A DNA stretch of 64,000 bases from Halorientalis persicus (GTDB taxonomy: Archaea; Halobacteriota; Halobacteria; Halobacteriales; Haloarculaceae), in NCBI RefSeq assembly GCF_900110215.1, contig NZ_FOCX01000016.1, positions 1-64,000 of the forward strand, given 5' to 3'. Under the pieces are notes generated by a model that saw only the letters and a program-made list of their open reading frames with translations, made no database searches and had not been told where the DNA came from. Positions within the stretch are counted from its first letter, which is position 1; every line of letters starts with the position of its first letter. The position numbers and the translations under genes were made by a program. Positions 1-64,000 of this stretch are shown in pieces.

Positions 1-626
1 GGAAGAGGGTGTTGGGCATAACATTACTCTCCCGCTTCATACCCGTGATTCTAACGACCTATCCCGGCGCCGTCTGTGGATTCAATTGAGCCGTGCAAAC
101 CTGTCGAGTAGGGATACCCTCGAAAGTGGCAATCGGTAGTCGTCTACATTACTGAAGACGAATTAAACGGGAACACCTCTCAAAAACGGCTGGCACAAAC
201 GCCAGTCGGCCCGTTCGGCGCGAAGTTGACACCGTGGAATTACGGTGGACACACGATAACAAACCCGTCCCACTGTGGTCGAGGCTTCGCACGGTGGTTA
301 CGGAACCGGTTTTGAGGCAACGATATTCCCCGAGAACCCAACCGCTACTCGGGTGGCACTGTTCGGAATAGGGTCGAACAACCACCAAGATACGTTGGAC
401 TTGGCTCGGGTGAATCCCAACGGCCTGACTTACTTTGGCACGCACCTATTCGGCGGCAGTGGGTGTGGCGTATCAGGTGTCACAGAATCCGACGCCTGCG
501 AAGGCTCGGAGAGTTATTCTAAAACCCTGAACGGGGGCGAGTATGTTCAACGCCTCGTCAGTCCGCACTATCCCCTCGTCGTTAGAACCCCATCCTTCGC
601 CAAGAACACCGGCCTTCGTTGACCGT
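1..626. other. Region without a confident gene (left window edge)
   Basis: I see no gene I can defend here. A 115-codon open frame on the + strand (275-622, GTG start) and a 98-codon frame on the minus strand (149-445) exist, but both encode proteins poor in Asp and Glu, unlike their neighbours, and neither has a recognisable motif. A minus-strand frame starting ATG at 40 (or 19) runs off the left edge and could be the first codons of a gene outside the window. The base composition is AT-richer than the right part of the window, matching the rest of the accessory island. Confidence 0.4.
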
Positions 627-914
627 CTACCGAGGGTCAAGGTCTATCCATGCCTCACCACCCACATCCAACGAAATCGTAACGAACTCTCCGTTGAACA
701 TCAACGAACCATCTTCCTTCTCGGAGAGTACACCAGACGAAACAGCGTCGTCTATCAGGGTATCAATGGCTTCGGGGTCGTCGGGGGCGAACCACCGATG
801 TTTGAGGTGTGTACGAAGGTCGTCGCGGTCTACAGGCTGGTCGGTTCGGTCGGGGAGATACCCGAAAGCGTCTCCCAACCGAACATGGCTGTACGGTTCT
901 CGTTGGGGCGTCAC
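627..914 (-). CDS. Small acidic protein coupled to the DUF262 nuclease gene
   Basis: This 95-aa protein starts with GTG two bases after the stop of the DUF262/HNH nuclease gene, so the two are almost certainly co-transcribed and probably translationally coupled. I do not recognise the family. Residues 27-65 look helical and charged, and the last 30 residues look like two or three beta strands, a layout compatible with a winged-helix fold, but that is inference. The position suggests a partner, regulator or immunity factor for the nuclease. The reading frame is acidic like other haloarchaeal proteins, which supports it being real. Alternative: an unrelated island gene that merely shares the transcript. 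Confidence 0.6.
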   Translation of the reverse strand: MTPQREPYSHVRLGDAFGYLPDRTDQPVDRDDLRTHLKHRWFAPDDPEAIDTLIDDAVSSGVLSEKEDGSLMFNGEFVTISLDVGGEAWIDLDPR

Positions 915-916
915 GC

Positions 917-2797
917 TTACGTGACGTATCGAGTCTTCAATTCCTCTATCAGTAGTTGCTCACGCTGTTCTACGAACTCTTGGTAGTTCTCCGGCTCTAA
1001 CGACACATCCGGATAACAGTTCACTTCTCGGTAGTGGTCTACCTGTGCCGAACCAAGTACGTCGTCCATCCACTTCTTCGGCATTTTCGTTCCCTTCTGT
1101 CGGCGGTTCACAACCGAATCAAGGAGTTGAAGATTGCCGATACGGTGAATATCAACGTCCTCACCGACTGCTTCAGCAACCTCGTCGTCACGCGAAGCGG
1201 GGAAGATATGGTCAACGTCGTAGTCCGAAATATCCTCTTGCTCGTAAACGTCGTCAATCAGGCCGAGAACAGCGGCGACGTTCCCACTGGTGAATGTCAC
1301 AGTACCCGGTGCGTTCGGATTGTAGCTGGCGTTGTTGACGACCCGCTCAATGTCTTCACTCGCCGGGCTGACATTGAGTGTACTGAATAAGTCCAACGCA
1401 GGGAACGAATCGTACTCACCACGGTTTTCAGCGAGAACGGGAATCATGTTCCGGGCTTTCGTCCGTCGAAGCAGTCCGTGTGACTCGTTCAGTAAGAGCG
1501 CCAGCGAGAAGAATTTGAACACGTCATTCCGCAAGTCGGGGTCGTGTTCGTCAGCCGCCGGATTCTCGTAGAAGAACTTCGCCAGTAGCGTAACATAGGG
1601 AACGGAGTCCATCGTTCGATTCGAGAATCCGATACCGGTTAGCGTCTCGAAGGCCCGACGAAGACCCGTTGTGAACCACTCGAAGTCCGCAGTCGTCACG
1701 CCGTCCGGACTCCCTATCCACTTCCGTCGCATTTGCTCAAGGTCTGACTCGGAAAGGTCGTTGACAGAACTCTTCCCCGCGAGGTCGCCGTCAATAAGGT
1801 AGTAAGAGTACCGCATGAACATATCCCGGTCAATCTCTGTCTCGTACTCGGGGTAGTCGTGCTTGAACTGTTCCGACCACTGTTCAACCTTATCGCGGGG
1901 ATTGAACGCATTGTCCGAGACGTAAGGCCACGTACTCATGAGGCGAGAGAGCATTAACTGGTAAGGCCGGGGTTCGGAGCCTTGGATATTGATTCTCTGG
2001 AAAATCTCCTTAATGTCCTCCGTTTCGTGCTTCACCTCGGTCGTGGAGAGTTCCGCATTGAGAACATTTCTATAAAGAGAATCAACCACAAGGAGAGTCG
2101 CTTGTCGGAATGTCTCGCGAGTCGAGGCGTCTATTTCTATACTCGCACTGTCTACGTGTTCTTGTGCGTGATTACGGCTGTCCTGCTGGCGACGAACCAT
2201 TCCGTCTTCGGCAATCAGGTTCGGAATCGGGTACCAGAACTTATGGACTCCCTGCGAGCGCTCATAGCCGAACTGGTCGTTGTCGCTTAATTTGTCTGTG
2301 CGCCGGAACTCGAACTCGAAGTCTCCCGCGAACTCGTCGCCGTCATGCTCCGGATGTGCGAGAAGGTTCACACACAACTCTTTCTCATCCCAGAACTGCG
2401 CTTCGTCACGGGTATTCCCTGTTCCACCAGTGTAGCTGACGATACTACCGAAGAGGCCGATAAAAAGAGAGTTCAGGCGTTGCTGACCGTCAATAATGAG
2501 AGCGTCGGCCTCTGCGTCGTCGGCCCGGTCGTTGTTCCGGATATAGCCCTCGTCTTTCAGTGCTTGTGGTACCCGGCCCGAGTCAGCGATATAGTTCTGT
2601 ATGAACTCGTAGGCGTAGTAGTCTTCTCGCGCTCGGCGGACGTTCCACTTGATTAACACTCCGATGGGGTAGTCCCGCATAAGCGAGTCGAACAACATCT
2701 CAATCTGCGATGGGTTCCAAACGAACTCTCGTTGTAGGCCGGGGAGAAAGATACGACTGTTCAGGTCAGGTAGCATATCCTCGACAGTATCAGGCAT
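917..2797 (-). CDS. DUF262/DUF1524 nuclease (GmrSD-type, HNH)
   Basis: The 626-aa protein has an N-terminal DUF262 domain and a C-terminal DUF1524 HNH nuclease domain, the architecture of GmrSD-type (type IV) restriction enzymes and of several phage-defence nucleases. DUF262 marks are the L-Q-R-E-F-V-W segment (21-27) and the D-G-Q-Q-R motif (103-107), thought to bind and hydrolyse nucleotide. The HNH domain shows D-V-D-H-I-F-P (527-533) and the G-N-L-Q-L segment (554-558), followed by a basic R-R-Q-K-G-T-K stretch. Family knowledge suggests cutting of modified or foreign DNA; the substrate cannot be read from sequence. The start lies 21-29 nt after an AT-rich box on the minus strand. A 95-aa gene follows 2 nt downstream. 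No modification enzyme is next to it, only a fossil of one. Confidence 0.88.
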   Translation of the reverse strand: MPDTVEDMLPDLNSRIFLPGLQREFVWNPSQIEMLFDSLMRDYPIGVLIKWNVRRAREDYYAYEFIQNYIADSGRVPQALKDEGYIRNNDRADDAEADALIIDGQQRLNSLFIGLFGSIVSYTGGTGNTRDEAQFWDEKELCVNLLAHPEHDGDEFAGDFEFEFRRTDKLSDNDQFGYERSQGVHKFWYPIPNLIAEDGMVRRQQDSRNHAQEHVDSASIEIDASTRETFRQATLLVVDSLYRNVLNAELSTTEVKHETEDIKEIFQRINIQGSEPRPYQLMLSRLMSTWPYVSDNAFNPRDKVEQWSEQFKHDYPEYETEIDRDMFMRYSYYLIDGDLAGKSSVNDLSESDLEQMRRKWIGSPDGVTTADFEWFTTGLRRAFETLTGIGFSNRTMDSVPYVTLLAKFFYENPAADEHDPDLRNDVFKFFSLALLLNESHGLLRRTKARNMIPVLAENRGEYDSFPALDLFSTLNVSPASEDIERVVNNASYNPNAPGTVTFTSGNVAAVLGLIDDVYEQEDISDYDVDHIFPASRDDEVAEAVGEDVDIHRIGNLQLLDSVVNRRQKGTKMPKKWMDDVLGSAQVDHYREVNCYPDVSLEPENYQEFVEQREQLLIEELKTRYVT

Positions 2798-2855
2798 ATA
2801 GAGTCTGCCGTAGGGCTACATTATCAATGTTATTCAACTACCAGTTCCGCGGCGG

Positions 2856-2948
2856 TCAGAATACCGATAGATACTCTTCCACCACGTCGCGGTCGTCGTC
2901 GGTCAGGTCGAAGAGGTCGTAGACTATTTCATCTATCTCGTCTTGTCT
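2856..2948 (-). pseudogene. C-terminal stub of a restriction-modification methylase
   Basis: Thirty in-frame codons between two stop codons on the minus strand encode a tail containing E-I-D-E-I-V-Y-D-L-F and D-V-V-E-E-Y-L, ending S-V-F-stop. This is the signature C-terminal end of Eco57I/TaqI-like restriction-modification methylases (an I-D-x-L-V-Y-x-L-Y-x-L-T pattern). Directly upstream in frame is TGA, and no start codon or catalytic domain is present, so this is the remnant of a deleted or replaced gene rather than a working peptide. It sits between the DUF262 gene and the 75-aa gene, inside an AT-rich spacer. The family assignment rests on pattern memory of this conserved tail, not on a search. 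Confidence 0.6.
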
Positions 2949-3016
2949 TCATTCAAAGGGTTTGTGAAGGAGCGACCGGTGAATAGATAACACGTTTATT
3001 TTGACCCACAAAAAAG

Positions 3017-3024
3017 ATTATTTA
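3017..3024 (+). promoter_or_regulatory. TATA box for the 75-aa gene
   Basis: An AT-rich box (attattta) lies about 25-32 nt before the ATG at 3049, the spacing expected for a leaderless haloarchaeal transcript. This supports the ATG over the two GTG codons just before it. Confidence 0.45.
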
Positions 3025-3048
3025 GCCCCCATCCCCAATTGAGTGGTG

Positions 3049-3276
3049 ATGGATAAGTCACATATCCTGACTGAAATCGTTCCCGAAATTGTGGAAGATT
3101 ATGAGGGTGAACGTACCGATGATGGTGATGTCCCTGTCCGGGCAGTGAAAACCATCCTCATCGACGAACACGGGCTATCTGAACAGGAAGCCCATGATGT
3201 ATTCCAACACGTGAGTGGCCCAAACGGTATCGACGTTGAGGTGACGGCTTCGGGTGGCGTTTATATACACGGGTGA
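3049..3276 (+). CDS. Small acidic island protein, unknown function
   Basis: A 75-aa protein starting M-D-K-S-H-I. Two in-frame GTG codons precede the ATG (3043, 3046), but TATA-box spacing favours the ATG. The first 55 residues are predicted helical and strongly acidic; the C-terminus looks like a beta hairpin (I-D-V-E-V-T, then G-V-Y-I-H-G), so a small winged-helix or HTH-like fold is possible. It is the only + strand gene between two minus-strand nuclease genes and is not part of either operon. I do not recognise the family. It could be a small regulator, but nothing in the sequence proves that. Confidence 0.6.
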   Translation: MDKSHILTEIVPEIVEDYEGERTDDGDVPVRAVKTILIDEHGLSEQEAHDVFQHVSGPNGIDVEVTASGGVYIHG

Positions 3277-3340
3277 CACCTTGGAGTGAGACCCCGGCAA
3301 AACGCATACTCCAAAACGCGATGAATCCCTCTGTCGTTAA

Positions 3341-4465
3341 TTAGCCGTTCAGAAACGCTTCACGAAGCACCTGATTTCTGTACTCTTTGTCAACTGCCGC
3401 TCGGAACACCAGCGGCTCGTGAGAGTCTTGATACGGTGACCCACTTGCACGCTCTAACTCATTGTAGACTGCGCTAATCCACGCCCGACGGAACGATTGT
3501 GACACCATTCGCTCCGGCTCCCCGGTGAACTCGACCCAATGCGGTGTCTCGTCGGTGGCTTCGCCCGAAAGAGCATTGAACGCCATGTGTTCGTCGGCAG
3601 TTTCGATTAGTTCGTCTACCTTCTCGGTGTCAGCACCGACGATGAACCCGGTCGTCGGTTCACCCGAAAAGAGTGCACCGAGGACGTAGCGGTTGTTGAT
3701 GGATACGGCGATTCGGTCGTCTTGGGCGATGGACGTGACCAGCCGCGCGTCGTCTTCAGCAAGACCAGTCGCGGCTATCAGGTCGTTCAGCAGGTCGAAG
3801 AAGTCAGTCGCCCATTCTCGATTCGGGGCTTGCTGAACGCGATGAACCAGCGTCTCGTGCGCCTCTTCTTCGGCGTTAACGTCTTCTGTGGTAGGTCTGG
3901 TATCCTCTACGAAGGTCGCCCTCACTCGTGGTGCGTCCGAGGAAAGCGAGGTACCAGACTCGGTGTGGGTCGTCGGCGTCGAGGACGACGATTCCACGAA
4001 CTCGTCCAATTCCCCGCTATCGACAGGACCGCTTTCAGACCAGAGGCGGTTGAACCACTCGTTCAGTTCGTCTACCTTCTCGTCGTCGGTGAACCGAACC
4101 CCTATCTCTGTCCGACCGACCACGCCCTTCTCTGTGAGGTTGGCCGAGCCGACGACAGCCGAATCGTCGGATAGGATAGCCTTCGCGTGAACATCGGGGA
4201 AGTGGTGAATCCGCTCTCGGTTCGTCTTTATCAACTCGTGTATCTCGTCCCGTGTACTCCCACCGAACGTTCCAATCCACGCTTCCACGTCGGTCACTAA
4301 CCGCCAGTCGTCAGCAGAAGCAAGTACGCTCTTCAAGTAACTCGGGCCGATGTACGGACAGACAATCCGAATGTTCTCGGCGTTGGCTGTTTCACGGATT
4401 GCTCTATCGAACGGTGACTCGGCTTGCGTATAACCCTCTTCAGAATGGTATAGCAGACCCGTCAT
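3341..4465 (-). CDS. Phospholipase D-type nuclease (single HKD motif)
   Basis: A 374-aa protein with one PLD catalytic motif: H93-x-K95-x4-D100, followed by G-S-A-N (106-109), within an N-terminal PLD domain of about 145 residues. A low-complexity Ser/Thr/Glu linker (about 158-180) leads to a C-terminal half I do not recognise. Family members with one HKD motif act as homodimers, and those lacking phospholipase features are usually DNA nucleases (BfiI/Nuc type). The gene begins 2 nt after the Mrr-like endonuclease gene, so the two form one operon and probably one system. PLD nuclease domains in defence operons usually cut target DNA or RNA while the partner senses. Cytoplasmic; no signal peptide is seen. 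Confidence 0.78.
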   Translation of the reverse strand: MTGLLYHSEEGYTQAESPFDRAIRETANAENIRIVCPYIGPSYLKSVLASADDWRLVTDVEAWIGTFGGSTRDEIHELIKTNRERIHHFPDVHAKAILSDDSAVVGSANLTEKGVVGRTEIGVRFTDDEKVDELNEWFNRLWSESGPVDSGELDEFVESSSSTPTTHTESGTSLSSDAPRVRATFVEDTRPTTEDVNAEEEAHETLVHRVQQAPNREWATDFFDLLNDLIAATGLAEDDARLVTSIAQDDRIAVSINNRYVLGALFSGEPTTGFIVGADTEKVDELIETADEHMAFNALSGEATDETPHWVEFTGEPERMVSQSFRRAWISAVYNELERASGSPYQDSHEPLVFRAAVDKEYRNQVLREAFLNG

Positions 4466-4467
4466 AC

Positions 4468-5310
4468 CTATTCTTGGTCGTCTACTTCCTCTACGAATGT
4501 GCGAAGGGCTTCGGACAAGGACACAAACTCATGGGTATCTCCTAATTCGTCCTTCAATGTCAGGTCAGCGTCGTCAAGCAAGTCAGTGGTATATTCGGTA
4601 GTTCCCGAAGAGTAAGTGACTCGATAGTCCACAGACACAAGCTGGTAAAACTCACCCTGAATCAGCAACAATGAATCCTCGAACTCTTCTGTATGCTCAC
4701 CTTCCTCCACCGAATTGAACCGCTGGTTCAAGCGGTCAAGTAGAGTCTCGCCCGTCGGTTCTCTATCGAGGGTATATATCATGCTGTTCTGCGGAGTGAA
4801 GGTCGCATTTATTTCTCTACCCTTCTGCTCTTCTTCCACCGCACGAACATCCATATCGAGAACTTCAAATTTCGGTTGGTTGACCGTTACGTCTATGTTG
4901 ACCCGTCGAATCCGGTCTTCAAGGTCAATATCGGGAATTATCTGCCGTAGTGTCCACAACTCAATCCCAGAACCTTTCGCTCTCTCCTTTGCTCCACTCT
5001 GAAAGCCATTCTTCGAGACAACAACTCCCTTATTGGCGTCAGAATTATCCAAGACTCCGACCAAGCTGTCTACAACTTCCTGTTCAATCGGCTCGTCATG
5101 GAACTTGCACTCGATGAGAGTCGTTACAGTATATCGCCCTCGTCTATCCCACACTACTACATCCATCTCCTTCGTGCCGCCCGAGTGAACCGGATAGTCA
5201 TATTCGTGTTCTACATCAACATCCTCGCCAAGCGCGTGTAGACCAGCGACAATTTTCTGATACGACTTCCAATCAAGATTTGACCATTCTGTCTTTTCCG
5301 GGTCTACCAT
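4468..5310 (-). CDS. Mrr-like PD-(D/E)XK restriction endonuclease
   Basis: A 280-aa protein whose first 125 residues form a restriction endonuclease-like fold: D50 in the E-M-D-V-V-V strand and E67-C-K69 in the next strand give the D...E-x-K active site of the Mrr_cat family, and the later V-V-V-S-K-N-G-F segment (96-103) also fits Mrr. The C-terminal 150 residues are not recognised and may be a specificity or sensor domain. Mrr-type enzymes cleave foreign or methylated DNA. The gene is first in a two-gene operon with the PLD nuclease. A TATA-like box lies 22-30 nt upstream of the ATG, implying a leaderless mRNA. No methyltransferase is adjacent, so it is probably a modification-dependent or infection-triggered nuclease. 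Confidence 0.82.
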   Translation of the reverse strand: MVDPEKTEWSNLDWKSYQKIVAGLHALGEDVDVEHEYDYPVHSGGTKEMDVVVWDRRGRYTVTTLIECKFHDEPIEQEVVDSLVGVLDNSDANKGVVVSKNGFQSGAKERAKGSGIELWTLRQIIPDIDLEDRIRRVNIDVTVNQPKFEVLDMDVRAVEEEQKGREINATFTPQNSMIYTLDREPTGETLLDRLNQRFNSVEEGEHTEEFEDSLLLIQGEFYQLVSVDYRVTYSSGTTEYTTDLLDDADLTLKDELGDTHEFVSLSEALRTFVEEVDDQE

Positions 5311-5331
5311 ACGTTACCAATCTGATGGAAT

Positions 5332-5339
5332 GATAAAAA
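5332..5339 (-). promoter_or_regulatory. TATA box for the Mrr-PLD operon
   Basis: Read on the minus strand this is ctttttat, 22-30 nt before the ATG at 5310. It would give a leaderless transcript for the two-nuclease operon, separate from the zinc-protein operon that ends at 5366. Confidence 0.45.
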
Positions 5340-5365
5340 GTCATGTCGTCAGCCGCAACAGCGCT

Positions 5366-5638
5366 TCACGGCCTACTCCGGTCCACGGTCTTGACACCGA
5401 CGAGCCGCCCGGCCCACCAGACAGCCTCGACAATTACCTCGTCGGCACCGTCAGTCGGCAGTCCGATAGTACGACTCCCGCAATCGCACATCACGCGCCG
5501 GACGACCCACCCGTCGGGGTCGTAGTAGGTCGCGTAGACGACCGCCATGTCACCCGTACGAATCCGACGGTTACACCGATCGCAGATGTTGCCCACCTGT
5601 ACGCCGTTCAGGGCCGACGCCGGAGACGGTCGGGTCAT
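5366..5638 (-). CDS. Small zinc-binding protein, third gene of SWIM operon
   Basis: A 90-aa protein starting M-T-R-P-S-P inside the stop codon region of the preceding gene (ATGA overlap at 5635-5638). Four cysteines are seen in the order C-D-R-C and C-D-C, a plausible zinc site, around a W-rich beta segment. A longer start 12 codons upstream is possible but would break the tidy overlap. It is the last gene of a three-gene translationally coupled set. Family and function are unknown; such short zinc proteins are common on haloarchaeal plasmids and integrated elements, where they may bind nucleic acid or other proteins. Confidence 0.65.
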   Translation of the reverse strand: MTRPSPASALNGVQVGNICDRCNRRIRTGDMAVVYATYYDPDGWVVRRVMCDCGSRTIGLPTDGADEVIVEAVWWAGRLVGVKTVDRSRP

Positions 5639-5772
5639 TGGCCCACCTCCAGCGATGAGTAGGCGACGTTGCACTCATCACAGGCCCATCCGCGCTGGCC
5701 GGTCACACAGTCCAACAGTGCGCCGTATTCGAGTTTCTCGCCGCAATGGGGACACGTCGGGGTGTCCATCAT
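5635..5772 (-). CDS. 45-aa zinc-ribbon protein, second gene of SWIM operon
   Basis: Two C-x2-C knuckles (C-P-H-C and C-D-E-C), 25 residues apart, make a textbook zinc ribbon filling nearly the whole 45-aa protein. The start codon overlaps the stop of the SWIM gene (ATGA at 5769-5772), and its stop overlaps the start of the next gene in the same way, so the three genes are translationally coupled. Longer starts exist upstream but lie wholly inside the SWIM gene in another frame. The likely role is nucleic-acid binding or assembly with the neighbours; this is inference. Confidence 0.65.
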   Translation of the reverse strand: MMDTPTCPHCGEKLEYGALLDCVTGQRGWACDECNVAYSSLEVGQ

Positions 5773-6287
5773 TCGTCGTCCTCCGTGGCGTTTGGGTTCG
5801 GCGTCTCGAACCCTTCGCGGTAGCAGGGCCAACAGCACAGCCCGAGGCCGTCGTTCCACTCGCCACAGTCGCAGTCCTCGGGCCGGTCGTCGTCGCGGTC
5901 GTCGGCACTGAACTCTGCGAGGGTCACACCACCGTCAGTCACGGCGACCTTTGGCGTCCCGGCGACGTGTTCACCGAGTTGCGCGTCTACCTCGTCGGCG
6001 TCAACCCACGCGGGGATAGCCCATTGACCAGTGGCGAATCGGACTCTGCGCTCATGTTTACAGAGTTCGCCGTCGTCGAGATTGTACTGCTTGTCCGGGC
6101 AGGTACAGCGCCCTTCGAGGGCGTCCACGCGGTACTCTGACCCGCTCTCGGTCGTCACAGAGTACACGTCGCCCCCGACCGGAAGGACGGTCATGTACTC
6201 CGTCAGGGCGCGTACATCGCGCTGTTCGAGGTCGGTACAGTCAGCCGTGACGGAAGATTCACCTTCCGCTATCTCGAATTGGCTCAT
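5769..6287 (-). CDS. SWIM zinc-finger protein
   Basis: A 172-aa protein with a SWIM zinc finger, C61-x-C63-x12-C76-x-H78, after a conserved lead-in (R-A-L-T-E-Y-M, 26-32) and followed by R-R-V-R-F-A-T-G-Q, typical of the haloarchaeal SWIM family. A second Cys cluster (C-D-C-G and C-C-W-P-C) near the C-terminus adds another probable metal site. SWIM domains bind DNA or partner proteins. The ATG at 6287 follows a purine-rich stretch; an upstream ATG at 6356 is an alternative that adds 23 basic residues. It heads a three-gene operon with 4-nt overlaps. Such genes are frequent in haloarchaeal plasmids and integrative elements. Confidence 0.75.
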   Translation of the reverse strand: MSQFEIAEGESSVTADCTDLEQRDVRALTEYMTVLPVGGDVYSVTTESGSEYRVDALEGRCTCPDKQYNLDDGELCKHERRVRFATGQWAIPAWVDADEVDAQLGEHVAGTPKVAVTDGGVTLAEFSADDRDDDRPEDCDCGEWNDGLGLCCWPCYREGFETPNPNATEDDE

Positions 6288-6643
6288 GCCTTCTTGGCAC
6301 CACCAGAAGGCGACCCTCGCGTGTCCAAGCACGCGGGGCTTTCTGACGCGAATCAAGCTCCGAGAAGCGGTCGCCCTCTATTGATTACTACGTTCTATAA
6401 GATTATAATTCTTGGGTATGAATAAGCAGTTAGAGATTACTGAATTGAATCAGGGTGCGCTCACACAGCCGCACAGCGCCGTATGACGAACGTAAGAAAC
6501 CACGGTCAATACCCCTCGCTTCGACGCCGACCACGTTCACGCACCACTCACGACGCTCTCGCAAGCCGTTGGCGACGAATCCGACACCGAAACGCAAGCG
6601 AATATGAAGTCCTTTGGTCTGACATACCGAAGACCTAACCAGA
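6288..6643. other. Intergenic promoter region between SWIM operon and pilin
   Basis: The divergent spacer holds an AT-rich core near 6394-6412 (ctataagattataattctt) that can act as TATA box for the minus-strand SWIM operon. From about 6510 to 6630 one + strand frame, entered after a stop, looks protein-like and acidic but has no start codon and runs into the pilin in another frame; it may be a decayed gene end. No complete gene is supported. Confidence 0.4.
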
Positions 6644-7204
6644 ATGCGGATTCCCCGGTCGTCGCGTGCTGTCACCCCCGTCGTCTCGAATGTCCTGCTG
6701 GTAGCGATAGTGGTGGTGCTGGCGGCGACGATTTCTGTTTTCGCCCTCGGGTTCAGCGAGGAAACGACGGAAACGGGGCCTGTTGTCGGACAGTCTTCCG
6801 GAACACTCGAATCGAACGGCGCAGGGAGTGACAACGGCTTTGTTCGGATACGACACGTCGCGGGCGACCCGATTCAAACCTCGAACATGGAAGTCGTCGT
6901 TGACGCGACCGCCGCCTGCGGGAAACACGGTCGGCTGGTGAATCTCCCTGTCGATGGGGCTGGAGGTAACGCGATTGGTGAGAACAACATCGAGGGCGAC
7001 GATATTTTTGATGAACGCCCACCCTATCTCGGTGGTCCCGACAAGAGCGCCCTTCACGAACCAGAATACGCGTCGGGCGAAGCCATTCTGTTCCGTATCC
7101 CCAATTCCGACTGTCCGCTTCAGAACGGCGACCAAGTTACCGTTCGTGTCGTTCACACACCGACAAACTCGGTCGTAATCAAAGAGACGCTGACCGCGAC
7201 GTAG
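6644..7204 (+). CDS. Type IV pilin-like protein (class III signal peptide)
   Basis: A 186-aa protein with a short basic N-terminus (M-R-I-P-R-S-S-R) followed by A-V-T-P-V and a long hydrophobic stretch (about 10-35). This is the archaeal class III signal peptide cut by the prepilin peptidase PibD before Ala9, leaving the hydrophobic helix as the polymer core. The rest is a Gly/Asn-rich extracellular beta domain with two cysteines (C68 and another in N-S-D-C near 155) that could form a disulphide. It probably makes or joins a surface pilus. It is a single gene with no assembly ATPase nearby, so it must rely on pili machinery encoded elsewhere. Convergent with the winged-helix gene at 7216. Confidence 0.78.
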   Translation: MRIPRSSRAVTPVVSNVLLVAIVVVLAATISVFALGFSEETTETGPVVGQSSGTLESNGAGSDNGFVRIRHVAGDPIQTSNMEVVVDATAACGKHGRLVNLPVDGAGGNAIGENNIEGDDIFDERPPYLGGPDKSALHEPEYASGEAILFRIPNSDCPLQNGDQVTVRVVHTPTNSVVIKETLTAT

Positions 7205-7215
7205 ACGGCCCGGAT

Positions 7216-7485
7216 TCAATCCTCGTCGTCCGGTTCGAGAGTCGCCGCGTCAAGTTCGCCGTCAAGGTACTGCTGGCCCTCTTCGGTGAGGACGTACACC
7301 CCATTTCCGAGGAACCTGATTAGCCCGTACCGCTCCAGTTTGGTCATTCGCTGGTGAAGGTGCGGGCGACTGAACCGGACGTACTCGTTTTCTGATAGAC
7401 TCGTCGGAGTCCCGGACTCGTTCTCTCGAAGCGCTTCAAGAATGCGTTCATCGGCAATAGACATCCAATCAGCCGATTTCCTCAT
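7216..7485 (-). CDS. Winged-helix (PhiH1 repressor-like) transcription regulator
   Basis: An 89-aa protein starting M-R-K-S-A-D-W-M, the usual start of haloarchaeal PhiH1-like winged-helix proteins. A helix-turn-helix (about 15-50, with H-L-H-Q-R-M in the recognition helix) is followed by the wing (L-E-R-Y-G-L-I to G-V-Y-V-L-T) and an acidic tail. An upstream in-frame ATG at 7521 is less likely. Such proteins are common in provirus and plasmid regions and are thought to repress nearby promoters. Its 3' end is 11 nt from the pilin stop, in convergent order, and the divergently oriented lipoprotein gene is upstream. Confidence 0.75.
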   Translation of the reverse strand: MRKSADWMSIADERILEALRENESGTPTSLSENEYVRFSRPHLHQRMTKLERYGLIRFLGNGVYVLTEEGQQYLDGELDAATLEPDDED

Positions 7486-7597
7486 TATCAGCGAGTCACG
7501 GCCAATGTCGTTACATATCACGAATAGTATGGTTTAGTTAACACAGCGTAAACTGTAGCAACAACTAAATGCACTCCGTGTGTCATGACGAACTGAA

Positions 7598-8056
7598 ATG
7601 CAACGAAGAAAGTACATCGCAACTATCGGAGCAACGGTTAGTGGCCTCGCGCTCGCTGGTTGTTCTGATAGCGGTTCTGGAGACTCTGGTACCGGAGACG
7701 CAAACGGCAACAGCGGTGACAGTGGTAGCGGTGACTCGGACAACAGCAACGAGGGGAACAGCGGAGACGGTGGTGGCAACGACCAGTCCGACGTGGAAAT
7801 CTTGAACCACGAGTTCTACGAGGAAGAGTTCTCGTCGGGTGTCCGTGGTACCGCCGTGAACAACACCGACAGTGAACTCTCCTACGTTGAGGCGACCGCG
7901 ACGTTCCTCGACGCCGACGGTACCCAAATCGGCGAAGGACTCGACAACGTGAGCGACCTCGCGGCTGGCCGCGAGTGGGAGTTCGACTGTATGTTCACCG
8001 GGCAGGACGCGAGCCGTATAGACGACTACGAAATCGAAGTGACCACCGGGTTCTGA
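7598..8056 (+). CDS. Secreted lipoprotein with FxLYD-like domain
   Basis: A 152-aa protein with a twin-arginine-like start (M-Q-R-R-K-Y-I), a hydrophobic segment and the lipobox L-A-G-C (C22), so it is exported, probably by the Tat route, and anchored by lipid to the outside of the membrane. A Ser/Gly/Asp/Asn linker (about 23-65) tethers a small beta domain (66-152) whose pattern (G-T-A-V-N-N-T, Y-V-E-A-T-A-T-F-L, L-A-A-G) matches the FxLYD family of extracellular domains. Function is unknown. A T-rich stretch follows the stop. Confidence 0.75.
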   Translation: MQRRKYIATIGATVSGLALAGCSDSGSGDSGTGDANGNSGDSGSGDSDNSNEGNSGDGGGNDQSDVEILNHEFYEEEFSSGVRGTAVNNTDSELSYVEATATFLDADGTQIGEGLDNVSDLAAGREWEFDCMFTGQDASRIDDYEIEVTTGF

Positions 8057-8058
8057 CG

Positions 8059-8068
8059 CCCTTTTTCG
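8059..8068 (+). terminator. T-run terminator after the lipoprotein gene
   Basis: A run of five T residues within cccttttt follows the stop codon by a few bases. Archaeal terminators are often simple T-tracts, and the next gene is convergent, so a stop signal is expected here. Confidence 0.35.
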
Positions 8069-8085
8069 ATATTTGAGCCGACTCG

Positions 8086-9075
8086 TTACTGTCCACCAGC
8101 AGAGGTGTGGAACGACCGACCCGACCGGAACTCGGTCAGTTCCTCTATCCGCCCTTCGAGTTCCTCTATTTCCTCGCGCAATTCATCGGCTTCCTCGCCT
8201 TCTGTCTCCGCCAGCCTGTCCTTGAGTCCCTGTAGCCGCGTCTCTTTCTCGTCTTCGTCTACGTCCGCCTTTCTGACGTACTCGCTCTCTTCTATCTCGT
8301 ACACGTCGCTTTCGGACAGTTCGGTTACGTTGAGCGCTTCATCGACTTTGCTCGAATCCACGGTGGTCAGCCGTTCGCGCTCGATTCCGGCAGACTCGAA
8401 CGCGTTCAACACTACCTCGTCGTCTTTGAGCGACCGGTTCCGGCGCGAAGTTCGTTGCACCGAACCAAATTGACCGGACACCGGCTGGTCATGGTGAAGC
8501 CGGTCGAGAAGGACAGCCCGCACGTCTTGGCGCAGGTCGTTGGCGTTCCGCTGTACATCCGACAAGAGCGTGTAGAGATTGACGAGAGCGGGTGTTTCCA
8601 CGTCTTCGAGTGTAGTTACGTCGTGGCGTTCGAGGGCGTCAATCAGCAACAGCGCGTCCGCATACACGTCCACATCCGGCTCTTCGCGCTCCGTGTCCTC
8701 GTCGTCGGTATCTCCTTGGGCTTCCACCAGTGGCGAGCCTGTGGACTGGTCGCTCTCTTTCAGTGTCCCCGCACGGTCGTCAACCTCGAAGCGAGGGTGT
8801 AGGGATATGACCGTAGCATACGGTTCGGCGTCCGGAGGCAATCGGCCAAGGTCGAACTCGCCATGCGCGTCTTGAATACGACGGTACAGCGTCTCGAACT
8901 GGTCGCGCTGTAGGGGAATTGTCTCGTCGTCGTCGCGGTACTCTATCAAAATCCGAGGTTCCTGAACATCGGTCACGCCGAAGGCTTTGCGAGAGAGTGG
9001 GGTAACGAGGGTCGCGTCAGAGGGGAGTTCCTCGACGTTTTCGAGAAGGTTGTTCCATGTCGTGCCGAAGGTCAT
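8086..9075 (-). CDS. Acidic coiled-coil protein of unknown function
   Basis: A 329-aa protein, start M-T-F-G-T-T-W at 9075; upstream in-frame codons to 9228 are non-acidic and rejected. Residues 1-100 look alpha/beta (contains R-I-L-I-E-Y-R-D). An acidic linker (about 105-135) precedes a helical domain, and the C-terminal 60 residues form a strong Glu/Lys-rich coiled coil (L-K-D-R-L-A-E-T and E-E-I-E-E-L-E-G). I do not recognise a family. Its place in the AT-rich island and the lack of an operon partner suggest an element-specific structural or DNA-associated protein. It is the last gene before the composition changes to that of the core chromosome. Confidence 0.65.
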   Translation of the reverse strand: MTFGTTWNNLLENVEELPSDATLVTPLSRKAFGVTDVQEPRILIEYRDDDETIPLQRDQFETLYRRIQDAHGEFDLGRLPPDAEPYATVISLHPRFEVDDRAGTLKESDQSTGSPLVEAQGDTDDEDTEREEPDVDVYADALLLIDALERHDVTTLEDVETPALVNLYTLLSDVQRNANDLRQDVRAVLLDRLHHDQPVSGQFGSVQRTSRRNRSLKDDEVVLNAFESAGIERERLTTVDSSKVDEALNVTELSESDVYEIEESEYVRKADVDEDEKETRLQGLKDRLAETEGEEADELREEIEELEGRIEELTEFRSGRSFHTSAGGQ

Positions 9076-9365
9076 AACAGCGGATACGGAGAGGTGGGGT
9101 AAAGATTTCAGGCACCTTCCACGGTACTGCTGGTACTCTTGCCCGTAGCGAACCAAATCCGTCCTCGTATACTTTGGTAGTGGTCGAAAACAAACGCGTA
9201 GGCAGCTCTGCCACTCGAACCATCTCAATATGGGGGAAGACTGAAGAGTCCACGGATACTACACTAACACGAACCAGCCGACAGCAGAGGCTCGGTTACA
9301 TCCCGTGTAGGACAACAATAGTGGGAGGTCGAAAACGGGAGTTTCGTCCGAAAACTCTCACGACC

Positions 9366-10136
9366 TCATTGGTCGTTAACGACGTGTTCGTCGCCGTCCC
9401 ACTCGGCGGAGTTGTCCTGCGGGTCGTAGCCGAGCGCCTCTTTGGCCCGTTCCAGCGAGTAGTACTTCCGGTCGTTGTCCGAGATCCCATAGACGATCTC
9501 GAACTCGTAGTCGGCTTCCAGCGTGCGTTCGTGGAGGTGGGCACAGTCGGGATAGGAGAGCCACATGGCCTGCCCGCGCTCGTAGTCGATGGGCGGGTGG
9601 CCCTCGGTGAGGTTGCCGATGCGGACGTTACAGACTTTGATCCCGTGTTCGTCGTGGTAGTACCGCCCGAGGACCTCGCCGGTGGCCTTCGAGACGCCGT
9701 AGAGGTTGCCCGGACGCGGGAGTTCGGTGCCGTCGAGGCGGTAGTCGTCGTCGGTGCGGTACATTTCCGGCGTACGCTCGTCGGTCTCGAAGGCCCCGAC
9801 GGCGTGATTCGAGGAGGCGTAGACGAACCGCTCGACGCCGGCCTCGACCGCTGCCTCGTACATCTTCTGGGTCCCGTCGATGTTGTTCGACAGGACGCTC
9901 TTCCAGGGTGCGGATGGCCGTGGGTCGCCCGCGAGGTGGATGATCGCCGCCACACCGTCGACGGCCTCTCGGACCACCTCCTCGTCGATCACGTCGCCGA
10001 CGAGATACTCGTGGTCGGGCTCTTCGTCCGGCGGATTGTGATACATGAGCCGCCAGTCGTAGGTCTCGCCGAGGCCTTGCAGGATTGCCTCGCCGACGCG
10101 CCCGCCAGCACCCGTGAGCAAAACCGGGTCGTCCAT
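9366..10136 (-). CDS. azf: NAD-dependent glucose-6-phosphate dehydrogenase (Azf-like SDR)
   Basis: A 256-aa extended short-chain dehydrogenase. The Rossmann start G-A-G-G-R-V-G (9-15), H-L-A-G-D-P-R-P (66-73), the catalytic Y-G-V-S-K and the end G-Y-D-P-Q-D-N-S-A-E are very close to the haloarchaeal Azf enzyme, which replaces classical G6PDH in the oxidative pentose phosphate pathway. Such genes are often labelled UDP-glucose epimerase or uronate dehydrogenase, which remain alternatives. The reaction would be glucose-6-phosphate plus NAD+ to 6-phosphogluconolactone. It is cytoplasmic and the first core-composition gene after the AT-rich island. Confidence 0.78.
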   Translation of the reverse strand: MDDPVLLTGAGGRVGEAILQGLGETYDWRLMYHNPPDEEPDHEYLVGDVIDEEVVREAVDGVAAIIHLAGDPRPSAPWKSVLSNNIDGTQKMYEAAVEAGVERFVYASSNHAVGAFETDERTPEMYRTDDDYRLDGTELPRPGNLYGVSKATGEVLGRYYHDEHGIKVCNVRIGNLTEGHPPIDYERGQAMWLSYPDCAHLHERTLEADYEFEIVYGISDNDRKYYSLERAKEALGYDPQDNSAEWDGDEHVVNDQ

Positions 10137-10239
10137 TCGAGTAAACCTCAGCGACGGCGCGAGTAAGTAAGATGCGGTTCGGTACCCCTCAAACGAGTAA
10201 TTAATTACGGCTAAGGAGTCTGCCGAAAAACGACGGTCC

Positions 10240-10680
10240 GTGACCAGTCGAACAGCTTTCCTCGCAGTCGCGGGGTGTCTGTTGCTGGCCGGCTGTGGAG
10301 GCGTGATCGGCGACGATCCACGGGAAACCGAGTCAGCGAGCGACGAGTATCAGACGGCGCTTACCGTCGACGCACCGACGATCAGTCCCGGCGAGACGGG
10401 CACGCTGACAATCGAGATGCGGCACACGACCGGCCTCACTGTCGACCGGATTCGGGCGGAGAACGTCAGTATCGATCACGGCGATGTGGCTCACTCTCGT
10501 CCGCCCAGCGTCACCTGGCTGAGCCTGCCGCCCAGCTGGGGGTGGGAGTCGACGAACGTCACGACGGAACTTCCCGTCGTCGCCACGGAAAACGCCTCTC
10601 GTGGAGCCTACAACGTCACGATCCACGCCGGAGTCGACGGCGAAGGCAGGAATTACACGGCGGTCGTGACCGTCGACTAG
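10240..10680 (+). CDS. Small secreted lipoprotein, unknown function
   Basis: A 146-aa protein starting at GTG. The N-terminus has a single Arg, a hydrophobic core and the lipobox L-A-G-C-G-G (C19), so it is exported and lipid-anchored. The mature part is a single beta-sandwich-like domain with many N-x-S/T sites (for example N-V-S, N-V-T, N-A-S, N-Y-T), fitting an extracellular glycosylated halophile protein. An AT-rich promoter element (taattaatta) lies about 35-44 nt upstream. The stop abuts the end of the convergent aIF2-beta gene. Function not recognisable. Confidence 0.72.
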   Translation: MTSRTAFLAVAGCLLLAGCGGVIGDDPRETESASDEYQTALTVDAPTISPGETGTLTIEMRHTTGLTVDRIRAENVSIDHGDVAHSRPPSVTWLSLPPSWGWESTNVTTELPVVATENASRGAYNVTIHAGVDGEGRNYTAVVTVD

Positions 10681-11295
10681 TTACTGCACCGGGCGGGCAA
10701 AGGCCAGCGTCCCGCTGATGTTGTCGATGTAGACCTGCACCACGTCGCCCTCGCTGGTGCCGGGGACGAAGATGCGGTATTTGCCTTTCTCGGCGACGCC
10801 GTCGCCCTTCCGGCCCATCCCGGTGATCTTGACCTGGTAGGTCTCGCCCTCTTCGAGCGTCGCGGTGCTGGTCTCGGTGTTCGTCTTGGTCGAGCCTTTG
10901 TCGACCGGGCGGAAGGCCCCACAGGCCTCACACCGGAGCATCTGGGTGCGGTCCTCGGTGGTGAGTTTCGTGTCCGGCAGGCCACACTCCGAGCAGATGA
11001 CGTACTCCTCGGCGTAGGCGTCGAGGACGGCCTCGAAGTCCGCGGCGGAGAAGGTCCCGTTGTAGCGGCTCCGATCGCCGTCGAACTGGCCGTTGGTCCC
11101 GAACTCGCGCTGGATGTAGCGGTGGACGTGTTCCGGGTCCCGGGACAGGGCGTCCGCGATGGATTTGAGGTTCGTCAACCGCGTGAACGCACCGTCCTCC
11201 TGGGCGGCGGGGTCGGGGATCTGGAGTCGCTGCTGGCTCGCTGTTCGCTCGGGCAGGCTCTCGTAGGCTCTGTCGAGCGCGACGTCGTAGTCCAT
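10681..11295 (-). CDS. eif2b: Translation initiation factor aIF2 beta subunit with C-terminal TRAM domain
   Basis: A 204-aa protein: the N-terminal aIF2-beta core (about 15-95), a C2-C2 zinc ribbon (C101-x2-C104 and C122-x2-C125) and a C-terminal TRAM domain (about 148-203, with I-T-G-M-G-R-K-G-D-G-V-A). aIF2-beta is part of the heterotrimer that delivers Met-tRNAi to the small ribosomal subunit. The TRAM extension, an RNA-binding OB fold, is a halophile addition. The start M-D-Y-D-V at 11295 is chosen because upstream codons are basic and Pro/Arg rich. It ends back to back with the lipoprotein gene. Confidence 0.93.
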   Translation of the reverse strand: MDYDVALDRAYESLPERTASQQRLQIPDPAAQEDGAFTRLTNLKSIADALSRDPEHVHRYIQREFGTNGQFDGDRSRYNGTFSAADFEAVLDAYAEEYVICSECGLPDTKLTTEDRTQMLRCEACGAFRPVDKGSTKTNTETSTATLEEGETYQVKITGMGRKGDGVAEKGKYRIFVPGTSEGDVVQVYIDNISGTLAFARPVQ

Positions 11296-11414
11296 ACACT
11301 CCGGAATCGGCCGACACCGAAAAGCGTTCCGTGGTGGTCCGTAGCGCGACCCGCTGCTGGAGCCCGCCGCGCGGGTCCCGGAACACACTTCCCTGCGCCG
11401 GTCCCCCGTCCGGT

Positions 11415-11762
11415 ATGGAACCGAGCGACGCGCAGGCCGCCTGCTTCGAGGCGGGGATCAAGTTCGGCTCGCTGTACCACCAGTTCGCGGGTACGCCGGT
11501 CAGTCCGGACAGCGCCGACTCGCTCGCCCGCGCCATCGAGGAGTCCATCGAGAACCAGCCCCACTGCGAGGCGGTGACCGTCGAGATCCTGACCGAGGAA
11601 CTGGAACGCGCCCTCGCGGACGGCCCGGCCGACTACACCGAACTCACGGGCCGCTTTCTCGACGTGGAGATTCGTGTCGCGTACGAGGGCCACACGGTCC
11701 GGACCCGGATGGAGATGGAAGACGGGTATCCGCTGATGCGGCTGGTCGACGTGGGCGGCTGA
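11415..11762 (+). CDS. mptD: Archaeal dihydroneopterin aldolase (MptD family)
   Basis: A 115-aa protein matching the archaeal MptD family: E-A-G-I-K-F-G-S-L-Y-H-Q-F-x-G-T-P (13-29) is its hallmark. The enzyme splits 7,8-dihydroneopterin to 6-hydroxymethyl-dihydropterin and glycolaldehyde, a step toward the pterin part of folates or methanopterin; haloarchaea use it for folate. The start M-E-P-S-D at 11415 gives the family length; an upstream frame extension is GC-rich noise. It stands alone between aIF2-beta (divergent) and the histidine kinase gene. Confidence 0.88.
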   Translation: MEPSDAQAACFEAGIKFGSLYHQFAGTPVSPDSADSLARAIEESIENQPHCEAVTVEILTEELERALADGPADYTELTGRFLDVEIRVAYEGHTVRTRMEMEDGYPLMRLVDVGG

Positions 11763-11846
11763 GCGGCCACAGCGCCGGATTTCGACCCGTCGAACCGTAC
11801 GTAGCTTTTTCACCGTCGGTTCCCTGTTTCGGCTGACGACTACCGA

Positions 11847-13949
11847 ATGGCCGGGCTTCAGGCACTCATCGTTCCGCTTCTCCTGTTTTCGACGGCGCTG
11901 TCTGTCGGGCTGATCGTCGTCGCCCGACAGAGCCGCGAGGAGAGCGGTGTCCGCGAGTTCACCTTCCTGATGCTGGCGGCCGCCATCTGGTCGGGCGCGC
12001 ACGCGCTCCAGTTCGCAGCGGGTGACCTGAGGTGGATGCTCCTCTGGCGGACCGTGGGCTACGTCGGCCACAACCTCGTCCCCGTGGGCTTTCTCGTGTT
12101 CATGCTGACGTACACGGGGTCCAGCGAGTGGGTCACGCGCCGGACGGTCGCCCTGCTGGCGGCCGAGCCCCTGTTCGTGGCCGTCGTCCTCACGCCGACG
12201 AACCCGCTCCATCACCTGATCTACGCCGAAGTCGGCGTCGAACAGGTCGGCTCGTTGGCCATCCTCGCGCGCTCCTTTGGCCCGTGGTACTGGGTCAACA
12301 CGACCTACAACTACCTCCTCGTGACGGCGGGTCTCGTGCTCTGTCTCCGGATGGCACTGGGATCACGCCAGCACTACCGCCGGCAGGGGACGGCCCTGCT
12401 CGCCGGCGCAGTGCCGGCCTTCGCGGCGAACGTCGCCTGGGTGCTGGGTCTGACGCCCATCGACTACACGCCACTGACGCTGGGGTTTCTCGGCGTCGTC
12501 TGGGGCATCGCGCTCTTTCGCTACCGGCTGCTCGATCTGGTCCCCGTCGCCCGCGACACCGTCCTCGACAACATCCGCGACGGGTACATGGTGCTGGACG
12601 ACCAGTTCCGCATCGTCGACCTGAACCCGGCGGCCCGGGACGTGCTCGACGACCCCGACGACGCGCTCGGGACGCCGGTCGTCGAGGCGTTCCCGGCCTG
12701 TGTGGACTTCCTCGACCGCACCGACTCGGAGGCCGAGATCAGAGACGAGATCGTCGTCGAGGATGGCGACTCGAAACGCTACTTCGACGCCGAGTTGACC
12801 ACGTTGCGCGACGCCCGCATCACCGGCCGACTCCTCCTCCTTCGCGACATCACCGGTCGCCGGTCGGTCGAGCAGTGGTACCGCACGCTCACCGAGCAGT
12901 CCACCGATATCGTCACCGTCACTGACGCCGAGGGCCGCATCTCCTACCAGAGTCCCTCGGCCGAACGGGTGCTGGGCTACGACGCCGCCGACCTCGTCGG
13001 GACGCCGCTGGTCGAACTGGTCCACCCGGACGACCGGATGGCCGTCCAGGAGCGGTTCCCCGACTGGGGGTCGAGCGAGGAGGCAGCCGTCGAGTACCGC
13101 ATCGAGGCCGCCGACGGCACCTGGCGCTGGATCGAGTCCCGCGGCCGGAACCTGCTCGACGACCCCACCGTCGGCGGCATCGTCGTCAACTCCCGGGAGA
13201 TCACCGAGCGCAAACACCACGAGCAGGACCTCGAACGGAAAAACGACCGGCTCGACCGCTTCGCGACGCTCGTCTCCCACGACCTGCGCAACCCCCTGAC
13301 CGTCATCGACGGCCGCCTGGAGTTCGCCGAGGAGACCGGCGATCCCGAACACTTCGCGGCCATCTCCACCGCGGTCGAGCGCATGGAGCGACTCATCGAC
13401 GATATGCTGACACTGGCCCGGAAGGGCGCGGTCGTCGGCGATCCCGCGTCGGTCGACCCCGTCCCGATCGTGCAGGACGCCTGGGCACACACCGGGACGG
13501 CGGACGCGACGATCGACCTCGAACCGCTGCCCGACACCGTCGTCGCCGATCCGGACCGGCTCCGTGAGCTGTTCGAGAACCTCTTCCGCAACGCCGTGGA
13601 ACACGGCGGTCCCGACGTAACCGTCGCCGTCGGCACGGTCGAGGCGTGCGCCGACGCGCCCGGTACCCCGCCGGGAACGACCGGCCTCTACGTCGCCGAC
13701 GACGGCCCGGGCCTCCCCGACGACGCCGACGTGTTCGAACACGGGTTCACCACGAGCGACGGCGGCACCGGGTTCGGCCTGAGCATCGTCGCCGACATCG
13801 TCGACGCGCACGGCTGGACGATCACGGGAACCGAGTGCGAGGACCTCGAAGGTGCTCGCTTCGAAATCACGGGGATCGAGACCACCAGGGAGACGGCGGC
13901 GACCGGCGACACGACGAACCCCGAATCCGAACCGTCACACTCCGGGTGA
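11847..13949 (+). CDS. Membrane sensor histidine kinase (7TM-PAS-PAS-HisKA-HATPase)
   Basis: A 700-aa protein. Residues 1-220 hold about seven membrane helices of the histidine kinase N-terminal 7TM class; two PAS domains follow (about 233-335 and 345-455; the second ends with the usual N-S-R-E-I-T-E-R). The dimerisation box has the phospho-accepting H478 in V-S-H-D-L-R-N-P-L. The ATP domain shows the N-box (L-F-R-N-A-V-E-H), D-D-G-P-G-L (G1) and G-T-G-F-G-L-S-I-V (G2). All catalytic motifs are intact. No response regulator is adjacent, so its target is encoded elsewhere. Signals are probably sensed in the membrane or by PAS-bound cofactors; ligand unknown. Confidence 0.92.
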   Translation: MAGLQALIVPLLLFSTALSVGLIVVARQSREESGVREFTFLMLAAAIWSGAHALQFAAGDLRWMLLWRTVGYVGHNLVPVGFLVFMLTYTGSSEWVTRRTVALLAAEPLFVAVVLTPTNPLHHLIYAEVGVEQVGSLAILARSFGPWYWVNTTYNYLLVTAGLVLCLRMALGSRQHYRRQGTALLAGAVPAFAANVAWVLGLTPIDYTPLTLGFLGVVWGIALFRYRLLDLVPVARDTVLDNIRDGYMVLDDQFRIVDLNPAARDVLDDPDDALGTPVVEAFPACVDFLDRTDSEAEIRDEIVVEDGDSKRYFDAELTTLRDARITGRLLLLRDITGRRSVEQWYRTLTEQSTDIVTVTDAEGRISYQSPSAERVLGYDAADLVGTPLVELVHPDDRMAVQERFPDWGSSEEAAVEYRIEAADGTWRWIESRGRNLLDDPTVGGIVVNSREITERKHHEQDLERKNDRLDRFATLVSHDLRNPLTVIDGRLEFAEETGDPEHFAAISTAVERMERLIDDMLTLARKGAVVGDPASVDPVPIVQDAWAHTGTADATIDLEPLPDTVVADPDRLRELFENLFRNAVEHGGPDVTVAVGTVEACADAPGTPPGTTGLYVADDGPGLPDDADVFEHGFTTSDGGTGFGLSIVADIVDAHGWTITGTECEDLEGARFEITGIETTRETAATGDTTNPESEPSHSG

Positions 13950-14005
13950 CTGCTCGTGGTGAGAAGCGACGAAACACGGATGTGGCTGGTGGCTGAAACG
14001 TCGAT

Positions 14006-14995
14006 ATGGCCCTCTACGCAGTCGACGACGTCGGCGATGCTATCGACGTGACCCGTGCGTACCTCTTCCCCGTCGACAGATCCCGGTGGCTCCGCCTCGC
14101 GGTCGTGGCGTTCTTCGTCGCCGGTGGATTCGGTCTGAACGGCCCCACCAACGCCGGCTCCTCGGTATCGAGTTCCGGCAGCGGGGTCTCGGAACTCCCC
14201 GAGTCGATCCCGGGAGACGTGCTGGCCATCCTCGCGCTGATCGCCGCCGTCGTCGTCGCCGTCCTCGTCGTCCTCGGGGTGATCGGTTCGATCATGGAGT
14301 TCGTCTTCGTCGAATCGCTCCGGAGCGAGGCGGTTCACGTCAGGCGGTACAGTCGCCGGTATCTGGGCGCTGGGCTCAGACTCTTCGCCTTCCGGCTCGG
14401 TGTCTTCCTGCTCGCCGCGGCAGCGGTTATCGGGGTCGTCGCCGTCGCCGGCCCGACCGGCCCCGTGCTGACCTGGACCGACGCACAGATCCTCTCGGCC
14501 ATCTTGCTTGCGCTGCCCCTGATCGTGGTTCTGTTCCCGCTCGTCGCCCTGATCGACGGGTTCACCGTCGACTTCGTCGTCCCCGTCGTCGTCCTGCAGG
14601 ACCGGTCGATCCTCGGTGGCTGGCGGCGCTTCTGGCCGACGCTCCGGAACAATCTCTGGCAGTACGCCGCCTACGTCCTCCTCGCGTTCCTGCTCAATCT
14701 CGTCGTCAGCCTCGCCGCGGCCACCGTGATCGGGATCGCCGCCGTCGTGCTGGCCATCCCGTTCCTCGTGGTCGGCATCGTCGCCTTCTTCGTCGGTGGC
14801 GGCACCCTCACGACCGCCGTGATCGGCGTCCTCGTCGTCCTCGGACTCGTCTATGTCGCCCTCGTGCTGGCCGTGGTCGCCCTCGTGCAGGTCCCGCTCC
14901 AGACGTTCCTGCGCTACTACACCCTGCTCGTACTCGGTGACACCGACGACGACCTCGATCTGATCCCCGAGCAACGAACCGCCGTCCGAGAGTGA
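14006..14995 (+). CDS. Haloarchaeal polytopic membrane protein, unknown function
   Basis: A 329-aa protein with about seven transmembrane helices. It begins with a conserved-looking cytoplasmic lead (A-V-D-D-V-G-D-A-I-D-V-T-R) before the first helix, a pattern seen in a haloarchaeal family of unknown function (DUF7544-like by memory). Helices 3 to 7 are rich in Val, Ala and Leu. No catalytic motif is visible. The gene starts 56 nt after the histidine kinase stop, so they may share a transcript. The acidic C-terminal tail lies in the cytoplasm by the positive-inside rule. Confidence 0.75.
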   Translation: MALYAVDDVGDAIDVTRAYLFPVDRSRWLRLAVVAFFVAGGFGLNGPTNAGSSVSSSGSGVSELPESIPGDVLAILALIAAVVVAVLVVLGVIGSIMEFVFVESLRSEAVHVRRYSRRYLGAGLRLFAFRLGVFLLAAAAVIGVVAVAGPTGPVLTWTDAQILSAILLALPLIVVLFPLVALIDGFTVDFVVPVVVLQDRSILGGWRRFWPTLRNNLWQYAAYVLLAFLLNLVVSLAAATVIGIAAVVLAIPFLVVGIVAFFVGGGTLTTAVIGVLVVLGLVYVALVLAVVALVQVPLQTFLRYYTLLVLGDTDDDLDLIPEQRTAVRE

Positions 14996-15068
14996 CCCAC
15001 CGCCCATGCCGGTCCGTCTCACCCGGGTCATCGCAGTCATGCGATTTCACTTTCACTTTCGGGCGGGT

Positions 15069-15077
15069 TTTTATACC
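15069..15077 (+). promoter_or_regulatory. TATA box for the DUF5790 gene
   Basis: The box ttttatacc lies about 23-31 nt before the ATG at 15100, predicting a leaderless mRNA and supporting that start codon over an upstream one. Confidence 0.55.
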
Positions 15078-15099
15078 CTCGGCCGCCGAACCGGACGGT

Positions 15100-15567
15100 A
15101 TGGGTCAGACGACTCTGGACGACGACGATCTGTTCGACGAGGCGGCCTCGGAGATGCGCGAGGATGTCGAGGAATCGCTCGCGAAGGCTCGCGAGGCCCT
15201 GCCCGAGGGCGACGCCATCTGGGACGTGGACGCCGACAACACGCTCGGTGTCCTGAACGGCCTGCGGTCGGCGCTGGACCCGGGCGAAGCACAGGACCAC
15301 CTCACCGACGCCAAGAAGTGGTACACGATGGGTGACCGGGCCGACGCCTTCGAGGACGCCGACGACCTCGCCGAGGAGATCGAGACCCTCGAGGAGGTCT
15401 TCGCGGACATCGAGGACGCCCACGAGCAGGTGAGCGACCTCGCCAGCACCGTCCCGGAACTGCGCGGCGCGCTGGACGACGCCCACGAAGCCGCCGACGC
15501 GGACGACGAGGGAGACGCCGAGGCCGACGCGGACGCCGACGCCGAGGAAGCCGAAGCCGCGGACTAG
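15100..15567 (+). CDS. DUF5790 family haloarchaeal protein
   Basis: A 155-aa very acidic helical protein. The start G-Q-T-T-L-D-D-D-D-L-F, the segment A-D-N-T-L-G-V-L-N and A-K-K-W-Y-T-M-G match DUF5790, a family I know only from haloarchaea. The C-terminal 35 residues are almost pure Ala, Asp and Glu. Function is unknown; coiled-coil tendency (about 85-125) suggests protein-protein contact. Start chosen by the TATA box 23-31 nt upstream. Its stop overlaps the stop of the convergent creatininase-family gene by 4 nt. Confidence 0.8.
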   Translation: MGQTTLDDDDLFDEAASEMREDVEESLAKAREALPEGDAIWDVDADNTLGVLNGLRSALDPGEAQDHLTDAKKWYTMGDRADAFEDADDLAEEIETLEEVFADIEDAHEQVSDLASTVPELRGALDDAHEAADADDEGDAEADADADAEEAEAAD

Positions 15568-16313
15568 CGGTGCTCTGGCAGGCCGGGATCGCGGTCCGCA
15601 ACCCGTTCCAGTAGCGCCGCCAGTGCCGTCGCCGCGTCGTCGACCAGTCGCTCGCCCAGGTCGGCGTCCCCCTCGCGGGGATCGCCGACCGTCCCGTTCT
15701 CGCTGAACGCCGCACTATCGTAGGCCAGATTCACGCCCTGTTCCCACTCGCCCCAGCCGTCGGCTCCGCCCTTCGCGGCCTCGTCCAGTCGATCTTCCCT
15801 GACGAGTTCCGGATGCAGATACGCGAGCGCGCTCGTTTCGAGGGGACCGCCGTGGCCCATCGTCACCTCGTCAGGGCCGACGGCGTCGAACCAGGTGAAC
15901 GGCACGGCGTACCCGTCGGTGTGACGGGTGACGCGGGCACAAAGCTCCCGAAGCGCGTCGACGTTACCACCGTGGCCGTTGACCACGACGACGCGCCGCC
16001 AGCCGTGGGACTGCAGGCTCTCGACGGTCTCGCGGACGTAGTTCCGGAAGGTGTCTTCGCTCACCCACAGTGTCCCGGTGAACTGGCGGTGTTCCTCGGC
16101 GACGCCCACCGGGATCGACGGCGCGACCACGACCGACTCGTCGGTGTCGACCTCGTAGCGGTCAGCGCCGCGCTCCGCGACGGCCTCGGCGGTGAGGAAG
16201 TCCGTTCCCAGCGGCGCGTGGGGGCCGTGCTGTTCGGTACTGCCGACCGGGAGGACGGCGAGATCGGCGTCGGCGGCGTCGGCGTCGGTCCAGGTGGCCT
16301 CGTCGAGGTGCAT
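15564..16313 (-). CDS. Creatininase-family amidohydrolase
   Basis: A 249-aa metal-dependent hydrolase. The metal and active-site segments are G-S-T-E-Q-H-G (24-30), P-L-G-T-D (34-38), V-N-G-H-G-G-N and G-H-G-G-P-L-E-T-S, all typical of the creatininase/FAPy deformylase family (ArfB, MftE and creatininase). The fold binds two metals and opens cyclic or formyl amides. Substrate cannot be assigned: members act in riboflavin or F420 biosynthesis (2-amino-5-formylamino pyrimidine hydrolysis) or on creatinine. Start M-H-L-D-E at 16313 gives the family length. Confidence 0.85.
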   Translation of the reverse strand: MHLDEATWTDADAADADLAVLPVGSTEQHGPHAPLGTDFLTAEAVAERGADRYEVDTDESVVVAPSIPVGVAEEHRQFTGTLWVSEDTFRNYVRETVESLQSHGWRRVVVVNGHGGNVDALRELCARVTRHTDGYAVPFTWFDAVGPDEVTMGHGGPLETSALAYLHPELVREDRLDEAAKGGADGWGEWEQGVNLAYDSAAFSENGTVGDPREGDADLGERLVDDAATALAALLERVADRDPGLPEHR

Positions 16314-16388
16314 TACCGGTGTCCTCGGCCGGCGGGCACGTAAGCGCCCCGGCGCGGTAGTGGTGGGACTGCCGTCACGAGCCACAAA

Positions 16389-16395
16389 CCTATAC
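16389..16395 (+). promoter_or_regulatory. TATA box for the TRAM protein gene
   Basis: cctatac sits about 25-31 nt before the ATG at 16420, as in a leaderless haloarchaeal gene. Confidence 0.5.
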
Positions 16396-16419
16396 ACGCC
16401 GGCGCTCGCAGAGGTGAGT

Positions 16420-16770
16420 ATGCAAACAGTCTGGATCGGGGCCGGCGTCGCGGCCGTGGTCGTTCTCCTCTTGTTGCTCGTCCTCCTCCGACGGCGCTCG
16501 TCAGACGCCAGTGAATCGAAGCGGGCCCACGAGGCCGCCCAGGAGCGCGACCCGCCGGTCGAACTCGGCGAGACCTACGAGTTCGGGATCACCGAGTTCA
16601 CCGACCACCACTCCGGTGATCGGGTCGCCGTCGGGAGGGTCGAGGGGTTCGTCCTGTTCACCGAGGACGTGCCCGACGCCGTGTCGAAAGGCGACGTGAT
16701 CCGCTCGAAAGTCCTCTCGTTCAACCAGGGTCGAACCTCCGCCGACGCGACGTTCGTCGAGCAGGCCTGA
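16420..16770 (+). CDS. Membrane-anchored TRAM domain protein
   Basis: A 116-aa protein with one N-terminal transmembrane helix (about 5-25, followed by R-R-R as a stop-transfer) and a C-terminal TRAM-like OB fold (about 48-115; L-G-E-T-Y-E-F-G-I, then G-V-x-R-V-E-G-F, and a final V-L-S-F-N-Q-G-R). TRAM domains bind structured RNA such as tRNA or rRNA; a membrane anchor on one is unusual for the fold but seen in haloarchaea. Convergent with the ABC transporter gene. Start supported by the TATA box 25-31 nt upstream. Confidence 0.8.
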   Translation: MQTVWIGAGVAAVVVLLLLLVLLRRRSSDASESKRAHEAAQERDPPVELGETYEFGITEFTDHHSGDRVAVGRVEGFVLFTEDVPDAVSKGDVIRSKVLSFNQGRTSADATFVEQA

Positions 16771-16784
16771 CCGTCCCTCACCGA

Positions 16785-18716
16785 TCAGTCGTCGTCCGAC
16801 TCCGTCTTCGCCCGTCGCTCCGTCGCGCGCTCGACGAACTCCTCCGGTAGCTCCTCGATCTCGCCGGCCTGGACCGCCCAGAGGTTGGCGTAGAGTCCAT
16901 TCTCGGCCAGCAGTTCGTCGTGGGTCCCGCGCTCGACGATCCGCCCGTCGTCGAGGACGACGATCCGGTCGGCATCCTTGATCGTCGAGAGCCGGTGGGC
17001 GATGGCGAAGGTGGTCCGGTCCTCGGCGAGGCGGTCCAGCGAGCGCTGGATGAGCATCTCCGTCTCGGTGTCCACGTCGCTGGTCGCCTCGTCCAACACG
17101 AGAATCTCGGGATCCTTGAGGATCGCCCGCGCGATGGCGATGCGCTGACGCTGGCCGCCCGAGAGCTTGACGCCCCGTTCACCCACTTCGGTGTCGTAGC
17201 CGTCGGGCAGGTTCGTGATGAACTCGTGGGCCTCGGCCCGTTTGGCGGCCTCGATCACGGCCTCGCGGTCGGCGTCGAACGTGCCGTACTGGATGTTCTC
17301 GGCGACGGTGCCGTAGAACAGAAACGTCTCCTGGCTGACGTAGCCGATGGTCTCCCGGAGGCTGGGGATGGTCACGTCCCGCACGTCCTGTCCGTCGACG
17401 CGGATGGTCCCCTCGTCAACGTCGTACATCCGCATCAGAAGCTTCAGCACCGTGGACTTGCCCGCACCGGTCGGGCCGACCAGCGCGAACGTTTCGCCGC
17501 CGTCGACCGAGAACGAGATGTCTTCCAGAATCGGGTCGGCGTTCTCGCTGTCGTAACTGAATGTCACGTCCTCGTACTCGACGCGCCCGTCCTCCAGCAC
17601 GAGGTCCTCGGCGTCGGGTTCCTCGGCGATGCGGGCGGGCGTGTCCATCAGGCCGAAGATGCGCTCGGCCGATGCGCGGGCCCGCTGGTACATATTGATG
17701 ATCTGCCCGAACTGGGCCATCGGCCAGATGAACCGCTGATTGAGCAGGATGAAGGTGACGAACTCGCCGACGTACAGCGGTTCAGTGAACGGGCCCGGCG
17801 GGCCGTTGATGACCCAGAAGCCCCCGACGGCGAAGGTCAGGACGAAGCCAACGCCGGAGATGATCCGCAGGCCGGGGAAGAACTTGATCCGGGTGTCGAT
17901 GGCGTCCCAGTTGGCGTCGAAGTAGTCCCGGGAGACCTCCTCGACCCGATCCGACTCGAAGGGTTCGGTGTTGGCGCTCTTGATGACCTGGATGCCGCCG
18001 AGGTTGTTTTCGAGGCGGGAGTTGACCTGCCCCACGGAGGAGCGGACCTCGGCGTATTTCGGCTGGATCGTCCGGACGAACCGGTAGGTGAAGTAGGCGA
18101 TGAGAGGGACCGGCACGAGGGCGATCACGGCGAGTTGCCAGTTGATCCAGAAGAGGATGGCGGCGATCCCGAGGACCATGACGCCCAGTCGGAACGCGGA
18201 GTTCATCCCGTCGTTGAGGAAGTTCTCTAACCTGTTGACGTCGTTCGAGAGGATCGACATCATCTCGCCGGTCTGCTTGTCGGCGAAAAAGTCCATGTCC
18301 AGCCGCTGCATCTTGTCGTAGGTGTCGGTGCGGATGTCGTGCTGGATCTGCTGGGCGAAGCCGTTCCAGCCCCAGTTGCGCACCCAGTGGAAAGTCGCAC
18401 CGACGAAGAAGGCGCCGGCGATCAGGCCGACCGTCAGGAGGAGCTGGCCGTCGCGTGTGGCCGGGATCCAGGCGTCGGGGACCAGAAGCAGCGTGAAGGA
18501 CTTGTCGCCGCGGAAGACCGCGTCGACCGCCAGGCCAAGCAACACCGGCGGCAACAGGTCGAGGACGCGTGCGACGACGCTGCCCAACAGTCCCACGCCG
18601 AACCACGACAGGTTCTCGCGACCGTACTCGGCGAACAGCCGTCGCATCGGGTCGTCGGTCCGCTCGCGGGCCTCCTCGAACGGATCGTCGTCCGTGTCGG
18701 CGGCACCGATATCCAT
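16785..18716 (-). CDS. ABC transporter, fused permease and ATPase (exporter type)
   Basis: A 643-aa half-transporter of the MsbA/multidrug exporter type. Residues 25-365 hold six transmembrane helices; the nucleotide-binding domain shows Walker A (G-P-T-G-A-G-K-S-T), Q-loop, signature L-S-G-G-Q-R-Q-R, Walker B (I-L-V-L-D-E-A-T-S-D) and the H-loop H-R-L-S-T. All are intact, so it should work as a homodimer exporting lipid or hydrophobic compounds. Start M-D-I-G-A-A at 18716; a longer frame upstream is Pro/Arg noise. Substrate unknown; it is transcribed alone. Confidence 0.93.
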   Translation of the reverse strand: MDIGAADTDDDPFEEARERTDDPMRRLFAEYGRENLSWFGVGLLGSVVARVLDLLPPVLLGLAVDAVFRGDKSFTLLLVPDAWIPATRDGQLLLTVGLIAGAFFVGATFHWVRNWGWNGFAQQIQHDIRTDTYDKMQRLDMDFFADKQTGEMMSILSNDVNRLENFLNDGMNSAFRLGVMVLGIAAILFWINWQLAVIALVPVPLIAYFTYRFVRTIQPKYAEVRSSVGQVNSRLENNLGGIQVIKSANTEPFESDRVEEVSRDYFDANWDAIDTRIKFFPGLRIISGVGFVLTFAVGGFWVINGPPGPFTEPLYVGEFVTFILLNQRFIWPMAQFGQIINMYQRARASAERIFGLMDTPARIAEEPDAEDLVLEDGRVEYEDVTFSYDSENADPILEDISFSVDGGETFALVGPTGAGKSTVLKLLMRMYDVDEGTIRVDGQDVRDVTIPSLRETIGYVSQETFLFYGTVAENIQYGTFDADREAVIEAAKRAEAHEFITNLPDGYDTEVGERGVKLSGGQRQRIAIARAILKDPEILVLDEATSDVDTETEMLIQRSLDRLAEDRTTFAIAHRLSTIKDADRIVVLDDGRIVERGTHDELLAENGLYANLWAVQAGEIEELPEEFVERATERRAKTESDDD

Positions 18717-18777
18717 CACCAGTGAAACGTGGTGAGTCCGCAAAAGCCCCTCGCTTGGCGACCACCCGCCCGAATTC

Positions 18778-19452
18778 TCAGCCCTCGGTGTCGGGGTTGG
18801 GCGTCGCGTCCGATGTCGCGACCCCGGCCGGGATCGCCACCGCGTCACCCACCGCGAGCCCCGTGCGGTTGGCGTAGCCGCGATTCACCTCCAGTACGTA
18901 CTGCCCGTCGCCCGGATAGTGTGTGAGGTTCTCCTCTGCGACGCCCGGCTCGGTGGGGGCGTGGTGAATGGTCGTGATGGTCCCGTTCGGGGCGATAAAG
19001 ACGATGTCCAGCGGGAAACCCATGTCCCGCATGACGTAGGTGTGTCTGTCGGGTGACTGGTAGACGAACAGCATCCCTTCGCTCTCGTTCAACCGCTCGG
19101 TGTCGCTGAGACCTGTCCGCCGCTCGCTCCCGCTATCGGCGATGGCGACCGTGACTCGCCCCAGAACGGTCCCGTTCCCGTCCCGGAGTTCGACCTGTGG
19201 CCGCGACTGGGCGTCGGTCTTGGGCGTCTCGATTTCGGCGCTGTCAGTCTCGGAGCCGTCGGTGACCGTTGGCGTCCCCGCTCGGGTCGTCGTCTCGGCT
19301 GGTGTCTCCGCGATCTCGGGACTGCTGGTCGTCGCGGACGTGGCCGTCGACGTTGCGCTACCGGGTGTCCCCGAACACCCTGCTAGGATGAGCGCACAGA
19401 CCACGAGGACGGTCGCGAGTGTCGGGCGTCGTGACACGCCGGAACCGTCCAC
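18778..19452 (-). CDS. DUF192 lipoprotein
   Basis: A 224-aa protein with signal peptide and lipobox L-A-G-C-S (C25), a Ser/Thr-rich linker (26-85) probably carrying glycans, and a DUF192 domain (about 88-208) with R-R-T-G-L-S, E-G-M-L-F-V-Y, M-R-D-M-G-F-P-L-D-I-V-F and T-T-I-H-H-A. DUF192 domains are small beta-barrels outside the membrane, function unproven. The next gene upstream in transcription order (19488-19991) encodes a paralogue. The pair is most simply explained by tandem duplication. Confidence 0.82.
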   Translation of the reverse strand: MDGSGVSRRPTLATVLVVCALILAGCSGTPGSATSTATSATTSSPEIAETPAETTTRAGTPTVTDGSETDSAEIETPKTDAQSRPQVELRDGNGTVLGRVTVAIADSGSERRTGLSDTERLNESEGMLFVYQSPDRHTYVMRDMGFPLDIVFIAPNGTITTIHHAPTEPGVAEENLTHYPGDGQYVLEVNRGYANRTGLAVGDAVAIPAGVATSDATPNPDTEG

Positions 19453-19487
19453 GTGCGCCAGAATAAAGCGTGTGGTCCCGGCGACGG

Positions 19488-19991
19488 TCAGGCGACGCCG
19501 TCGGGAATATCGACGACGTCTCCCTCGTCGATTCCCGTCGCGTTGGTGTAGCCGTGCGGGACTTCGAGGACGTACTGCCCGCGCCCCTCGTACTTCGTGA
19601 GGTCGTCGCCGCTCTCGCCGGGTTCGGTGGGGGCGTGGTGGATGGTGGTGATCGTGCCGTCGGGTGCGAGAAAGAGGATGTCCAGCGGGAACGACATATT
19701 CCGCATGACGTAGCCGCGGGTCTCGACGCTCTCGTGGACGAACAGCATCCCCTCGCCGGGGTCGAGGCTGGCGGTTTCGCTGAGGCCGACGTAGCGTTTG
19801 CGGTCGGTGTCGGCGATCCGCACGTCGACGGTGGCGAGCGTCGTCCCGTTGTCGTCCCGGACGGTGACGATCGCGTTCTCGTAGTCGCCGGGTTCCAGCG
19901 GCGGTGCGAGGACGCCCGACTGGATCACGAGGACGACAGCCAGCACGAGGAGTAACCCCGCTGTGAGCGCGTTGACGGCCCGAGACGGCAT
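19488..19991 (-). CDS. DUF192 protein with signal anchor
   Basis: A 167-aa protein with a hydrophobic N-terminal segment (about 8-28) and a DUF192 domain (about 45-160) sharing E-G-M-L-F-V-H, M-R-N-M-S-F-P-L-D-I and T-T-I-H-H-A-P-T-E-P-G with its neighbour. No lipobox cysteine, so it is secreted or held by the uncleaved signal, unlike the lipid-anchored paralogue 35 nt downstream. Probably one operon. Role unknown; DUF192 proteins may modulate extracellular or periplasm-like protein quality. Confidence 0.82.
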   Translation of the reverse strand: MPSRAVNALTAGLLLVLAVVLVIQSGVLAPPLEPGDYENAIVTVRDDNGTTLATVDVRIADTDRKRYVGLSETASLDPGEGMLFVHESVETRGYVMRNMSFPLDILFLAPDGTITTIHHAPTEPGESGDDLTKYEGRGQYVLEVPHGYTNATGIDEGDVVDIPDGVA

Positions 19992-20075
19992 GGTCGAGCG
20001 GTGGGGAGTCGGCGGGGTAAGGCTGTCGACCCAGAGAGTAAGCGTTATTCTTCGGCGTGGACTTGGGTCGAATGC

Positions 20076-20149
20076 GGGTTCGTGGTCTAGTCGGTTATGA
20101 CGCGGCCTTTACAAGGCCGAGGTCGGTGGTTCGAATCCGCCCGAACCCA
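20076..20149 (+). tRNA. tRNA-Val (anticodon TAC)
   Basis: A full cloverleaf: acceptor stem gggttcg with cgaaccc, anticodon stem cggcc/ggccg around the loop tttacaa (TAC, Val), T-arm ggtgg-ttcgaat-ccgcc and discriminator A. The CCA end is not encoded. Its last 24-25 bases recur downstream as near-identical copies, marking this gene as an integration target. Confidence 0.95.
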
Positions 20150-20235
20150 CTGCCTCGCGGCGCGAAAAAATCGTGAGCGCCGCGAAAAGCGTTCGTCGGA
20201 TTCGCGGCCCAGAGGACGAGCGGAGCGAAGTCCTC

Positions 20236-20260
20236 GTGGTTCGAATCCGCCCGAACCCAC
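20236..20260 (+). repeat. Exact copy of tRNA-Val 3' end (att-like)
   Basis: Twenty-five bases identical to 20126-20150, that is the T-arm, acceptor 3' strand and discriminator of tRNA-Val, displaced by exactly 110 bp. Such a copy is what site-specific integration into a tRNA gene leaves behind. It is followed by a hairpin built on ttgctg/cagcaa with gtgagc on the 3' side. Confidence 0.85.
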
Positions 20261-20302
20261 TTGTTGCTGTGAACGAACCGTGAGCAGCAGCAAGGTGTGA
20301 GG

Positions 20303-20326
20303 GCGGTTCGAACCCTGCCAGTCGCG
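20303..20326 (+). repeat. Degenerate T-arm-like segment
   Basis: gcggttcgaaccctgccagtcgc keeps the T-loop core ggttcgaa but not the rest of the tRNA-Val end. A gtgagc motif lies about 11 bases further on, as after the other copies, so I read it as a decayed or heterologous member of the array. Confidence 0.4.
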
Positions 20327-20354
20327 CACAACGGATGTGAGCACGTCTGTCTCC

Positions 20355-20377
20355 GGTTCGAATCCGCCCGAATCCAC
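20355..20377 (+). repeat. Near-exact copy of tRNA-Val 3' end (att-like)
   Basis: Twenty-two of 23 bases match the tRNA-Val 3' end (one C to T change in the acceptor strand). The hairpin after it (about 20382-20412) is nearly the same as the hairpin after the intact tRNA (about 20154-20185), both gcggcgcg ... gtgagcgccgcg, so tRNA end plus hairpin was duplicated as a unit. Confidence 0.8.
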
Positions 20378-20467
20378 TGTTACGCGGCGCGCACAACTCG
20401 TGAGCGCCGCGGAAAGCGTTGATTTTGCCGGCGATATTGTTTACTATACTGAAACGAACCTACCGAT

Positions 20468-20581
20468 ATGAACCAGATCGAGTTCGTCGTCGCGGTGGTC
20501 TTTTCGCTGGGCGTCATCTACTCGGTTATCCGCTGGTACTTGACCGACGACGAGCGCCTCAACAGCGAGTGGTTCGGGTAA
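20468..20581 (+). CDS. 37-aa single-helix membrane miniprotein
   Basis: A 37-aa frame, start M-N-Q-I-E, with one transmembrane helix (about 5-22) and a short acidic tail ending E-W-F-G. Nearly every codon ends in C or G, as in bona fide genes here, and the AT-rich ttgtttactatac lies 14-28 bases upstream as a promoter. Function unknown. It is too short for most gene callers, hence worth listing. No neighbour in an operon; the next gene is convergent. Confidence 0.6.
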   Translation: MNQIEFVVAVVFSLGVIYSVIRWYLTDDERLNSEWFG

Positions 20582-20634
20582 CGTTGCGGCCACGTCTCCG
20601 GCCGCGCTGGCGTACCACTCCGGGGGTGTCACAC

Positions 20635-21078
20635 TCAGGGCTTGATCCACCAGAGCAGATCGCGGACCATCTGGCGGGCGGTGTCGACGTGGGAGTCGGC
20701 GTCTGGATCGCCGGTGCTGTCGGCGCGCTGGAGCAGGTCGTCGACCTGCTGGGTGCGGTTGCGCGCGGTCGCCTTCGACGGCGTGCCCGTCGAGAGGTCC
20801 CGCGAGATGCGCCGGGCTTCGCGAATCCGGTGGTCCTGTTTGTCGGGCTCCTGCTGTTCGACCATGTCGAGGTGCCAGCTCACGTCGCGCATGGCGCGTT
20901 CGGTTCGGTCGTCGCCGCCCGGGCCGTCGGCCGGGCCCGCGTTCGCGCTCGGGCCGACGCCGGCGTCGGCGTCCTGTGCGCGGCGGACGCCCCGCCCCTC
21001 GACGGGGCGCTCGTTGCGCTTGGCGTTCCTGATCGATCGGTCTCCGTCTCCCCCCCGGGAGTCCCTCCGATCCCTCAT
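20635..21078 (-). CDS. Hypothetical helical protein
   Basis: Open frame of 147 aa; a later ATG at 20892 (M-R-D-V-S-W-H-L) would give 85 aa and may be the true start, because the first 60 residues are Arg/Gly-rich and unlike a halophile protein. The shorter form is helical and ends W-W-I-K-P. I do not recognise a family. It lies convergent to the 37-aa gene and downstream of the peroxiredoxin gene on the same strand, 63 nt away, so co-transcription is possible. Confidence 0.55.
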   Translation of the reverse strand: MRDRRDSRGGDGDRSIRNAKRNERPVEGRGVRRAQDADAGVGPSANAGPADGPGGDDRTERAMRDVSWHLDMVEQQEPDKQDHRIREARRISRDLSTGTPSKATARNRTQQVDDLLQRADSTGDPDADSHVDTARQMVRDLLWWIKP

Positions 21079-21141
21079 GATATCGTCATTGTCTCGGCCA
21101 TCGGCAAAGGGTTGTCGCTCGGACTGGTCGACACCGGCTGT

Positions 21142-21633
21142 TCAGTCCGACTTCGGGGCGGACAGCGACCGAACGGCGTCCAGTAGCGGCCCGAGATCGG
21201 GGACCTCCGTCGCCTCGGTGGCGACCGCGCGGTACCGGACAGTCCGTGACTCGTCGAGGACGAAAAACGCCCGTCGCGGGAGTCCGGGTTGGCGGTGCCA
21301 GTAGTCGTACTGCACGTCGTAGCGACGGGTGACGCGGCCGTCGGTGTCGCTGAGCAGCGGGAACGGGATGTCGTGGCGGCCGATGAACTCCTCGTGAGCG
21401 TAGAGGCTGTCCTGGGAGATCCCCAGCACGGAGAACTCGGGCTGGAACTCGAACCACTCCACGTCCCGGAGCGTACAGAGTTTCTCCTTGCAGAGCGGGC
21501 TGAAATCACAGGGGTAGAACGCCAGCAACACCCCGCCATGGGTCACGCAGTCGCTGAGTCGATACACCCCGCGTTCGCTCCCGCGTAGACCCGGTAACTC
21601 GAAGTCCGGAGCCCGGTCGCCCTCGTCGACCAT
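21142..21633 (-). CDS. Peroxiredoxin (AhpC/TSA, BCP-like)
   Basis: A 163-aa thioredoxin-fold protein, start M-V-D-E-G-D-R-A-P-D-F. The peroxidatic site is P41-x3-S45-x2-C48, with extra cysteines C42 and C53 that could act as resolving residues, and the conserved Arg is in P-R-R-A-F-F-V. Ser replaces the more usual Thr of the catalytic triad, which is tolerated in the family. It should reduce hydrogen peroxide and organic peroxides in the cytoplasm using thioredoxin. Start chosen at the second ATG to give the family N-terminus. Confidence 0.85.
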   Translation of the reverse strand: MVDEGDRAPDFELPGLRGSERGVYRLSDCVTHGGVLLAFYPCDFSPLCKEKLCTLRDVEWFEFQPEFSVLGISQDSLYAHEEFIGRHDIPFPLLSDTDGRVTRRYDVQYDYWHRQPGLPRRAFFVLDESRTVRYRAVATEATEVPDLGPLLDAVRSLSAPKSD

Positions 21634-21799
21634 CGGTCCGGTATGGCGCGGCACGATCCTTGAACGTCGGGGCCGATTCGAGCGTGTGAACGCGGCCTGG
21701 CCACGGCTGCGGCGGCGAGCCAGGCCGGTTCCCGTCTGACCGGGCTTTCGAAATCCTTTTTTCTACCACCCTCAACTGTCGGGATGCGCACGACGGCGC

Positions 21800-21873
21800 G
21801 CCGCCTTAGCTCAGACTGGGAGAGCACTCGACTGAAGATCGAGCTGTCCCCCGTTCAAATCGGGGAGGCGGCA
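21800..21873 (+). tRNA. tRNA-Phe (anticodon GAA)
   Basis: Acceptor gccgcct/aggcggc, anticodon loop ctgaaga (GAA, Phe), T-arm ccccg-ttcaaat-cgggg, discriminator A. No 3'-end copies are seen downstream, unlike tRNA-Val. Confidence 0.95.
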
Positions 21874-22112
21874 TTCCACTTTTCACTCCCTTGGGTGCGC
21901 TACGCGCACCACTCGGTCGCAAAAAACGTGGGGAAAAACTACCGGACGCTCCCTGCGGTCGCGTCCGGGGAAATCGTGACTCGATCCGCTCGTCGCGGTA
22001 TGCTTGTACACCGGGGAGACAGAACACGCGTATCCGCCGAACTTGACACGGGTTTTACACGTGGTAACTGTCGTTAGATTCATATAACAGCTCGAAAGAA
22101 CGGTTACATACG
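21874..22112. other. Hairpin-containing spacer after tRNA-Phe
   Basis: No gene. It contains two perfect hairpins: ggtgcgc/gcgcacc (21894-21910) and ccggacgc/gcgtccgg with an 11-nt loop (21942-21968). Fourteen bases of the second (21947-21960) recur exactly at 56341-56354. The end holds the promoter of the DUF4234 gene. Confidence 0.5.
22080..22088 (+). promoter_or_regulatory. TATA box for the DUF4234 gene
   Basis: tcatataac about 25-33 nt before the ATG at 22113 predicts a leaderless mRNA. Confidence 0.55.
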
Positions 22113-22445
22113 ATGTCCGGACAGGCACAAATAACAGACGCGTCGGCCTTCAGCAAGAAGTCGCACGGAAAACAGGTCCTGTTTTCCATCCTTACGCTCG
22201 GTTTCTACACGATCTACTGGACCTACTCGACTGCCAAGCAACTGGACAGGGGGACGAACCAGAGCTTGACGCCGATCCTCGCGATCATCCCGGTCGTGAA
22301 CCTGATCTCGTTCTGGCAGATCTCGAGTGCCGCGGAGGCGGTCACGGATCAGGGCAAGACGGTCCTGTTCGTCCTGTTTCTGTTCTTCGCGCCCCTGTCG
22401 TGGTACTGGGTGCAGGCCGGTTTGAACGACGCGGCAGCGAACTGA
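22113..22445 (+). CDS. DUF4234 family membrane protein
   Basis: A 110-aa protein with three hydrophobic helices (about 24-40, 52-70 and 80-98) in the DUF4234 pattern: K-Q-V-L-F-S-I-L-T-L-G-F-Y, then I-Y-W and F-W-Q. The family is widespread in prokaryotes and of unknown function, with short membrane-embedded proteins. A T-rich stretch (ttctttt) after the stop may terminate transcription, followed by a small hairpin (gctccgc/gcggagc, 22484-22500). Confidence 0.78.
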   Translation: MSGQAQITDASAFSKKSHGKQVLFSILTLGFYTIYWTYSTAKQLDRGTNQSLTPILAIIPVVNLISFWQISSAAEAVTDQGKTVLFVLFLFFAPLSWYWVQAGLNDAAAN

Positions 22446-22532
22446 ACTGGCCATCGGTCGCGGTGTTCTTTTCGCTCGCACGGGCTCCGCCACGCGGAGC
22501 ACTGCGGTCGTCGCCGGACGGGACGGCGCGAG

Positions 22533-22850
22533 CTAGTCGGAGTCGCCCCGAGCGACCAGTTCCCGCGCGACGGTCAGCGCGGCGTCGACACGGCGGGCGG
22601 CCGCGTCGTTGTCGAGGTCGCCGGCGCTTTCGAGGAGGCGAACGACCTGTCGGGCGCGTTTCGTGACGACGGCGTCGGGGGCCGATCCGTCCGCAACGTC
22701 GGCTGCTGCGGCCTGCGCTTCGCCGAGCCAGCGGTTCGCCGTCGGGTCGATGGGCAACTCCTCGGTCGCCGCGAGGTGTGCGTGCAGGGCGGCGGCGAGT
22801 TCCGCGCGGTCCATCGCGGTCGGATCGCCGGTGTCGAAGTCGTCGGCCAT
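22533..22850 (-). CDS. Small haloarchaeal helical protein, unknown
   Basis: A 105-aa protein, start M-A-D-D-F-D-T-G at 22850, rich in Ala, Asp and Leu and almost wholly helical. It has no cysteine or clear motif. The upstream extension to 22943 reads as non-acidic and is rejected. It has good G/C third positions. It is divergent from the 81-aa gene at 22953 with a shared 100-bp promoter region. Function unknown. Confidence 0.68.
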   Translation of the reverse strand: MADDFDTGDPTAMDRAELAAALHAHLAATEELPIDPTANRWLGEAQAAAADVADGSAPDAVVTKRARQVVRLLESAGDLDNDAAARRVDAALTVARELVARGDSD

Positions 22851-22952
22851 ATCCTCCCCTGGAGCGCCAGCGCCGTAGGAACTCCGCGAACCCGTGTGGG
22901 GTCGCCGGAACCCGTAGCTATTTGCGACCCACCCCGCACCCACCGGACGAGG

Positions 22953-23198
22953 ATGACCGTCCTGTCAACAGAAGACGAGGGGAAGTTCCTCATGGACGTC
23001 GAGGGTGAACAGATCGGAATCGTGACCGAAGTCGATCCGGACGAACAGGTCGCCTACGTCGAACCGGACCCGGATATGGGCGAGGCCTTGATCCAGGGAC
23101 TGGGCTTCGGCGACGCAGACGAGGACGACATCGAACTCCCCGCCGATGCCGTCGAGACCGTGACTGACTCGGAACTCCGGGTCACGGTCGACCTCTGA
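22953..23198 (+). CDS. Small acidic PRC-barrel-like protein
   Basis: An 81-aa protein. Six or so short strands (F-L-M-D-V-E-G, I-G-I-V-T-E-V-D, V-A-Y-V-E-P-D) followed by I-E-L-P-A-D-A-V resemble a PRC-barrel, a fold used for RNA or membrane-protein contacts in archaea. The match is by pattern only. Start M-T-V-L-S-T at 22953. Cytoplasmic; located 119 nt before the cold-shock gene on the same strand, but the latter has its own TATA box. Confidence 0.65.
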   Translation: MTVLSTEDEGKFLMDVEGEQIGIVTEVDPDEQVAYVEPDPDMGEALIQGLGFGDADEDDIELPADAVETVTDSELRVTVDL

Positions 23199-23283
23199 AC
23201 CGCTCGGGTCGACATCGAAACACCGCTTTTGCCCGCCAGTAGCGGACGCTCGCGGCGTATCCTGTGGTTGGCTGTCTCGCAAG

Positions 23284-23291
23284 GGTTATAT
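23284..23291 (+). promoter_or_regulatory. TATA box for cspA
   Basis: ggttatat, 27-34 nt before the ATG at 23318; predicts a leaderless or very short leader transcript for a gene expected to be highly expressed. Confidence 0.6.
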
Positions 23292-23317
23292 GTCCCCGGC
23301 GTCTCCGGACGAAGGCA

Positions 23318-23512
23318 ATGGCAAACGGTACGGTTGATTTCTTCAACGACACAGGCGGTTACGGTTTCATCGACACAGAGGATGCGGACGAGGACGTGTT
23401 CTTCCACATGGAAGACGTCGGCGGCCCGGACCTCGAAGAGGGACAGGAAGTCGAATTCGACATCGAACAGGCCGACAAGGGTCCGCGGGCGACCAACGTC
23501 ACCCGCCTGTAA
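23318..23512 (+). CDS. cspA: Cold-shock domain protein
   Basis: A 64-aa cold-shock domain with RNP1-like G-Y-G-F-I-D (14-19) and RNP2-like D-V-F-F-H-M (26-31). It starts M-A-N-G-T-V-D-F-F-N, as in other haloarchaeal CspA. It binds single-stranded RNA and DNA and acts as an RNA chaperone in the cytoplasm. The protein is strongly acidic, a halophile adaptation that leaves few basic residues on the nucleic-acid face. Transcribed alone from its own promoter. Confidence 0.93.
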   Translation: MANGTVDFFNDTGGYGFIDTEDADEDVFFHMEDVGGPDLEEGQEVEFDIEQADKGPRATNVTRL

Positions 23513-23566
23513 TCGGTCGGACTGCGTTCTTTCATTTATCAGTCTCGTAGCGACTGCGTTGGCGTC

Positions 23567-24319
23567 TCAGCTCTCTTCGGCCGTCAGCGGTGACTCCGCC
23601 CGGTAGGCCAGTCGCATCGGGAGCCCGGTGGGATCGGTCGGCGGATCTGCCGGGAGCGTGCGGATCGAGCCGGGGCCCGGGCGTGCGGTGTAGCCGAGCG
23701 CGACCGCGTCGAGCACGTCGGCGACGGTGACGGCGTGGCCGGCGGTGGCCTCGGCCGCGCTCTGGACGACCGGCGGCGCGTCCCGGTCGAACGTCGCGAG
23801 CGCGCGCATCCGCTCGGCGTAGCCCGCGGCCGTCGCGGGGTCCTCGGCCAGCGTCGTCCCGGCGAACGCCCGGTAACAGACCTCCGGGTGGGCCTCGGCG
23901 ATCACCGGTCGGGCTTCCGAGACTTCCTGGAGGAGGTCGTCGAGGGCGACGATGGCGTCGCTGCGCTCGAAGGCCGCCCGCGAGAGGTCGCGACCGGTCT
24001 TGCGTTCGGTGACCCGGGCCGCCGCCGGATACCGACGCTTTCGCGCGGCTTCCCTGACCGGCGGATCGGTGATCGCGTCGGCACGGGGGCCCAGCACCTG
24101 CCGGGCCGCTCGCTCGGGTGCTCGTGGCTGTTCGCCCTCTTCGCGGAGTCCGACGGGCACGTCGACGAGGATCGACTCGGCGACCTCCTCGTACTGGGCC
24201 CAGACGCTCCCGACTTCCGGGAACACGTCGGCGTGGTCGAACCCGTCGCCGGCGAACGCGGCCGCCAGCCACTCGCCGTCGCTGTAGACGACGCCGACGT
24301 ACAGGGGCGCGTCGCTCAT
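23567..24319 (-). CDS. DUF429 family protein
   Basis: A 250-aa protein of the DUF429 family: an N-terminal V-G-V-V-Y-S-D-G strand, D-V-P-V-G-L (54-59), E-R-A-A-R, R-K-R-R-Y-P, and a later E-A-H-P-E-V-C-Y-R-A-F segment, all family marks. DUF429 has an RNase H-like fold; its acidic residues suggest a nuclease or hydrolase, but no activity is established. Single gene, divergent from the cupin gene. Confidence 0.82.
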   Translation of the reverse strand: MSDAPLYVGVVYSDGEWLAAAFAGDGFDHADVFPEVGSVWAQYEEVAESILVDVPVGLREEGEQPRAPERAARQVLGPRADAITDPPVREAARKRRYPAAARVTERKTGRDLSRAAFERSDAIVALDDLLQEVSEARPVIAEAHPEVCYRAFAGTTLAEDPATAAGYAERMRALATFDRDAPPVVQSAAEATAGHAVTVADVLDAVALGYTARPGPGSIRTLPADPPTDPTGLPMRLAYRAESPLTAEES

Positions 24320-24444
24320 CGGCCGAACCGACGGGCCGCGCGGTCAAAAATTGCGGGGCAGTGTCTGACGCGCGTCATTTGGCCAGCAGTCATCCACGAC
24401 TCGGAACCGAAGGCTACTCCGCCCGCGACGCTGAATCGGCCGGC

Positions 24445-24792
24445 ATGGAACGCGTCGACTTCGATGCGGCCGAGACGTACGAACCGGACGAGGGCTGGCG
24501 ACGCGTCGCGCTGGCCGGCAGCGACGACGCCAGCCTCGAGTGGTTCGAGAAGCCGCCGGGCCACTCCTCGCCGATGCACGACCACGAGAACGGGCAGGTC
24601 TGTCTCGTCCTCGCCGGCGAACTCACCGTCTACACCGAGGACGACGAGGCGACCCTCGGCCAGTACGACTCCGTCTATCTGGAGCCCTGGGAGTCCCACC
24701 GGGTCGAGAACACCGGCGACGAGACTGCCGTGGGCCTGGACATCTTCACGCCCGGGCGCTCCTTCGACTTCTGGACCGACCGGGAGGAGTGA
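24445..24792 (+). CDS. Cupin-domain protein
   Basis: A 115-aa single-domain cupin. Motif 1 is M-H-D-H-E-N-G-Q-V-C-L-V-L-A-G-E and motif 2 is Y-L-E-P-W-E-S-H-R-V-E-N, giving the usual His-His-Glu-His metal set. Small cupins serve as dioxygenases, isomerases or metal-dependent sensors; the specific reaction is not deducible. Start M-E-R-V-D-F at 24445. The stop lies about 50 nt before the left end of the TnpB element. Confidence 0.82.
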   Translation: MERVDFDAAETYEPDEGWRRVALAGSDDASLEWFEKPPGHSSPMHDHENGQVCLVLAGELTVYTEDDEATLGQYDSVYLEPWESHRVENTGDETAVGLDIFTPGRSFDFWTDREE

Positions 24793-24930
24793 CCGGCGAC
24801 GCTTCGGCAGGCAGGTCCGGACCGTGATTCAAACTAGGTAGCGAGGTGGATTCCCCGCCCCACCGTGGGCGGGGTTGAAGCCGACACTCGCTGCCACAAA
24901 CCACGGACTACTAACTACCTCTAGTATCTA

Positions 24931-26151
24931 TTGAAACTCGTGGCAGACGACTACCTGAGACGCACCGCAATCACCCGTCCCATCCTCACCGACGAGCAAC
25001 AGGACCTGCTCGACGCCACCATCAGCGAGTGGAAAGATGCCTGTAACATCAGTAGCCGCATCGGATGGGATGCAGGTGAGACGCGGAAAACCGACCTCCA
25101 AGACCTCGCCTACGACACGGTGTTGGAGGAGACACGTCTCGGGAGTCAGCACGCAATTCTCGCCACCCATCAGGCCGCAGCCGCACTCGATGGAGTCGAC
25201 GCAATCGAAGACCTTGATGAACACTACAAAACGTCCCGACCGGAGTTCACCAGTAACACGGTGAAATACGACACACGGACGATGACGCTGTTCGATGACG
25301 GGTCTGTGTCGCTTTCCACCGTCGAGGGTCGAATTCGGTGTGGCCTGAATCTCCCCGACGAAGACGACGGGCATCAACAGGAATACCTCACCGATGACGA
25401 GTGGGAAGTAACAGAGTCTACGCTGTCAAAGCGTAATGGCGATTACTACCTCCACCTCGGGTTTCGCAAAGATAAACCTGAGAAACAGGTCGAAATACAG
25501 GATGACGACGAGGACAGGACAGTTCTCGGCGTTGACCTCGGCATCGTCAACATCGCCACCACCAGTACAGCCTACTTCGCCTCCGGCAGAGAACTTCGAC
25601 ACCAGCATCGAGAGTTCGAGCGGATTCGCGGCAATCTCCAGCAGACTGGTACACAATCCGCCCATCGGACAATTCAGCAGATGAGCGGGAGGGAATCACG
25701 GTATCTTCGTGACCAACTCCATCAAGTTGCGAACCAGATTCTCGAAGAAGCACGTACTCACGACTGCGAGTACATCGCGTTCGAGAATCTGAAACACATC
25801 AGGGAGCGTGCGCCGCCCGTCAAAGAGTTCCACCAGTGGGCGCACCGCCAGCTCGTTGATCTCGTGGAGTACAAAGCGGAAGCCGAGGGGATTAGCGTCG
25901 AGTTTGTAGACCCGAAGAACACGAGTCGGCGGTGTCCCGAATGTGGTCACACGAGCGAGGGGAATCGCGTCAGGCAGGCGGAGTTCGAGTGTGAGTCGTG
26001 CGGTGCAACTCAGAATGCAGATTACGTGGGTGCGAAGAATGTTGGGTGGCGGTACGTCCGTCGCGGCCTACAGTCGTCGCGGCGGACGGGCGACAGTCAA
26101 CTCGCCCTAAAGTCAGGAACGGTGACGTCCTCAGGTTTCGTAGAAACCTGA
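24931..26151 (+). CDS. tnpB: TnpB RNA-guided endonuclease (IS1341 type)
   Basis: A 406-aa TnpB with TTG start. RuvC residues are all present: D202 (G-V-D-L-G), E285 (A-F-E-N-L) and D364 (N-A-D-Y-V-G-A-K-N), and the zinc ribbon has C335-x2-C338 and C354-x2-C357. TnpB, the ancestor of Cas12, uses a guide RNA made from the element's right end to cut DNA next to a transposon-associated motif, which favours retention of the element. No frameshift is seen, so the nuclease should be active. The C-terminal coding end overlaps the guide-RNA scaffold. Confidence 0.93.
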   Translation: MKLVADDYLRRTAITRPILTDEQQDLLDATISEWKDACNISSRIGWDAGETRKTDLQDLAYDTVLEETRLGSQHAILATHQAAAALDGVDAIEDLDEHYKTSRPEFTSNTVKYDTRTMTLFDDGSVSLSTVEGRIRCGLNLPDEDDGHQQEYLTDDEWEVTESTLSKRNGDYYLHLGFRKDKPEKQVEIQDDDEDRTVLGVDLGIVNIATTSTAYFASGRELRHQHREFERIRGNLQQTGTQSAHRTIQQMSGRESRYLRDQLHQVANQILEEARTHDCEYIAFENLKHIRERAPPVKEFHQWAHRQLVDLVEYKAEAEGISVEFVDPKNTSRRCPECGHTSEGNRVRQAEFECESCGATQNADYVGAKNVGWRYVRRGLQSSRRTGDSQLALKSGTVTSSGFVET

Positions 26152-26272
26152 TGTGCGAACGAGACGCGACGCGTCTCGTCAACGCCGAATCGGGGATTTG
26201 CCCCGTCCGACTAACCACGCGGTCGGCAGAGGCCGAGTTCACTGACAAGCCCCGCGCCACCGTGCGCGGGGC
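26100..26272 (+). ncRNA. Predicted omega RNA scaffold of the TnpB element
   Basis: The tnpB 3' end and the sequence behind it form a series of hairpins: tcaggttt/aaacctga (26131-26151, including the stop), gagacgc/gcgtctc (26161-26177), cgggg/ccccg (26191-26205) and the terminal 9-bp hairpin (26249-26272). This is where omega RNA is made in known elements, with the guide beginning right after the right end, here about 26273-26300. The scaffold is predicted from position and structure, not from expression data. Confidence 0.6.
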
Positions 26273-26298
26273 AGTTGACCCCGCGGCTGACGGTCAAG

Positions 26299-26307
26299 TT
26301 TTATACG
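26299..26307 (+). promoter_or_regulatory. TATA box for the 524-aa membrane protein gene
   Basis: ttttatacg, about 31-39 nt before the ATG at 26338, only some 20 bp beyond the right end of the TnpB element. Confidence 0.5.
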
Positions 26308-26337
26308 TGATGACACGACCACTCCGGGGTACCCTCG

Positions 26338-27912
26338 ATGCCCGCTCGCTCCGCCCTCCACACAGTCAGTGATCGAGTCGGTCCCTACGATCTGATCGCC
26401 GCCGTCGTGCTCGTCGCGGTCCTCGAACGGGCGGCACTCGCCGCCGTTCACCCGCTGGCCGCGCTGCTCGTGCCACCGGTCGCGCCGGCACTCGTGTTCG
26501 CCCGTGTCGCGCCGACACTTCGCGACGAGCTAACCGGCCACGATATCCCGGTCGGAGCCTTCGAACCGCTCGGTCCGTGGACGCTCGGCCGACTCGTCGC
26601 GGTGACGACGGCGGTTCACGCCGCCGCGGTCGTCGCGGTCGTGGCGTCGTTCCTCGTCTTCGACACCCTCGCGAGTCTGATCGAGTACCGGTCCGACCCG
26701 TCGCCCGTCCGCCCGTTTGCGGTTTCCAGAGTCGCCGTCGGCTGTGCGCTGGCGGTCGGCGCGCTCGTCTGGGGCGTTCTCGGTGTCGCGGTCGTCCGCG
26801 TCCGGGCCGGCGAGTCGATGCGACGGAGTCTGGTGAGCGCGCTGGTTGCCCCGATCACTCGCCCGCGACGAATCGCCCACACGGTCGGCGTCCACCTGCT
26901 GGTGTTCGGACTCGGTGCTGTCCTGTTCGTCACAGCACCGAACGGCCCGGTGCGGCCCGCCTGGGTCGCTCTCGGAATCGTCGCCGTCGCGGTGCTGGGT
27001 GGGGTCTTGCTCGCCGTCGTCGGGAGTACGGTCTTTGCCCGACTACAGCTCCGACGCCTCGCCGATCGGCCGGTGATGCCGGCCTGGAACCGCCGAACTG
27101 CAGTCACGGTCGCGCTCGCAGGACTCCTCCTCGTCGCGCCCGTCGTCGCCGCGAGTGCCGTTCGGGTGACGGAGACGCGGCCGATGCCGGATCGGGCGGC
27201 GACGCTGCCCGACGGCCCTGGCCAAGCGTACCGGGCAGCGGCCATCAACACGCTCCGGTCCAGCGCGACGGTCACTCTCGACGACCCGACCGACGGCCGG
27301 CCCGCCGTCGTCTGGGAGAAAGACCGGGCGAACCGGCGGTTTCTCTTCCGGATCGGGGAGACACCGCTCGCGTACGCTTCGACTGGAACGGATGCACACG
27401 CGCTGACCGGATACGATCCGTTCGCACTGGCGACCGGAACCGGTGACCGGTCTCGGGCCATCCCGCTCGACCGGGCCGCGACTGCCGAACCTGGCTACCG
27501 GGGATACCTCCGAAATCCCGGGTTGCTGGCAATCAGCGACGTGACACCGTTGCCGCTCTTGCCGGGCGACGAATGGACGACTGTAACCCGGAACGAGACT
27601 CGCGGGACGTGGGCGGTCGACGTGACCGAAGCGGAGGCGGTCGGTCGGTTCCTGTTCGGAGACGCAGCGGCGGAGGCTAGCCGGGTCGAACGCGCCCGAA
27701 TCCGGATGACCGTCGACACCGATCGCGGACTCGTCACCGGCGGTCGGATTCGGTACGAGACGAACGCCACGGGTGTCTCGAACGCCACGCGGGCCGGGGA
27801 GTACGATGTCGATCTGCGGATTGAGGTCGAAACCGGGACGACGGTCCGGCGGCCCGCCGAACTCGGACGTCGGACCGTCGGCGAGTGGTGGGCGGACCTC
27901 CTTGCCTACTAG
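26338..27912 (+). CDS. Haloarchaeal membrane protein, unknown function
   Basis: A 524-aa protein. The N-terminal 265 residues contain about six transmembrane helices (near 18-45, 75-105, 130-155, 185-205, 208-235, 250-275). The remaining 245 residues are a beta-rich extracellular domain with many N-x-T/S sites and internal repeats of the W-E-K-D and F-L-F-R type, reminiscent of lipoprotein-fold carriers (LolA-like) but not clearly so. No catalytic motif. It ends tail to tail, with a 4-nt overlap, with a small minus-strand gene. Confidence 0.65.
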   Translation: MPARSALHTVSDRVGPYDLIAAVVLVAVLERAALAAVHPLAALLVPPVAPALVFARVAPTLRDELTGHDIPVGAFEPLGPWTLGRLVAVTTAVHAAAVVAVVASFLVFDTLASLIEYRSDPSPVRPFAVSRVAVGCALAVGALVWGVLGVAVVRVRAGESMRRSLVSALVAPITRPRRIAHTVGVHLLVFGLGAVLFVTAPNGPVRPAWVALGIVAVAVLGGVLLAVVGSTVFARLQLRRLADRPVMPAWNRRTAVTVALAGLLLVAPVVAASAVRVTETRPMPDRAATLPDGPGQAYRAAAINTLRSSATVTLDDPTDGRPAVVWEKDRANRRFLFRIGETPLAYASTGTDAHALTGYDPFALATGTGDRSRAIPLDRAATAEPGYRGYLRNPGLLAISDVTPLPLLPGDEWTTVTRNETRGTWAVDVTEAEAVGRFLFGDAAAEASRVERARIRMTVDTDRGLVTGGRIRYETNATGVSNATRAGEYDVDLRIEVETGTTVRRPAELGRRTVGEWWADLLAY

Positions 27913-28082
27913 GACTTCGTCAACTCCGTCAGGGGCACCAGCCGGTGCTGGACGGTCGGTTTCGTGTAGCCCGTGGATTCACCGTGTTCGCCGCCGTAGA
28001 CCTCGACTTTCTGCTGGAGGACGTGGGGCTCGCCCTCCTTGTTCTTGATGATGTCGATGGACTGCCAGGTGTCCTCCGGCAT
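27909..28082 (-). CDS. 57-aa conserved-looking acidic protein
   Basis: A 57-aa frame starting M-P-E-D-T-W-Q-S and ending L-T-K-S, missed by length cut-offs of 60 aa. Codons are strongly G/C-ending, composition is normal for a protein (mixed, with V-L-Q-Q-K-V-E-V-Y-G-G), and the stop overlaps that of the membrane protein gene by 4 nt in convergent order. It reads as a compact all-beta or alpha/beta small protein. Function unknown; I believe it is real because the shadow frames do not share its composition. Confidence 0.62.
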   Translation of the reverse strand: MPEDTWQSIDIIKNKEGEPHVLQQKVEVYGGEHGESTGYTKPTVQHRLVPLTELTKS

Positions 28083-28177
28083 ACCGCATACAGATGGCTT
28101 CCGGTACGTTAGCGTTACCGCCGCGTCGGGCGCTCGTCCGACGGACGGCGCACGGCGGGCCGTCGGGGTAGCCTGCC

Positions 28178-29029
28178 CTACTCGCTCAGGCGACCGATCT
28201 CCGCGTCGGTGAGTTCGAGGTCGGTGGCGGCCACGTTCTCTTCGAGGTGGGCGACGCTGGAGGTGCCCGGAATCGGGAGCGTCACCGGCGAGTGCTGGAG
28301 GTGCCAGGCGAGCGTGACCTGTTCGGGCGTGGCGTCGTGGGCGTCGGCGATCTCGCCGATCACGTCGGCTTTCTCGTCCATGTCACCGGCGCCGAGCGGG
28401 AACCACGGGATGAAGCCGATGCCGTACTCCTCGCAGGCGTCGAGGACGCGATCCGACCCCTGGTCGGCCTCCCTGTCGCCGGGGTTGTAGCGGTTCTGGA
28501 CGGTCGCCACGTCGACGATGTCGCGGGCGGTCTCCAGTTGCTCGACGGTGACGTTGCTCAGGCCGACGTGGCCGACCAACCCTTCGTCTTTCAGTTCGGC
28601 GAAGGCCTCGACGGAGTCCTCGAAGGGCGTGTCCGGGTCGGGGCGGTGGAACTGGTAGAGGTCGATCGTGTCGACGCCGAGTCGGTCACGGCTCACGAGG
28701 ACCTGGTTGCGGATGTAGTCGGGGTCGCCGTGAGCGAGCCAGTCGCCCTCGCGGTTGCGGAGCAGGCCGGCTTTGGTGGCGACGACCAACTCGTCGGCCA
28801 CGCCGGCCTCGCGGATGAGCCGTTCGCTGACGCCCGGACCGTACGAGTCCGCCGTGTCCACGAAGTCGACGCCGAGGTCGGCCGCGCGCTGGAGGACCTC
28901 GCGGGCACGGTCCTCGTCCGCCGGTGGGCCGACGACGTCGGGGCCACAGAGTCGCATTGCGCCAAAGCCCAGTCGGTGGACGGTCAATTCGCCGCCGATG
29001 TCGAACGTGTCGCTCCGGTTCTCGACCAT
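28178..29029 (-). CDS. Aldo/keto reductase
   Basis: A 283-aa AKR-fold oxidoreductase. Catalytic residues are visible: Asp in D-T-A-D-S-Y-G (with Tyr), Lys in V-A-T-K-A-G, and His in Y-Q-F-H-R-P. The C-terminal I-P-G-T-S segment binds NADPH. It reduces aldehydes or ketones in the cytoplasm; the substrate is not assignable. Start M-V-E-N-R-S at 29029 chosen because the family begins shortly before the first strand. Transcribed with, or just after, a small zinc protein gene 38 nt upstream. Confidence 0.9.
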   Translation of the reverse strand: MVENRSDTFDIGGELTVHRLGFGAMRLCGPDVVGPPADEDRAREVLQRAADLGVDFVDTADSYGPGVSERLIREAGVADELVVATKAGLLRNREGDWLAHGDPDYIRNQVLVSRDRLGVDTIDLYQFHRPDPDTPFEDSVEAFAELKDEGLVGHVGLSNVTVEQLETARDIVDVATVQNRYNPGDREADQGSDRVLDACEEYGIGFIPWFPLGAGDMDEKADVIGEIADAHDATPEQVTLAWHLQHSPVTLPIPGTSSVAHLEENVAATDLELTDAEIGRLSE

Positions 29030-29067
29030 GGCGTCACTGCGGGCGCGACCGGCAAAGTCCTTGGCCG

Positions 29068-29232
29068 TCACCCCTCGCGGCCGACGAAGACGGTCTCCAG
29101 TCGGCGGCCACAGTTCGGACAGCACAGCGACTGCCACTTCGCCGGATCGAGGTCCCCCATCGTCTTCGTTCGGATGGCGTCCTCGCGGGTCACGTCGCGC
29201 TCGCAGGTGTCACAGCGGCGGTCGGCTGCCAT
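29068..29232 (-). CDS. 54-aa zinc-ribbon protein
   Basis: Two C-x2-C pairs (C-D-T-C and C-P-N-C, with an extra Cys before the second) about 35 residues apart make a four-cysteine zinc ribbon in a 54-aa protein, start M-A-A-D-R-R. A start eight codons upstream is possible. Small zinc proteins of this class are numerous in haloarchaea and mostly uncharacterised. It lies 38 nt upstream of the aldo/keto reductase gene on the same strand, so the two could form an operon. Confidence 0.7.
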   Translation of the reverse strand: MAADRRCDTCERDVTREDAIRTKTMGDLDPAKWQSLCCPNCGRRLETVFVGREG

Positions 29233-29274
29233 CACCGTCGCTTCGAGTGGGACCACAAAAACGGGTTCCTGGTG

Positions 29275-29796
29275 CTACGCGTCCGTCCGGTCCGGCCCGG
29301 TCCACTCGTAGACGATCTCGGATCGTTTCCCGTTCTCGGTCGTCCACACGATGCGGACGGCCGCTTCTCCGAGGTCCAGGTGCTGACTGCCGGTCACTGG
29401 CGCGCCGCTACGCGTCGTGAACGCCGTCCGGTCGAGGACGAGCGTCTCCGAGGCGGTGAACGCCTCGCCCACCTGCCGTTCGAGTGCGCTCCCGCCGTAC
29501 TCCAGTGGTGTCCCACGCTCGGTCGTCGCGTCCTGTACCCGGAGACTGACCTCCTCGGTCGGTACCGGGTCACCACTCCGATGCGTAATACGGAGCGTCT
29601 GGCCGTCGCCGGCGTCGCTGTCGTTGTACGTCGTCGACGGCGAGAACGACGGCCCCGACTCCTGGACTCCGTCGCCGTACTGGAACAGGTAGACGCCGAC
29701 GCCCCCGACCAGCAGTGCCGTCATCCCGATCAACAACACGACGCCGACGACTTCGCTGACCCCTCTATCGCCTTCGAACCACATCCCCCGACTCAT
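29275..29796 (-). CDS. Type IV pilin-like protein (class III signal peptide)
   Basis: A 173-aa protein with the haloarchaeal pilin start D-R-G-V-S-E-V-V-G-V-V-L-L (PibD cut after Gly), hydrophobic helix 16-40 and a beta-rich exterior domain (R-I-T-H-R-S-G-D-P-V, then I-V-W-T-T-E-N-G-K). It should be exported and polymerised into, or associated with, a surface pilus. Start M-S-R-G-M-W-F at 29796; the upstream open frame is rejected because the pilin signal sits at the very N-terminus. A TATA-like box at 29903 is about 107-114 nt upstream. Confidence 0.8.
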   Translation of the reverse strand: MSRGMWFEGDRGVSEVVGVVLLIGMTALLVGGVGVYLFQYGDGVQESGPSFSPSTTYNDSDAGDGQTLRITHRSGDPVPTEEVSLRVQDATTERGTPLEYGGSALERQVGEAFTASETLVLDRTAFTTRSGAPVTGSQHLDLGEAAVRIVWTTENGKRSEIVYEWTGPDRTDA

Positions 29797-30200
29797 GCTT
29801 CCTTGGTTTCGGCCCACTTGACTTAATGCATCGATCTGTTTCGAGCAACAAAGTCGCCTGTGGCCCGCTCGGCCAGCTGTACGTCCGGGAAAATGAATAC
29901 GCTTATATAAAATGAACGACCGTGATAGAATACGGCGACCGCGGGGTGTGGGGAACACCTGTCCGTCGCCGAGGACAACTATGACACGACGCTACACCGA
30001 CGCCGAGAACACGGGTGCGCCGGTCGTTCCGCTGCTGTCGGAACGGCGTGAAATCGCCGGCGAGGACCACGACGAGCAGGTACTCAGCCACCGCAGCCAG
30101 CGCGTATAGCGGCGTCTTTTCGATCCCGACGGGTGACCGACAGCGCACGCGTTCGATCCGGTGGTGGCTATATGGTCCTGGAGCACGACACACGGTGACG
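29797..30200. other. Spacer between pilin and methylase genes
   Basis: A 404-bp divergent region. It holds a palindromic TATA element (29903-29910) usable for the pilin gene. Short frames on both strands (a 43-codon + frame from 29982 and a hydrophobic minus frame) lack a credible start or gene-like composition. The last 60 bp before the methylase carry ctatatgg (30170-30177). Confidence 0.35.
29903..29910. promoter_or_regulatory. Palindromic TATA element
   Basis: ttatataa reads the same on both strands; it could serve the minus-strand pilin gene (leader about 80 nt) or a + strand transcript toward the methylase gene. Confidence 0.35.
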
Positions 30201-32282
30201 ATGCCCGAACGGCCGGCGGAGGGACTGGACGGACTGGTGGCGGCCGTCGCCGAGGCCGCGGGCGACCGGTCCCGCCCCGACTGGCTGGCGACGGCCACCG
30301 ACGACCCGGCGGTCCGGGAGCGACTCGCGACGCTCGGCCGGGCGGCCGCGGCCGACGCCTACCAGCGGTCGCTCCCGGCGGACCGTCGGCGAGCGGACGG
30401 CCACTTCGTCACCGATCCGGCGGTCGCGGCGGCGTGCTGTCGCTGGGCGATCCGGCCCCGGTCGGACGACCGCCTGCCCCGCGTCCTCGACCCGGCTGTC
30501 GGGAACGGCGTCTTCCCCGTCGCGGCGACCCGCCGCCTCGCCGCCATCGCCCCGGAGTCGACGCCGGCCGACCGACTCGAACGGATCGTCGGCGTCGACA
30601 CCGACCCGGTCCCGCTGGGGCTGGCCGCCAACCGACTGCTGGCGGCCGCGGACCCCGGCCCCGACGCCCGGTGTCGGCTCTACGAGTCGGACTTCTTCGC
30701 GGTCGAACCCGGTCCGGACCGCACCTGTACCGTGACCGACGACTCCCTCGTTGCCGGGCGGTTCGACGCGGTCGTCGGCAACCCACCGTACGTCCGCCAG
30801 GAGGCCACCGACATCGACCGCGCCCGCGACCACCTGGCCGCCTTCGGTCCCGACGGGCAACAGCCGTACTGCGACGGTGACCGGGCACTGAGCCGTCGCA
30901 GCGACGCCTACGTCTACTTCGTCACGCACGCGACCCGGTTCCTCCGCGAGGGCGGCCGTCTGGCCGTCGTCGTCCCGAACAAGTGGCTCACCACCAGATA
31001 CGGCGCGTCCTTCCAGCAGTTCCTGTTCGACCACTACCGGCTCGCCGCCGTCGTCGGCTTCGGCGCGTCGGTGTTCGACGACGCCTTCGTCGACGCCGTC
31101 TTGCTCCTGGCCGAGCGGTGTGCCGACCCCGAGCGCCGCCGGTCGACGCCCGTCCGCTTCTGCCGACTCGACGAGCAGGTGTCGGTCGCCCGGGTGCTCG
31201 ATCTGGCCGACACCGATACGGTACCGCCCGACGACGACCTCCGGACTCACGAAACCGAGGCCTGCCGGCGCGTGACGGTCCGGCAGGGTCGGTTGGCCGC
31301 CCGCGACTCGTCGAAGCTCGCGCCGTATCTGGACGCCCCCGAGTCGTTCATCCGCCTGCTGTCGAACCCGTCGCTCGTCCCGCTGTCCGACCGGTGTACC
31401 GTCAGCCGTGGCGTGATGACCGGGGCGAACGACTTCTTCTTCCTCGACGCCGACGGCTGGGCCGCCGAGGTCGACGACCGATTCCTCGCGCCGGCCATCA
31501 AGAGCATCCGCGACGTGGACGGCCCGCTCGTGACCGCCGCCGACACCGATCGATACCTGCTCGACGTGCACGAGTACGTCCACGAGGTCCAGGCGGACCG
31601 CGACGACGAGCGGGACGACGACCTCGAAGCTGCGGTCCGCCGCGCGCTCGACCGGGACGGGTACGACGCCCTGGCCGACTACGTGGCCTGGGGCGAGCGC
31701 CAGGGATTCTACGAGCGCCGGTCGTGTTCCAGCCGCCGGGTCTGGTTCGATCTCGGCGCGCTCTCGGCTCCCACAGTGTTCGCCCCGAAGTTTTTCGACC
31801 GCCGCGTCCCCGTCGTCGCCAACCCCGACGGCCTGCTGGCGAGCAACGCTGTCGACTGCCTCTGGGTCGACGCACCGGACGCCGGCGACGACGGGACCGA
31901 CACCGACGCGGTGGACCCGGCGACCCTCGAACGGGCCACGCTCGGCGTCCTCAACGCCACCGTGACCGCGGGGATTCTGGAGTGCTGGGGCCGTACCGAG
32001 GGCGGCGGCGCGCTCCAGGTGATGACCTACGAACTGGCGTCGCTCCCGATCCCCGATCCGCTGGCGATGGGTTCCGACACCCGCCGCGAGATCGCCGCGG
32101 CCGCCGACGCGTTGCTGGCCGGCGAGAAAACGGCTCGCGACCGACTGGATCGACTCGTCCTCGACGCCGTCGACGCCGACTTCGGCGTCGAGGCGTGTCG
32201 CCGGCACAGAACGGCGATGGTCGAGCGCCGCGCCGGGACGAGCGACAGCACGGCCGCGCCGCTCACCCTAGGCCAGCGGTAG
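30201..32282 (+). CDS. Eco57I/TaqI-like adenine-specific DNA methyltransferase
   Basis: A 693-aa protein. The SAM-binding and catalytic parts are D-P-A-V-G-N-G-V-F-P and N194-P-P-Y197, the N-P-P-Y motif of N6-adenine methylases, followed by Y-V-Y-F-V and V-V-P-N-K-W-L-T. The C-terminal half resembles a target-recognition domain (contains S-R-G-V-M-T-G-A-N-D-F-F). Enzymes of this shape are either type IIG restriction-modification enzymes or solitary methylases; no nuclease motif or neighbour is visible, so a solitary methylase is favoured. Codon use is that of the core genome, implying long residence. Its last 15 nt overlap the convergent GST-type gene. Confidence 0.82.
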   Translation: MPERPAEGLDGLVAAVAEAAGDRSRPDWLATATDDPAVRERLATLGRAAAADAYQRSLPADRRRADGHFVTDPAVAAACCRWAIRPRSDDRLPRVLDPAVGNGVFPVAATRRLAAIAPESTPADRLERIVGVDTDPVPLGLAANRLLAAADPGPDARCRLYESDFFAVEPGPDRTCTVTDDSLVAGRFDAVVGNPPYVRQEATDIDRARDHLAAFGPDGQQPYCDGDRALSRRSDAYVYFVTHATRFLREGGRLAVVVPNKWLTTRYGASFQQFLFDHYRLAAVVGFGASVFDDAFVDAVLLLAERCADPERRRSTPVRFCRLDEQVSVARVLDLADTDTVPPDDDLRTHETEACRRVTVRQGRLAARDSSKLAPYLDAPESFIRLLSNPSLVPLSDRCTVSRGVMTGANDFFFLDADGWAAEVDDRFLAPAIKSIRDVDGPLVTAADTDRYLLDVHEYVHEVQADRDDERDDDLEAAVRRALDRDGYDALADYVAWGERQGFYERRSCSSRRVWFDLGALSAPTVFAPKFFDRRVPVVANPDGLLASNAVDCLWVDAPDAGDDGTDTDAVDPATLERATLGVLNATVTAGILECWGRTEGGGALQVMTYELASLPIPDPLAMGSDTRREIAAAADALLAGEKTARDRLDRLVLDAVDADFGVEACRRHRTAMVERRAGTSDSTAAPLTLGQR

Positions 32283-33266
32283 CAGGTCCTCGGGCGGACT
32301 GCCACCCATCTCGTCGCGGTCGTGGTCGGCCTCGAAGTCCAGGTCCGGCCCAGCCGCGACGATCCCCGACGGGTTCACGTCCGGGTGGGTCGTGTAGTAG
32401 TGTTCCTTGATGTGGGCCATGTCAACCGTCTCTGCGACGCTGGGTGTTTGATAGAGGTCCCGCAGGTACGGCCAGAGGTTGTCGTACTCCTGGACGTGCT
32501 GGCGGTTGCACATGAAGTGGGTGTGGTAGACCTGATCGAACCGCACCAGCGTGGTGAACATACAGATGTCGGCCTCGGTCAGTCGGTCGCCCGCGAGGTA
32601 GCGCTGGTCGCCCAGGACGGAATCCCAGTGATCGAGTGCGGCGAACAGGTCCTCGACCGCCTCGTCGTAGGCCGCCTGACTGCTCGCGAAGCCGGCCCGG
32701 TAGACGCCGTTGTTGATCGGCTCGTAGATCTCGTCGATGATTTCGTCGATTTCGTCCTGGTACCCGTCGGGGTAGAGATCCACGTCGCGGTCCGCGACCC
32801 GGTCCATCTCGGTGTCGAGCATCCGGAGGATCTCCTCGGACTCGTTGTTGACGATGGTGTCTTCCTTCTTGTCCCACAGCACGGGGACCGTCACCCGGCA
32901 GGTCGCGTCGGGGTCGGCCGCGACGTAGGCCTCCCGGAGGTAGTCGAACCCGTTGATCGAGTCCGGCGTACAGCCGTCCTTCTCGGGGGTGAACTGCCAG
33001 CCACCCTCGTCGCGGTAGGGGTCGACCACGTCGACCGTGATCGCGTCCTCGAGCCCCTTCAGCGCGCGGACCAGGAGCGTCCGGTGGGCCCACGGGCAGG
33101 CCTTTGAGACGTAGAGGTGGTACCGGCCGGCTTCGGCGGGGAACTGCGCGTCGGGATCGTCGACGATCTCGTCCCGAAACGTCGTGGACTGGCGCTCGAA
33201 CTCGCCCTCCTCGTTGGTCGTTTCGTACGCGTCGGTGCGCCACTCGCCGTCGACGAGCATATTCAT
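32268..33266 (-). CDS. Glutathionyl-hydroquinone reductase-type thiol transferase (YqjG family)
   Basis: A 332-aa protein of the Xi class of glutathione S-transferases: active-site cysteine in K-A-C-P-W-A-H-R, thioredoxin-like first domain, N-N-E-S-E-E-I turn, and helical C-terminal domain. These enzymes reduce thiol adducts of hydroquinones. Haloarchaea contain gamma-glutamylcysteine rather than glutathione, so the co-substrate is probably that thiol or another. Start M-N-M-L-V-D at 33266, with the second ATG (33260) nearly as likely. It overlaps the FG-GAP gene by 4 nt at its start and the methylase gene at its end. Confidence 0.88.
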   Translation of the reverse strand: MNMLVDGEWRTDAYETTNEEGEFERQSTTFRDEIVDDPDAQFPAEAGRYHLYVSKACPWAHRTLLVRALKGLEDAITVDVVDPYRDEGGWQFTPEKDGCTPDSINGFDYLREAYVAADPDATCRVTVPVLWDKKEDTIVNNESEEILRMLDTEMDRVADRDVDLYPDGYQDEIDEIIDEIYEPINNGVYRAGFASSQAAYDEAVEDLFAALDHWDSVLGDQRYLAGDRLTEADICMFTTLVRFDQVYHTHFMCNRQHVQEYDNLWPYLRDLYQTPSVAETVDMAHIKEHYYTTHPDVNPSGIVAAGPDLDFEADHDRDEMGGSPPEDLLPLA

Positions 33267-33883
33267 TGTACCTGTAATTGGGTTTCCGGGTGTAAAAACG
33301 GGGTAGTGTAATCGGTGTAACCGGGTGCCACCCGGGGGCCAGCCGCCCTGGTCTCACTGTCGGTGTCGGTTCCCAAACCGGTCGATGGATCGGCACCCGA
33401 CGTGTTGCCCCTGCGCTCGAAGACGTACGCCGACCCACCGTGTTCCCCGTGGAGTTCCTCGTCGCTCTCTGCACCGACGAGGGCCGTGTCGCCGTCGAGT
33501 GCGACCGACCGCCCGAACGAGTCGCCGGCGTCACCGTCGGCCGGAACGAGTTTGCTCTGCTGGGTCCACCCGTCCCCCGGCCGCACGAACGCGTACGCCG
33601 CCCCAGCGGCTCTGCCGTTCGGGTCCTGTTCGAGCGGCGCGCCAACGAGCGCGGTCTCCCCAGCGAGCGCGACCGACGACCCGAAGTTCTGGAACGCGCT
33701 CCCGTCACCGGGCCGTAGCTTCGCAGTCTGTCGGAACCGTGACCGAGTGGCCCCGTCCGATGGGGGCGCTCCCGTCGCCGTCTCACCGGGCCCGGCCGTC
33801 GAAACTACACTCCCCGTCGCTCCGACGGCAGCAACCGGAAGCGCGGACAACACCGCACGCCGATCCGTCTCCATCCCCGTCAT
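33263..33883 (-). CDS. Secreted FG-GAP repeat protein, short form
   Basis: A 206-aa protein with a Tat-like start (D-R-R-A-V-L followed by a hydrophobic stretch), then two clear FG-GAP units: [16 protein letters not shown] and [16 protein letters not shown]. Seven such repeats are needed for a full beta-propeller, so this one is too short to close alone and is either a truncated gene or must pair with another chain. The C-terminal 45 residues have no repeat. Start at 33883 or the ATG three codons later. The stop overlaps the GST-type gene start, as in a small operon. Confidence 0.7.
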
Positions 33884-34001
33884 TACCCGACTCGTGACAT
33901 CGGATTGTAAAAAAGAACGCCAACTCGGCTCGGCCGACGACCACGGTCCAGTTCGACGGGTTTTTGTACGCGCTTGGCCTCGATTTCCTCAAGAGATACC
34001 T

Positions 34002-34532
34002 ATGTCGGACAAGCCTGCCTCGATGTACCGGCAAATCGACAAGCCGTCGTACACCCGCCGTGAGTACATCACCGGAATCCCCGGCTCGAAGGTCGCACAG
34101 CACAACATGGGCGACAAGACCAAAGACGCCGACGACTACCCGGTTCAGATCAGCCTCATCCTCGAGGAGGAGGTCCAGATCCGTCACGGATCGCTGGAGG
34201 CCTCCCGTCTGTCGGCCAACCGATACCTGATCCAGGAACTCGGCGAGAAAAACTACAAGATGATCCTTCGGAAGTTCCCCCACCAGGTCATCCGGGAGAA
34301 CAAACAGGCGACCGGGGCCGGTGCGGACCGTGTTTCCGACGGGATGCGCCAGGCGTTCGGGAAGATCGTCGGCACCGCCGCCCGGATCGACAAGGGCGAG
34401 CGCCTGTTCACCGCCTACTGCGACGTGGACCAGGCCGAAGAAGTCAAGGAAGCCTTCCGCCGCGCCTACAACAAGATCTCGCCGCCGTGCCGGATCAAGG
34501 TCGAACGCGGTGAAGAACTGCTGATCGCCTAA
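34002..34532 (+). CDS. rpl10e: Large-subunit ribosomal protein L10e/uL16
   Basis: A 176-aa protein of the uL16 family: [15 protein letters not shown] at the N-terminus, [20 protein letters not shown] and the conserved loop [12 protein letters not shown]. It sits near the peptidyl-transferase centre and guides tRNA acceptor ends. Length and motifs are complete. The gene stands apart from other ribosomal operons in this window. Its downstream region is unusually structured. Confidence 0.96.
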
Positions 34533-34800
34533 GCCCTCGCGACCGCTGGCGCGGTCGCTCGCCCTTAGAAGTCCGCCAGGCGGGGACCCGCAAGGGGTCT
34601 TCCGCGCGTCGCGAGGTACGCGACGCGCGGTTTCTGCCCGGCGCACTCGTGCATTCGAGCACGAGCGCGCCGTGCGTTGACGTACTCGTAGGCAGGCCTG
34701 CCCTTCCCCGGGTCGCGTGTCCCGCGCGATGCGCGGGCCACGCTCCCGGCCGAACGCCCGTCCGCAGAGTCTTCGCTCGTCGAAACTGATCAGTGAGCTG
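34533..34800. other. Structured spacer after rpl10e with seven hairpins
   Basis: No gene. Perfect or near-perfect hairpins follow one another: gcgaccgc/gcggtcgc (34539-34558), gtcc/ggac (34571-34587), gaccc/gggtc (34585-34599), a 12-bp perfect stem (34602-34630), a stem based on ctcgtgc/gcacgag with outer ggcgc/gcgcc (34640-34671), the palindrome ggcaggcctgcc (34691-34702) and cccgcgc/gcgcggg (34721-34737). It may be a read-through RNA that serves as terminator, a small RNA, or an extended 3' UTR. I could not match it to RNase P or SRP RNA. Confidence 0.5.
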
Positions 34801-34848
34801 TGAGCTGTCGACCGATCCAGACGGCATCGAGTGCCGTGAGAACGACCG

Positions 34849-35280
34849 TCACTTCTCGTCGGCCACTCTGATCGTCAGCACGGGCACGTCCGAGGACCGG
34901 ACGACCTTTTCCGTGACGCTCCCGAGCAGGTACCGGTCCAGTCCGCGCCGGCCGTGGGTGCCCATGACGATCATGTCCGCGGCTACTTCGTCGGCGTAGT
35001 CGACAATCTCCTGGTAGGGATCGCCCTGCCGGACCTCGCTCTCGGCGACGAGGCCGGCGTCGGTGATCCGGTCGACCGCGTCCGCGACGACCTGATCGCC
35101 CGTCGTCTGGAGCGACTCGACGGTCGTCCCCTCGACCGCGCCACCGCCCAGGGCCGTCGTGTTCGCGACGAACAGGACGTGGATGCCCGCGTCGTGTGCC
35201 TCGGCCTGTTCGAGCGCGTGGTCCAGTGCGACCGCCGCCCCGTCGCTCCCGTCGGTCGGGAAGAGTATCTCGTCGTACAT
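34849..35280 (-). CDS. Universal stress protein (UspA family)
   Basis: A 143-aa protein starting M-Y-D-E-I-L-F-P-T-D-G-S. The nucleotide site is G-x2-G-x9-G-S in G-T-H-G-R-R-G-L-D-R-Y-L-L-G-S, then V-P-V-L-T-I-R, so it should bind ATP. It acts as a homodimer in stress response; no fused domain. Upstream open frame to 35358 rejected because the family begins at this Met. Single gene. Confidence 0.93.
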   Translation of the reverse strand: MYDEILFPTDGSDGAAVALDHALEQAEAHDAGIHVLFVANTTALGGGAVEGTTVESLQTTGDQVVADAVDRITDAGLVAESEVRQGDPYQEIVDYADEVAADMIVMGTHGRRGLDRYLLGSVTEKVVRSSDVPVLTIRVADEK

Positions 35281-35354
35281 ACCAGACCGTCCCGCCGCCG
35301 TCCACTTAGTATTGCGCCGACCTCTCGCGAACTGAGAACCAGTGGCCCCGCCGC

Positions 35355-35969
35355 TCACTCGTGCGCGCGGAGAATCGCCTCGTAGTAGGGAATCATCACG
35401 TCGACCCCCCGTTCGAGGTCCGCCGTCGACCGGTAGTCGTGATGTTCGACCGCCAGCGCGTACCGGGTCGCTTCGGGCCCGAATCCGGACTGTCCGTACC
35501 GCGGCTTGTGCGGATATTCGGGGTCGCCCATCGCGACACGCAGTTCCAGCATCTGGGCGCGCATGATCGGCGTCCAGTAGTCGCCACCAGTCTTGTGTCG
35601 CCGCCAGGCCGTCGTCGACAGGTCGGCGTAGGTCTCGTCGATGCCGAGTAGACGCGCCCGCTCGGCGAAGTTCTCCTGGACTGGCCCCCAGTCGGCCGCG
35701 TCGAGGGCCGCCCGGTCGAACTCCCCGTCCGTAACGTGGGCGTCTTCGATCTCGTCTTTCTTCCAGAGCGCGTTGACGTACGCCACCGCGGCCCGGCGCG
35801 CCGTCGCGTCGTCGACGTGCTGAAACTGACTACTGTCGACCGCCGCGAACGCCTTCACCGCCGCCATCCGGTCGCGCTCGTCGTGCGCGACGAACCCGTC
35901 CCAGACCCGCTCCGCGAGGAACTCGGCGTGGTCCGTCACCGTTTCCCAGCGCCCCTGATGGGTACTCAT
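35355..35969 (-). CDS. Hypothetical protein, haloarchaeal
   Basis: A 204-aa protein beginning M-S-T-H-Q-G-R-W-E, moderately acidic, mainly helical with no signal or membrane segment. Segments such as F-D-R-A-A-L-D-A-A-D-W-G and D-Y-W-T-P-I-M-R-A-Q could be a ligand site, but I do not recognise the family. It is transcribed alone, with an AT-rich spacer to the divergent ATP-grasp gene. Good G/C third positions support coding. Confidence 0.62.
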   Translation of the reverse strand: MSTHQGRWETVTDHAEFLAERVWDGFVAHDERDRMAAVKAFAAVDSSQFQHVDDATARRAAVAYVNALWKKDEIEDAHVTDGEFDRAALDAADWGPVQENFAERARLLGIDETYADLSTTAWRRHKTGGDYWTPIMRAQMLELRVAMGDPEYPHKPRYGQSGFGPEATRYALAVEHHDYRSTADLERGVDVMIPYYEAILRAHE

Positions 35970-36203
35970 CGCTCCGACTGCCCCCCACCGTCGCCCCCCG
36001 TCACCGCTCGACCTCCGTCTCTACTCGACCGCTCCCACCGATATCCGCCCATTGAACTCGCCAACATCCTTGTACTTTCCACATTCTGTTTGTAATTAAA
36101 TATTTCCCAGGGCTAATATATTAAATGACACCCGGCCCCCCGTCGTGCCGGTGCGACCGTGACGAACGGCGGACTTTAGTCCGCGCGGGCCGAGGACGCG
36201 GCC
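35970..36203. promoter_or_regulatory. Divergent promoter region with AT-rich core
   Basis: A sharply AT-rich patch (about 36090-36124, containing taattaaatattt and ctaatatattaaa) sits in a GC-rich genome and could hold TATA boxes for both the minus-strand hypothetical gene and the ATP-grasp gene, whose start is about 80 nt further on. Confidence 0.4.
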
Positions 36204-37073
36204 ATGCTCCGGCTGGCGGTCGCGACCGACGCGGAAACGTACGAACGGCTGCAAGAGCCCCTCGAACAGCGGGGGATCGAGGTCGCGTCGGTCGCAACCA
36301 CCGAACGGACGCTCCCGGTGACCGACGCCGACGCCGCCGGCGAGTTCGCCGACTTCGACGTCGGGTTCGTCTACCCGCCCCGTATCATGGAAGGCGGCGT
36401 CGCCGACGCGCTGCTGGGCGTCCCGTGGGTCAACGACCGCGAGGCGATCCTCACGTCCCGGAACAAGGCCGACGTGATCGCCCGGCTCGATCGGGCCGAT
36501 GTTCCGGTCCCCGAGACCGTCGCCGTCTCGAACCCGGTCGACCGGTCGGCCCTCGTGGCGGCGTTCGAGCGGTTCGACCCGCCGGTCGTCGTCAAACCCA
36601 ACTCCGCCACCCGCGGCGTCGGCGTCGCCAAGGCCACCGACCTCGATTCCTTCCTGGGCATCACCGACTACCTCGATCTGGTTCACGACTACCGCGCCAC
36701 CGGCGATCAGTCCTTCCTGGTTCAGGAGTACCTCCCCGACGCCCGGGACTATCGGGTCATGCTGGTCGACGGCGAATACGTCGGCGCGGTCGAGCGCCGC
36801 CTTCCGGAGGCCGCCCTCGAAGCGGGCCAGTGGAAACACAACGTCCACCGCGGGGCCGAAGCGACCGGCGTAGACCTCCCCCCGGAACTGCGCGAACTGG
36901 CCGAACGCGTCGCCGACACCCTCGACATCCCCTGGCTCGGGGTCGACCTGCTGGTCACCGACGACCGCGCCGTCGTCACCGAGACCAACGCCCGGCCGAC
37001 CGTCGACAGCGCGACCAAGTACGAACCCGGCTTCTTCGACGACCTGGCCGCGCTGATCCGCGCGACCGTCTGA
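36204..37073 (+). CDS. RimK-like ATP-grasp ligase
   Basis: A 289-aa protein of the ATP-grasp superfamily, RimK/LysX-like. Marks are the V-V-V-K-P-N-S-A-T-R-G-V-G-V segment (nucleotide loop, about 130-143), the Q-E-Y-L-P-D-A-R-D-Y-R strand, and L-G-V-D-L-L-V and E-T-N-A-R-P-T-V-D-S (Mg2+ binding, about 250-275). Such enzymes join amino acids to acids or proteins by an acyl-phosphate intermediate. The substrate is not deducible. Start M-L-R-L-A-V-A-T-D at 36204. Transcribed alone. Confidence 0.87.
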   Translation: MLRLAVATDAETYERLQEPLEQRGIEVASVATTERTLPVTDADAAGEFADFDVGFVYPPRIMEGGVADALLGVPWVNDREAILTSRNKADVIARLDRADVPVPETVAVSNPVDRSALVAAFERFDPPVVVKPNSATRGVGVAKATDLDSFLGITDYLDLVHDYRATGDQSFLVQEYLPDARDYRVMLVDGEYVGAVERRLPEAALEAGQWKHNVHRGAEATGVDLPPELRELAERVADTLDIPWLGVDLLVTDDRAVVTETNARPTVDSATKYEPGFFDDLAALIRATV

Positions 37074-37106
37074 CGTGGGACACACGAGTGTTCGACACGA
37101 CGCCAA

Positions 37107-37114
37107 AGTATATT
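37107..37114 (+). promoter_or_regulatory. TATA box for the four-helix membrane protein
   Basis: agtatatt lies about 28-35 nt before the ATG at 37142, giving a short or absent leader. Confidence 0.5.
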
Positions 37115-37141
37115 ACGCCGGATATGTAACTGCCGGGAAAC

Positions 37142-37507
37142 ATGGCCAAAACCCAGCGGAACGACCTGAGCCGTCCGTTTTTCGTCCTCGGGCTCGTACT
37201 CGCCGGTGGCGTGGCGGCCGGAACCGTCTGGTACTCGACTGCCTCGCTCCAGCGGGCCGAGACGCTCGCTTTCGGCTGGTTGCTGGTCGCGTTCACGTTC
37301 ACGTACAGCTACCGGCCGCTCCGGGAGTCAGTGTACGGTCGGCTGGTGAGTTCGCTCTTCATCATGCTGTTCGCCACGTTCTTCTACCTGCGCGGGAGCC
37401 GGGGGCCGCTGGTGCCGTTCGGTCTGTTCGCGCTGGCGCTGGCGGCGTTCAGTTACCAGCTCTATCGGCTCGGCGACGACGAGACGCGGCGCAGTCAGGT
37501 CTCCTGA
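37142..37507 (+). CDS. Small membrane protein with four helices
   Basis: A 121-aa protein with four hydrophobic helices (about 13-33, 42-57, 68-84, 89-104) and basic loops between, so an all-membrane protein. The N-terminus M-A-K-T-Q-R-N-D-L-S-R is cytoplasmic by charge. No family recognised. Convergent with hsp20, stops 4 nt apart. Function unknown. Confidence 0.66.
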   Translation: MAKTQRNDLSRPFFVLGLVLAGGVAAGTVWYSTASLQRAETLAFGWLLVAFTFTYSYRPLRESVYGRLVSSLFIMLFATFFYLRGSRGPLVPFGLFALALAAFSYQLYRLGDDETRRSQVS

Positions 37508-37511
37508 GAAC

Positions 37512-37898
37512 TCAGAGGTCGATGTCCGCCGAGTCGTCGGCGCGGTCGAAGGTGACTTCGAGGACGCCGTTGTTGTAGGTCGCGCTGGCGGAGTGTTCGT
37601 CGACGGTCGCGGGCAGGCGGATGCGCTCCTCGTAGTCCCGACGGTCGGAGGCGGCCGCGACGGTCAACACCTCACCGTCGCATTTCAGGTCGATGGCGTC
37701 TTTCTCGACGCCGGGGAGATCCGCGACGACCCGGAGCTGATCGTCCTCCTCGAACACGTCCAGGTGCAGGTCCGAGCCGAAGCCGGCCGAACCGCCCCGG
37801 TCGATGTGGACGTCGTCGCCCATCATCTCGTTCATGACCCGCTCGATCTCGCGGAGAATGTCGTCGATGGGATCGTGATCGTCGCGGTCGTCGTTCAT
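37512..37898 (-). CDS. hsp20: Hsp20/alpha-crystallin small heat shock protein
   Basis: A 128-aa protein with an alpha-crystallin domain (about 42-120): D-L-H-L-D-V-F-E-E, V-V-A-D-L-P-G-V-E, I-R-L-P-A-T-V-D, and V-L-E-V-T-F. The N-terminus is short and acidic. It forms oligomers that hold unfolded proteins. Start M-N-D-D-R-D-D at 37898 gives the normal length; the long upstream frame is noise. The final acidic tail ends D-I-D-L. Confidence 0.9.
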   Translation of the reverse strand: MNDDRDDHDPIDDILREIERVMNEMMGDDVHIDRGGSAGFGSDLHLDVFEEDDQLRVVADLPGVEKDAIDLKCDGEVLTVAAASDRRDYEERIRLPATVDEHSASATYNNGVLEVTFDRADDSADIDL

Positions 37899-37969
37899 AC
37901 CAGTCGGTAGACGCGGTCCCGGCAAAAGGTTTCTGCCCCTGTCAATCCTCGAATCCCGAGGGTTTCGGG

Positions 37970-38992
37970 TTAGCGGCCCAGCCCCATCCCGAGCGCGTCG
38001 TTGGTCCGCTCGATGCTCTCGCGACGGTCGGCGGTCCCCAGGACGGCCCGGATCGCGTCGACGTTTTCGGGCACTACGTCCGACTCCTGGTGGATCGCCT
38101 GGAACAGGTAGAGTTCGTCGTCCTCGACGGTGATCGACTCGCCCCAGATGGCGTTCTCCCACACGTCACCGCGCGGCCGCCCCGAATCGAGGGCGAACTC
38201 CTTGAGTTTGCCCGAGCCGTCGATCCCCATGTGTTCGGGGATGACGAACAGTCGCGACTCGCCTTCGAGCAGGTCGCGGACTTCCTCGGTGTCTGCCCCG
38301 TAGGTCAACTCCACGTTGACGCTGTGGGTGTGAGTCAGCGTCGCCGGCACCTTCATCCCGAGCGTGTCGATGTCCAGGTTCGGGAAGATGGTGTTCACGT
38401 CCGGGCCGTGGTGGGAGGGGATCGTCACCGGGTCCGGCAGCGTGTCGTTGATCGGGCCACGCGAGGACTGGGCCGGGTCGCCGCCCCGGCGGACCAGCGT
38501 CGCACGCACCTTCTCGACGCCGTACTCGTCTTCCAGCGCCGCGATCAATCGGGAAAGCCCCGTCGTGTTACAGGAGACGACGCGCGTGTGGTCGGCCCCT
38601 TCGGCCTCGGCGAAGTTGGCGCGGGCGTTGAAACTCACGTCGACCAGGTCGGCGTCTTCCCCGCCCTGGTAGAGCGCTGGCGTGTCGTACTCCTCGTACA
38701 TCGATTTGTTCTCCGCGCCGATGCCCGAGGGCGTCGTGTCGACGACGATCTCGCTGTCCTGAACCAGTTCCTCGACCTCGCCGGCCAGTTCGATGCCAGC
38801 CTCGTCAAACTGGTCCATCCGCTCGGGGACGGCGGCGTAGAGGGGGTAGTCGTTGGCGACGGCCTGTTCGGCCTCGAAGTTCGGCCGCGTCTTGGCGACG
38901 CCGACGACCTCCATGTCCGGCTGTGCGCGGACGGCGTCCGCGACCCGCTTCCCGATGGTCCCGTACCCGTTGATTCCGACTTCGATTGTCAT
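37970..38992 (-). CDS. gap: Type II glyceraldehyde-3-phosphate dehydrogenase (archaeal)
   Basis: A 340-aa NAD(P)-dependent GAPDH of the archaeal class II. It starts [15 protein letters not shown] (nucleotide-binding fold), with the catalytic cysteine C141 in V-V-S-C-N-T-T-G-L and H-T-H-S-V-N-V in the second domain. It converts glyceraldehyde-3-phosphate to 1,3-bisphosphoglycerate and, in haloarchaea, mainly works in gluconeogenesis. Start at 38992 chosen by family N-terminus. Divergent from the acyl-CoA synthetase gene. Confidence 0.95.
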
Positions 38993-39112
38993 ATCCGGGA
39001 ATGCCACAGCGACGGGGATAACCGTTTCGAGGTTCTCTGACGGGAATTGACTCGACTCCGAGTCACCGTTCGCCCCGTCAGGGGAAGACGGCCGGCGCAA
39101 TTCTTGCCGAAC

Positions 39113-39120
39113 GCATATGT
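39113..39120 (+). promoter_or_regulatory. TATA-like box for the acyl-CoA synthetase gene
   Basis: gcatatgt lies 24-31 nt before the ATG at 39144, which favours that start over the in-frame ATG at 39117. Confidence 0.4.
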
Positions 39121-39143
39121 ACGTGTGTGGTAATGACAAGCGT

Positions 39144-40679
39144 ATGCAGCCCACCCTGCGAGAGACGCTGGAGTTGACAGCGAAGCGGTATCCGGAGCGT
39201 GACGCCATTGTCTATCCGCGACGCGACCAGCGGTACACCTTCGCCGAGTTCGACGAGCGAGCGAACCGACTGGCCAACGCCCTGGCCGACCTCGGGGTCG
39301 AGAAGGGGGATCGCGTCTCGACGATGCTGTACAACGGGTCGGAGATCGTCCTCACGGTCTTTGCCTGTGCGAAACTCGGCGCGGTGTTCAACCCGCTGAA
39401 CTACCGCCTGCCCGCCGGCGAAGTCGAGTACATCCTGAACGACGCCGAGTCGAGCGTCCTGCTATACGAGGCCGACACCCGCGAGGCCGTCCACGGGGCC
39501 CGCGACTCCCTCGATACCGTCTCGGAGTACCTCTACATCGACGAGGACACGCCCGACGGGGCCCAGGATTTCTACGCGCTCGTCGACGAGGCCCCACCGG
39601 CCCGGCCCGACGCCGAGGTCGCCGAGGACGACGTGTACGCGTTCATCTACACCTCGGGGACGACGGGCCGGCCGAAAGGCGTCGTCCACGAACACCGGGA
39701 CATGGTCGAGCACAACCTCATCTGTGCCGCCGAGGGCGGGCTCCGGCCCGACGACGTGGGGCTGTCGGCGCTCCCGCTGTATCACTGCGCCGAACTCCAC
39801 GCGGCCCTGTTCCCGCGGATCCAGGTGGGTGCGACCTCCGTGATCCACCACGACTTCGACCCCGTCGCAGTGTTGCAGGCTATCGACGAACACGACGTGA
39901 CCGTGATGTTCGGTGCGCCGACCGCCTGGAACGGGATGGCCCACGCCGCCGCCGAGGTCGAGGCCGACACGTCCTCGCTACGGCTGGGTATGTACGGGGC
40001 CTCGCCGATGCCCGAGGACGTGCTGAACGCGTGCATGGACGCGTTCTGTGACGACTACCTCCAGGCCTACGGCATGACCGAGATCGGCCCCTGTGGCACC
40101 TTCCAGCACCCCGACGAACAGATCCCGAAACAGGGCTCGGCCGGCGTCCCCGCGCTGAACCACGACCTCCGGGTCGTCGAACCCGGGGCCGATCCGGACG
40201 CGGCGGTCGAACAGGGCGAGATCGGCGAAATCCTCTTTTCGGGGCCCTGTACCATGCGGGAGTACTGGAACCGGCCCGACGCGACCGCCGACTCCCTGCG
40301 CGAGGCCGACGGCAAGGAGTGGTACTACACGGGCGACCTGGGCTATCTCGACGCCGACGGGTTCCTCTACGTCGTCGACCGGAAAGACGACATGATCATC
40401 TCCGGCGGCGAGAACATCTATCCCACCGAAGTCGAGGACGCGCTCTTCTCACACCCCGACGTGGTCGAGGCGGCGGTCGTCGGCGAACCCCACGAGGAGT
40501 GGGGTGAGGTCGTGGTCGCCTACGTCGTCGGCGACACCGACGCCGACGCCCTCGACGCGTTCGTCCGCGACAGCGACGACCTCGCCGACTTCAAGCGGCC
40601 CCGCGAGTACGCCTTCGTCGAGGAACTGCCGAAAAATCCCAGCGGCAAAGTCCAGAAGTTCAAGCTCCGGGACGAGTAG
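39144..40679 (+). CDS. Long-chain acyl-CoA synthetase (AMP-forming)
   Basis: A 511-aa adenylate-forming enzyme. The phosphate-binding loop is [11 protein letters not shown], the core Y-T-G-D-L-G-Y and [17 protein letters not shown] follow, and the catalytic Lys is in N-P-S-G-K-V-Q-K near the end. It activates a carboxylic acid with ATP and CoA. Chain length cannot be assigned; halophile homologues are often called fatty-acid or medium-chain ligases. Start M-Q-P-T-L-R-E-T is supported by the TATA position; an ATG 9 codons upstream is an alternative. Confidence 0.9.
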
Positions 40680-40720
40680 CGAGGACAACACCTATTCCAG
40701 TTCCGTTCGCAGGGTCGGGT

Positions 40721-41677
40721 ATGAAACACAAGCGGCTCCGGGAGCCCGCCGAGACGGCCGTCCGGAAGTGTATGCGCCTCCAGTCGACCGAGTCCTGCCT
40801 GATCGTCACCGACCACGAGCGCCAGCCAATCGGCGAAGCCCTCTACGAGGTGGCCAACGAGCGCACCGACGACGCGAGTATCGTCCGCTACCCGCCCGGC
40901 GACCAGCACGGCGCGGAACCGCCCGCGGCCGTCGCCGCCGCCATGCAGGCCGCCGACGTGGTGCTCGTCCCGACCAAGAAGAGCCTGACCCACACCAAGG
41001 CCCGCTCGGACGCCACCGCGGCCGGCGCTCGCGTCGCCACGCTCCCGGGCATCACCGAAGAAGTGTTCGTCACCGGCCTCGACGCCGACTACGCCGACAT
41101 CAAGCAACATTGCAAGGACCTGTACGCGCAGGTCTCCGGAGCCGAGACCGTCCGGGTCCAGACCAAACGCGGCACCGACATCGTGTTCCGTCCCGGTGGC
41201 CGGGAGTGGCGACAGGACACCGGCATCGTCCACGACCCCGGCGCGATGTCGAACCTCCCGGCCGGCGAGGTGTTCGTGAGTCCCGAGACCGCCAACGGCA
41301 CCTTCGTCGTCGACGGGACGATGATGCCCCACGGCCTTCTGGAGGACGGCCACGTCCTCGAATTCGAGGTCGAGGACGGTACCGTCACCGAAGTCAGCGA
41401 CGACGGCGTGCGCGAGGAACTGGAGGCCGCCGCCGAGGCAGTCGGTCGGGACGCCTACAACCTCGCGGAACTGGGCATCGGCACCAACGTCGGCGTCACC
41501 GAGTTGATCGGCTCCGTCCTCCTGGACGAGAAGGCCGCCGGCACCGTCCACATCGCCATCGGCGACGACCACGCCATCGGCGGCGACGTGGAGGCCCCGA
41601 TCCACCTCGATGGGATCGTTCGTGATCCGAAGGTCTTCGTGGACGGGGACGAGATCGATCTACCGTCGGGCGTGTGA
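40721..41677 (+). CDS. Aminopeptidase (M29-like, leucyl aminopeptidase T type)
   Basis: A 318-aa protein like the thermophilic/aminopeptidase T family (M29). Marks are L-P-A-G-E-V-F-V-S-P-E (with a metal-ligand Glu), E-L-G-I-G-T-N, and I-A-I-G-D-D-H-A-I-G-G near the C-terminus, giving a two-metal centre. It removes N-terminal residues from peptides in the cytoplasm. Length (318) is shorter than classical M29 (about 400), as is usual in this archaeal branch. It follows the acyl-CoA synthetase gene by 41 nt, but a link is not evident. Confidence 0.8.
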   Translation: MKHKRLREPAETAVRKCMRLQSTESCLIVTDHERQPIGEALYEVANERTDDASIVRYPPGDQHGAEPPAAVAAAMQAADVVLVPTKKSLTHTKARSDATAAGARVATLPGITEEVFVTGLDADYADIKQHCKDLYAQVSGAETVRVQTKRGTDIVFRPGGREWRQDTGIVHDPGAMSNLPAGEVFVSPETANGTFVVDGTMMPHGLLEDGHVLEFEVEDGTVTEVSDDGVREELEAAAEAVGRDAYNLAELGIGTNVGVTELIGSVLLDEKAAGTVHIAIGDDHAIGGDVEAPIHLDGIVRDPKVFVDGDEIDLPSGV

Positions 41678-41697
41678 GTTACTAACGGACTGCCCGG

Positions 41698-41988
41698 TCA
41701 CAGCAGTGTTCCGGTGAGCGATTGGCCGTTCAGCACTGTCAATAACACTCCCATACCGAGTAGCGTGTAGCCTATCGGCCGGAGGAACACACTCGATTCG
41801 TCACCGTTCAATTCATCGAGTTCGCCGGCCAGCGACCGCCACGTCAGGAAACCCATGGCGAGAAACAACAGTCCGTCGAGCCAGACCGATTCCGGGCCGC
41901 CGCTCGTCTGGAGTGACTCGACGACCCCCAACCCGTAGCCGAGGGCCATGAGCCCGAATCCGGCACCGTAGACGTACCGCAGTTCCAT
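41698..41988 (-). CDS. Small membrane protein with three helices
   Basis: A 96-aa protein, start M-E-L-R-Y-V-Y-G, with three hydrophobic helices (about 6-24, 35-52 and 73-92). The C-terminus is short. No family recognised. Upstream codons in the long open frame are basic and Ser/Arg rich, hence rejected. Convergent with the aminopeptidase gene and 142 nt from the divergent zinc-finger gene. Confidence 0.62.
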   Translation of the reverse strand: MELRYVYGAGFGLMALGYGLGVVESLQTSGGPESVWLDGLLFLAMGFLTWRSLAGELDELNGDESSVFLRPIGYTLLGMGVLLTVLNGQSLTGTLL

Positions 41989-42100
41989 ACCACGGCTACT
42001 GGGTATCGCACCGAATGGTTCGGGACTGGGGCAACACTGGCCGGCGATCTCGGCCCAGAACCCGAGTGAACGGCCGGCACACGCCCCGTCGGTCAGCGAC

Positions 42101-42108
42101 CTTTTACG
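42101..42108 (+). promoter_or_regulatory. TATA box for the HVO_0476-family gene
   Basis: cttttacg, about 23-30 nt before the ATG at 42131. Confidence 0.5.
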
Positions 42109-42130
42109 TGCGCACCGAGTACTGCCGGGT

Positions 42131-42784
42131 ATGACTACGGAAGCCGGGGACAGGGTTGGAATCGCCTGTCCGGCCTGTTCGCCGCAGTTCGAGACGGTCC
42201 ACGAGGTCCTGTCGACGGGCGGCGGCGACGCGACGTTGCGGTGTACCGAGTGTGAACACGTCCACAAGGAGAGTCTACCGGAAGAGAAGACGGCACAGCT
42301 TGACGTGGTAATCTCCCAGGACGGGGAGTCGTTCTCCGCGCAGGTCGAAGCGCCCGCGGACGCCGAGCTCTCGACCGGCGAGGAGTTCGTCGCCGAGACC
42401 GACGCGGCGGTGATGACCGTCCGGATCACCAGCCTCGAACTCGACGGCGGCCGGGTGGAGTCGGCCCCGGTCTCCGACGTGGATACCGTCTGGACCCGTG
42501 CCGTGGGCAACGTGAGCGTCAACGTGACCAAACACCCAAAGGACGGCAAGCGGGAGAACACCGAGTCCACCAAGGTGCAGGTGCCCGGCGATCACGAGTT
42601 CGTCGTCGGCGAGACCGAGGAACTGGGCGACCTCGAATTTACCGTCGAGGGCATCCACGTCCGCGACGACGCCGAGGGCTACGAGTTCGACAAGGTCGAC
42701 TACGAGGGCGACACCGTCGCCGCCAAGGACGTGAAACGCCTGTACGTCCGCGACGAAACGTCGACCGCCTGGTCGGCCTGGTAA
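42131..42784 (+). CDS. HVO_0476 family zinc-finger protein
   Basis: A 217-aa protein with N-terminal zinc finger: C13-P-A-C16 and C38-T-E-C41 (about). It matches the haloarchaeal HVO_0476 family, with T-A-Q-L-D-V-V, T-V-R-I-T-S-L-E-L and R-A-V-G-N-V-S-V-N-V-T-K-H. Function unknown; likely RNA or protein binding. The methyltransferase gene pcm starts 1 nt after its stop, so they are one operon. The conserved neighbour suggests a link to protein repair. Confidence 0.88.
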   Translation: MTTEAGDRVGIACPACSPQFETVHEVLSTGGGDATLRCTECEHVHKESLPEEKTAQLDVVISQDGESFSAQVEAPADAELSTGEEFVAETDAAVMTVRITSLELDGGRVESAPVSDVDTVWTRAVGNVSVNVTKHPKDGKRENTESTKVQVPGDHEFVVGETEELGDLEFTVEGIHVRDDAEGYEFDKVDYEGDTVAAKDVKRLYVRDETSTAWSAW

Positions 42785-42785
42785 C

Positions 42786-43412
42786 ATGGACTGGGCCGCG
42801 CGACGCGAGTCGATGGTCGACCGGCTCGAATCCGGGGGCCGCGTCGACGATCCGGCGACGCTGGACGCCATGCGGGCGGTCCCACGCCACGAGTTCGTCC
42901 CCGAGCACAAGCGCGACTCCGCGTACGCCGATACGCCGCTCCCCATCGGCGACGGCCAGACCATCAGCGCGCCCCACATGGTCGCGATCATGACCGACCT
43001 GCTGGACCTGTCGCCGGGCGACGATGTCCTCGAGATCGGCACCGGCTGTGGCTACCACGCCGCCGTCACCGCCGAGATCGTCGGCCCCGACCACGTCTTC
43101 TCCGTCGAGTATCAGGAGTCGCTGGCCGAGCAGTCCCGAGACCGACTCGACAGGCTGGGCTACGGCGACATTTCGATCCGTGCCGGCGACGGGAAGCAGG
43201 GCTGGCCCGACCACGCCCCCTACGACCGAGCCTACCTGACCTGTGCCGCACCCGACTTCCCCGACGCCGTCGTCGAACAGGTCCGATCCGGCGGCGTCCT
43301 GCTCGCGCCGCTCGGAACCGCTCGGCAGACACTGGTCCGCGCCCGCAAGCGCGAGGACGGCTCTCTGGACCGCGCGGACCACGGCGGCGTGCGGTTCGTC
43401 GAGATGCAGTAA
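42786..43412 (+). CDS. pcm: Protein-L-isoaspartate O-methyltransferase
   Basis: A 208-aa PIMT. It has R-A-V-P-R-H-E-F-V (active-site region), G-Q-T-I-S-A-P-H-M-V-A (substrate/SAM loop), V-L-E-I-G-T-G-C-G-Y (SAM motif I) and G-D-G-K-Q-G-W (post motif). It methylates isoaspartate so that damaged proteins can revert to aspartate. All key segments are intact. It forms an operon with the HVO_0476 gene (1-nt gap) and is followed 78 nt later by a divergent paralogue. Confidence 0.92.
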   Translation: MDWAARRESMVDRLESGGRVDDPATLDAMRAVPRHEFVPEHKRDSAYADTPLPIGDGQTISAPHMVAIMTDLLDLSPGDDVLEIGTGCGYHAAVTAEIVGPDHVFSVEYQESLAEQSRDRLDRLGYGDISIRAGDGKQGWPDHAPYDRAYLTCAAPDFPDAVVEQVRSGGVLLAPLGTARQTLVRARKREDGSLDRADHGGVRFVEMQ

Positions 43413-43490
43413 CTCGACCGCTCGGCTGACCGACGTACCGCCCCGCCGACAGGCGGGCCATTCAAGAGCCTCCACGCGAACCTTGCGACA

Positions 43491-44255
43491 ATGGATCCCG
43501 CGGTACTGCGCGACGACATGGTCGACAGCCTCGAACACGAGAGCAAGGGCTGTGTCCACAGCGACGCCGTCAGCGTCGCCATGCGGGCGGTGCCCCGCCA
43601 CGAGTTCGTCGCCGACGAACGCGGTGCCTACGCCGACCGCCCCTTCGAGCGGTTCGGCACCCGCGTGCTCGCCCCCAGCACCGCCGCACGACTGCTCGAA
43701 GCGCTCTCGCCCGACCCCGACGACTCCGTGCTGGTCGTCGGCGCAGGCGTGGGCTATACGGCCGCCGTGATCGCCGAAATCGTCGGCGAGCGGTCGGTGC
43801 AGGCCATCGACATCACCCGCCGGGCCGTCTACGACGCCCGCGAGAACCTCGCCAGCGCGGGCTACAGCGGCGTCCTCGTGGACTGTCGGGACGGCGCGGA
43901 CGGCCTCCCCGAGTACGCACCCTACGACCGCATCCTGCTGGAGGCCGCCGCGGTCTCGCCACCCCAGGCGCTGGTCGACCAGCTGGCCGAGGGCGGCCGG
44001 CTGGTCATGCCACTGGGGGCCCACGAGCAGAGCCTCGCCGTCGTCGAGGGCGACGAGGTCACGGACCGCCTCGGTGGCGTCGCCTTCAGCCCCATGCTCG
44101 TCGAGGGTGAGCAGGCCGACACGCCCGAGCGCAACCGAATGCGGCGCGAAGACCGGGAGTACGAACGCCGGGATGCCCGCCGTCGACGCGGCTGGGAGCA
44201 GTCGTGGATCGACTGGGACGAGGCTGCCGATACCGGCCGCTCTTACGAGGACTGA
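43491..44255 (+). CDS. PIMT paralogue with altered active site
   Basis: A 254-aa paralogue of the preceding gene. It keeps R-A-V-P-R-H-E-F-V but the Q-T-I-S-x-P loop is replaced by G-T-R-V-L-A-P-S-T-A, and the SAM motif reads V-L-V-V-G-A-G-V-G-Y (Glu lost). A basic C-terminal tail (R-N-R-M-R-R-E-D-R-E-Y, then R-R-D-A-R-R-R-R-G-W) is added. The isoaspartate-specific step is therefore doubtful; it may methylate another target or bind RNA with its tail. The known Pcm is just upstream, so this looks like duplication and change of function. Confidence 0.8.
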   Translation: MDPAVLRDDMVDSLEHESKGCVHSDAVSVAMRAVPRHEFVADERGAYADRPFERFGTRVLAPSTAARLLEALSPDPDDSVLVVGAGVGYTAAVIAEIVGERSVQAIDITRRAVYDARENLASAGYSGVLVDCRDGADGLPEYAPYDRILLEAAAVSPPQALVDQLAEGGRLVMPLGAHEQSLAVVEGDEVTDRLGGVAFSPMLVEGEQADTPERNRMRREDREYERRDARRRRGWEQSWIDWDEAADTGRSYED

Positions 44256-44701
44256 GCGCCCCCCGAGACGACGAGCAGTTTCGTGTTCTCCCGGTCGTCG
44301 GTGTACCCGCCGCCAGCGGGCGGTTTCACGTCGAGCGTGATCGTCCCCTCCGCCTGATTGGGCCCGAGACTCGGCGAGAGCGACAGCGTCGCCTTCCCGT
44401 CGGGCCCGGTCTTCGCGGGCCGAATCTGTGAGAGCGTCGCCGTGCCGTCCTTCGCCACGACGGTTGCGTTGGCCACCGGCTCACCCTCCGGCGTAATGAC
44501 GGTGACCGTTATCTCGTTGCTTCCCTCGGCTACCACCTCCGGCTGTGGTTTCACGTCGAGTTCGGTGACCCCCAGCGCGGTGAGGCCACCAATGGTGTTC
44601 ATCATGACGCTGAGACTCGCGATGCCCACGACGAGGGCGATGACGAGTCGCACCGGCAGTCCTTCGATCGCCCGTTCGTCGTCGCTGAAACGCTCGAACA
44701 T
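44243..44701 (-). CDS. Membrane-anchored Ig-like domain protein
   Basis: A 152-aa protein with an N-terminal transmembrane segment (about 15-45) after the lead M-F-E-R-F-S-D-D-E-R-A-I-E-G-L-P and a carboxypeptidase-regulatory/Ig-like domain (about 60-140: V-T-V-I-T-P-E-G-E-P-V-A-N-A, L-S-Q-I-R). The domain faces outside. The same lead sequence is common among haloarchaeal secreted or archaellin-related proteins. Its 3' end overlaps the end of the PIMT-like gene by 13 nt (convergent). Confidence 0.68.
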   Translation of the reverse strand: MFERFSDDERAIEGLPVRLVIALVVGIASLSVMMNTIGGLTALGVTELDVKPQPEVVAEGSNEITVTVITPEGEPVANATVVAKDGTATLSQIRPAKTGPDGKATLSLSPSLGPNQAEGTITLDVKPPAGGGYTDDRENTKLLVVSGGAQSS

Positions 44702-44822
44702 GGACCGGGCTGGCCCGGCCTTCGGACATAAGCGCTCGCCCGATGATTTATCGGTGAACGGGCGCGACAGGGTGGGAGCGAACCGAAAGCACCGAGTAGT
44801 CGCTCCGACTCCATCCGGACGA

Positions 44823-45227
44823 ATGAGCGACGGCACGGCCGCCGGCGGGTCGACACACGCGTTGACCCGCCTCGAACCGCTGGTCCTGATCGCCGTCGGC
44901 GGGTTCGTCGGGGCCGTCCTCCGGCACGCCGTGGCGCTTGCTCTCCCCGCGACGCCGTTGCCGTGGGGGACGCTGGTAGCCAACGTCGCAGGCAGTTTCG
45001 CGCTCGGCGTCCTGCTGTACGAGGCCCACCTCGCCGACGCGCTCAGTCCCGAGACGCGGCTGGTGCTGGGCACCGGCTTTCTCTCCTCGTTTACGACCTA
45101 CAGCACCTTCGCCGTCGAGACTGCTGGCCTCGATCCTCGTCTCGCGGTCGCGAACGTCGCCGCGAACTACGCACTCGCCTTTCTGGCCGTCCTCCTCGGG
45201 CGATTCGTCGCCCGGGTGATCTCCTGA
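44823..45227 (+). CDS. crcB1: Fluoride channel subunit CrcB (first copy)
   Basis: A 134-aa protein with four transmembrane helices. Family marks: G-G-F-V-G-A-V-L-R-H, N-V-A-G-S-F and F-T-T-Y-S-T-F (pore phenylalanines). CrcB/Fluc channels export fluoride. The second copy begins in the last base of this stop codon (tgatg), so the two are translationally coupled. Paired, single-orientation genes are the sign of an antiparallel heterodimer, instead of one dual-topology protein. Confidence 0.92.
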   Translation: MSDGTAAGGSTHALTRLEPLVLIAVGGFVGAVLRHAVALALPATPLPWGTLVANVAGSFALGVLLYEAHLADALSPETRLVLGTGFLSSFTTYSTFAVETAGLDPRLAVANVAANYALAFLAVLLGRFVARVIS

Positions 45228-45574
45228 TGGTGAGTTCGACCCTGCTCGTCGGAGCTGGCGGCGTCCTCGGCGCGCTGGCCCGGCACCTGCTGGGCGAGCG
45301 CATCGACATCCGGACGGTCGACACGCTCGCGGTGAACGTTCTCGGGAGTTTCGTGCTGGGTCTGCTGGTCGCCGTGCCGGTCGCAGATTCGCTCTTCCGC
45401 CTGTTCGGGACGGGCTTTTGTGGTGCTTTCACCACCTTTTCGACGTTCGCCTTCGAGACGGTCAGACTGTACGAGACCGGCGAGCGGCGGCGGGCCGCGG
45501 CGACGGCGGCGCTGAACCTCGTCGGTGCGCTAGCCGCGGTGGCGCTCGGCACCGCGGTCGCCAGTCTCCTCTGA
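45227..45574 (+). CDS. crcB2: Fluoride channel subunit CrcB (second copy)
   Basis: A 115-aa protein, start at 45227 inside the stop of crcB1. It has G-G-V-L-G-A-L-A-R-H, N-V-L-G-S-F and F-T-T-F-S-T-F, all canonical. Charge distribution differs from the partner (basic residues near helix 3 end, G-E-R-R-R-A), consistent with opposite membrane topology. Together they should form a fluoride channel. No riboswitch is expected in archaea and none is seen upstream of crcB1. Confidence 0.92.
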   Translation: MVSSTLLVGAGGVLGALARHLLGERIDIRTVDTLAVNVLGSFVLGLLVAVPVADSLFRLFGTGFCGAFTTFSTFAFETVRLYETGERRRAAATAALNLVGALAAVALGTAVASLL

Positions 45575-45583
45575 GAGGCCAAA

Positions 45584-45591
45584 GCTATACC
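45584..45591 (+). promoter_or_regulatory. TATA box for the FAH-family gene
   Basis: gctatacc about 25-32 nt before the ATG at 45616. Confidence 0.55.
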
Positions 45592-45615
45592 TGCGATCCG
45601 AACCGGGATGCGAGT

Positions 45616-46593
45616 ATGCGACTCGCCAGTTTCGCGGTCGAGACGCCCGTCGGACCGGCCCGACGGGTCGGTGTCGAACACGAGGGGGAACTGCTCGACG
45701 TGAACGCCGGCTACGCGTACGTCCTCGCGATGGACGGCGAGGCCGCCCCCGTCGACCTCGCCGAGACCATCGCGCCGGCCTCGATGATCGACTTCCTCCG
45801 GCGCGGCCAGCGCGCCTTCGACGCCGCCGAGGAGGTGCTGGAGTGGGTGCCCGACGCCGACGCCGAGACCGGGCCCGGCGGCGCGCGCCTCCGGTACGAC
45901 CCCACTGAAGTGGACCTGCTGGCCCCCGTTCCGCGGCCGAATTCCCTGCGGGACTACATGGCCTTCGAGGAACACGTCGCCAACACGCTGGGCGACATTC
46001 CGGACGTGTGGTACGACCGGCCCGTCTGCTACAAGGGCAACGCCGACCAGGTCGTCGGCGACGGGGACGTGGTCGAGTGGCCGCCATACTCGACCCTCTG
46101 GGACATCGAACTGGAGATCGGCGCGGTGATCGGCCAGCGCGGCACCGGCATCGACGCCGACGAGGCCGAGGAGTACGTCGCCGGGTACACCCTGTTCAAC
46201 GACTTCTCGGCCCGCGACGAGCAGGGCGAGGAGATGGACGCCCAGCTGGGCCCCGCCCGCGGGAAGGACTTCGCCAACGCCTTCGGCCCCTACCTGGTGA
46301 CGCCCGACGAACTCGACCTGCCGAACGCCGACTTTTCGGTCGAGGTCACCGGCGAGGACGGCGAGACCGAAGTCTGGTCGGAGGGCACCGTCGGCGAGAT
46401 GGAACACTCCTGGGGCGAGATAATCGAACACACCGCCGAGGCCGAGACCCTGTATCCGGGCGACGTGCTGGGGAGTGGCACCGTCGGCACCGGCTGTGGA
46501 CTGGAGATTGGCGAGTTCCTGGACGACGGCGACACCGTCTCGATCTCCATCGAGGGGCTGGGCACGCTGACAAACACCGTCGTGGAGTCCTGA
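45616..46593 (+). CDS. Fumarylacetoacetate hydrolase family protein
   Basis: A 325-aa FAH-family hydrolase. The metal-binding segment is D-I-E-L-E-I-G-A-V-I-G (with two Glu) and N-D-F-S-A-R-D with its Asp; the catalytic H in F-E-E-H-V lies in the N-terminal half. These enzymes cleave C-C bonds of diketo acids, or decarboxylate oxaloacetate. Substrate open. The next gene, an aminotransferase, follows by 43 nt on the same strand, a possible degradative pair. Confidence 0.87.
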   Translation: MRLASFAVETPVGPARRVGVEHEGELLDVNAGYAYVLAMDGEAAPVDLAETIAPASMIDFLRRGQRAFDAAEEVLEWVPDADAETGPGGARLRYDPTEVDLLAPVPRPNSLRDYMAFEEHVANTLGDIPDVWYDRPVCYKGNADQVVGDGDVVEWPPYSTLWDIELEIGAVIGQRGTGIDADEAEEYVAGYTLFNDFSARDEQGEEMDAQLGPARGKDFANAFGPYLVTPDELDLPNADFSVEVTGEDGETEVWSEGTVGEMEHSWGEIIEHTAEAETLYPGDVLGSGTVGTGCGLEIGEFLDDGDTVSISIEGLGTLTNTVVES

Positions 46594-46636
46594 CCGCCAT
46601 CTGAGGATTCAAACCGCTGGCGGTCCAACGGCCGCT

Positions 46637-47737
46637 ATGGACCCGGAGGAGCTACGCGACGAGATTCCCGCCGTCGACGATACCGTCTATCTGAACACCG
46701 GTGCGAGCGGTCCCAGCCCGCGCCCGGTGGTCGAGGCCGCGACTGACTTCCTCGAACGCCACGAGTACGAGGCCCACGCCGCCGGCGACCCCTACTCGAT
46801 GGCGTACGGTGAGATCGGGGCCGCCCGCGAGCACGTCGCCGAGTTCGTGGGTGCCGACCCCGACGACCTCGCGTTGACCAACAGCACGGCCGACGGCATC
46901 TCCCGGATCGCCGCCGCCGTCGACTGGGACGCCGGCGACACCGTGGCGTACACCGACCTCGAACATCCGGCCGGCATCCTGCCCTGGGAGCGGGCCGCCG
47001 ACGTACACGACCTCGACACCCGCGTCCTCGAAACCGAGCGCGGCCGCGTCGACATGGACGCCGTGAAAGACGTGGTCTCGGAGGCCAGCCTCCTCTGTGT
47101 GAGTTCGCTCTCGTGGAACTACGGGACCCAGCTGCCGGTCGCCGAGATCGTCGACGTGGCCCACGACGCCGGCGCGCGGGTGGTCGTCGACGCGGTCCAG
47201 TCCCCCGGGCAACACCCCGTCGACGTGGCCGAGTGGGGGGCCGACGCCGTGGCGGCCGCCGGCCACAAGTGGTTGCTCGGCCTCTGGGGCGCGGGCTTTC
47301 TGCACGTCGACTCCGAGTTCGCTGCGGAACTGGAGCCCCGGCGGGCCAGTTACCGGAGCGTCGACGACCCGAGCGCGCCCGGCTGTGACCTGACCGCAGG
47401 CGCAGGGAAACTGGAGATCGGCACCGTCTCGCCCGCGCCCCACGTCGCGCTCGGGACGGCCATCGACCGGATTCGGGCCGTCGGAATGGACACCGTCCAG
47501 TCCCGGATCGAGCGGCTCACCGACCGGCTCAAATCCGGATTGGGTGAGCGGCTCCTCTCGCCTCGCGAGTACGAGTCCGGGCTCGTCACCTTCCGCGCCG
47601 ACGACCCCGACGAGCTGGTCGACCGGCTGGGCGAGGAGGGCGTCGTTATCCGGTCGCTACCCGACGGGACCGTCCGGGCGTCGATCCACGTGTTCAACAC
47701 GGCCGCCGACGTGGACCGGCTTCTCGGTGCGCTCTGA
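46637..47737 (+). CDS. Class V aminotransferase (cysteine desulfurase-like fold)
   Basis: A 366-aa PLP enzyme. The N-terminus Y-L-N-T-G-A-S-G-P is typical, the PLP lysine is K211 in A-A-G-H-K-W-L-L-G, and V-V-D-A-V-Q-S (Asp to pyridine N) precedes it. Class V includes serine-pyruvate transaminase, isopenicillin epimerase and cysteine desulfurases; no active-site cysteine loop is seen, so a transaminase or epimerase is more likely. Follows the FAH gene at 43 nt. Confidence 0.86.
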   Translation: MDPEELRDEIPAVDDTVYLNTGASGPSPRPVVEAATDFLERHEYEAHAAGDPYSMAYGEIGAAREHVAEFVGADPDDLALTNSTADGISRIAAAVDWDAGDTVAYTDLEHPAGILPWERAADVHDLDTRVLETERGRVDMDAVKDVVSEASLLCVSSLSWNYGTQLPVAEIVDVAHDAGARVVVDAVQSPGQHPVDVAEWGADAVAAAGHKWLLGLWGAGFLHVDSEFAAELEPRRASYRSVDDPSAPGCDLTAGAGKLEIGTVSPAPHVALGTAIDRIRAVGMDTVQSRIERLTDRLKSGLGERLLSPREYESGLVTFRADDPDELVDRLGEEGVVIRSLPDGTVRASIHVFNTAADVDRLLGAL

Positions 47738-47861
47738 GGGTGATCGGAACTGATAATTCGTACCGAATGTTTAATTCCCTCCTGCCGCTGAATCAGGTAG
47801 AGCGTACCGGCGGGCGGCTCGCGGGGCACGCGGGGGTGGTCCGCCGGCGACGATATTCACT

Positions 47862-50800
47862 ATGGCATCCGACGCGGAGACGGCGTCACGCGAGCGGGCA
47901 CACACGGCGATCGCCCTCCTGGCCATCGCCGGGTTCGTTCTGGTCGCCATCGTCTTGCCGACGGTGGGGGCCGACGCGCCCGGGCGGTCGTTGCTCCCCG
48001 GCAACGCCTCCGGCGAGGCGGGCTCGGCCGACGGGAGCGGCGCACTCGGCGAAGTCCTCTCCGGCCGGGCGGGCGGGTCCGCCAGCGGTGGCTCCGGTGG
48101 ACAGGCCTCGCTGGTCGACGGGCTGATGGGCTCGCTCTCGGGAGCCGGCGGGACGCCCGGTTCGGGGGCCGGCACGCAGACTCCCGGCTCAGGCGGTGGG
48201 AGCGGGTTCGGCGCGTTGAACCCGGGCCAGCGGACGGGCGTCGGCTCGCAGGGCTCGCCGCTGTCGGACAGCCTCCGGAGTCAGTCTTCCGAACCACACT
48301 TCCTCGTCCGGAGCTCCGCCGCGACCTACTGGCGGACGGGGGCGTACGCGCGCTACACCGGGACCGGCTGGACCGGGCAGGGCGAGGCGAACCGCGCCGC
48401 CTGGCCGCGTCGCCCGGGCGTCGCCGCCGAGGACCGGCGCACGATCACCCAGGAGTACCGCCTGCTCCGGTCGGCCTCGGCACTCCCGGCGGCCTGGGAA
48501 CCAGTCGACGTGGACGGCCCGCGCACGGAGAACGTCCGGCTGACCGATCAGGGCGGCCTGCAGTACACAGGGAACCGGCTCCCGGCGAACGCCACCTACA
48601 CGGTGACCAGCGCGGCACCGCCCCGGGACCCCGCCCGACTTCGGGCCGCCGGGACCGACTACCCCGACGGGATCGAGGACCGATACACCGATCTCCCCGA
48701 CTCGACGCCCGACCGCCTCCGGTCGTTCACCGACGACCTGACGGCCGACACGGAGTCGCCTTACGGCGCGGCCGTCGCCATCGAGTCCTGGCTGGAGTCG
48801 AACAAGGGGTACTCCCTGAACGCCAGCCACGAGGGGGGCGACGTGGCCGACCAGTTCGTCTTCGAGATGGAGCGTGGCTACTGCGAGTACTTCGCCAGCA
48901 CGATGGCGGTCATGCTGCGGACTCAGGACATCCCGGCGCGGTACGTCGTCGGCTACTCGACGGGCGAACCACGCGCCAACGGGACGTACCTCGTGCGCGC
49001 GATGAACGCCCACGCGTGGGTCGAGGTGTACGTCCCCGACACGGGCTGGGTGCGGTTCGACCCCACGCCCGGCCGGAGTCGGCTGGCCAGCGAGTTCCGC
49101 GCCTACCAGCGCGCCGCCGAGAACGGTAACGCCGAGGCCGCCGCCCGCCGCTTCCTCGAATCCGCCAGCCGCGAGGACGGCGGCAACCCCTTCCGTCCGA
49201 ACGAGGGCGGGGGCTCCCCCGGCGGCCAGTCGCCCGCCGGCGGCCAGTCCGGGGCCGACGACGGCGGGAACGACACCGACCGTAACGGCACCGAGATCGC
49301 CGAGACGTACAACCACACCGAGTCGGGCAGTCCGGGCGAGACCTTCGACGTGGACGGCGCGTCGAGCGTGCAGGTGTCGCTCGTGTCCGATCCCGTCCCC
49401 GGCCAGTCCGTCGCGGTCCGCGTCGAGCGCGACGGCGACCCGCTGGCCGACGTGGCCGTCGCGTTCGACGGCCGCCGGATCGGCACCACCAACGCGTCGG
49501 GGCTGGTCACCGGAACGGTCCCCTTCTCGGCGACGCTCGACGTGACGGTCACGGTCCCCGACGAAACCGCCGCGCCCGCGGGCAGCGCCGCGCTCGCCCT
49601 CGGGAACCCGACGGGGACACCGCGCCAGCGCGCGGCGGGCACCGAGACCAACACGACCCGCTCGTTCGACGTGCCCACGGACGTCGCCGTGGGGATCGAG
49701 GGCGACCCCGGCCCCGGCGAGACGGTGACGGTCAACGCGACCATCGCCGGCCGGCCGGTCCCCGGCGCGAACGTGTCGGTCAACGGTACGACCGCCGGCC
49801 GGACCGACGCCGACGGCCGACTCGACGTGTCGCTCCCGGTGAGCGAACGCGCCTCGGTTCGGGTCGAACGCGGCGAGGCCGCCGGCAACCGGTCACTCGA
49901 ACTCGCCAACCTCAGTGTCGACGTGTCGGGATTCGCCCTGCCGGGCCTGTCGGTCACCGTCTCGGTCACCGACGGCGGTGAGCCGGTCTCCGGCGCGACC
50001 GTCGGCGTCGGCGATTCGACCGTCGAGACCGGCGAGGGCGGGACGGCAAAAGTCTCGCTCCCGCTCGCGCCCGGGGCCACGGTGACCGCCGAGACGCCCG
50101 CCGGCCTTACCGAGACCCAGCCCGTGCGGATGCGGTTCCTGACGGCTGGGCTCGTCTCTCTCTTCGCGCTCGGGGTGCTGGCCGGTGCCTACCTGCTCCG
50201 TCGGCGTGCGCTCGCCGCCGGCCGCTCGCTGCGCGAGCAGGTCCGGGTCGCGCTCCACTGGCTCTCGGGTGCGTTCGTCTCTGCGCTGGTTGCGCTCGCG
50301 GTTCGCGGCGAGGCACTGCTGGCCGCGCTCCCTGCGTTTCTGCGCCGGGTCCGCGACACACTCGCGGCGCTGGCGTGTGAACTCGCGGCCGCCGTCCGCG
50401 CCCGCAAAACCGACCTCGGTCGGCTCCCCGGACCGCGAGCCCTCCTCGCTCGACTGCTGGCCGCGATTCGGGGTTTGCTCGCCGGGGTTCGTGACTCACT
50501 GCCCGGCGGTGACGCGGCGGCCGAACCCGACGGGGCGACGGCGACGACTGCAGGCACGCCCACGGACGCGCCGGCGGCCCGTGAACGGGTCCGGCGCGCC
50601 TGGCGGGAGTTCCGTGAGCAGGTGCCCGTCGCCGATCACCGGACGAAAACGCCCGGCGAACTCGCCCGCGAGGGCGTCGACGCCGGCTTTCCCCGAACCG
50701 CCGTCCGGACGCTCCGGGATGCGATCCGGGACGTAGAGTACGGCCGGCGCGACCCGGACGAATACGTCGACGCCGTGGACGACGCTCGGCGGGAACTGAC

Positions 50801-50903
50801 GCCAGCGTCCGACGACGATTCCGAGGGTGCAACGGCAACCGATGGTGGCGCCCCGGGCGAAGCGAGTGACGCGAGCGAACCCGAGGACGGTGAGCGGTCG
50901 TGA
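47862..50903 (+). CDS. Transglutaminase-domain protein with Ig-like repeats and DUF4129 tail
   Basis: A 1013-aa membrane protein. After a signal anchor (about 14-36) and a long Gly/Ser-rich linker, a transglutaminase domain holds the triad C341 (G-Y-C-E-Y-F), H384 (A-H-A-W) and D400 (R-F-D-P-T). Then come several beta-sandwich repeats (about 500-740, T-V-T-V-N-A-T-I-A-G and similar), a transmembrane helix (about 756-780) and a cytoplasmic DUF4129 domain at the end. Unlike bacterial TgpA it has few N-terminal helices. It probably processes or cross-links surface proteins. It heads a four-gene operon with overlapping stops and starts. Confidence 0.87.
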   Translation: MASDAETASRERAHTAIALLAIAGFVLVAIVLPTVGADAPGRSLLPGNASGEAGSADGSGALGEVLSGRAGGSASGGSGGQASLVDGLMGSLSGAGGTPGSGAGTQTPGSGGGSGFGALNPGQRTGVGSQGSPLSDSLRSQSSEPHFLVRSSAATYWRTGAYARYTGTGWTGQGEANRAAWPRRPGVAAEDRRTITQEYRLLRSASALPAAWEPVDVDGPRTENVRLTDQGGLQYTGNRLPANATYTVTSAAPPRDPARLRAAGTDYPDGIEDRYTDLPDSTPDRLRSFTDDLTADTESPYGAAVAIESWLESNKGYSLNASHEGGDVADQFVFEMERGYCEYFASTMAVMLRTQDIPARYVVGYSTGEPRANGTYLVRAMNAHAWVEVYVPDTGWVRFDPTPGRSRLASEFRAYQRAAENGNAEAAARRFLESASREDGGNPFRPNEGGGSPGGQSPAGGQSGADDGGNDTDRNGTEIAETYNHTESGSPGETFDVDGASSVQVSLVSDPVPGQSVAVRVERDGDPLADVAVAFDGRRIGTTNASGLVTGTVPFSATLDVTVTVPDETAAPAGSAALALGNPTGTPRQRAAGTETNTTRSFDVPTDVAVGIEGDPGPGETVTVNATIAGRPVPGANVSVNGTTAGRTDADGRLDVSLPVSERASVRVERGEAAGNRSLELANLSVDVSGFALPGLSVTVSVTDGGEPVSGATVGVGDSTVETGEGGTAKVSLPLAPGATVTAETPAGLTETQPVRMRFLTAGLVSLFALGVLAGAYLLRRRALAAGRSLREQVRVALHWLSGAFVSALVALAVRGEALLAALPAFLRRVRDTLAALACELAAAVRARKTDLGRLPGPRALLARLLAAIRGLLAGVRDSLPGGDAAAEPDGATATTAGTPTDAPAARERVRRAWREFREQVPVADHRTKTPGELAREGVDAGFPRTAVRTLRDAIRDVEYGRRDPDEYVDAVDDARRELTPASDDDSEGATATDGGAPGEASDASEPEDGERS

Positions 50904-51619
50904 CCGCCCGGACGCGCCTGCTGGTCGGTGCGGCGGGGGCCGTGTTGCTCACTGCGGCTGCGATCGTCCTCGCGCCCGGGCTCTTGCCAGTCCCCCGGTC
51001 GCAACTGGCGGCGGTGATGGACACACTGACGGGGACGGTCGGACTGGCCGGCCTCGCAGTGATCGCCGGGCTGATCGCCGTCGTGCAGGGGCTGTGGTCC
51101 TCGACGACGGCTTCGCGCCCGCCGCCGTTGCCCGTCGACGGCGACCCGACGGCGCGTGACGTGCCCGGACCGGTCGTCGGCGAGACGTTCGACGAACGAC
51201 TGGCGGCGGTCCAGCGTGTCGACGCCCGGTCGCCCGACAGCGAGGCGGTCGTCCGCGAGGACCTCCGGCGGCTGGCGACCGACGTGTACCAGCGCACCCA
51301 CCGGTGTGACTGGGAGACGGCCGCCCGTGCCGTCGAGACGGGTGCCTGGACCGACGACCGCGCCGCCGCGGCGTTCGTCGGCGGGGCCGACGCGCCCGAC
51401 GTGCCGCTTCGCCGCTGGTTCGAGGATATGCTCAGCGAACACGGTGCCTTCCACCGCCAGACGATCCGGACACTCCGGGCGATCTACGCGCTCGAAGGCG
51501 AGACCGACGGCGATACGGCGTCGGCAACCGAGCGGACCTGGACCGCGGACGAGACGGCCCCTACCGAGACCGCCGCGCGGGACGGCTCGGCGACCCGTAC
51601 GGAGGTGACCGACACGTGA
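50900..51619 (+). CDS. DUF7269 family membrane protein
   Basis: A 239-aa protein with two N-terminal transmembrane helices (about 7-27 and 48-68) and a cytoplasmic helical domain ending in a Thr/Ala-rich acidic tail. The GTG start overlaps the stop of the transglutaminase gene (GTGA). In haloarchaea this family (DUF7269 by memory) is found between the transglutaminase and DUF58 genes. Function unknown; it may regulate or hold the complex at the membrane. Confidence 0.78.
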   Translation: MTARTRLLVGAAGAVLLTAAAIVLAPGLLPVPRSQLAAVMDTLTGTVGLAGLAVIAGLIAVVQGLWSSTTASRPPPLPVDGDPTARDVPGPVVGETFDERLAAVQRVDARSPDSEAVVREDLRRLATDVYQRTHRCDWETAARAVETGAWTDDRAAAAFVGGADAPDVPLRRWFEDMLSEHGAFHRQTIRTLRAIYALEGETDGDTASATERTWTADETAPTETAARDGSATRTEVTDT

Positions 51620-52992
51620 TGCGAGTCGCCCGCTGGCACGGCGCGCTGGTCGGGGCGCTCTTTGCTAGCGCCCTCGGCCTGTACGTGGGCGACCACGTCT
51701 TCTTCCTGATGGCGACGATTCCGCTCGCGTACGTCGTTTACGGCCACGTCACCGGTCTCGGGCCGCCGTCGCTGGCCATCGAGCGGACGTTCGACGACGA
51801 CCACGTCGACCCCGGCGACACGGTGACGGTAACCCTCTCCGTGGAGAACACCGGCGACCGCCCGATCCCCGACCTCCGACTGGTCGATGGCGTCCCCGAA
51901 GACGTGGCCGTCGCCGACGGATCGCCGGCCGGGGCCATCGCGCTCCGCCCCGACGAGTCGGCCACCGTCTCCTACGAGGTCCGCCCGCCGCGTGGGGCCC
52001 ACGAGTTCGGGACCGTCGCGGTCCGGGGGCGCAGTCTCGCCGGGACTGTCACGGGGACGACGACGCTCGCACCCGACGGCGACGACACCCTGCGCTGTAC
52101 CACGTTGCTCGACGAGTTCCCGTTGCAGGACCTGACGACGCCGTTCGCGGGCCAGGCCCCGACCGACACCGGCGGCGACGGCATCGAGTTCCACGCCATC
52201 CGTGAGTACCGGCGTGGCGACCCCCTCTCACACGTCGACTGGCGACGCCTGGCTCGCACGGGCGAACTCGCGACCGTGACCTACCGGCAGGAGCGGGCCG
52301 CCGCCGTCGTGTTCGTCGTCGACGACCGTCCGGACGCGCATTGTCAGCCGCCCCAGGGCGGGCCGTCGGCGCTCGATTACGTCCTCTACGCCGCCTCGCA
52401 GGGACTGGTGACGCTCACCGAGACGGGCCACCGGGTCGGCGTCACGACGCTCTCGCCCGGGGCGGATCGGGACTGGGTCTCGCCGGGCCGGGGGGCCGCC
52501 ACGGAGTCGGCCGCGTCGGATCTCTTCGACCGGGTCGGAGGTGACGGCACGGAGTCGACCGCGTCCGACGCCGCGCGGACGCCGGTCGCGACCGACGGTG
52601 CCGGCTCCGAGACTGCCCAGGAGGAGCCCGAGACCGGGGTCGACGACACCGCCGACCCCGACGGGGCGGCGCTTGGCCTGCGACTCGCGGAGTGGTTGCC
52701 CGCGCACGCGCAGGTCGTGCTCTGTACTCCGCTTGTCGACGACGTGCCGATCGATGTCGTCGAGACGCTGCTGTCGAACCGCCACGCCGTGACCGTCCTC
52801 AGTCCGAACGTCACCGGACCCGGCGACGGTGCCCATCCGACGCCGGGGCAGGCGGTGGCCGACGTACAGCGCCGCCTTCGGCTGACCGACCTCGAACGGC
52901 TGGGCGTCGCGGCCACAGACTGGCAACCCGGGACGCCGCTCCAGGTCGCGCTCGCGGACGTGCTGACGACCACGCGGGGGTGGGACCGATGA
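51619..52992 (+). CDS. DUF58 domain protein
   Basis: A 457-aa protein. Two N-terminal helices (about 8-40) are followed by a beta-sandwich (about 50-160) and the DUF58 domain with R-E-Y-R-R-G-D-P-L-S-H-V-D-W-R, its hallmark, and then a vWA-like segment. DUF58 proteins work with MoxR ATPases, apparently in assembly or quality control of large complexes or cell-surface proteins. The ATG at 51619 overlaps the stop of the previous gene (tgatg); a GTG three bases earlier is also possible. Confidence 0.87.
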   Translation: MRVARWHGALVGALFASALGLYVGDHVFFLMATIPLAYVVYGHVTGLGPPSLAIERTFDDDHVDPGDTVTVTLSVENTGDRPIPDLRLVDGVPEDVAVADGSPAGAIALRPDESATVSYEVRPPRGAHEFGTVAVRGRSLAGTVTGTTTLAPDGDDTLRCTTLLDEFPLQDLTTPFAGQAPTDTGGDGIEFHAIREYRRGDPLSHVDWRRLARTGELATVTYRQERAAAVVFVVDDRPDAHCQPPQGGPSALDYVLYAASQGLVTLTETGHRVGVTTLSPGADRDWVSPGRGAATESAASDLFDRVGGDGTESTASDAARTPVATDGAGSETAQEEPETGVDDTADPDGAALGLRLAEWLPAHAQVVLCTPLVDDVPIDVVETLLSNRHAVTVLSPNVTGPGDGAHPTPGQAVADVQRRLRLTDLERLGVAATDWQPGTPLQVALADVLTTTRGWDR

Positions 52993-54638
52993 GCGACGAG
53001 CGGGCGACCGACGGCGGTTCTCGCACCCGCGACGAGGCGGTACTGCCCCGCCTCGGTACCGGCGACGGGGTGGTCGCCACCCTCGCCGAGACCGCCGCGG
53101 GGGTGCAACTATCGGCGCTTGCCGGCGGCGTCGTCGCCGTCCTCGCGGCGGTGCTCGTCGGCTGGCAGTTGCTCGGCGTCCGACTCGCGCTGGTGTCGTC
53201 CGTCTCGGGCGTCCTGCTGGCGGCCGGGCTGTACGCCCTCCGGAGCGAGCGCGTTCCCGTGCTGTTCGCCGCCGGCGCGCTCCTGACGCCTGCCTCGATG
53301 GGGCTGGCCATCGCGCTCGGTGTCGGCGTCGCGTTCGGACTCGACGTGGCCCAGCCAGCGGGCCACCTCGCGGGCGTGACCGTCCTGTTGCTCGTGGGGA
53401 GCGGGTTCGGTGCGGTGTTGACCGCCGTCCCCCTCGACGAGGGCGCGGTCCTGGCGGGTTCGTTCATGCGGTTCGTCGGGATGCTCGTCCCGCTGACCGT
53501 CGCCCAGGTCGTGGTCGTCGCCATCGCCGCCTGGGAATCCGTGATCCGCTCGCTGGCCCGACTGGTCGTCGACAGCCCCGATCCGCTGCTCGCGCTCGGG
53601 CGCTCGCTTCTGGCCCCGACCGGCAGCGCGGCACTGCTAACCTTCGTGCTGTACGTCCTCCTCTTGCTCTTTCTGTTCCGGGTGGTCCTGCGGTCGATCC
53701 CCGTGGTGAAGCTGTTCCCGCCGCGTCAGCGTCCGATGGTGACGGCCAGACTCGACCGGCTCGTGGGTCGGCTGGGGTGGGCCCTGCTGGCGGCCACCGG
53801 CGGTGCCATCGCCCTGGTCACCGTCGCAGTCGTCGCCGGAGTGGCCACGCCGGCGGCGCTCGCCGCCCGGTTCGGGACGGTCGCCGTGCCCGTCGTCTGG
53901 TTGCTAACGACCGTCTGGGTCCGTATCCTGTTCGTCCTCGCTATCGGGACGATGGCGGCCATCCTCGTCAGCGAGCGACTCCGGCGGCGCGTCCGCCGGC
54001 TCTCCGAGGCCGACCTGCTCCGGCAGGGGATGCCGCCGCTGGGCGCGTTCACGACCGCATTCCTCTTCGGTGTCGTCGCCGACCTGCTGATCAGCACCGA
54101 CGAACTGCTCGCGCGCGCGCCAGCGAGTGTCCGCCCGACCGTCGAGTCGCTGCTCGGCGGGGGCGTCGTCACGGCCGTGCTGGTCGTCGCGTTCGGCGCG
54201 CTCATCTTCGCCGGAATCGCCTTCGTCTCCCTGTCCGTGCTGGTGAGCTCGCCGATCCTCCCAGAACGGGCGCTCGGGCCGACCCTCGCCAGCGCCGCCG
54301 TGTTCGCGCTTGCCCTCCTGCTCGTCCTCTTCGGCGGGTCGTCGCTTGCCGCCTTCTTCGCGGTCGCGGCCGCCCTGGTCGTCTGGGACACTGGCGAGTT
54401 CGCGACCAGCCTCCGCGAAGAACTTCCGGACGGTGCGACGACGACGCGAGGCGAACTCGTCCACGTCGGCGCGAGTCTCGTCGTCGGCCTGCTGGCGGTC
54501 GTCGGTGCCTTCCTGCTCGCCCTGTTGGTCGCCAGCGACCTGCTCGTGCCGTCGGTCCCGGACACGACGCTCGCGGCTGGCGCGGTGATCCTCGCCTTCG
54601 GCACGACGATCGTCCTGCTGTCGTCGCTCCGGGAGTGA
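52989..54638 (+). CDS. DUF7519 family polytopic membrane protein
   Basis: A 549-aa protein with some thirteen hydrophobic helices and a short acidic N-terminus (M-S-D-E-R-A-T-D-G). The ATG overlaps the stop of the DUF58 gene (ATGA), so the four genes are one operon. This gene is a fixed member of the haloarchaeal DUF58/transglutaminase cluster (DUF7519 by memory). Role unknown; possibly a membrane scaffold or transporter for the system. Confidence 0.78.
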   Translation: MSDERATDGGSRTRDEAVLPRLGTGDGVVATLAETAAGVQLSALAGGVVAVLAAVLVGWQLLGVRLALVSSVSGVLLAAGLYALRSERVPVLFAAGALLTPASMGLAIALGVGVAFGLDVAQPAGHLAGVTVLLLVGSGFGAVLTAVPLDEGAVLAGSFMRFVGMLVPLTVAQVVVVAIAAWESVIRSLARLVVDSPDPLLALGRSLLAPTGSAALLTFVLYVLLLLFLFRVVLRSIPVVKLFPPRQRPMVTARLDRLVGRLGWALLAATGGAIALVTVAVVAGVATPAALAARFGTVAVPVVWLLTTVWVRILFVLAIGTMAAILVSERLRRRVRRLSEADLLRQGMPPLGAFTTAFLFGVVADLLISTDELLARAPASVRPTVESLLGGGVVTAVLVVAFGALIFAGIAFVSLSVLVSSPILPERALGPTLASAAVFALALLLVLFGGSSLAAFFAVAAALVVWDTGEFATSLREELPDGATTTRGELVHVGASLVVGLLAVVGAFLLALLVASDLLVPSVPDTTLAAGAVILAFGTTIVLLSSLRE

Positions 54639-54639
54639 G

Positions 54640-55593
54640 CTACTCGTCGACGGTCGGCACTTCGACCCGGTCCAGCACGTCCTCCAACACTCTCCGCTTC
54701 GAGACCGACCGGACACTCGATTCGGCGGTCAACACGAGCCGGTGGGCGAACACCGCGTCGGCCACCTGCTTTACGTCGTCGGGTACCACGTAGTCGCGGC
54801 CGGCGATGGTCGCGTAGGCGCGGACGGCCTCGAACAGCCGCTGGATACCCCGCGGTGAGACGCCCACCTCGACGCGCTCGTCCATCCGTGTCGCCCGGCC
54901 AAGGTCGACCACGTACTCGCGGACTTTCCGCTCGACGGTCACCGACTCGGGCACCTGTTGCAGGTCACGGACCGTCTCCGGATCGACCACCGGCCCGACA
55001 CTCGGCGCCTGCGCGGTGCGACTCGCCCGCCGATCCAGCAGTTCGAGTTCACCGTCTCGCTCGGGGTACCCCATCGAACTCTTGATCATGAAGCGATCGC
55101 GCTGGGCCTCCGGCAGCGCGAACGTCCCCTCCTGCTCGACGGGGTTCTGGGTCGCCATGACGAAAAACGGCTCCGGGAGCTGGTAGGTCTCGCCGTCGAC
55201 CGTGACCTGGCGCTCCTCCATGGCCTCCAGCAGCGCGGCCTGGGTCTTGGGCGGTGCACGATTGATCTCGTCGGCCAGCACCACGTTGGCGAAGATCGGT
55301 CCCTCCGCGAACTCGAAGCTCCCGTCGCCCTCGTTGTAGACGTTCGTGCCGGTCACGTCCGAGGGGAGGAGGTCGGGGGTGAACTGGACCCGGGAGAACT
55401 CCAGCCCGAGCGCCGTCGCGAGACTGCGCGCGGTGAGTGTCTTGCCGACACCAGGCACGTCCTCGAACAGCACGTGCCCCCGTGCCAGAATCCCCGTCAA
55501 CACCCGCTCCAGAAACGTCCGGTCCGTGATGACCGCCGACTGTACCTCGTCGAGTACCGCCGTACACTCCCCGGCGGCGTCTGTCACGTCCAT
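54640..55593 (-). CDS. MoxR-family AAA+ ATPase
   Basis: A 317-aa AAA+ ATPase. Walker A is E-D-V-P-G-V-G-K51-T-L, Walker B is V-V-L-A-D108-E-I-N, and the sensor and lid parts (A-T-Q-N-P-V-E-Q, L-P-E-A-Q-R-D-R-F) are present. MoxR proteins act as chaperones that insert metals or assemble complexes together with DUF58 and vWA proteins. Its usual place is upstream in the same operon; here it is convergent with the cluster, so expression is uncoupled at the transcript level. Confidence 0.92.
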   Translation of the reverse strand: MDVTDAAGECTAVLDEVQSAVITDRTFLERVLTGILARGHVLFEDVPGVGKTLTARSLATALGLEFSRVQFTPDLLPSDVTGTNVYNEGDGSFEFAEGPIFANVVLADEINRAPPKTQAALLEAMEERQVTVDGETYQLPEPFFVMATQNPVEQEGTFALPEAQRDRFMIKSSMGYPERDGELELLDRRASRTAQAPSVGPVVDPETVRDLQQVPESVTVERKVREYVVDLGRATRMDERVEVGVSPRGIQRLFEAVRAYATIAGRDYVVPDDVKQVADAVFAHRLVLTAESSVRSVSKRRVLEDVLDRVEVPTVDE

Positions 55594-55662
55594 GCTGTTA
55601 CGTGTAAACTCGCCCTCATGAATGTTCCTGCTGTGTCAGGACGACTGCCGCCCCGGCCCCGC

Positions 55663-56016
55663 TCACGATTCGTCGACGGCGACCTCGTCGTTGCGGCTTT
55701 CGTCCGCGCCGATATCGTCGTCCATTCGAACCTCGTCGTCGCGGACGCGCTCCAGCCGACCGACCAACTCCTCGATGCCCTCGTTGACGCGTTCGAGTCG
55801 CTCGCCGATGTCCTCGGCCGGCACTGCACCCTCCGGCGTCGGCTCGATGAACTCGTCGTTTTCCAGCATTCGCAACGAGTACCGCACCTTGTGTTCGGGG
55901 ACGTCCGTCCGATCCGATAGCTTGACGATCCCGATCGGCCCGTCCGCGATGACCGCCCGCAGGATCGTCAGATCTCGGCGCTCCTTCTCCACCTGGTTCC
56001 TGAGTCGCTCGTCCAT
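55663..56016 (-). CDS. Winged-helix transcription regulator
   Basis: A 117-aa protein with a winged-helix DNA-binding domain (about 10-65; helix L-R-A-V-I-A-D-G-P, then L-S-D-R-T-D-V-P-E-H-K-V-R-Y-S-L-R-M-L) and an acidic, helical C-terminal part that may dimerise. It is not a phage-type PhiH1 protein. Its gene is co-oriented with moxR and located 69 nt upstream of it, so it might regulate the MoxR/DUF58 system; this is inference from place only. Confidence 0.72.
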   Translation of the reverse strand: MDERLRNQVEKERRDLTILRAVIADGPIGIVKLSDRTDVPEHKVRYSLRMLENDEFIEPTPEGAVPAEDIGERLERVNEGIEELVGRLERVRDDEVRMDDDIGADESRNDEVAVDES

Positions 56017-56428
56017 ACTGGGGTGTCTTCACAGGAGTACCCACCCGCGACATATAATTCTTGTATCTCCCTCGACGCCGGAACGTCATCGTCTGTCACA
56101 CCTTCGTGACACCCGCGACGGGCGGCCCGGCGGCGGTGTCGCCGTTCGCTCGGCTGTTTGCGGACTCCCGCTGGTCGTCCTCACTACGCTCGGCCGCCCG
56201 CTACTCACGGCTCGCTTCGCTCTCACGGGCGTTGCCCGTTCGAGCAGCGGTCAGAGACCGCTCGCAATTCCGGAGATTCTTCGCTCCGCTCGAATCTCCC
56301 TGCTCGCGGCTCCATGCGTCGCCGCTCGCTCGTTCGGCGACGCTCCCTGCGGTCCCGTCGCCCGCTGCTCACGGGCGCTTCGCGCCCGTTCGCTCGCTCG
56401 GCGCTCCTCACTCCGTTCGGAGCGCCCG
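56017..56428. repeat. Hairpin-array spacer
   Basis: A 412-bp stretch without a gene contains six perfect hairpins in a row: acgggc/gcccgt (56226-56240), gcggtc/gaccgc (56247-56261), ggagatt/aatctcc (56272-56299), gcgtcgccg/cggcgacgc (56316-56343), acgggcgc/gcgcccgt (56371-56389) and ggcgctcc/ggagcgcc (56400-56426). The 14-mer cgctccctgcggtc at 56341-56354 is also found at 21947-21960. The last hairpin follows the stop of the 218-aa gene directly and may terminate it. One long open frame crosses the area but encodes Ser/Arg/Leu filler. Confidence 0.6.
56400..56426 (-). terminator. Perfect hairpin after the 218-aa gene
   Basis: Stem ggcgctcc/ggagcgcc with an 11-nt loop begins 2 nt beyond the stop (minus strand). 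No T-run follows, so the role as terminator is tentative. Confidence 0.35.
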
Positions 56429-57085
56429 CTACTCGTCCACCGGCGTCCGCCGCAACTCGTCGATCTGGTCGCGCAGCGCCCCCAATTCCGACTCCAGTTC
56501 CTCGCGCCGGTCGATCAGTGCGCTCAACTCCTCCGTGTTGACCGGCTGGTCGCTCTCCAGGGCCACGTCCAGCGCGTCCGTCGTCGACCGCACCAGAAAG
56601 TGCGCGATCTGGAGAATCTCCTCGGGTGATTCCCGGCCCTCGTACAGCTCCACTTCGCCCGACAGGGGCGTGTACTCGACCAGTGGCACCTCCTCCTCGC
56701 CCTGGTAGGTCGTCGCCGTACTCAGACTCGTCACCGGGTTGTGCCGCTCTTTGGTCTGTTCCGAGCGGACGATGCTGAACTCGTCGGCCAGATTCCCGTA
56801 GGTCTCTTTCAGATCCCGGAGCTTCTGACCCGTCTCGACGTCCATCTGGGCCTCCACGTCCGCGAAGAACTGCGCCGACCCCCCGAGACTCAACGCGACC
56901 GCGAAGAAGGCTCCCTGGGAGTGCTCGGCGAACTCGCGCAACCGCTCGCGGACCGTCCCGTGTCGCCCCTCGGCCGCCAGCTTCTGCAGATCGTCGAGAA
57001 ACGCGCGCGTCCCCGCTTCCTGCTGGAGGTAGTCCTCGACCAGCGCCTTCGGCATCTCCCGAGGCGCGTCGTCTCGGCTGTTCAT
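56429..57085 (-). CDS. Hypothetical helical protein with C-terminal coiled coil
   Basis: A 218-aa acidic protein, start M-N-S-R-D-D-A-P. Residues 10-100 look helical; residues 175-210 form a strong coiled coil (S-A-L-I-D-R-R-E-E-L-E-S-E-L). It contains no known motif. Codon use is of core type. No operon partner is evident; the nuclease gene upstream is 100 nt away. It probably oligomerises. Function unknown. Confidence 0.66.
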   Translation of the reverse strand: MNSRDDAPREMPKALVEDYLQQEAGTRAFLDDLQKLAAEGRHGTVRERLREFAEHSQGAFFAVALSLGGSAQFFADVEAQMDVETGQKLRDLKETYGNLADEFSIVRSEQTKERHNPVTSLSTATTYQGEEEVPLVEYTPLSGEVELYEGRESPEEILQIAHFLVRSTTDALDVALESDQPVNTEELSALIDRREELESELGALRDQIDELRRTPVDE

Positions 57086-57185
57086 ATCCGCAGTAGCGCC
57101 TCCCGTTACTATACGCTTTGGCCTCCGTTCTCGGCCGTGGGAATCGGGGCCGTCCGACTCGACCCCTCGCCGCTACCGATTCGAA

Positions 57186-57599
57186 CTACGGGAGTGCGTC
57201 GTCGAACCTGAACGCCGCGGCGTCGTTGACACTCGGGTGATCGATCTCTGGATCGTCCACCCGGAGGTAGGTGTTTTTCTTTCCCGCTCTCGTCTCAGGA
57301 ACCCAGTACAGCCGATCGGTGTCCTTACACCGGATCGCGAACGCGTCGATCGAGTCGCCGTACTCTTTTGCAACCACGTCACCGTCTACGGTCGTCTTAC
57401 TGGCCGTTTTGAACCGAACGCAACCGTCTTCGATCCATCCGGTTTTGCACTGGACCCGGTGCAGCCCCGGCGTGGAATCGACGACCAGATCGTAGCTGTC
57501 GTTGTCACCGAACGGTATCGAGACGCTGTATCCCCGAGCGATCAGTGCGTGGATGATCCTCGCCTCGGTCGTATCTCCCCTGTCTTTCGTGTTCCCCAT
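57186..57599 (-). CDS. PD-(D/E)XK nuclease, group I intron/HEN-like
   Basis: A 137-aa protein with the PD-(D/E)XK signature: Y-D-L-V-V-D (Asp) followed by H-R-V-Q-C-K-T-G, where Q-x-K is the variant of E-x-K found in the group I intron endonuclease-like and archaeal Holliday-junction-like subfamily. The N-terminal T-K-D-R-G-D-T-T-E-A is typical of this small nuclease family. Start M-G-N-T-K at 57599. It lies between tRNA-Asp and the coiled-coil gene and may be cargo of a decayed element; flanks show tRNA-like scraps. A cellular DNA-repair role is the alternative. Confidence 0.75.
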   Translation of the reverse strand: MGNTKDRGDTTEARIIHALIARGYSVSIPFGDNDSYDLVVDSTPGLHRVQCKTGWIEDGCVRFKTASKTTVDGDVVAKEYGDSIDAFAIRCKDTDRLYWVPETRAGKKNTYLRVDDPEIDHPSVNDAAAFRFDDALP

Positions 57600-57823
57600 C
57601 CGGTAGCGGTTGCTTCGGTCTCTGGTTTCAATCCTCGTACCCGAAGCTGGCTCACGAGCCCCGCCGTCGAAACGTATGTCCGGAGCGAGAGTACGCAGTC
57701 TCCCCCGTGTACGCCGACCGACGGAGTCGGTCGGAACTTGAACCACAGTCGCAGCAAAACCGCTCTCTGGTTCAGATCCGCTTGGCATATCTGTGACTCA
57801 CGGATTCGTTCGTCGCAAAAGTA
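57600..57823. other. Spacer between nuclease gene and tRNA-Asp
   Basis: No gene. The minus strand has two segments resembling the tRNA-Asp 3' end: tgtggttcaagttcc around 57730-57745 and tcgctccgga around 57679-57690, both imperfect. The hairpin ccgaccgac/gtcggtcgg (57715-57733) is also present. These may be decayed attachment-site copies or chance. Confidence 0.35.
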
Positions 57824-57896
57824 CGCCCGGAGCGGGATTTGAACCCGCGTCACGACCGTGACAGGGTCGTATGATGGGCCACTACACCATCCGGGC
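57824..57896 (-). tRNA. tRNA-Asp (anticodon GTC)
   Basis: On the minus strand: acceptor gcccgga/tccgggc, anticodon loop ctgtcac (GTC, Asp), T-arm gcggg-ttcaaat-cccgc, discriminator G as expected for tRNA-Asp. No CCA encoded. Confidence 0.95.
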
Positions 57897-58186
57897 GAAC
57901 GCATTTCATCGTATCCGGGTTGCAGTATTAAGGCTTTCCAATGCGACCGGCGTCGTCACCCGTTCCCACGACCCATCCTCGGGGGAGATCGTGTGAAAAA
58001 CTCACAATAACCCAAACTCCTATGTGCGCAGTTCTCGTACTGACGGGTGAACACGCCTGTTCTGTCCCCGGCGACGGGGGTCGCATAGCGCCGCTCGGCG
58101 GGTTTTGACAAGTCTTAAATGGGCCCCACCGCAAGGACGCTGTAGTATCTCGTGACAGCAACCTTCTCCAGCCAGCCAGGCCACAC
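57897..58186. promoter_or_regulatory. Promoter and leader region of the RNA polymerase operon
   Basis: A 290-bp spacer. The TATA-like box tcttaaat (58113-58120) lies about 67 nt before the rpoH ATG, so the operon mRNA has a leader of roughly 40 nt, unlike the leaderless genes nearby. No hairpin or riboswitch is apparent. Upstream parts hold nothing I can identify. Confidence 0.5.
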
Positions 58187-58414
58187 ATGGTAGACGTAAG
58201 CGAACACGAACTCGTACCGGAACACAACGTTCTCGACGACGAGGACCTCGAGGACGTGCTTCAGGAGTACAACATCGACCGAACAGACCTGCCGAAGATC
58301 AAGCGTGCGGACCCGGCTCTGCCCGACGGGGCCGACGTGGGCGACGTGATCGAGATCGTCCGTGACTCCCGCACGACGGATCAGGCAGTCGTATACCGGC
58401 TCGTGGTGGAATAA
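58187..58414 (+). CDS. rpoH: DNA-directed RNA polymerase subunit H (Rpo5)
   Basis: A 75-aa archaeal Rpb5 C-terminal-like subunit: [12 protein letters not shown] and [11 protein letters not shown] are the family core. It packs on the polymerase jaw and is the first gene of the operon. Stop and next start are adjacent (taa then atg). Length and motifs are standard. Confidence 0.96.
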
Positions 58415-59980
58415 ATGAGAATCGACGACAGACGCGCGATTTCGCGTGAGTACTTTTCGAGAGAACGGCTCGCAGAACACCACTTCCGGTCGTTCAATGC
58501 CTTCCTCGACCGGGGGATGCAGGAAGTGGTCGACGAGAAAGAGACCATCGAAACCGACATCGGCGACAAGGAGGGCGAGGAGCCGGTCTACGTCGAACTC
58601 GGTGACGTACGCGTCGTCACGCCCCGCGTTCGGGAAGCCGACGGCTCCGAGGAACTGCTCTATCCCCAGGAAGCCCGACTCCGGAACATCACCTACGCCG
58701 CGCCGGTGTTCATGGAGATGCGGATCATCAAGGGCGGCAAGGAGGAAGAGGAACACGTCGTCGACCAGACCGAGACCAAGATCGGCCGGATGCCGATCAT
58801 GGTCGGGTCGAACAAGTGTAACATCTCCGGGTTCACCGAGAACGAACTGATCGATATCGGTGAAGACCCGGCCGACCCCGGCGGCTACTTCTGTGTCAAC
58901 GGCTCCGAGCGGGTCCTGATGACCAGCGAGGACCTCGCGCCGAACAAGATCCTCGCCGAGTACGACACCAAGTACGGCGACGAGATTCAGGTCGCCAAGA
59001 CCTTCTCCCAGCGCCGGGGCTACCGCGCCCTCGTGCTCTGTGAGCGGACCCGGGACGGCATCCTGGAAGTTTCGTTCCCGTCGGTCTCGGGGAGCATCAA
59101 CTTCGTCACGCTCGTGCGCGCGCTCGGCCTGGAATCGGACGAGGAGATCGTCCACCGGGTCAGCGACGACCCCGAGATCGTGAAGTTCATGCTCGAGAAC
59201 CTGGAGGAGGCCGACGTCCAGACGACCGAGGAGGCCATCGAGACGCTCGGGAAACGCGTCGCCAGTGGTCAGGGCAAGAACTACCAGCTGAAGCGGGCGA
59301 ACTACGTGATCGACCGGTACCTCCTGCCTCACCTCCACGAGGACGGGGTCGACGAGGAGGAGGTCCGGATCAACAAGGCGTACTACCTCTGCCGGATGGC
59401 CGAGGCCTGCTTCGAGCTGGCGCTGGGCCGGCGCGAATCGGACGACAAGGACCACTACGCCAACAAGCGCCTGAAGGTCAGTGGCGACCTGATGAAGGAC
59501 CTGTTCCGGACGGCGCTGAACAAGCTGGCACGGGACGTGAAGTACCAGCTCGAACGCGCGAATATGCGCAACCGGCAGCTGTCGGTGTCCACGGTCGTTC
59601 GGTCGGACGTACTGACCGAGCGGCTCGAACACCCGATCGCGACGGGGAACTGGGTAGGCGGCCGGTCCGGCGTGTCCCAACTCGTGGACCGGACGGACTA
59701 CATGGGGGTCCTCTCGCACCTGCGCCGCCTGCGCTCGCCGCTCTCGCGCAGTCAGCCCCACTTCGAGGCGCGTGACCTGCACGCGACTCAGTGGGGGCGG
59801 ATCTGTCCCTCCGAGACGCCGGAAGGCCCCAACTGTGGGCTGGTGAAGAACTTCGCGCAGGCGATGGAGCTGTCACAGAACATCGAGGACGAACAGGAAC
59901 TGAAACACGAACTCGCGTCGATGGGCGTCTCGGGGATCCCGGGCATCGAGTCCATCGAACAGCAGCCAGCGGACGACTAA
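58415..59980 (+). CDS. rpoB2: DNA-directed RNA polymerase subunit B'' (Rpo2N)
   Basis: A 521-aa N-terminal half of the second-largest subunit. Landmarks include [16 protein letters not shown], and at the end [20 protein letters not shown] (the fork-loop region). In halophiles and methanogens the B gene is split into B'' and B'. The partner starts after one intervening base. It is complete at both ends. Confidence 0.97.
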
Positions 59981-59981
59981 T

Positions 59982-61808
59982 ATGAGTCAAGGACGAGACG
60001 CGAAAGTATACGTCAACGGCAGTCTGGTCGGGACACACCCCGAACCGGAGAAGCTCGCAGAGGACATTCGACAGGCCCGCCGCCGGGGCGACGTCAGCGA
60101 GATGGTCAACGTCTCGGTGAAAGATCGCACCGACGAGGTCATCGTCAACGCCGACGCCGGGCGGGCGCGCCGCCCGCTGATCGTCGTCGAGGACGGCGAA
60201 CCCCTCATTTCGGACGAGGAGGTCGCCGCGCTCAAGGCCGGTGAACTCGGCTTCGACGAACTGGTCGACCGAGGTTACGTCGAGTTCATCGACGCCGAGG
60301 AGGAAGAAGACATCCTCGTCGCCGTCGACGAGGACGACGTGACCGAGGATCACACGCACCTCGAAGTCGACCCCCAGCTGATCTTCGGGATCGGTGCGGG
60401 GATGATTCCCTACCCCGAACACAACGCCAGCCCCCGCATTACGATGGGGTCGGGGATGATCAAGCAGTCGCTGGGACTGCCGAGCGCGAACTACCGGATC
60501 CGGCCGGACACGCGCCAGCACCTGCTGCACTACCCCCAGCTGTCGATGGTCAAGACCCAGACCACCGAACAGATCGGGTACGACGACCGGCCGGCGGCCC
60601 AGAACTTCGTCGTCGCCGTGATGAGCTACGAGGGGTTCAACATCGAGGACGCCCTGGTGCTCAACGGTGGCTCGGTCGACCGGGCGCTGGCTCGCTCCCA
60701 TTTCTTCCGGACCTACGAGGGCGAGGAACGCCGCTATCCCGGCGGCCAGGAGGACCGTTTCGAGGTCCCCGAGGACGACGTGCGCGGCGCACGCGGGGAA
60801 GAGGCCTACACCCACCTCGACGAGGACGGTCTCGTCAACCCCGAGACACGGGTCGGCGAGAACGACGTCCTGCTGGGGAAGACCTCGCCGCCCCGCTTTT
60901 TGGAAGAACCGGACGACATGGGTGGGCTCTCCCCGCAGAAGCGCCGTGAAACGTCGGTTACGATGCGTTCCGGCGAGAGCGGTGTCGTCGACACCGTCAC
61001 GCTCATGGAGGGCGAAGACGGCTCCAAGCTCTCGAAGGTCAAGGTGCGCGACGAGCGGATCCCCGAACTCGGGGACAAGTTCGCGTCGCGACACGGTCAG
61101 AAGGGGGTCGTCGGTCACATCGCACCCCAGGAGGACATGCCCTTCACCGAGGAGGGCGTGGTGCCGGACCTGATCCTCAACCCGCACGCGCTTCCCTCCC
61201 GGATGACGGTGGGCCACGTGCTGGAGATGCTCGGCGGCAAGGTCGGCTCGCTGGAGGGCCGGCGTGTCGACGGGACGCCGTTTACCGGCGAGAACGAGGA
61301 CGAACTCCGCGACTCGCTGGAGGAACACGGCTTCCAGTCCAGCGGCAAGGAGATCATGTATTCGGGCGTCACCGGAGAACAGATCGAGGCCGACATCTTC
61401 GTCGGGACGATCTTCTACCAGAAGCTCTACCACATGGTCTCGAACAAACTGCACGCCCGTTCGCGCGGGCCGGTGCAGGTCCTGACCCGCCAGCCTACCG
61501 AGGGGCGTGCCCGCGAGGGTGGCCTGCGTATCGGTGAGATGGAACGGGACGTGTTCATCGGGCACGGTGCGGCCATGACGCTGAAAGAGCGCCTGCTCGA
61601 CGAGTCCGACCGCGAGTGGATTTACGTCTGTGCCGAATGTGGCATGACCGCCGTCGAGAACGTCGAGCAACGGCGCGTCTACTGTCCGAACTGTGAGGAG
61701 GAGACCGACATCCACGAGGTGGAGATGTCCTACGCGTTCAAGCTCCTGCTGGACGAGATGAAAGCGCTCGGGATTGCACCCCGGATCGAACTGGAGGACG
61801 CAGTCTAA
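59982..61808 (+). CDS. rpoB1: DNA-directed RNA polymerase subunit B' (Rpo2C)
   Basis: A 608-aa C-terminal half of the second-largest subunit. It has [13 protein letters not shown] (active-site hybrid binding), [20 protein letters not shown], and the C-terminal zinc site C-A-E-C-G and C-P-N-C. Starts 1 nt after rpoB2 and its TAA overlaps the ATG of rpoA' (taatg). Confidence 0.97.
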
Positions 61809-64000
61809 TGAGTCAGCACGCACCCAAAGAGATCGGCGAACTCAGCTTCGGGCTGATGGACCCCGAGGAGTATCGGGACATGAGTGCCACGAAGGTCATC
61901 ACGGCCGACACCTACGACGACGACGGGTTCCCCATCGACATGGGGCTGATGGACCCGCGGCTGGGCGTGATCGACCCCGGCCTCGAGTGCAAGACCTGTG
62001 GCAAGCATTCGGGATCCTGTAACGGCCACTTCGGCCACATCGAACTCGCGGCCCCCGTCATCCACGTCGGGTTCGCGAAGCTCATCCGCCGGCTCCTGCG
62101 CGGGACCTGTCGGGACTGTTCGCGGCTCTGTCTCAACGACGAGGAACGCGAGGAGTTCACGAGTCGTCTGCGACGCGCCCGCGAGCTCAGCAACGACCTC
62201 AACGACGTGACCAAGGCCGCCATCCGACAGGCCCGCAAGAAGGACCACTGTCCGTTCTGTGGCGGCCAGCAGTACGACATCAACCACGAGAAACCGACGA
62301 CCTACTACGAGGTCCAGCAGGTGCTGTCCGCGGAGTATCCGGACCTGATCGCCGAGGCGATGGAGCCCGACCCCGACGACGAGGACGACCGGGGCGTCTC
62401 GCCCGTCGAACTCGCCGACGAGACCGGGATCGACCAGAGCCGGATTCAGGAGATCCTCTCCGGCGAGTTCCGTCCGCGCGAGGAAGACCGCAAGGCCATC
62501 GAGCGCGCGCTGGACGTGGACCTAACCGAGGAGGACATGAACAAGCTGATGCCCAGCGACATCCGGGACTGGTTCGAGGATATCCCGGACGGGGACCTCG
62601 ATGTCCTCGGGATCAGCGCCGAGCGCTCCCGGCCCGAGTGGATGATCCTGACCGTGCTGCCGGTGCCGCCGGTCACGGCCCGGCCGTCGATCACGCTGGA
62701 CAACGGCCAGCGGTCCGAAGACGACCTCACGCACAAGCTGGTCGACATCATCCGGATCAACCAGCGGTTCATGGAGAACCGTGAGGCCGGTGCGCCCCAG
62801 CTGATCATCGAGGACCTCTGGGAACTGCTCCAGTACCACGTCACCACCTTCATGGACAACGAGATCTCGGGGACGCCGCCGGCCCGGCACCGTTCCGGCC
62901 GGCCGCTGAAGACCCTCTCTCAGCGCCTGAAGGGCAAGGAGGGGCGCTTCCGTGGCTCGCTGTCCGGGAAGCGTGTCAACTTCTCGGCTCGTACGGTAAT
63001 CTCGCCCGACCCGACGCTGAGCCTGAACGAGGTCGGTGTGCCCGACCGGGTCGCCACCGAGATGACCCAGACGATGAACGTCAACGAGCGCAACCTGGAA
63101 GAGGCGCGCCGCTACGTCTCCAACGGGCCGGAAGCGCATCCGGGCGCGAACTACGTGAAACGGCCGGACGGCCGTCGCCTCAAGGTGACCGAGAAGAACT
63201 GCGAGGAACTGGCCGAGAAGGTCCAGCCCGAGTGGGAAGTCTCCCGGCATCTGGTCGACGGGGACATCATCATCTTCAACCGGCAGCCGTCGCTGCACCG
63301 GATGTCGATCATGGCCCACGAGGTCGTCGTGATGCCGTACAAGACGTTCCGGCTGAACACGACCGTCTGCCCGCCGTACAACGCGGACTTCGACGGCGAC
63401 GAGATGAATATGCACGCCCTCCAGAACGAGGAGGCCCGTGCCGAGGCTCGCGTCCTGATGCGCGTGCAGGAACAGATGCTCTCGCCCCGGTTCGGTGAGA
63501 ACATCATCGGTGCGATCCAGGACCACATCAGCGGGACGTACCTGCTGACCAACCAGAACCCACACTTCAACGAGACGCAGGCGCTGGACCTGCTCCGGGC
63601 GACCCGGATCGACGAACTGCCCGAACCCGACGGCACCGACGACGCCGGCAACGAGTACTGGACCGGCCGGACGGTGTTCTCGGAACTCCTGCCCGACGAA
63701 CTCAACCTCGAGTTCCGCTCCTCGGCCGGCGACGAGGTCGTGATCGAGAACGGCCAGTTGCTGGATGGGACCATCGACGAGGACGCGGTCGGCGCGTTCG
63801 GCGGGGAGATCGTCGACACCATCGCCAAGGTGTACTCGAAGACCCGGGCACGCATCTTCGTCAACGAGGTCGCCTCGCTGGCGATGCGTTCGATCATGCA
63901 CTTTGGCTTCTCGATCGGGATCGACGACGAGTCGGTCTCGCCGGCAGCCGAAGAGCAGATCGACGAGGCGATCGAGAACGCGTACGCCCGTGTCCAGGAA
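61808..64000 (+). CDS. rpoA1: DNA-directed RNA polymerase subunit A' (Rpo1N), 5' part
   Basis: The frame starts at 61808 and is open to the window end (731 codons; the full haloarchaeal subunit is nearer 970). It shows the zinc sites C-K-T-C-G-K and C-N-G-H-F-G-H, then C-R-D-C and C-P-F-C, the R-F-R-G-S-L-S-G-K-R-V-N-F-S-A-R-T segment and the catalytic N-A-D-F-D-G-D, which binds the active-site Mg2+. No intein or frameshift is seen. Translationally coupled to rpoB1. Confidence 0.97.
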   Translation, partial: MSQHAPKEIGELSFGLMDPEEYRDMSATKVITADTYDDDGFPIDMGLMDPRLGVIDPGLECKTCGKHSGSCNGHFGHIELAAPVIHVGFAKLIRRLLRGTCRDCSRLCLNDEEREEFTSRLRRARELSNDLNDVTKAAIRQARKKDHCPFCGGQQYDINHEKPTTYYEVQQVLSAEYPDLIAEAMEPDPDDEDDRGVSPVELADETGIDQSRIQEILSGEFRPREEDRKAIERALDVDLTEEDMNKLMPSDIRDWFEDIPDGDLDVLGISAERSRPEWMILTVLPVPPVTARPSITLDNGQRSEDDLTHKLVDIIRINQRFMENREAGAPQLIIEDLWELLQYHVTTFMDNEISGTPPARHRSGRPLKTLSQRLKGKEGRFRGSLSGKRVNFSARTVISPDPTLSLNEVGVPDRVATEMTQTMNVNERNLEEARRYVSNGPEAHPGANYVKRPDGRRLKVTEKNCEELAEKVQPEWEVSRHLVDGDIIIFNRQPSLHRMSIMAHEVVVMPYKTFRLNTTVCPPYNADFDGDEMNMHALQNEEARAEARVLMRVQEQMLSPRFGENIIGAIQDHISGTYLLTNQNPHFNETQALDLLRATRIDELPEPDGTDDAGNEYWTGRTVFSELLPDELNLEFRSSAGDEVVIENGQLLDGTIDEDAVGAFGGEIVDTIAKVYSKTRARIFVNEVASLAMRSIMHFGFSIGIDDESVSPAAEEQIDEAIENAYARVQE

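Follow-up and report, generated by a model that had tools for sequence, protein, structure and literature searches.

Arrays of hairpins and tRNA 3'-end copies behind haloarchaeal tRNA genes: a widespread, constantly reshuffled repeat system resembling Escherichia coli RtT

A tRNA-Val gene of the haloarchaeon Halorientalis persicus is followed by a short array in which hairpins alternate with direct and inverted copies of the end of that same tRNA. The array lies in a 64 kb stretch of DNA (hereafter the window) and is one of about 20 such tRNA-tail arrays in the genome. Arrays of this kind stand on nearly half of the tRNA genes in the three haloarchaea examined and are found almost throughout the class. 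They are a widespread, constantly reshuffled repeat system, and they resemble the little-understood RtT of E. coli.

The tRNA-Val(TAC) array

Two complete units follow the tRNA-Val(TAC) gene, and a last hairpin, A3, closes the array. Read from 5' to 3', a unit consists of a hairpin A, an inverted copy of the T-arm ('anti'), a hairpin B and tRNA bases approximately 53-73 repeated in direct orientation (T copy). The features are listed below.

20076-20150, + strand: tRNA-Val(TAC), identified by ARAGORN and Rfam RF00005; the copies are templated by its bases ~52-73 (20128-20149)
20155-20185, + strand: hairpin A1 of the GTGAGC class, from folding; 88% like A3
20191-20204, + strand: anti 1, inverted copy of the tRNA T-arm and acceptor, GTTCGtCGGATTCG; pairs with T copy 1
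20206-20237, + strand: hairpin B1, tip GACGAGC-GGA-GCGA (GNA triloop, tandem G.A); unit matched by model R1 at 20193-20255
20238-20259, + strand: T copy 1, identical to the tRNA-Val 3' end
20262-20292, + strand: hairpin A2, TGTTGCTG..GTGAG..CAGCAGCA; fold z -4.7
20301-20314, + strand: anti 2, inverted copy GGGCGGTTCGAACC; pairs with T copy 2 (20355-20376)
20315-20354, + strand: hairpin B2, CCAGTCGCGCACAACGGATGTGAGCACGTCTG cassette; unit matched by model R1 at 20300-20372
20355-20376, + strand: T copy 2, copy of the tRNA-Val 3' end with one mismatch
20383-20411, + strand: hairpin A3, end of the array; fold z -3.2
57732-57822, - strand: a unit of this kind, decayed, behind tRNA-Asp(GTC) (57823-57897), read in the sequence as a hairpin A, GGATCTGAACC and GGTTCAAGTTCC

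The initial annotation of this locus had recognized the exact copy of the tRNA-Val 3' end at 20236, and segments 20126-20151 and 20236-20261 are indeed identical (26/26), with a further direct repeat at 20353-20378 (88%). It was also right about the near-exact copy at 20355, which has one mismatch over 20355-20376, about the similar hairpin behind the tRNA and behind the last copy (20128-20193 and 20355-20420 are 88% alike over 66 nt, hairpin included) and about the gtgagc hairpins, which correspond to A1, A2 and A3. What had been taken for a degenerate T-arm at 20303 is the inverted copy anti 2, which pairs with the direct copy downstream. The second inverted copy (20191-20204) and the whole hairpin class B, lying between inverted and direct copies, had been missed. 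Tandem expansion of a tRNA end plus hairpin, one of the two explanations then offered, comes close to the present finding, but in addition the hairpins of the unit fall into two classes and the tRNA end is also present as an inverted copy. The label 'terminator' does not hold for these hairpins, since no T-run follows them. False protein calls on the minus strand had been predicted as well, in line with two minus-strand ORFs over the array (20087-20377 and 20109-20396) that match no Pfam family.

The 22-nt end of tRNA-Val has no other match in the whole 64 kb at four or fewer mismatches. A tRNA pseudogene was rejected as an identity for the copies: they begin at base ~52-53, the 5' half is absent and ARAGORN finds one tRNA here. 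RNA folding gives z-scores of -3.4 and -3.1 for the two anti/B/T units and of -2.1, -4.7 and -3.2 for hairpins A1, A2 and A3; folded as DNA, both anti/B/T units likewise beat shuffled sequences (z -2.2 and -3.2). The B2 cassette class recurs at many tRNA loci in many haloarchaea.

Occurrence in haloarchaeal genomes

The arrays occur genome-wide and across the Halobacteria, in a strict position and orientation 3' of tRNA genes, and their copies are specific for the adjacent tRNA. In our survey, the last 22 nt of each fetched tRNA gene were searched for in the 650 nt downstream and upstream of it, with up to four mismatches allowed. Copies of the gene's own 3' end were found downstream of 19 of the 46 tRNA genes in the window's genome (30 copies; one upstream), of 20 of 42 in a congener (G006; none upstream) and of 20 of 44 in a member of another family (G054; none upstream). 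The ends of other tRNAs appeared in the same downstream regions in 4 of 1538 and 7 of 1204 tests. None of 56 tRNAs from other archaea of the phylum was followed by copies (0/56; Fisher 5e-12). Fidelity is high, with 38 of the 82 copies exact and 18 differing by one mismatch. The gaps from copy to copy cluster at 74-114 nt (74-134 nt for nearly all units), and the order of the modules is fixed.

A covariance model of the unit had matches in 18 of 19 haloarchaeal genomes (4-38 each) and in none of 101 other genomes of the phylum. In genome G000, the matches with E < 0.01 lie directly 3' of tRNA genes and on the same strand, except for opposite-strand palindrome echoes and one match within a tRNA cluster; a single seeming orphan stands behind a tRNA-Pro. 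Nine isoacceptors carry arrays in all three surveyed genomes, and the sets of array-bearing tRNAs overlap between genomes slightly above chance (12 versus 8.1 expected).

A contig of G000 (C22:16970-21014; L082) holds about 25-28 tRNA genes within 4 kb, none of them with a tail array. It is probably a plasmid or virus tRNA cluster.

Structure of the units

The inverted and direct copies form a covarying stem. The inverted copy is located near the middle of the gap in each unit and varies together with base 57 of its direct partner (TTCAAA with TTTGAA, 25 versus 3; TTCGAA with TTCGAA, 12 versus 3). Odd T-loops are mirrored too: TTCAATT is accompanied by AATTGAA in Gly(CCC), and TTCAACT by AGTTGAA in Lys(TTT). 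When 11 units were aligned, 88% of the cells were paired and 10 of the 23 pairs had changed on both sides, as against 77.9% and 6.7 in shuffles. Over 75 units, the mean z-score of the anti/B/T part is -3.9.

The tip of hairpin B is a GNA triloop surrounded by tandem G.A (GA-RC-GNA-GY-GA), a motif seen 41 times downstream and twice upstream of tRNAs; of the 61 triloops in this context, 41 are GNA. GNA loops on G-C pairs are known as extraordinarily stable DNA mini-hairpins (PMC4686876). These tips lie mostly on the sense strand of the tRNA (41 versus 10), which suggests selection on a single strand or on RNA. G-U pairs are equally rare on both strands (5.5/6.2% and 5.0/5.4%, + versus - strand) and therefore give no RNA-specific signal. 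A kink-turn was rejected by eye, as the tandem G.A motif has no 3-nt bulge.

Dense GA/GNA hairpins (GCGCTCCGAACGGAGTGAGGAGCGC and others) also stand behind a protein gene on the minus strand of the window (56110-56430), so the motif is not exclusive to tRNAs. The tip motif of hairpin B is part of a larger family of hairpins in haloarchaeal intergenic DNA. At three loci (L010, L022 and L031), some T copies are split between the T-stem and the acceptor part, after GCC, and the insert is a hairpin in opposite orientation (..CGAGCCCTCGTTCGCTTCGCTCGC..GGAC).

Shared cassettes and local tRNA copies

The B cassettes are common to many tRNA genes. Fifty-eight pairs of them are at least 80% alike in the three genomes, 52 of these between different tRNAs, as in Arg(CCT) and Lys(TTT) (97%), and one B type is present at eight different tRNA loci of G000. 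A 30-base core of hairpin B, free of tRNA sequence, was searched for in approximately 85,000 genomes and gave 68 matches, essentially all haloarchaeal. Sixty-three have enough flanking sequence for analysis; in 60 of these a tRNA of the same orientation lies 49-335 nt upstream, and the remaining three also adjoin tRNA-like or T-copy sequence. The tRNAs concerned represent at least 18 isoacceptors in many genera; among them is tRNA-Lys(TTT), with units in Haloferax denitrificans, H. sulfurifontis and H. massiliensis. An own-tRNA end copy (up to five mismatches) follows the core in 54 cases, compared with 76 of 1320 random positions in the same loci. The core is conserved letter for letter in many genera. 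It is absent from the 2.9 million viral contigs of IMG/VR, and a viral origin was rejected on that account.

Where orthologous tRNAs differ between genomes, the copy carries the base of its own host's tRNA at 181 of 192 sites. Because the B core is found at many tRNAs, usually with the end of that tRNA, the cassettes are shared between loci and the tRNA copies are local. Hairpin B thus moves between non-homologous tRNA genes or stays alike at them, and the T copy and its inverted counterpart belong to the locus.

One contig labelled Bacteroidetes bacterium QS_9_68_14 (PXTT01000074.1; L329) carries an apparently haloarchaeal tRNA-Val with a tail unit, and is probably misbinned.

Turnover between relatives

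Closely related species differ by swaps, gains and losses of cassettes. Behind tRNA-Ser(CGA), Haloferax elongans has the order A1-Ba-A2-Bb-A1 and H. larsenii A2-Ba-A1-Bb, the same four cassettes combined differently. In two Natronococcus strains, the B cassettes (95%) and the downstream flanks (89%) at tRNA-Glu are alike and the A cassettes are unrelated (53%). At tRNA-Gln, Haloarcula amylolytica exceeds H. japonica by one unit, and the B of this extra unit is composed of the left half of one neighbour and the right half of the other, joined at the hairpin tip. The arrays of two Natrialba species are nearly identical. At tRNA-Val, the number of units in congeners of the window ranges from zero to several; the array is absent in G005 and G007, and in G005 the tRNA is directly followed by unrelated genes, with no second copy found in about 19 kb downstream. 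No rearrangement was seen inside a single species. The arrays look like DNA that is dispensable and recombines, and that persists genome-wide.

Conservation of the array at base level across genera, which the initial annotation had said would speak for a functional RNA instead of scars, is not what we observe: the plan is kept across families, and sequence, unit number and tRNA set vary.

Comparison with known systems

The nearest known counterpart is the RtT RNA of E. coli (the tyrT repeats, Rfam RF00391), a counterpart by plan and not RtT by score. In both systems the units follow a tRNA gene in tandem, and each of them closes with a copy of the 3' end of the tRNA in question. In E. coli K-12, the same survey found the tRNA-Tyr end repeated three times behind tyrT, each time as an exact 19-nt copy and at a spacing of 178 nt. 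Each tyrT repeat (tyrT/tyrV; L382) also holds an inverted copy, GGGGAAGGAT, and it is this copy that closes the outer stem in the RtT structure of Rfam. The two features that define this stem, a 3' arm copied from the 3' end of the preceding tRNA and a 5' arm complementary to that copy and enclosing further hairpins, are both present in the haloarchaeal units. The number of RtT units also varies between E. coli strains: the median is 3 and the maximum 10, and in 734 of 5426 genomes no unit was found. RtT is reported to modulate the stringent response as an RNA that is set free from the tyrT transcript (PMC4986893).

RtT is bacterial, the arrays are archaeal, and no sequence similarity was detected between them. 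The RtT covariance model (gathering cut-off 45 bits) has no match in the window or in the haloarchaeal array loci; its best score in 20 haloarchaea is 23 bits, below the cut-off, compared with 133-138 bits for the E. coli tyrT locus. Unlike RtT, the arrays concern about 45% of the tRNA genes, have units of 74-134 nt and two hairpin classes, and carry cassettes common to different tRNAs. The E. coli plan of a tRNA 3' end and its inverted copy around hairpins thus has a sequence-unrelated counterpart in Archaea, and a shared cause, mutational or functional, may make such a plan arise repeatedly.

Other short repeats are less similar. The hairpin repeats of mitochondria (double-hairpin elements, RHE and GC clusters) are also short, GC-rich, intergenic and often tandem, with no known enzyme or function (PMC2800124), but they have no tie to tRNA 3' ends and no direct or inverted copies of neighbouring gene ends. 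The MITEs, PATEs and small mobile repeats of Haloquadratum are likewise short non-coding haloarchaeal repeats, the PATEs with palindromes near their ends (PMC3119063), but they are not described at tRNA ends. The attachment scars of haloarchaeal proviruses resemble the arrays in that the intact tRNA gene is followed by a partial copy of its 3' end; they have a 43-nt repeat with kilobases of cargo in between (PMC3119063), whereas the arrays have no cargo. Archaeal att sites usually measure 40-50 bp (PMC8371274), against approximately 21-26 nt for the array copies. A search of open-access literature and of Rfam 15 found no published description of the arrays.

Origin of the arrays

As the best explanation, with a chance of being correct that we place a little short of even, we propose that the arrays are made of hairpin cassettes and that recombination and template switching at tRNA T-arms have added, exchanged and removed them. 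From the evidence above we infer that they are non-essential repeats maintained at the DNA level. Recombination or template switching would exchange the cassettes at the two T-arm motifs, direct and inverted, approximately 10 nt long and common to nearly all tRNAs, and also at the shared tip of the hairpins. Template switching is an established route by which inverted repeats are perfected; template-switch repair would keep the inverted and direct copies complementary, and recombination among the copies would keep them equal to the functional tRNA end. Selection would act on the functional tRNA alone, protecting its end, and no dedicated enzyme would be needed.

Several observations count against such DNA turnover. 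The letter-level conservation of the B core exceeds what is expected of a neutral by-product, the GNA/GA tips prefer the sense strand, and the array sets overlap slightly above chance between genomes. Rearrangements within one species were not observed, and T-arm motifs of about 10 nt are short for homologous recombination.

The strongest rival to DNA turnover is a functional RNA, which we regard as possible, if somewhat unlikely. The units would be co-transcribed with the tRNA and cut into RtT-like structured RNAs, mimics of the tRNA tail, with tRNA processing, RNase Z, the CCA enzyme or a stress response as their target, and selection would keep both structure and sequence. E. coli RtT has the same plan, with its outer stem closed by the copy of the tRNA-Tyr 3' end, and its reported release as an RNA affecting the stringent response (PMC4986893) argues in this direction, as do the good folding (75 units, B part mean z -3.9), the covariation and the sense-strand GA/GNA tips. 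G-U pairs, however, show no strand asymmetry, no Rfam family fits, and any given tRNA may be without an array in close relatives, as is tRNA-Val in G005 and G007.

Alternatively, the hairpins may be a mobile element moved in trans and targeted to the T-arm, by a tyrosine recombinase, an IS605-like HUH transposase or another enzyme, with the tRNA 3' end rebuilt at each insertion. The presence of the same B cassettes at 18 or more isoacceptors in many genera, the strict site and orientation, the start of the copies at the T-loop (a region used by integrases) and the likeness of the hairpins to those of single-stranded DNA transposition would all fit. We nevertheless consider this unlikely: the inverted and direct copies are local and not part of a travelling cassette, there is no linked enzyme gene, the B core is absent from viral contigs, and no pair of empty and filled sites with a transposition signature was seen.

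A dedicated haloarchaeal cassette exchange seems quite unlikely. Here one enzyme would insert, swap and excise hairpins with the T-arm, direct and inverted, as its recombination site, and every step would re-create the tRNA 3' end, in loose analogy to integrons, which use folded attC sites. Integron attC itself was rejected by eye, the T-arm being a misfit to the core boxes GTTRRRY/RYYYAAC.

That the copies are decoy attachment sites, selected for drawing integrating elements off the tRNA gene, is a slim prospect. They do hold the region from T-loop to 3' end, the attB of many integrases, but they are shorter than known archaeal att sites, no insertion at a copy rather than at the tRNA was seen, and the hairpins and inverted copies would be left unexplained.

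Scars of repeated virus or plasmid integration and excision, the other explanation of the initial annotation, are strongly disfavoured and scarcely credible, even though tRNA 3' ends are common att sites and a haloarchaeal island ends in a 43-nt repeat of one (PMC3119063): unit length and module order are fixed, about 20 tRNA loci per genome (~45% of the tRNA genes) are involved, inverted copies are present, neither integrase nor cargo lies between the copies, and the B core is missing from viral contigs. Copies of tRNA 3' ends should thus not automatically be read as provirus scars. The arrays constitute a natural system for the study of concerted evolution and template switching at tRNA genes, in the tractable genus Haloferax.

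Other features of the window

An ORF at 24931-26151 of the window resembles an IS605-type OrfB/TnpB, as judged from its translation only.

A second type of tRNA 3' flank is present at 21874-21970 of the window and also behind Arg(CCG), Arg(CCT) and Ser(GGA) in G000. One pattern search for a second tRNA-flanking repeat gave no matches. The flank reads CCAC(C/T)TTTTT...GGGTG..CACC...CGCAAAAA(C)GTGG followed by GGGAAAAAC, and looks like another repeat family with terminal complementarity.
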